DNA from: an uncultured Brachyspira sp.
Lineage (GTDB): Bacteria; Spirochaetota; Brachyspiria; Brachyspirales; Brachyspiraceae
Direction: 5' to 3'
NCBI GenBank assembly: GCA_934725525.1
Contig: CAKVCG010000057.1
Coordinates: 1 to 10,645 of the forward strand
DNA: 10,645 nucleotides
Positions 1 through 10,645 of the stretch are shown in pieces. The number at the start of each line of letters is the position of its first letter. The first letter of the stretch is position 1. The position numbers and the translations under genes are program-made. The notes under the pieces are model-generated. The model had not been told where the DNA came from, did not search any database, and saw nothing but the letters and a program-made list of their open reading frames with translations.

Positions 1-135
1 GAAGTCGATAGCGCTTATGGAGGACAGGGGATTGCTAAAAAACTTGTAGAGAGTGTTATACAAAACGCTAATATACGGAATAAGAAATTAGAGGCGACTT
101 GTTCGTATGCTAAAAAATTAATAGAAAAAATATGA
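1..135 (+). CDS. GNAT-family N-acetyltransferase, C-terminal end (5' cut by window edge)
   Basis: Frame 1 is open from the first base to TGA at 133-135 and gives 44 residues beginning EVDSAYGGQGIAKKLVES and ending SYAKKLIEKI. The GGQGIAKKLV stretch fits the acetyl-CoA pyrophosphate-binding loop (motif A, usually R/Q-x-x-G-x-G/A) of GCN5-related acetyltransferases. The following ATCSYAKKLI resembles the end of the short YjdJ-like GNAT proteins (Acetyltransf_CG type, about 90 residues). The first loop position is Gly instead of the usual Arg/Gln, which may weaken cofactor binding. Substrate cannot be inferred. It ends 118 bases before the next gene on the same strand, so it may or may not belong to that transcript. 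Confidence 0.75.
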   Translation, partial: EVDSAYGGQGIAKKLVESVIQNANIRNKKLEATCSYAKKLIEKI

Positions 136-194
136 GAAATAAGAAAAGTTAATAAAATAAAAAAAAAATTATTTTTGATATAATAAATATAAAT

Positions 195-217
195 TATAAT
201 AGTTATACGATTATAAC
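195..217 (+). promoter_or_regulatory. Candidate -10 box and palindrome upstream of the TIGR04076-type gene
   Basis: In the 118-base gap there is a TATAAT at 195-200 (another at 179-184). Just downstream is the palindrome GTTATA-cgat-TATAAC (202-217), placed where a repressor could overlap a transcription start. No convincing -35 box lies 16-18 bases upstream of either hexamer; TTGATA at 175-180 is only 14 bases from the second one. In such AT-rich sequence these matches can be chance. Confidence 0.25.
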
Positions 218-253
218 CGCTCATAAATTATAAATAAAAATAGGAGATTAAAC

Positions 254-601
254 ATGAAAAAATGGTATAACGAAGAATACGAATTTGAAATTGAAGTTAA
301 GGGATTTTTACGAGGAGATAAAACCGAAGGATATTGTAGAAACGGAGAGGAGATAGGCGATAAATATAAATGCTCTTACGGTTGTCCTGTTAATTCTGAA
401 GGACAAGGCATTTGCTCAAAAGTAATGATGATTATGTTTCCTGCTATGGAAGCCGTGCGAAGCGGAGGAGATTTGGAGAATATCGGCGGAGATGGAAAAT
501 ATAGCAAAGATATTGTATGTCCTGACGGTTGCGTTATTTTTAGGCTTATAGCAAAGAAAACGGGAAATGAGAATTTTTTTAAGGGAAAATTTTTAGATTG
601 A
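254..601 (+). CDS. TIGR04076-type cysteine-rich small protein
   Basis: This is a 115-residue soluble protein. The layout matches the TIGR04076 family as I know it: an N-terminal beta-rich part (residues 10-20), a CPVNSEGQGIC segment (44-54), a helix ending in SGGD (70-73), and a closing VCPDGCVIF strand (88-96) equivalent to the family's C-P/T-D-G-x-x-P-V-V-F signature. Six cysteines (28, 40, 44, 54, 89, 93) could bind a metal or form a redox site; no function is established for the family. AGGAG at 242-246 supports ATG 254. It is the first gene of a closely packed + strand run, and the next start lies about 23 bases after its stop. The family call rests on motif memory, not on a search. Confidence 0.65.
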   Translation: MKKWYNEEYEFEIEVKGFLRGDKTEGYCRNGEEIGDKYKCSYGCPVNSEGQGICSKVMMIMFPAMEAVRSGGDLENIGGDGKYSKDIVCPDGCVIFRLIAKKTGNENFFKGKFLD

Positions 602-624
602 TTAAAATTTATAGAGTAAAAACA

Positions 625-852
625 ATGAGCAGATACAAAGATTTATGGATTTACATCGATTTAATTTTTAAACGAACGAATAAAGAAAAAATAGAATTAT
701 CTTTTAATCAAATAAAAGACGCGACAGGTTTTGAGATTGACCATTCTTTTTTGACTTACAAAAAAGAACTTTTGAATTACGGTTATGAAGTTGAAAAAAT
801 AAAATTGAAAGATAAAAAAATTATATTTTCAAAATTAAATAACGATAAATAA
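625..852 (+). CDS. Small DUF7662-like protein (75 residues)
   Basis: Starting at ATG 625 the product is 75 residues, beginning MSRYKDLWIYID. An in-frame TTG at 598 would add nine residues but would overlap the upstream stop and lacks a ribosome binding site; ATG 625 has only a weak GAG upstream, so coupling to the previous gene is likely. The pattern is a tyrosine/leucine-rich N-terminal helix, then IELSFNQIKDATGFEID, then a helix with KKEL, GYEVEKI and a final KKIIFSKL strand. This matches small winged-helix-like DUF7662 proteins, in which the strand-helix-helix-strand core reads 'LTF-eI---G---...GY-V--I-l--k-v-F'. No enzyme residues are evident. The family assignment is tentative. Confidence 0.5.
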   Translation: MSRYKDLWIYIDLIFKRTNKEKIELSFNQIKDATGFEIDHSFLTYKKELLNYGYEVEKIKLKDKKIIFSKLNNDK

Positions 853-874
853 TTTTAGATAAGGATATTATAAA

Positions 875-1372
875 ATGAATTTGTTTGTTATAATTATTGA
901 AACGATTATATTTATAGGAATTTTTACGGCGTTGGTTATAATTCCAGCTATAAAAAATCCAGCGGGTGGAATTCATAATTACCCGCCTGAAATTCAAGAA
1001 GAATATTTTAAAACGCATAAAAGAATTGAAACATCGCGTTTAAGCGCAAGAACTATCATAATAAAAAGTTTTGGAATAATAATTTTCACAGTTATTCTTT
1101 CGGCAGGCACTGTTTTTGCGGGAGCGGATAGTTTTTTGGGCGGATTTATTTTTGCTGGCATTTTATTTTTGATAGTCGGAGCTTGGGACACATTTTTTAT
1201 AGATTGGGTTTTATTTGCAAATTTGAAAATATTTAGACTCGAAGGAACGGAAAATATAGATAAAGAATATTCTCAAAAATGGTTTCATGTAAAAGGAATG
1301 ATTTTTCCCGGTTCTTTATTTTTAGTAATCATAAGTTCTCTTACGGGTTTGATTGTGACGATTGTAAAATAA
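875..1372 (+). CDS. Four-helix integral membrane protein, unknown function
   Basis: The 165-residue protein has four predicted membrane spans at about 3-24, 61-83, 88-115 and 142-163. Conserved-looking polar motifs lie between them: NPAGGIHNYPPEIQE (28-42), WDTFFIDWVLFA (104-115), EGTE followed by KEY (123-132) and FHVKG (137-141). The same motif order (NPxGxxxxYPPxIQ, then WDxxxID, then PGTE/EGTE, then H-x-K-G) occurs in a widespread family of uncharacterised Firmicute and spirochaete membrane proteins that I recognise only by pattern. AAGGA at 861-865 supports ATG 875. It sits 22 bases after the previous gene and 17 bases before the hydrolase gene, consistent with one operon. No function is proposed. 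Confidence 0.7.
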   Translation: MNLFVIIIETIIFIGIFTALVIIPAIKNPAGGIHNYPPEIQEEYFKTHKRIETSRLSARTIIIKSFGIIIFTVILSAGTVFAGADSFLGGFIFAGILFLIVGAWDTFFIDWVLFANLKIFRLEGTENIDKEYSQKWFHVKGMIFPGSLFLVIISSLTGLIVTIVK

Positions 1373-1389
1373 AATTTTAGAATAAAAAA

Positions 1390-2139
1390 ATGATTATAAA
1401 AGAATACGGAAATAAAAATAAAGAAATTATAATTTTATTGCATGGCGGCGGACTTTCTTGGTGGAATTATACGGACGAAATAGAATTACTTAAAAAAGAT
1501 TATCGTTTGATTATTCCAATACTTGACGGACATTTTGGAAGCGATAAAAATTTTATTTCGATAGAAGATAACGCGAAAGAAATAATAAATTTTATAGATA
1601 ATAATTTTAACGGCAAAGTAAAACTAATCTGCGGATTATCTTTGGGAGGACAAATACTGCTCGAAATTATATCTCAAAGAAATTCCGTTTGCGATTATGC
1701 CGTTATAGAAAGCGCATTGGTTTATCCTATGAAAAATATTTCTAAAATCGCTGAATTTTTTATTAATAAAACATATAAATTAATTAGTAAGAAATGTTTT
1801 TCTAAATTGCAATTTAAAAGTTTAAGAATAAGAAAAGATTTGTTTGAAGTTTATTATAACGATACTTCAAAAATAACGAAAGAAAATTTAATTTCGTTTA
1901 TAAAAGCGAATTTAAATTACAAAATAAAAGAAAACCTGATAAATAGCAAAGTCAAAACTCTTATTTTAGTTGGAAGTAAAGAAAGACAAATAATAAAAAA
2001 GTCGGCGTATAAAATAAAGAGTTCAATTAATTCAAGCGAATTGGAAATATTGGAAGGCTATTATCATGGAGGTATTAGTATAAATTATCCAAAAGAATAT
2101 GTTGATAGAATAAATAAATTATTTATAAGGATAAATTAA
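1390..2139 (+). CDS. Alpha/beta-hydrolase fold protein
   Basis: The 249-residue cytoplasmic protein has no signal peptide. The oxyanion-hole segment LLHGGGLSWW is at residues 16-25 and the strand-loop ending ILDGHFGSD at 44-52. The nucleophile elbow is G-L-S-L-G (82-86, Ser84), and the C-terminal histidine is in YYHGG (His226). An acidic partner could be Glu198 in VGSKERQ. Together these give a plausible Ser-His-acid triad; the substrate is not predictable. The region 115-160 is a helical lid. There is no clear ribosome binding site before ATG 1390, and the gene begins 17 bases after the upstream stop, suggesting translational coupling. Its TAA directly abuts the ATG of the cytidine deaminase remnant. 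Confidence 0.8.
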   Translation: MIIKEYGNKNKEIIILLHGGGLSWWNYTDEIELLKKDYRLIIPILDGHFGSDKNFISIEDNAKEIINFIDNNFNGKVKLICGLSLGGQILLEIISQRNSVCDYAVIESALVYPMKNISKIAEFFINKTYKLISKKCFSKLQFKSLRIRKDLFEVYYNDTSKITKENLISFIKANLNYKIKENLINSKVKTLILVGSKERQIIKKSAYKIKSSINSSELEILEGYYHGGISINYPKEYVDRINKLFIRIN

Positions 2140-2286
2140 ATGAATAAATGGAATGAAATGTATCAAACTGCAAAAAATATTCAAAACGAAAGAAAAATAT
2201 CTAAATATGTAGAAGCTGGAACTGTCGCAGCCGCGATTCTATCGACAAAGAATAAAATATATACGGGAGTTTGTATAGATACATGA
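2140..2286 (+). pseudogene. Truncated cytidine deaminase (N-terminal stub)
   Basis: ATG 2140 follows the hydrolase stop without a gap, with TAAGG at 2126-2130 inside the hydrolase end as ribosome binding site. The frame gives 48 residues including VEAGTVAAAILSTKNKIYTG and VCIDT before TGA 2284-2286. In cytidine deaminase-like proteins of the blasticidin-S deaminase/CDA type, the (S/A)GTVAA...YTGVCIDT block directly precedes the zinc-binding, catalytic C-x-x-x-C-A-E segment. Here the frame stops exactly at that point, and no CAE-like sequence follows in any frame before the next gene at 2316. The catalytic half has therefore been deleted, not just frameshifted. The product, if made, cannot be an active deaminase. 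Identification of the stub is strong despite its size. Confidence 0.8.
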
Positions 2287-2315
2287 TTGGTGGATATAAA
2301 TAAGGATGGAAATAC

Positions 2316-2936
2316 ATGAAAAATAAAAGTTTAATTAATTATTTATGTTTATCGGGAATAATAAGCGTAATATTTTATTTATTGCATGACATAATCGGAG
2401 CTATTAATTATCCTAATTATAATTGGTTAAGTCGGGCGGTAAGCGATTTAACGGCTACGAATTCTCCTTCATTTATAATTGCAAACGAATTTCTAACTTT
2501 ATATAAAGTATTTAATTGTTTATGTTCCGCTTTGCTCTGTATTTTAATTAAAAACGAAAAAATAAAATTTTTGAAATTTGGAATATATTTATTTTCAATA
2601 ATGAATTATATATCCGCTATTGGTTTTACTTTATTTCCTTTATCAAACGATGGATATGACGGAAGTTTAAAATCTTTTATACATGTTTATATAATTACCG
2701 TTTCTGTGGTTATACTTTCGATTTTATCGTTAATATTAATTGCTATTGGCTCTTTAAAAAGAAAATATAATATTTTATCGTATTTCGCTATTCTCTCTCT
2801 TCTTTTAATGTTTATAGGAGCAATTGTAAGCGTTAATATCTCAAAAGAATATTTTGGTTTATTTGAAAGATTTAGCGTCTATAGCGCCGTTATATTTACG
2901 GGCATTTTAGGTTTATACGGATTTAATAATTTATAG
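2316..2936 (+). CDS. DUF998-family integral membrane protein
   Basis: The 206-residue protein has six predicted membrane helices at about 7-28, 55-79, 86-108, 121-146, 151-173 and 185-203. DUF998 hallmarks are visible: WLSRAVSDLTA after the first helix (37-47), the FPLS motif (107-110) following helix 3, a His at the start of helix 4 (123), and YFGLFERFSVYS (179-190) before the last helix. Role unknown; family members are small multi-pass proteins often near stress or regulator genes. AAGGA at 2302-2306 supports ATG 2316. It follows the broken deaminase stub by 29 bases, so the deletion that removed the deaminase core joined or preserved this gene's leader. No clear terminator hairpin follows directly. 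Confidence 0.8.
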   Translation: MKNKSLINYLCLSGIISVIFYLLHDIIGAINYPNYNWLSRAVSDLTATNSPSFIIANEFLTLYKVFNCLCSALLCILIKNEKIKFLKFGIYLFSIMNYISAIGFTLFPLSNDGYDGSLKSFIHVYIITVSVVILSILSLILIAIGSLKRKYNILSYFAILSLLLMFIGAIVSVNISKEYFGLFERFSVYSAVIFTGILGLYGFNNL

Positions 2937-2984
2937 TAATCATAATCTCTCTCGCTTATTTTTTGAATTTGCATTGTTTTTTTG

Positions 2985-3124
2985 GCATGTGTGCCTTTGG
3001 CAAGAGACATGGCAATACAATTCAGAATTTGTTAAATTCCCAGATAACAAGGGATAGTTCCTCTTGTGCGCTTTTTAAGCAAAGGGCTTGCCTACGGCAC
3101 ACAGCATGACCGCCCCTTGTTATC
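2985..3124. repeat. Interleaved inverted repeats in the 390-base gap after the DUF998 gene
   Basis: The gap 2937-3326 has no convincing gene. It holds two inverted repeats that cross each other. The first pairs GCATGTGTGCC..GGCAAG (2985-3004) with CTTGCC..GGCACACAGCATG (3087-3108). The second is a perfect 11-base pair, GATAACAAGGG (3043-3053) with CCCTTGTTATC (3114-3124). Because the arms interleave, both could form together only as a pseudoknot. The 82-base unit bounded by the second pair resembles a small mobile palindromic element, but no flush target-site duplication is visible. A small GCTT-ttt-AAGC stem (3070-3080) lies inside. The rest of the gap holds the GTCATTGC-type repeat and the next gene's promoter. 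Confidence 0.55.
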
Positions 3125-3146
3125 AATTCTCAATTTCGCTTTAGCG

Positions 3147-3240
3147 TCTGTCTTTTTATCGACTTCAAAATAAATTTAAATCGTCATCGCCGAGCGAGGC
3201 GCACAAAGTGAGCGAGCGTGAACGAAGCAATCCAAACTAA
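3147..3240 (+). repeat. GTCATTGC...GCAATCC dispersed repeat, copy A (expanded loop)
   Basis: The left arm (3147-3188) begins TCTGTCTTTTTATCGACTTC and ends CGTCATCGCC. The right arm is CGAAGCAATCCAAACTAA (3223-3240). The left arm is almost base-for-base the same as at 6216-6260. The arms can pair through ATTGC/GCAAT-type sequence (here with one C for T change). Between the arms are about 34 bases of GAGCGAG-rich sequence that are missing from the shorter copies. It belongs to the widespread class of palindromic intergenic repeats with a GTCATTGCGAG...GCAATCC core. Confidence 0.75.
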
Positions 3241-3256
3241 AAAAAGAAATCAATTA

Positions 3257-3286
3257 ATTACATTTTCAATAATTCTAATATATAAT
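3257..3286 (+). promoter_or_regulatory. Candidate promoter of the small secreted protein
   Basis: A perfect TATAAT at 3281-3286 lies 18 bases after ATTACA (3257-3262, four of six matches to TTGACA). The predicted start would be near 3293, giving a leader of about 34 bases before ATG 3327. The -35 match is weak. Confidence 0.4.
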
Positions 3287-3326
3287 AATTCTAAACTATT
3301 AATAAATTTAATCAAACGGAGGAAAT

Positions 3327-3665
3327 ATGCATTTCAAATTTAAAATAATTTTATTATTCTTTTTAATTTATTTTCAAATATTATATTCCAACGATATTTT
3401 TCTTTCAAAAAGAAGCGGCGAATATTACGACAATTTTGGAAGAAAACTCACGATAGATAATTTCGGATACGGAATTTTTGAAGAAAAAGGCATTGAGTCG
3501 GAAAGTTTCAAAATCGGACAACCTAGAAGCGTAGAAACAAATTATAAATTCACTATAATTTTTGGTGGTAGATATTATGCAAACACTTATTTGTATTTTA
3601 CAGATAAAAATAATTGCATATTGATAATAAACGGTTATTTAAAATATTATTTTGAAAAGAATTAA
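3327..3665 (+). CDS. Small secreted protein of unknown function
   Basis: The 112-residue protein has an N-terminal signal peptide: Lys/His-containing start, hydrophobic core at about 7-20, probable cleavage after Ser21 or Asn22. There is no lipobox cysteine, so it is predicted to be periplasmic or exported, not a lipoprotein. The mature part of about 90 residues is rich in aromatic and short beta-strand-like segments (GEYYDNFG 31-38, GYGIFEE 47-53, YKFTIIFGGRYY 73-84, TYLYF 87-91, LIINGYLKYYF 99-109). This looks like a small beta-barrel or lipocalin-like fold; the fold is inference only. I do not recognise the family. GGAGG at 3318-3322 four bases before ATG 3327 is a strong ribosome binding site. 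It stands alone between repeat-bearing spacers. Confidence 0.65.
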   Translation: MHFKFKIILLFFLIYFQILYSNDIFLSKRSGEYYDNFGRKLTIDNFGYGIFEEKGIESESFKIGQPRSVETNYKFTIIFGGRYYANTYLYFTDKNNCILIINGYLKYYFEKN

Positions 3666-3686
3666 ATTTATAAGAATTTATATTTT

Positions 3687-3720
3687 GTCATTGCGAGCGA
3701 TAGCGTAGCAATATAAACTA
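3687..3720 (+). repeat. GTCATTGC...GCAAT dispersed repeat, copy D (short)
   Basis: GTCATTGCGAGCGATAGCG followed by TAGCAATATAAACTA carries only the palindromic core, without the AT-rich left arm of the other copies. ATTGC and GCAAT form the stem. It lies 21 bases after the secreted protein gene, in the same orientation as the other copies in the window. Confidence 0.65.
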
Positions 3721-3766
3721 AACAAAGCAAAACAGCCTCAATAAATAAAATAATAGAAATTCTTTT

Positions 3767-3794
3767 TTGACAAATAAAATTATTCTGTTATAAT
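3767..3794 (+). promoter_or_regulatory. Consensus promoter giving a leaderless rpn message
   Basis: Perfect TTGACA (3767-3772), a 16-base spacer, and perfect TATAAT (3789-3794) with the extended -10 TG at 3786-3787. Counting the last T of the -10 box as -7 puts +1 on base 3801, the A of the ATG. There is no ribosome binding site (bases before ATG read ATATTCTT). All six bases of both boxes are consensus, which is unusual even in AT-rich DNA. Confidence 0.8.
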
Positions 3795-3800
3795 ATTCTT

Positions 3801-4730
3801 ATGAAAAGAAATAGAGAAATAAACAAGTTAAATGACTTATTTGTCCGATACTTGCTCGGAAAAATTGGAAACGAAAAAGTGCTTGAAGATATGGTTAACG
3901 CGGCTTTAAGCGATTTCAATTTTGAAGAAGTTAAAGATTTGGAAATAATCGACCCTTATAATTTATCCGACAATATTGATTTAAAAGAGTCAATTATAGA
4001 TATAAAAGCAAAAACTAAAGATAATCAAACGGTAATAATCGAAATTCAACTTTGCGGAAATATTGATTTTTTAAAAAGAATTTTTTATTATGCTTCAAAA
4101 AATATCGTAAACGAACTAAAGGAAGGAGAAGATTATAAACTACTCCCAAGAATAATAAGCATCAATTTATTAAATTTTAATTTAGATTTCGGAGACAAAG
4201 GACAACCTCACAGATGTTTTAAATTAATCGACACAAAAAACCATAATGTAGATTTGGACTTTATTCAAATGCATATTTTGGAAGTTCAAAGATTTATCGA
4301 AATAATTGAAAAATCAACTGCGGACGAATTAAAGAAAAACAAACTTTTAACTTGGATGAAATTTTTCACAAGCAAAAATTTAAAAGCGATAGAAAAAGAA
4401 CTCAAGGAGGCAAATCCGATTATGACAAAAGTAATTGAAGAGTATAAAAGATTTACTTCTGACGATAAATTAATGCGAGCCTATGACGCACGAGACGCAT
4501 TTTTATTAGGGCAAAAAATAATGCTTAACAGAGAACGAGAAGAAGGCTTAAAAGAAGGAATTGAAAAAGGAATAAAGAAAGGAAAAATTAAAGGTATAAA
4601 AGAAGGTATTGAAAAAGGAAAACTTGCCGAACAAATCTCAATGGCAAAAACAATGAAATCAAAAAATATGGATATTAATCTTATAAGCGAAATTACAGGA
4701 TTAACCATCGAAGAAATAGAAAAACTATGA
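3801..4730 (+). CDS. rpn: Rpn-family PD-(D/E)XK nuclease (recombination-promoting nuclease / 'putative transposase')
   Basis: This complete 309-residue protein is a DNA endonuclease of the Rpn/PF12784 type; E. coli relatives cut DNA and have been linked to recombination and phage defence. The N-terminal LNDLFVRYLLG (10-20) is the family start. The PD-(D/E)XK core is visible as Asp67 in IIDIKAKT and Glu81-Ile-Gln83 in IIEIQ, followed by RIFYYASK (93-100). The nuclease domain ends near residue 170. Residues 195-240 are helical. Residues 249-273 form the typical Lys/Glu-Gly low-complexity linker (KEGIEKGIKKGK-like repeats). The last 30 residues (AEQISMAKTMKS...ITGLTIEEIEKL) are the conserved C-terminal helical end. 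All expected active-site residues are present and the gene is intact. Transcription is probably leaderless. No terminal inverted repeats flank it, so the 'transposase' label should not be read as an insertion sequence. Confidence 0.9.
   Translation: MKRNREINKLNDLFVRYLLGKIGNEKVLEDMVNAALSDFNFEEVKDLEIIDPYNLSDNIDLKESIIDIKAKTKDNQTVIIEIQLCGNIDFLKRIFYYASKNIVNELKEGEDYKLLPRIISINLLNFNLDFGDKGQPHRCFKLIDTKNHNVDLDFIQMHILEVQRFIEIIEKSTADELKKNKLLTWMKFFTSKNLKAIEKELKEANPIMTKVIEEYKRFTSDDKLMRAYDARDAFLLGQKIMLNREREEGLKEGIEKGIKKGKIKGIKEGIEKGKLAEQISMAKTMKSKNMDINLISEITGLTIEEIEKL
4404..4410 (+). promoter_or_regulatory. Internal ribosome binding site inside rpn
   Basis: AAGGAGG, a full match to the 16S rRNA 3' end complement, lies 11 bases before an in-frame ATG (4422). 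It is encoded by AAG GAG in Lys-Glu, whereas this gene mostly writes Lys-Glu as AAA GAA. That makes chance codon choice less likely. The spacing is slightly long. Confidence 0.45.
4422..4730 (+). CDS. Possible intragenic short Rpn product (RpnS-like, in frame)
   Basis: Initiation at Met208 of the Rpn protein would give a 102-residue protein (MTKVIEEYKRF...) lacking the whole PD-(D/E)XK domain but keeping the helical segment, the Gly/Lys-rich linker and the conserved C-terminus. In E. coli, rpn genes are known to encode such a short in-frame C-terminal product that binds and restrains the full-length nuclease. Here the internal start has AAGGAGG, while the full-length start has no ribosome binding site at all. 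The two products would therefore be translated by different initiation modes from the same message. Existence of the product is inferred from the signal and the precedent only. Confidence 0.4.
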   Translation: MTKVIEEYKRFTSDDKLMRAYDARDAFLLGQKIMLNREREEGLKEGIEKGIKKGKIKGIKEGIEKGKLAEQISMAKTMKSKNMDINLISEITGLTIEEIEKL

Positions 4731-4751
4731 TACCCGTTATTTTTATTAAAT

Positions 4752-4934
4752 TCAATCCTTACCTTCAATAATCTCAACCTCCTCCTCACCCAAACCATAC
4801 AACCAATAAACTATTTTATCAATCTCTCCCTCATATTCATAAACATCCCAATTAAAATTTTTATTTTTAATTTTCAAAATTTCATCAACCAAACTCTCAA
4901 TTTCTTTCAATGTATTTTTATCGACTTCGGAATA
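4752..4934 (-). pseudogene. Orphan C-terminal tail of an Eco57I-type DNA methylase (copy 1)
   Basis: Read on the minus strand and ending at TGA (4754-4752), the frame encodes EVDKNTLKEIESLVDEIL, then a variable stretch, then GEIDKIVYWLYGLGEEEVEI and IEGKD. It aligns with the end of the methylase at 9589-10645 (NTLKEIEDLVEKIIE ... NIDKIVYTLYDLTIEEINI). The IDKIVY-LY-L--EE-IIE ending is the usual C-terminus of Eco57I/PglX-like N6-adenine methylases. No start codon or upstream methylase domains exist: just beyond EVDK the frame runs into the GTCATTGC repeat. It is a dead remnant of about 58 codons. It overlaps nothing functional and is read convergently with rpn. Confidence 0.75.
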
Positions 4935-4980
4935 AATTAAATAGTCATTGCGAGCCGAAGGCGAAGCAATCCAATTAAAA
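4911..4980 (+). repeat. GTCATTGC...GCAATCC dispersed repeat, copy B
   Basis: The left arm TGTATTTTTATCGACTTCGG continues into a shorter, diverged AT stretch. The core is GTCATTGCGAGCCGAAGGCG AAGCAATCC (4944-4972). ATTGC pairs with GCAAT, and GCC with GGC inside it. It overlaps the first codons of the methylase tail remnant, so the tail and the repeat are physically fused. Confidence 0.75.
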
Positions 4981-5011
4981 AATAATTACAAATTTTAGAT
5001 AAAATTAACCT

Positions 5012-5883
5012 TTATTCAAGTTCTATATTTAAATCGGTTTTATTATTAGTATCTGACTTTAATTTATTATATTTTATTTTACTTACATAACCTTTAATAA
5101 TTTTTCCATTTTTATCTTTAGTCTCTATATAATAGTAATATGGTATATTATTTGTTATTGTAATATTAGTTTGATATATAACAGTAGATTTATTATCAGG
5201 TTTTATATATATTTCAAATAACTTCTTTTTAGAACAATTATATATATCAAGTAGAATTGACGAGATTATAATATATATAATAAATTTTAATATAGGGTTT
5301 TTTGAAGCCCATTTTTTAATTTTATTATCTATTAGAATTTGTAAATCGCTCAAATTTAATCTTTTTTTTATTACATTTTCTTTTATATCAAGTAAATCGC
5401 TTTTTAATTCATCCCGAACTTCTTCAATATCATCTTCACTGTATCCATCTAACATATTGTTTAGTTTCATATTATTTATTAATACATCCGTGTTAGTAAA
5501 TAAAATATTTTCTGACATATTATTATAATAATGAATTCCTTTAAGGTTTTTAAATGTATCGCTAAATTGAGGTAATATTGAATTAATATTATAGGCAGAT
5601 AAACTTTTTTGTATTTCTTTAATAGAATTATCATTGAGCCTACTATTTTTTAATAATTTATTAATTGAATTAAATTTATTTGATACCGATAAATTTTTTG
5701 CATTTCTTTAATAAAATTATTATTATTAATCCTATTGACATTATCAATAAATGAATTATTAAATTTATTCAATACCGATAAATTTTTTTGCATTTCTTTT
5801 AATGGTTTAGGCATATCGAAAAGCGCTTTACCAATTCCAAAACCATTATATTTTGAAAAAATATCAATTAATTTTTTAGACAT
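5012..5883 (-). pseudogene. Repeat-containing membrane protein with SH3-like C-terminus, broken by a 1-base frameshift
   Basis: Two open frames, 5883-5650 and 5518-5012, plus the sequence between them become one 290-codon gene if a single A is added to the minus-strand run of six A at 5699-5694; the sister repeat at 5789-5783 has seven. As sequenced, translation from ATG 5883 ends at 77 residues. AGGAG (5896-5892, 8-base spacing) supports that start; ATG 5518 has no ribosome binding site. The restored protein has an N-terminal segment, three 30-residue units (28-111), an acidic/helical part (about 145-185), one membrane span (about 197-214), and an SH3-like beta domain (about 225-274, with KPDNKSTVI, PYYYYIE and GKIIKGYVSKIKY). 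A similar span plus SH3 ending occurs in uncharacterised bacterial proteins near defence genes; I do not know a function. Confidence 0.7.
5552..5802 (-). repeat. Three tandem 90-base coding repeats
   Basis: Unit 1 is 5802-5713, unit 2 5712-5624 (89 bases, one A short), unit 3 5623-5552 (partial, more diverged). Each encodes a 30-residue unit starting L/I-KE-M/I-QK-N/S-LS. Units 1 and 2 share long near-identical DNA blocks (around AAAGAAATGCAAAAAA and TTTATCGGTAT), showing recent duplication. Their comparison exposes the missing base in unit 2. The heptad-like spacing of Leu/Ile/Met suggests a helical stalk. Confidence 0.75.
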
Positions 5884-5917
5884 AAAATATTCTCCTTTTT
5901 ATTTTTATTAATTATTA

Positions 5918-5945
5918 TTTATAACAATTAAAAAAATTTTTGCAA
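5918..5945 (-). promoter_or_regulatory. Candidate promoter of the SH3-like membrane protein gene
   Basis: On the minus strand TTGCAA (5945-5940) is followed after 16 bases by TATAAA (5923-5918), with an extended -10 TG just upstream (TGTTATAAA). The predicted start near 5911 leaves a leader of about 28 bases containing the AGGAG. This suggests the gene is transcribed separately from the large gene to its right. Confidence 0.5.
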
Positions 5946-6027
5946 TATAAGTGTTATTTTTTTAATTCAAATAATAACGATTTTTTGCAGAGAACTAATT
6001 ACTAATATAAATCTATAAATCTTAATA

Positions 6028-6050
6028 ACAATGTGGCTTTAGCCCATTGT
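6028..6050 (-). terminator. Hairpin 15 bases beyond methylase tail remnant
   Basis: ACAATG-t-GGC (6028-6037), loop TTTA, GCCCATTGT (6042-6050) forms a nine-pair stem with one bulged T. It lies 15 bases downstream of the stop of the methylase tail ending at 6065, as an old terminator would. The U-tract on either strand is poor (TTATT on the minus side), so it may instead be another palindromic repeat unit. Confidence 0.4.
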
Positions 6051-6064
6051 GTGATAATCTAAAT

Positions 6065-6244
6065 TCAATCCTTACCCTCAATTATCTTTATCTCATTTTC
6101 ATTCAAATTGTATAATTCATAAACAATTTTATCAATCTCCCCTTCCAACTCTCTCGTATCAATCCCTTTATTCTTCCCTTCAATAACTTTCTCAACCAAA
6201 TTAACAATTTCCTTTTCTGTCTTTTTATCAACTTCAAAATAAAT
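6065..6244 (-). pseudogene. Orphan C-terminal tail of an Eco57I-type DNA methylase (copy 2)
   Basis: On the minus strand the frame between TAA (6247-6245) and TGA (6067-6065) encodes IYFEVDKKTEKEIVNLVEKV, then IEGKNKG, a variable stretch, and GEIDKIVYELYNLNENEIKI followed by IEGKD. It matches copy 1 (4752-4934) and the end of the methylase at 9589. There is no start codon and no room for the methylase core: the large gene ends at 6315, and the 5' side of the tail is the GTCATTGC repeat. Both remnants end identically in EGKD and begin at EVDK, so they come from related methylases. They were cut at the same point. Confidence 0.75.
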
Positions 6245-6282
6245 TTAAATCGTCATTGCCTAGCGAAGCAATCCAAACTAAA
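6216..6282 (+). repeat. GTCATTGC...GCAATCC dispersed repeat, copy C
   Basis: TCTGTCTTTTTATCAACTTC, then AAAATAAATTTAAATCGTCA, then TTGCCTAGCGAAGCAATCC and AAACTAAA. The left arm differs from copy A (3147) by one base over about 38, and the right arm is the same. The loop is reduced to a few bases. The left arm doubles as the codons for FEVDKKTE of the methylase tail remnant. Confidence 0.8.
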
Positions 6283-6314
6283 CGAGACTAGACAATCTAT
6301 TTTAATTTAAACAA

Positions 6315-9300
6315 CTATTTTTTATTGTCAAAACTAATGTATATAGAGCCGTTATATTTATTTTTTAATATGCTATTGAATTTATCTATCAAATTACTAT
6401 AATTATTATTAACTTCTTCTTCATTAGAAATTTTATTAAAAAGTATCATATAGATAGTCTTAATAATTATATCTAATGAATTAACATATTCATTATTATT
6501 TATGTTATAAAAAATATCTATATAATCGCATAAATTTTCTAATGAACTATCATTAATATTATCATAGTCATTATACAATTCATAAAATATTTTTAGATTG
6601 CTATCATTTTTTAACTCTTTAAGAAATTTCTTAAAATTATTATTGTTTAATGTATAGTTTATATTATTAAAATGGCAGGCAAAAATAGAATCTATCATTA
6701 AAAATAGCGTTATGCCCGAATAACTTATGAAATTTGATTTCAAATTTAAAAATCTAATAATTACTTCGTCAATACTTTTATAACTTTCTTCTGAACATCT
6801 ACAATATATAAAAAACATAGTATCAACTTTTTTCTCTAAATAATTATTATTACAATGCTTATAAGCTATATTCGTAAAAGCTGGAATATTTAACTTTTTA
6901 TTATCTTCTATAATATGGCATTTATTTAATAATGATTTTAATATATCTTTTTTAGCAGCGTCACTTAATGAATTAATTATATTTATTATTTCAAATATAA
7001 TAGTATATTCCCCAGAGAATGAATACCAAAAGAAATCGCTTTTAGAAAAATATTTTATTAGGAATTCTTTTGCTAATTTATTTTTTACATTTGTTTCTTT
7101 AATTAAATTTGAATTAATTATTTTATTTAATATTTTAAATTCGTATTTTTGTGGTTTATCAAGAATTTGTATAATATCGTCAATGTTATCATTACTAAAT
7201 ATATATTTAAATACATCTAAATTAAAAAAATTATCTGTATTTTCATCAAATGAATTAGTTTGAAAATTATAAAATACTTTAGAATAAATAAATCCTAAAA
7301 AAATGATATATTTAGGAATATTCATTTTTATAAGGTTATCTATATCTGTTCCTATTTTTGGCATTTCAGTAGTTTTTGTATGATTTATATTTGAGTTAAT
7401 TTTTTCAGATAATAAAATCATTTTTAAAAATGGGCTATTTATACTATTATGTTGATTTAACACATATCGATTATTAATTATAATAGCTATAACTTCCGAA
7501 TACAAATCGGCTTCTTCACATTTAGATTTTATTATAAAGTCAACTAATGTATCGGGCGATATATAATATATTTTCTCTAATAAAAATGTCCATCCATATA
7601 TTGAAGTTCTATTATTTCTATATCCAAAACTGCAAACTTTATTAACCTCTATATATGATTTAGTTGAAAATTGATTATCTTTAATTATATCCAATATTTC
7701 ATTACTCATATAAAATGATAATCCGCTTTTTTTATAATATGAATCAATTAAATATTTTTCTACTTCCAATAATAATGAAGTTTTATCAGATATAGAGTTA
7801 ATATCGTCTTTAATTATTTTTTCTATTGATTTATAAATGTCTATATTAGGGCTTATATAGGCAAGAATGCCAGATAAAGATAAATAAGCTACCGCTTTGT
7901 TTTCTTTTTTTAGTTCTTTATATTTATCTAATATGTTATTATAGTTTTCATTTAATATTTTTTTTATATTTTCTGAATTAATATCAATATCTCCAATTAA
8001 ACTTTTAATATAATTATTTGCATTATTTTTACTATCTTTTATAAAATCTTCTAAATTTAATATTTCCTTTGATTTATTAAATACAATATCATCAATATAT
8101 TCTTTAAGTTCGTTATTTTCATTTATATCAATATAGAAAATACCAAGCGGATAATCTTTCATAACCGAATTTAAACTATTTGTCATTGAATATAATTTTA
8201 GAATATTTTGTTTTTTGATTAATAAATATCTATCATGTAATTTTAAATTGTTATCGTTAATAATTCTTAATTTAATGTTTAGATTATTTAATGAAAATAA
8301 ATTTGATATATTTTTTATTTGAGATATTAAATAATCCTTATTTTCTAATTTTGAAATAATCGTTATATTGCCAGATAGCCTATTTAATAATAGAAATAAA
8401 TTTTGAGTGCTTTTCATATTGGTATTATTTGGTTGTTCATTATTTACTTCAAAGAAAGGGTCTATAAAAATAGCTTCATCAGATTCTTTTACTAACTCTA
8501 TTATTTTATCAATACATTCTTTACTTCCTATATTTTCAAACCAATAACTTTCTTCATTGTGTAAATTTCCATTTTTTATGCTATTAGTTTTATTTATATT
8601 TCTATCAAAAATATTTCTATAATGTCTATATAAATTCTTTAATTGTAAATTATTGCTTCTATCAAAAGCGTTAATTTTTAAAGGAATATTAGTATTATGC
8701 GATGGTAAAGCGGAAAGATTTTTATTTTTCTTGCTTAAAAGGTCGTGAATACTAATTTGTTTTTCTATTATATTTATTATACCATTAAATTCAATTAATT
8801 TATAAAAAGTTTCTGTATATATTATATCGCCATCTTTATCAAAAATTTCTAAAGTATGAGCGCTTGGCGGAACTGAAACTACAATATTTTTTTCTATATC
8901 GTCTATATCTATTATTCCGTTAAAAATAATTTCACTAGTAGCGGATTCAAGAATTAATTTAGCTTTATAATTAATAAAATTACTATCAAATTTTATATTT
9001 ATATTTGTATCTTCAATACTAAAATTTACTTCGGCGGGCTGTTTATAAAATATTATATTATCTTTCATTATGTAAAAATATCCTAACGGAATAGAATTTT
9101 TATCGAAGAGTGGAGAGGCATATTCTTGCATTATATTAATAATACCGCTAATATCAAAATCTCCAAAATTATATTCTTGAAGCCATAAATTTTTAAATTT
9201 ATGCAAACTTATTATTGAATAGTTATTATCTACTTCATTTAAGCTAATTTCTGATATATATTTTACATTTATATTGTTTCCATTTTGCTTAAGTAAGTCA

Positions 9301-9545
9301 TATGAAAAAATTTCTTCATTTATAGATTTGTTATAAAAATTGGTAAATTCATTTTCATTTAAAATAGAATATGATAATTCTATTTTGTATTTTTCGTTTG
9401 GGTAATATTCTTTTAAATCTATTTCAAAAAAATTACTTTCGTTATTAAGTATGAATTCATTACATTTTATTATAAACCCAAAGAGAAATATTTTTTCATT
9501 TTCTGATACTAAATTGTATATATAACAAATATATTTATTATCCAT
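6315..9545 (-). CDS. Large phospholipase D-like protein, VPA1262-like; candidate defence effector
   Basis: The 1076-residue soluble protein is encoded 43 bases after the methylase on the same strand, probably one operon. Residues 1-270 are beta-rich. A PLD-like phosphodiesterase module spans about 330-490: WFENIG (335-340), AIFIDPFFE (358-366), KLHDRYLLI (435-443, His437) and YSMTNSLNSV (452-461). Only one H-x-R/K half-motif is seen, so it is either a half-site enzyme that dimerises or degenerate. The WF / DPFF / HDR / SLN order matches VPA1262-family proteins, also about 1000 residues, but this is recall, not a search. Residues about 500-1076 are helical, Asn/Ile-rich, with no domain I know. 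GGAGG at 9563-9559 lies 13 bases before ATG 9545, rather far, yet no better start exists. Very low G+C suggests acquisition. The N-terminal assignment is less sure than the PLD-like core. Confidence 0.6.
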   Translation of the reverse strand: MDNKYICYIYNLVSENEKIFLFGFIIKCNEFILNNESNFFEIDLKEYYPNEKYKIELSYSILNENEFTNFYNKSINEEIFSYDLLKQNGNNINVKYISEISLNEVDNNYSIISLHKFKNLWLQEYNFGDFDISGIINIMQEYASPLFDKNSIPLGYFYIMKDNIIFYKQPAEVNFSIEDTNINIKFDSNFINYKAKLILESATSEIIFNGIIDIDDIEKNIVVSVPPSAHTLEIFDKDGDIIYTETFYKLIEFNGIINIIEKQISIHDLLSKKNKNLSALPSHNTNIPLKINAFDRSNNLQLKNLYRHYRNIFDRNINKTNSIKNGNLHNEESYWFENIGSKECIDKIIELVKESDEAIFIDPFFEVNNEQPNNTNMKSTQNLFLLLNRLSGNITIISKLENKDYLISQIKNISNLFSLNNLNIKLRIINDNNLKLHDRYLLIKKQNILKLYSMTNSLNSVMKDYPLGIFYIDINENNELKEYIDDIVFNKSKEILNLEDFIKDSKNNANNYIKSLIGDIDINSENIKKILNENYNNILDKYKELKKENKAVAYLSLSGILAYISPNIDIYKSIEKIIKDDINSISDKTSLLLEVEKYLIDSYYKKSGLSFYMSNEILDIIKDNQFSTKSYIEVNKVCSFGYRNNRTSIYGWTFLLEKIYYISPDTLVDFIIKSKCEEADLYSEVIAIIINNRYVLNQHNSINSPFLKMILLSEKINSNINHTKTTEMPKIGTDIDNLIKMNIPKYIIFLGFIYSKVFYNFQTNSFDENTDNFFNLDVFKYIFSNDNIDDIIQILDKPQKYEFKILNKIINSNLIKETNVKNKLAKEFLIKYFSKSDFFWYSFSGEYTIIFEIINIINSLSDAAKKDILKSLLNKCHIIEDNKKLNIPAFTNIAYKHCNNNYLEKKVDTMFFIYCRCSEESYKSIDEVIIRFLNLKSNFISYSGITLFLMIDSIFACHFNNINYTLNNNNFKKFLKELKNDSNLKIFYELYNDYDNINDSSLENLCDYIDIFYNINNNEYVNSLDIIIKTIYMILFNKISNEEEVNNNYSNLIDKFNSILKNKYNGSIYISFDNKK

Positions 9546-9588
9546 AATATTATGCTTACCTCCAAATAACCAAATTTAATAATTTAAA

Positions 9589-10645
9589 TTATATATTTTC
9601 AACAATATTAATCTCTTCTATAGTTAAATCATATAATGTATAAACTATTTTGTCTATATTCCTTTCATCCTCTTCAGTATCCTTACCTTCTTTTTTATTT
9701 TCTATAATTTTTTCTACCAAATCCTCAATTTCTTTTAAAGTATTTTCATTAGGTTCAGGTATTGGTATTTTTTCTAAAGATTGAACATTTAGCATAATAT
9801 CCCCTGCTCCTGTTCTATCGCTATATTTATATATAAAGTATTTTATTAATTTAGAATTAAGTATTCCTACAAAATATTTATTTATATTAGATACGAAAAA
9901 ACTTGAAGGAGCGGATATAATTAAATCTTTTTCTGCAATAGTAAACGCTAAATTAAAACCTATTGCTTTGCAAAATACTTTTTCTTTTTCAAATTCTTTA
10001 TAATAAGCTGTTGCATCTTGAAGTTCAAACCATTTATTATTTGTCTTTTTTCTACAACCTATCTCTCCGCTTTGCTCTAATCTTTTACCAAAACTTTCTA
10101 AATATTCTTTTATAGCATGATATTCATTAATATCAATATTTTTTGATGGATATGTAGCTATTAAATATTTATTTTTAAATTCTATTTCATAAGGCTTTAA
10201 ATCCTTACCTCTAACTATTGGAAATATAATATCTTTACTTTTAATATCTTTTTTAATAAGTTCATTCTTTTTATTTTCATCAATTATAAATGCGTCATTA
10301 AAACCCGTTAAAATTCCTCTATACATTATTATATTCCATTCTTTTAGAGGTTTGCCGTATTTTATTATTTTATTTAAAATAGAATTTTCTTTTTCATTAG
10401 ACATAAACCAAGAATTAATATAATCTTTAGCATATATAAAAAATTCTTCGGAGGAAATTTTATTTACTTCTATATTATCGCAAAGATTAATTTTATAACT
10501 TTTTATATTTTCTAATTTGTTTTCTTTATTTAAAAGTTTTCTATAATTTATTATGCTTGTTTCGACAATAGCCGATTCAAACCAATTCGCGCCCAAATCT
10601 ATAATTTCAAAAACATAACAATTATTATATAAAAATTCTCTCGTT
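9589..10645 (-). CDS. Eco57I/TaqI-type N6-adenine DNA methylase or type IIG restriction enzyme, C-terminal part (5' cut by window edge)
   Basis: The frame is open to the window edge; a TTG at 10596 is merely an internal Leu in EIIDLGANWFESAIVETS, and the residues before it (REFLYNNCYVF) continue the fold. That block is the end of the methylase domain (pattern R-x-x-L...I-x-D-L...F-x-x-A-x-V-x-T). The SAM site and NPPY motif lie beyond the window. Next is a TaqI-like specificity domain: GILTGFNDAFIID (10317-10279), IVRGKDLKPYE (about 10218-10186), and VQSLEKIPIPEP at about 9783-9751. The tail IDKIVYTLYDLTIEE is the family ending. The enzyme would methylate adenine in a specific site; whether it also carries a nuclease cannot be told. 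It leads the operon with the PLD-like gene. PglX of BREX has a similar end and is an alternative. Confidence 0.8.
   Translation of the reverse strand, partial: TREFLYNNCYVFEIIDLGANWFESAIVETSIINYRKLLNKENKLENIKSYKINLCDNIEVNKISSEEFFIYAKDYINSWFMSNEKENSILNKIIKYGKPLKEWNIIMYRGILTGFNDAFIIDENKKNELIKKDIKSKDIIFPIVRGKDLKPYEIEFKNKYLIATYPSKNIDINEYHAIKEYLESFGKRLEQSGEIGCRKKTNNKWFELQDATAYYKEFEKEKVFCKAIGFNLAFTIAEKDLIISAPSSFFVSNINKYFVGILNSKLIKYFIYKYSDRTGAGDIMLNVQSLEKIPIPEPNENTLKEIEDLVEKIIENKKEGKDTEEDERNIDKIVYTLYDLTIEEINIVENI

Follow-up and report, generated by a model that had tools for sequence, protein, structure and literature searches.

Zhong et al. (2023; PMC10327210) showed for Escherichia coli that initiation within the rpn gene yields a protein, RpnS, which blocks the toxic nuclease RpnL. 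In the accessible text of that paper, repeats are described as tuning the RpnS-RpnL pairing, with RpnS starting 8–20 residues ahead of them, and the rpn genes have an internal transcription start site (TSS) whose short transcript is more abundant than the full-length one. The same text reports that a plasmid Rpn protects against phages and that the family is horizontally mobile. An earlier note on the DNA studied here had likewise named, for E. coli, a short C-terminal product inhibiting the full-length nuclease. The release of RpnL and the control of the RpnL:RpnS ratio were left as open questions by the discoverers.

Leaderless toxin-antitoxin transcripts are known as such, since 32 of the 37 toxin-antitoxin pairs with a primary TSS in Mycobacterium tuberculosis are leaderless according to the accessible text of PMC3898074. 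These are, however, two-gene modules, and no Shine-Dalgarno (SD)-led antitoxin inside a leaderless toxin gene is described in that text. Among the spirochetes, Leptospira interrogans has many mapped leaderless mRNAs, in which defense genes (COG V) are under-represented (PMC5243855, accessible text). Searches of the literature on leaderless mRNAs, on Brachyspira and spirochetes, on toxin-antitoxin and antiphage systems and on internal translation initiation listed no report of a leaderless rpn gene, nor any paper on the Rpn family in Brachyspira. For RpnS and RpnL, only Zhong et al. (2023) was found to be relevant, and the word “leaderless” does not occur in the accessible main text of that paper.

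An rpn Gene With Two Predicted Starts

The window, that is, the whole stretch of 10,645 nucleotides from an uncultured Brachyspira sp. that was analyzed, contains the following features:

3767..3772, + strand: -35 box TTGACA, read in the sequence
3786..3794, + strand: extended -10, TGTTATAAT, with TG at 3786-3787 and TATAAT at 3789-3794, read in the sequence
3801, + strand: predicted +1, coinciding with the A of ATG 3801 so that the mRNA would be leaderless, from the 6-nt gap to the -10
3801..4730, + strand: rpn open reading frame (ORF), full-length nuclease RpnL of 309 aa, from PF12784 and TIGR01784 profile matches
4404..4410, + strand: internal SD AAGGAGG, in the codons AAG GAG G, read in the sequence; codons fixed in clade 1
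4422..4730, + strand: in-frame internal start ATG 4422 (Met208) and predicted C-terminal product RpnS of 102 aa (residues 208-309), from sequence and conservation
4549..4620, + strand: 12-nt tandem repeat, corresponding to the 4-residue repeats of the C-terminal helix, read in the window

The earlier note had taken the ORF for an Rpn nuclease gene, with a consensus -35/extended -10 promoter placing the +1 on A3801, an ATG 3801 lacking a ribosome binding site, and an internal AAGGAGG 11 nt ahead of the in-frame ATG 4422 for a product of about 102 residues. As readings of the sequence, all of these held. In profile searches the ORF scored 134.2 bits against PF12784 (cut-off 27.4) and 132.8 bits against TIGR01784 (curated cut-off 52.1). 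The promoter agrees with the consensus at 12 of 12 positions, with a 16-nt spacer and a TG ahead of the -10, and six bases (3795-3800) separate TATAAT from ATG 3801. Since the -10 hexamer was set at -12 to -7, the predicted +1 falls on A3801; no SD was found ahead of this ATG in the window sequence.

In 63 relatives, D67 and E81 were invariant and Q83 nearly so; these are candidates for the PD-(D/E)XK-type catalytic residues. By eye, relatives differ in length by 4-residue steps. The named protein relatives among the best 120 of 1539 matches were from Brachyspira, and loci of B. catarrhinii were also found among the relatives. The gene is multicopy in this genus, with a match in 25 of 26 genomes and up to 66 tblastn matches per genome, fragments counted. 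A PF12784 search gave a match in none of 14 control genomes. No relative of the window gene was detected in the viral contigs searched, and its phage relatives amounted to five records, each below 60% identity. A structure model of the product (mean pLDDT 46) was not used, a single short match to a solved structure, that of a designed repeat protein, was uninformative, and a single weak PADLOC match (E 0.00038) was disregarded.

Regarding the neighborhood, a similar pair of REP-like short palindromic elements (ATTGCGAGC...AGCAAT) flanks rpn at 3690-3712 and 4947-4970. Further downstream, a 1076-aa ORF on the minus strand (6315-9545) weakly resembles the VPA1262 family, scoring 73.7 bits where the cut-off is 325, and the ORF beside it (9589-10596, minus strand) matches type IIG restriction-methylation enzymes in their C-terminal part. 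This ORF pair (6315-10596) is possibly a defense region.

E. coli RpnA and the window protein both pass TIGR01784 and thus belong to the same broad family, although their Pfam families differ (PF04754 and PF12784, respectively). As in the window, rpnA has an internal AAGGAG, before the ATG of codon 244, that precedes an in-frame C-terminal product, and 4-residue repeats in the C-terminal part are common to both systems. By contrast, AAGGA lies ahead of the full-length start of rpnA, whereas the start in the window is of the leaderless type, and RpnS comprises 49 codons in rpnA but 102 aa in the window. The most probable reading of the window locus, in our judgment, is a gene-within-gene Rpn toxin-antitoxin served by one promoter, in which RpnL would be leaderless and RpnS would be made from the SD-led internal start, this split setting a low toxin:antitoxin ratio.

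Conservation of the Internal Start

By itself AAGGAGG cannot be called rare, with one copy in the window against a chance mean of 0.39; this is within chance and therefore the case rests on conservation. The internal signal was defined as AGGAG or GGAGG 5–12 nt before an in-frame ATG within the 50–90% span of the gene, and was scored in the window gene and 96 fetched full-length rpn genes, 97 in all (L064, L110 and L218, below 250 codons, were left out). It was present in 93 of the 97, the four lacking it being L068, L112, L217, and L221. After synonymous shuffling, the same signal appeared in a mean of 10.8 and a maximum of 18 of 97 genes (100 shuffles), and among control ORFs of 200–450 codons it was found in 5 of 162 and 3 of 171. 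The conservation of this signal in homologues, put forward in the earlier note as a check, was thus observed.

The synonymous codons point in the same direction. In clade 1, the clade of the window (54 sequences), Lys202 is AAG in all 42 sequences having Lys and Glu203 is GAG in all 47 having Glu; for comparison, the median across 38 Lys/Glu columns was 0.16. Loss of the internal SD or ATG by synonymous change, which had been named as evidence against the proposal, was therefore not seen at these codons. Seven LIGG-type sequences have different amino acids at this place and six of them keep GGAGG, the other being L112, with GGGGG. A further codon constraint in clade 1 is seen at Lys178, the next-highest column, where 0.83 of the 46 sequences have AAG; this codon lies some 70 nt upstream of the internal SD.

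In most of the 38 sequences of clade 2, Lys-Glu and Met also stand at the clade-1 place, but AAG and GAG occur together there in none of the 38 rows (by eye). Instead, a GAG eight columns upstream, ahead of a different Met, is fixed in 38 of 38 sequences; the codon preceding it varies among Lys, Arg, Leu, Met and Glu, with G as its last base in every case. Since the codons are fixed at a different site in each clade, the nucleotide signal itself is under selection, and its position has shifted between clades. The comparison supports selection for an in-frame start that serves the C-terminal part separately.

The geometry of the window start is less typical. The commonest SD-ATG gap in the control genomes is 6–8 nt and the internal gap of clade 2 is 5–6 nt; because the 11-nt gap between 4404-4410 and ATG 4422 exceeds the usual 6–8 nt, initiation of the window RpnS could be weak. 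Moreover, the window repeats begin near residue 250, about 42 residues past Met208, whereas the distance reported for known RpnS is 8–20 residues.

RpnS might instead be produced mainly from an internal promoter of its own, through a short transcript as in E. coli (PMC10327210, accessible text), the initiation mode on the long mRNA then being of minor importance. Besides this precedent, an exact TATAAT lies some 88–97 nt upstream of the internal ATG in several genes of clade 2. Across the 93 genes, however, the best internal promoter score remained at the level of synonymous shuffles (9.30 against 9.28), and in the window it reached 9 against 8.7 after shuffling, by a simple consensus score that can miss real promoters. 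An internal promoter as the main source of RpnS is considered unlikely. With no internal promoter signal above that of shuffles, RpnL and RpnS in the window are probably made from a single transcript, unlike in E. coli.

Conservation of the Promoter-ATG Spacing

The spacing between promoter and full-length start was analyzed in 100 Brachyspira rpn loci chosen from among the matches listed, with starts set by homology and not by the promoter. One of them, L067, has a broken frame with no assigned ATG, which left 99 start-scored loci, all with distinct coding sequences; three (L216-L218) had been picked via a promoter search. An exact TATAAT was located 4–8 nt before the start ATG in 88 of the 99 loci, and at exactly 6 nt in 78. 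Omitting L216-L218, the spacing was present in 85 of 96 loci, 75 of them at 6 nt. A strict SD (AGGAG or GGAGG) was found before the full-length start in none of the 99.

Mechanically called ORFs of at least 120 codons, from 400 kb each of two genomes (G002 and G007), were used as the control. Here TATAAT lay 4–8 nt before an ATG in 9 of 297 ORFs (G002; two of these were rpn) and in 4 of 298 (G007), counts that are favored because several candidate ATGs were allowed per ORF, and a strict SD was found in 77 and 54 of these ORFs, respectively. The alignment-type check of this spacing that had been suggested for homologous loci was hence answered positively.

Including the window, 79 genes have the 6-nt spacing, and the base at -1 is T or C in all 79; in the two control sets, A occupies this position in 145 of 298 ORFs and in 99 of 299. 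The usual bacterial transcription initiator is a pyrimidine followed by a purine. These data support a leaderless-type full-length start for rpn, its 5' end being predicted from the -10 spacing and the -1 base. Judged from the aligned sequences, both features, the start spacing and the internal SD plus ATG, are conserved beyond the protein sequence and above chance.

The 11 loci outside this spacing were L075, L087, L088, L092, L095, L096, L101, L107, L113, L184, and L215. By eye, the 6-nt spacing is seen in L184 and L215 if an upstream ATG is used, and L095 has TATAGT at 6 nt; no clear -10 precedes the ATG in L092, L096, and L101. A stretch containing TTTTGG before the ATG was seen (by eye) in nine loci, L075, L085, L087, L088, L091, L099, L100, L107, and L113, four of which (L085, L091, L099, and L100) are counted among the 88. 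The mRNAs of these nine may begin with a short leader that holds a weak SD, and the minority they form is a possible natural contrast to the leaderless rpn copies.

Additionally, the promoter was searched across whole genomes. The 28-nt sequence of the window-type promoter was found as an exact copy 23 times in G002 and G001; in 20 cases the ATG of an rpn-like frame follows 6–7 nt downstream (by eye), and in the other three it does not. A search of G002 for TTGACA, a gap of 16–18 nt, TATAAT, 6 nt and ATG gave 28 sites, 17 of which open an rpn-like frame, broken copies counted. With a looser -35, 40 promoter-6 nt-ATG sites were obtained in G007 and G010, and 19 of the 30 examined were rpn-like. 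The reversed pattern gave no sites in G002 and two in G007 and G010.

Half of the 22 non-rpn sites from these searches of G002, G007, and G010 (L257, L262, L264, L269, L276, L279, L281, L293, L296, L303, and L307) open short frames that contain tandem repeats with units of 5 or 7 nt, such as AATTC, ACTAC, AGTCA, and CAGTCTA. Downstream of several of them lie an SD and the ATG of an ordinary-looking gene. From their sequences, these frames look like candidate phase-variable leader peptides.

The conserved promoter-start block could also have been kept as the operator of a lineage-specific regulator, perhaps RpnS itself, with leaderlessness as a by-product. Within the G002 lineage, different rpn clades are 0.83–0.88 identical over the 28 nt upstream of TATAAT, against 0.46–0.48 in comparison with other lineages, in hand-picked subsets that include the window and the promoter-chosen L216-L218, and a predicted helix-turn-helix relation of RpnS is noted in the accessible text of PMC10327210. 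The spacer, however, varies across lineages while TATAAT and the 6-nt gap persist, and the homogenization of the promoters could also stem from recombination. We hold an operator role to be rather improbable. Nor is it probable that the tight spacing was merely inherited, free of regulatory meaning, from one ancestral compact promoter as the family expanded: the copies are not independent, given a multicopy family that is horizontally mobile (PMC10327210, accessible text), but among the 79 genes the spacing is kept while the surrounding bases change, across 66 distinct 40-mers that form 19 clusters at 75% identity, and it is common to gene clades about 40% identical in protein.

rpn Starts Outside Brachyspira

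When 120 genomes from the phylum were searched, 11 rpn loci from other spirochetes were obtained, 10 of which were usable (L229 was unreadable). None of the 10 showed the promoter-ATG spacing, and an SD-like stretch was seen by eye at the start of five. The 12 Brachyspira loci of the same search did have the spacing, at 6–8 nt, measured from the second listed start in L240 and L243; L231 of this search is the same gene as L070.

Seven named rpn loci were also compared, six of them informative on the start (L314 is a split frame). The TATAAT spacing was found in none of the six, which come from E. coli, Priestia (L311), Megamonas, Leptospira, Cardinium, and Klebsiella, and an internal SD-type signal was present in five of the seven, all but L314 and L315. 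As in the window, an internal SD-type sequence and an ATG lie about 91–99 codons before the stop in the Priestia, Megamonas, Klebsiella, and Leptospira plasmid group (L311, L312, L313, and L316). Unlike the window, these four have no TATAAT 4–8 nt before the full-length ATG; in L. interrogans (L313) none lies near the start. Priestia L311 and Megamonas L312 belong to PF12784, like the window, but have a clear SD at the full-length start. On the Megamonas plasmid, a second Rpn-annotated frame (L312, 1159-1440) follows right after the first, which recalls the downstream rpnS copies of E. coli.

The predicted leaderless toxin start is thus the new element, found in most of the Brachyspira rpn copies examined, the internal antitoxin being already known (PMC10327210).

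Discussion

The layout of the window locus and its conservation at the nucleotide level are found, as read in the sequences, in most of the Brachyspira copies examined. In the mechanism that we favor, a strong promoter with its +1 on the A of the toxin ATG would drive the rpn unit, and the nuclease RpnL would be made by SD-independent translation starting at the 5' end of the mRNA. For the antitoxin RpnS (residues 208-309), translation would begin at the SD-led ATG within that mRNA; by analogy with E. coli, RpnS would bind RpnL through the repeat-bearing C-terminal part and hold it inactive. The split in initiation mode would then most likely serve to keep the toxin:antitoxin ratio low with a single transcript.

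The earlier note had placed toxin and antitoxin in one frame, separated by the mode of initiation. The Rpn gene, the leaderless-type start and the selected internal start stand after the comparison, and control of the ratio, like the use of leaderless 70S initiation for the nuclease, is kept as a proposal. From this layout and the E. coli system we infer where transcription starts, that both proteins are translated, that RpnL is inhibited in this Brachyspira sp., and that stress or phage attack might change the ratio. More tentatively, and with some doubt, the initiation mode might be a ratio switch of the whole Brachyspira family, so that a block of SD initiation, for instance during phage takeover, would free the nuclease from many copies.

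The codon evidence indicates that an internal antitoxin start has been selected outside E. coli, at different Met codons in each clade. The differing initiation modes kept across the genus would offer a testable answer to the question of RpnL release and of the RpnL:RpnS ratio, and the many natural rpn copies of Brachyspira are available for testing the control of this ratio.
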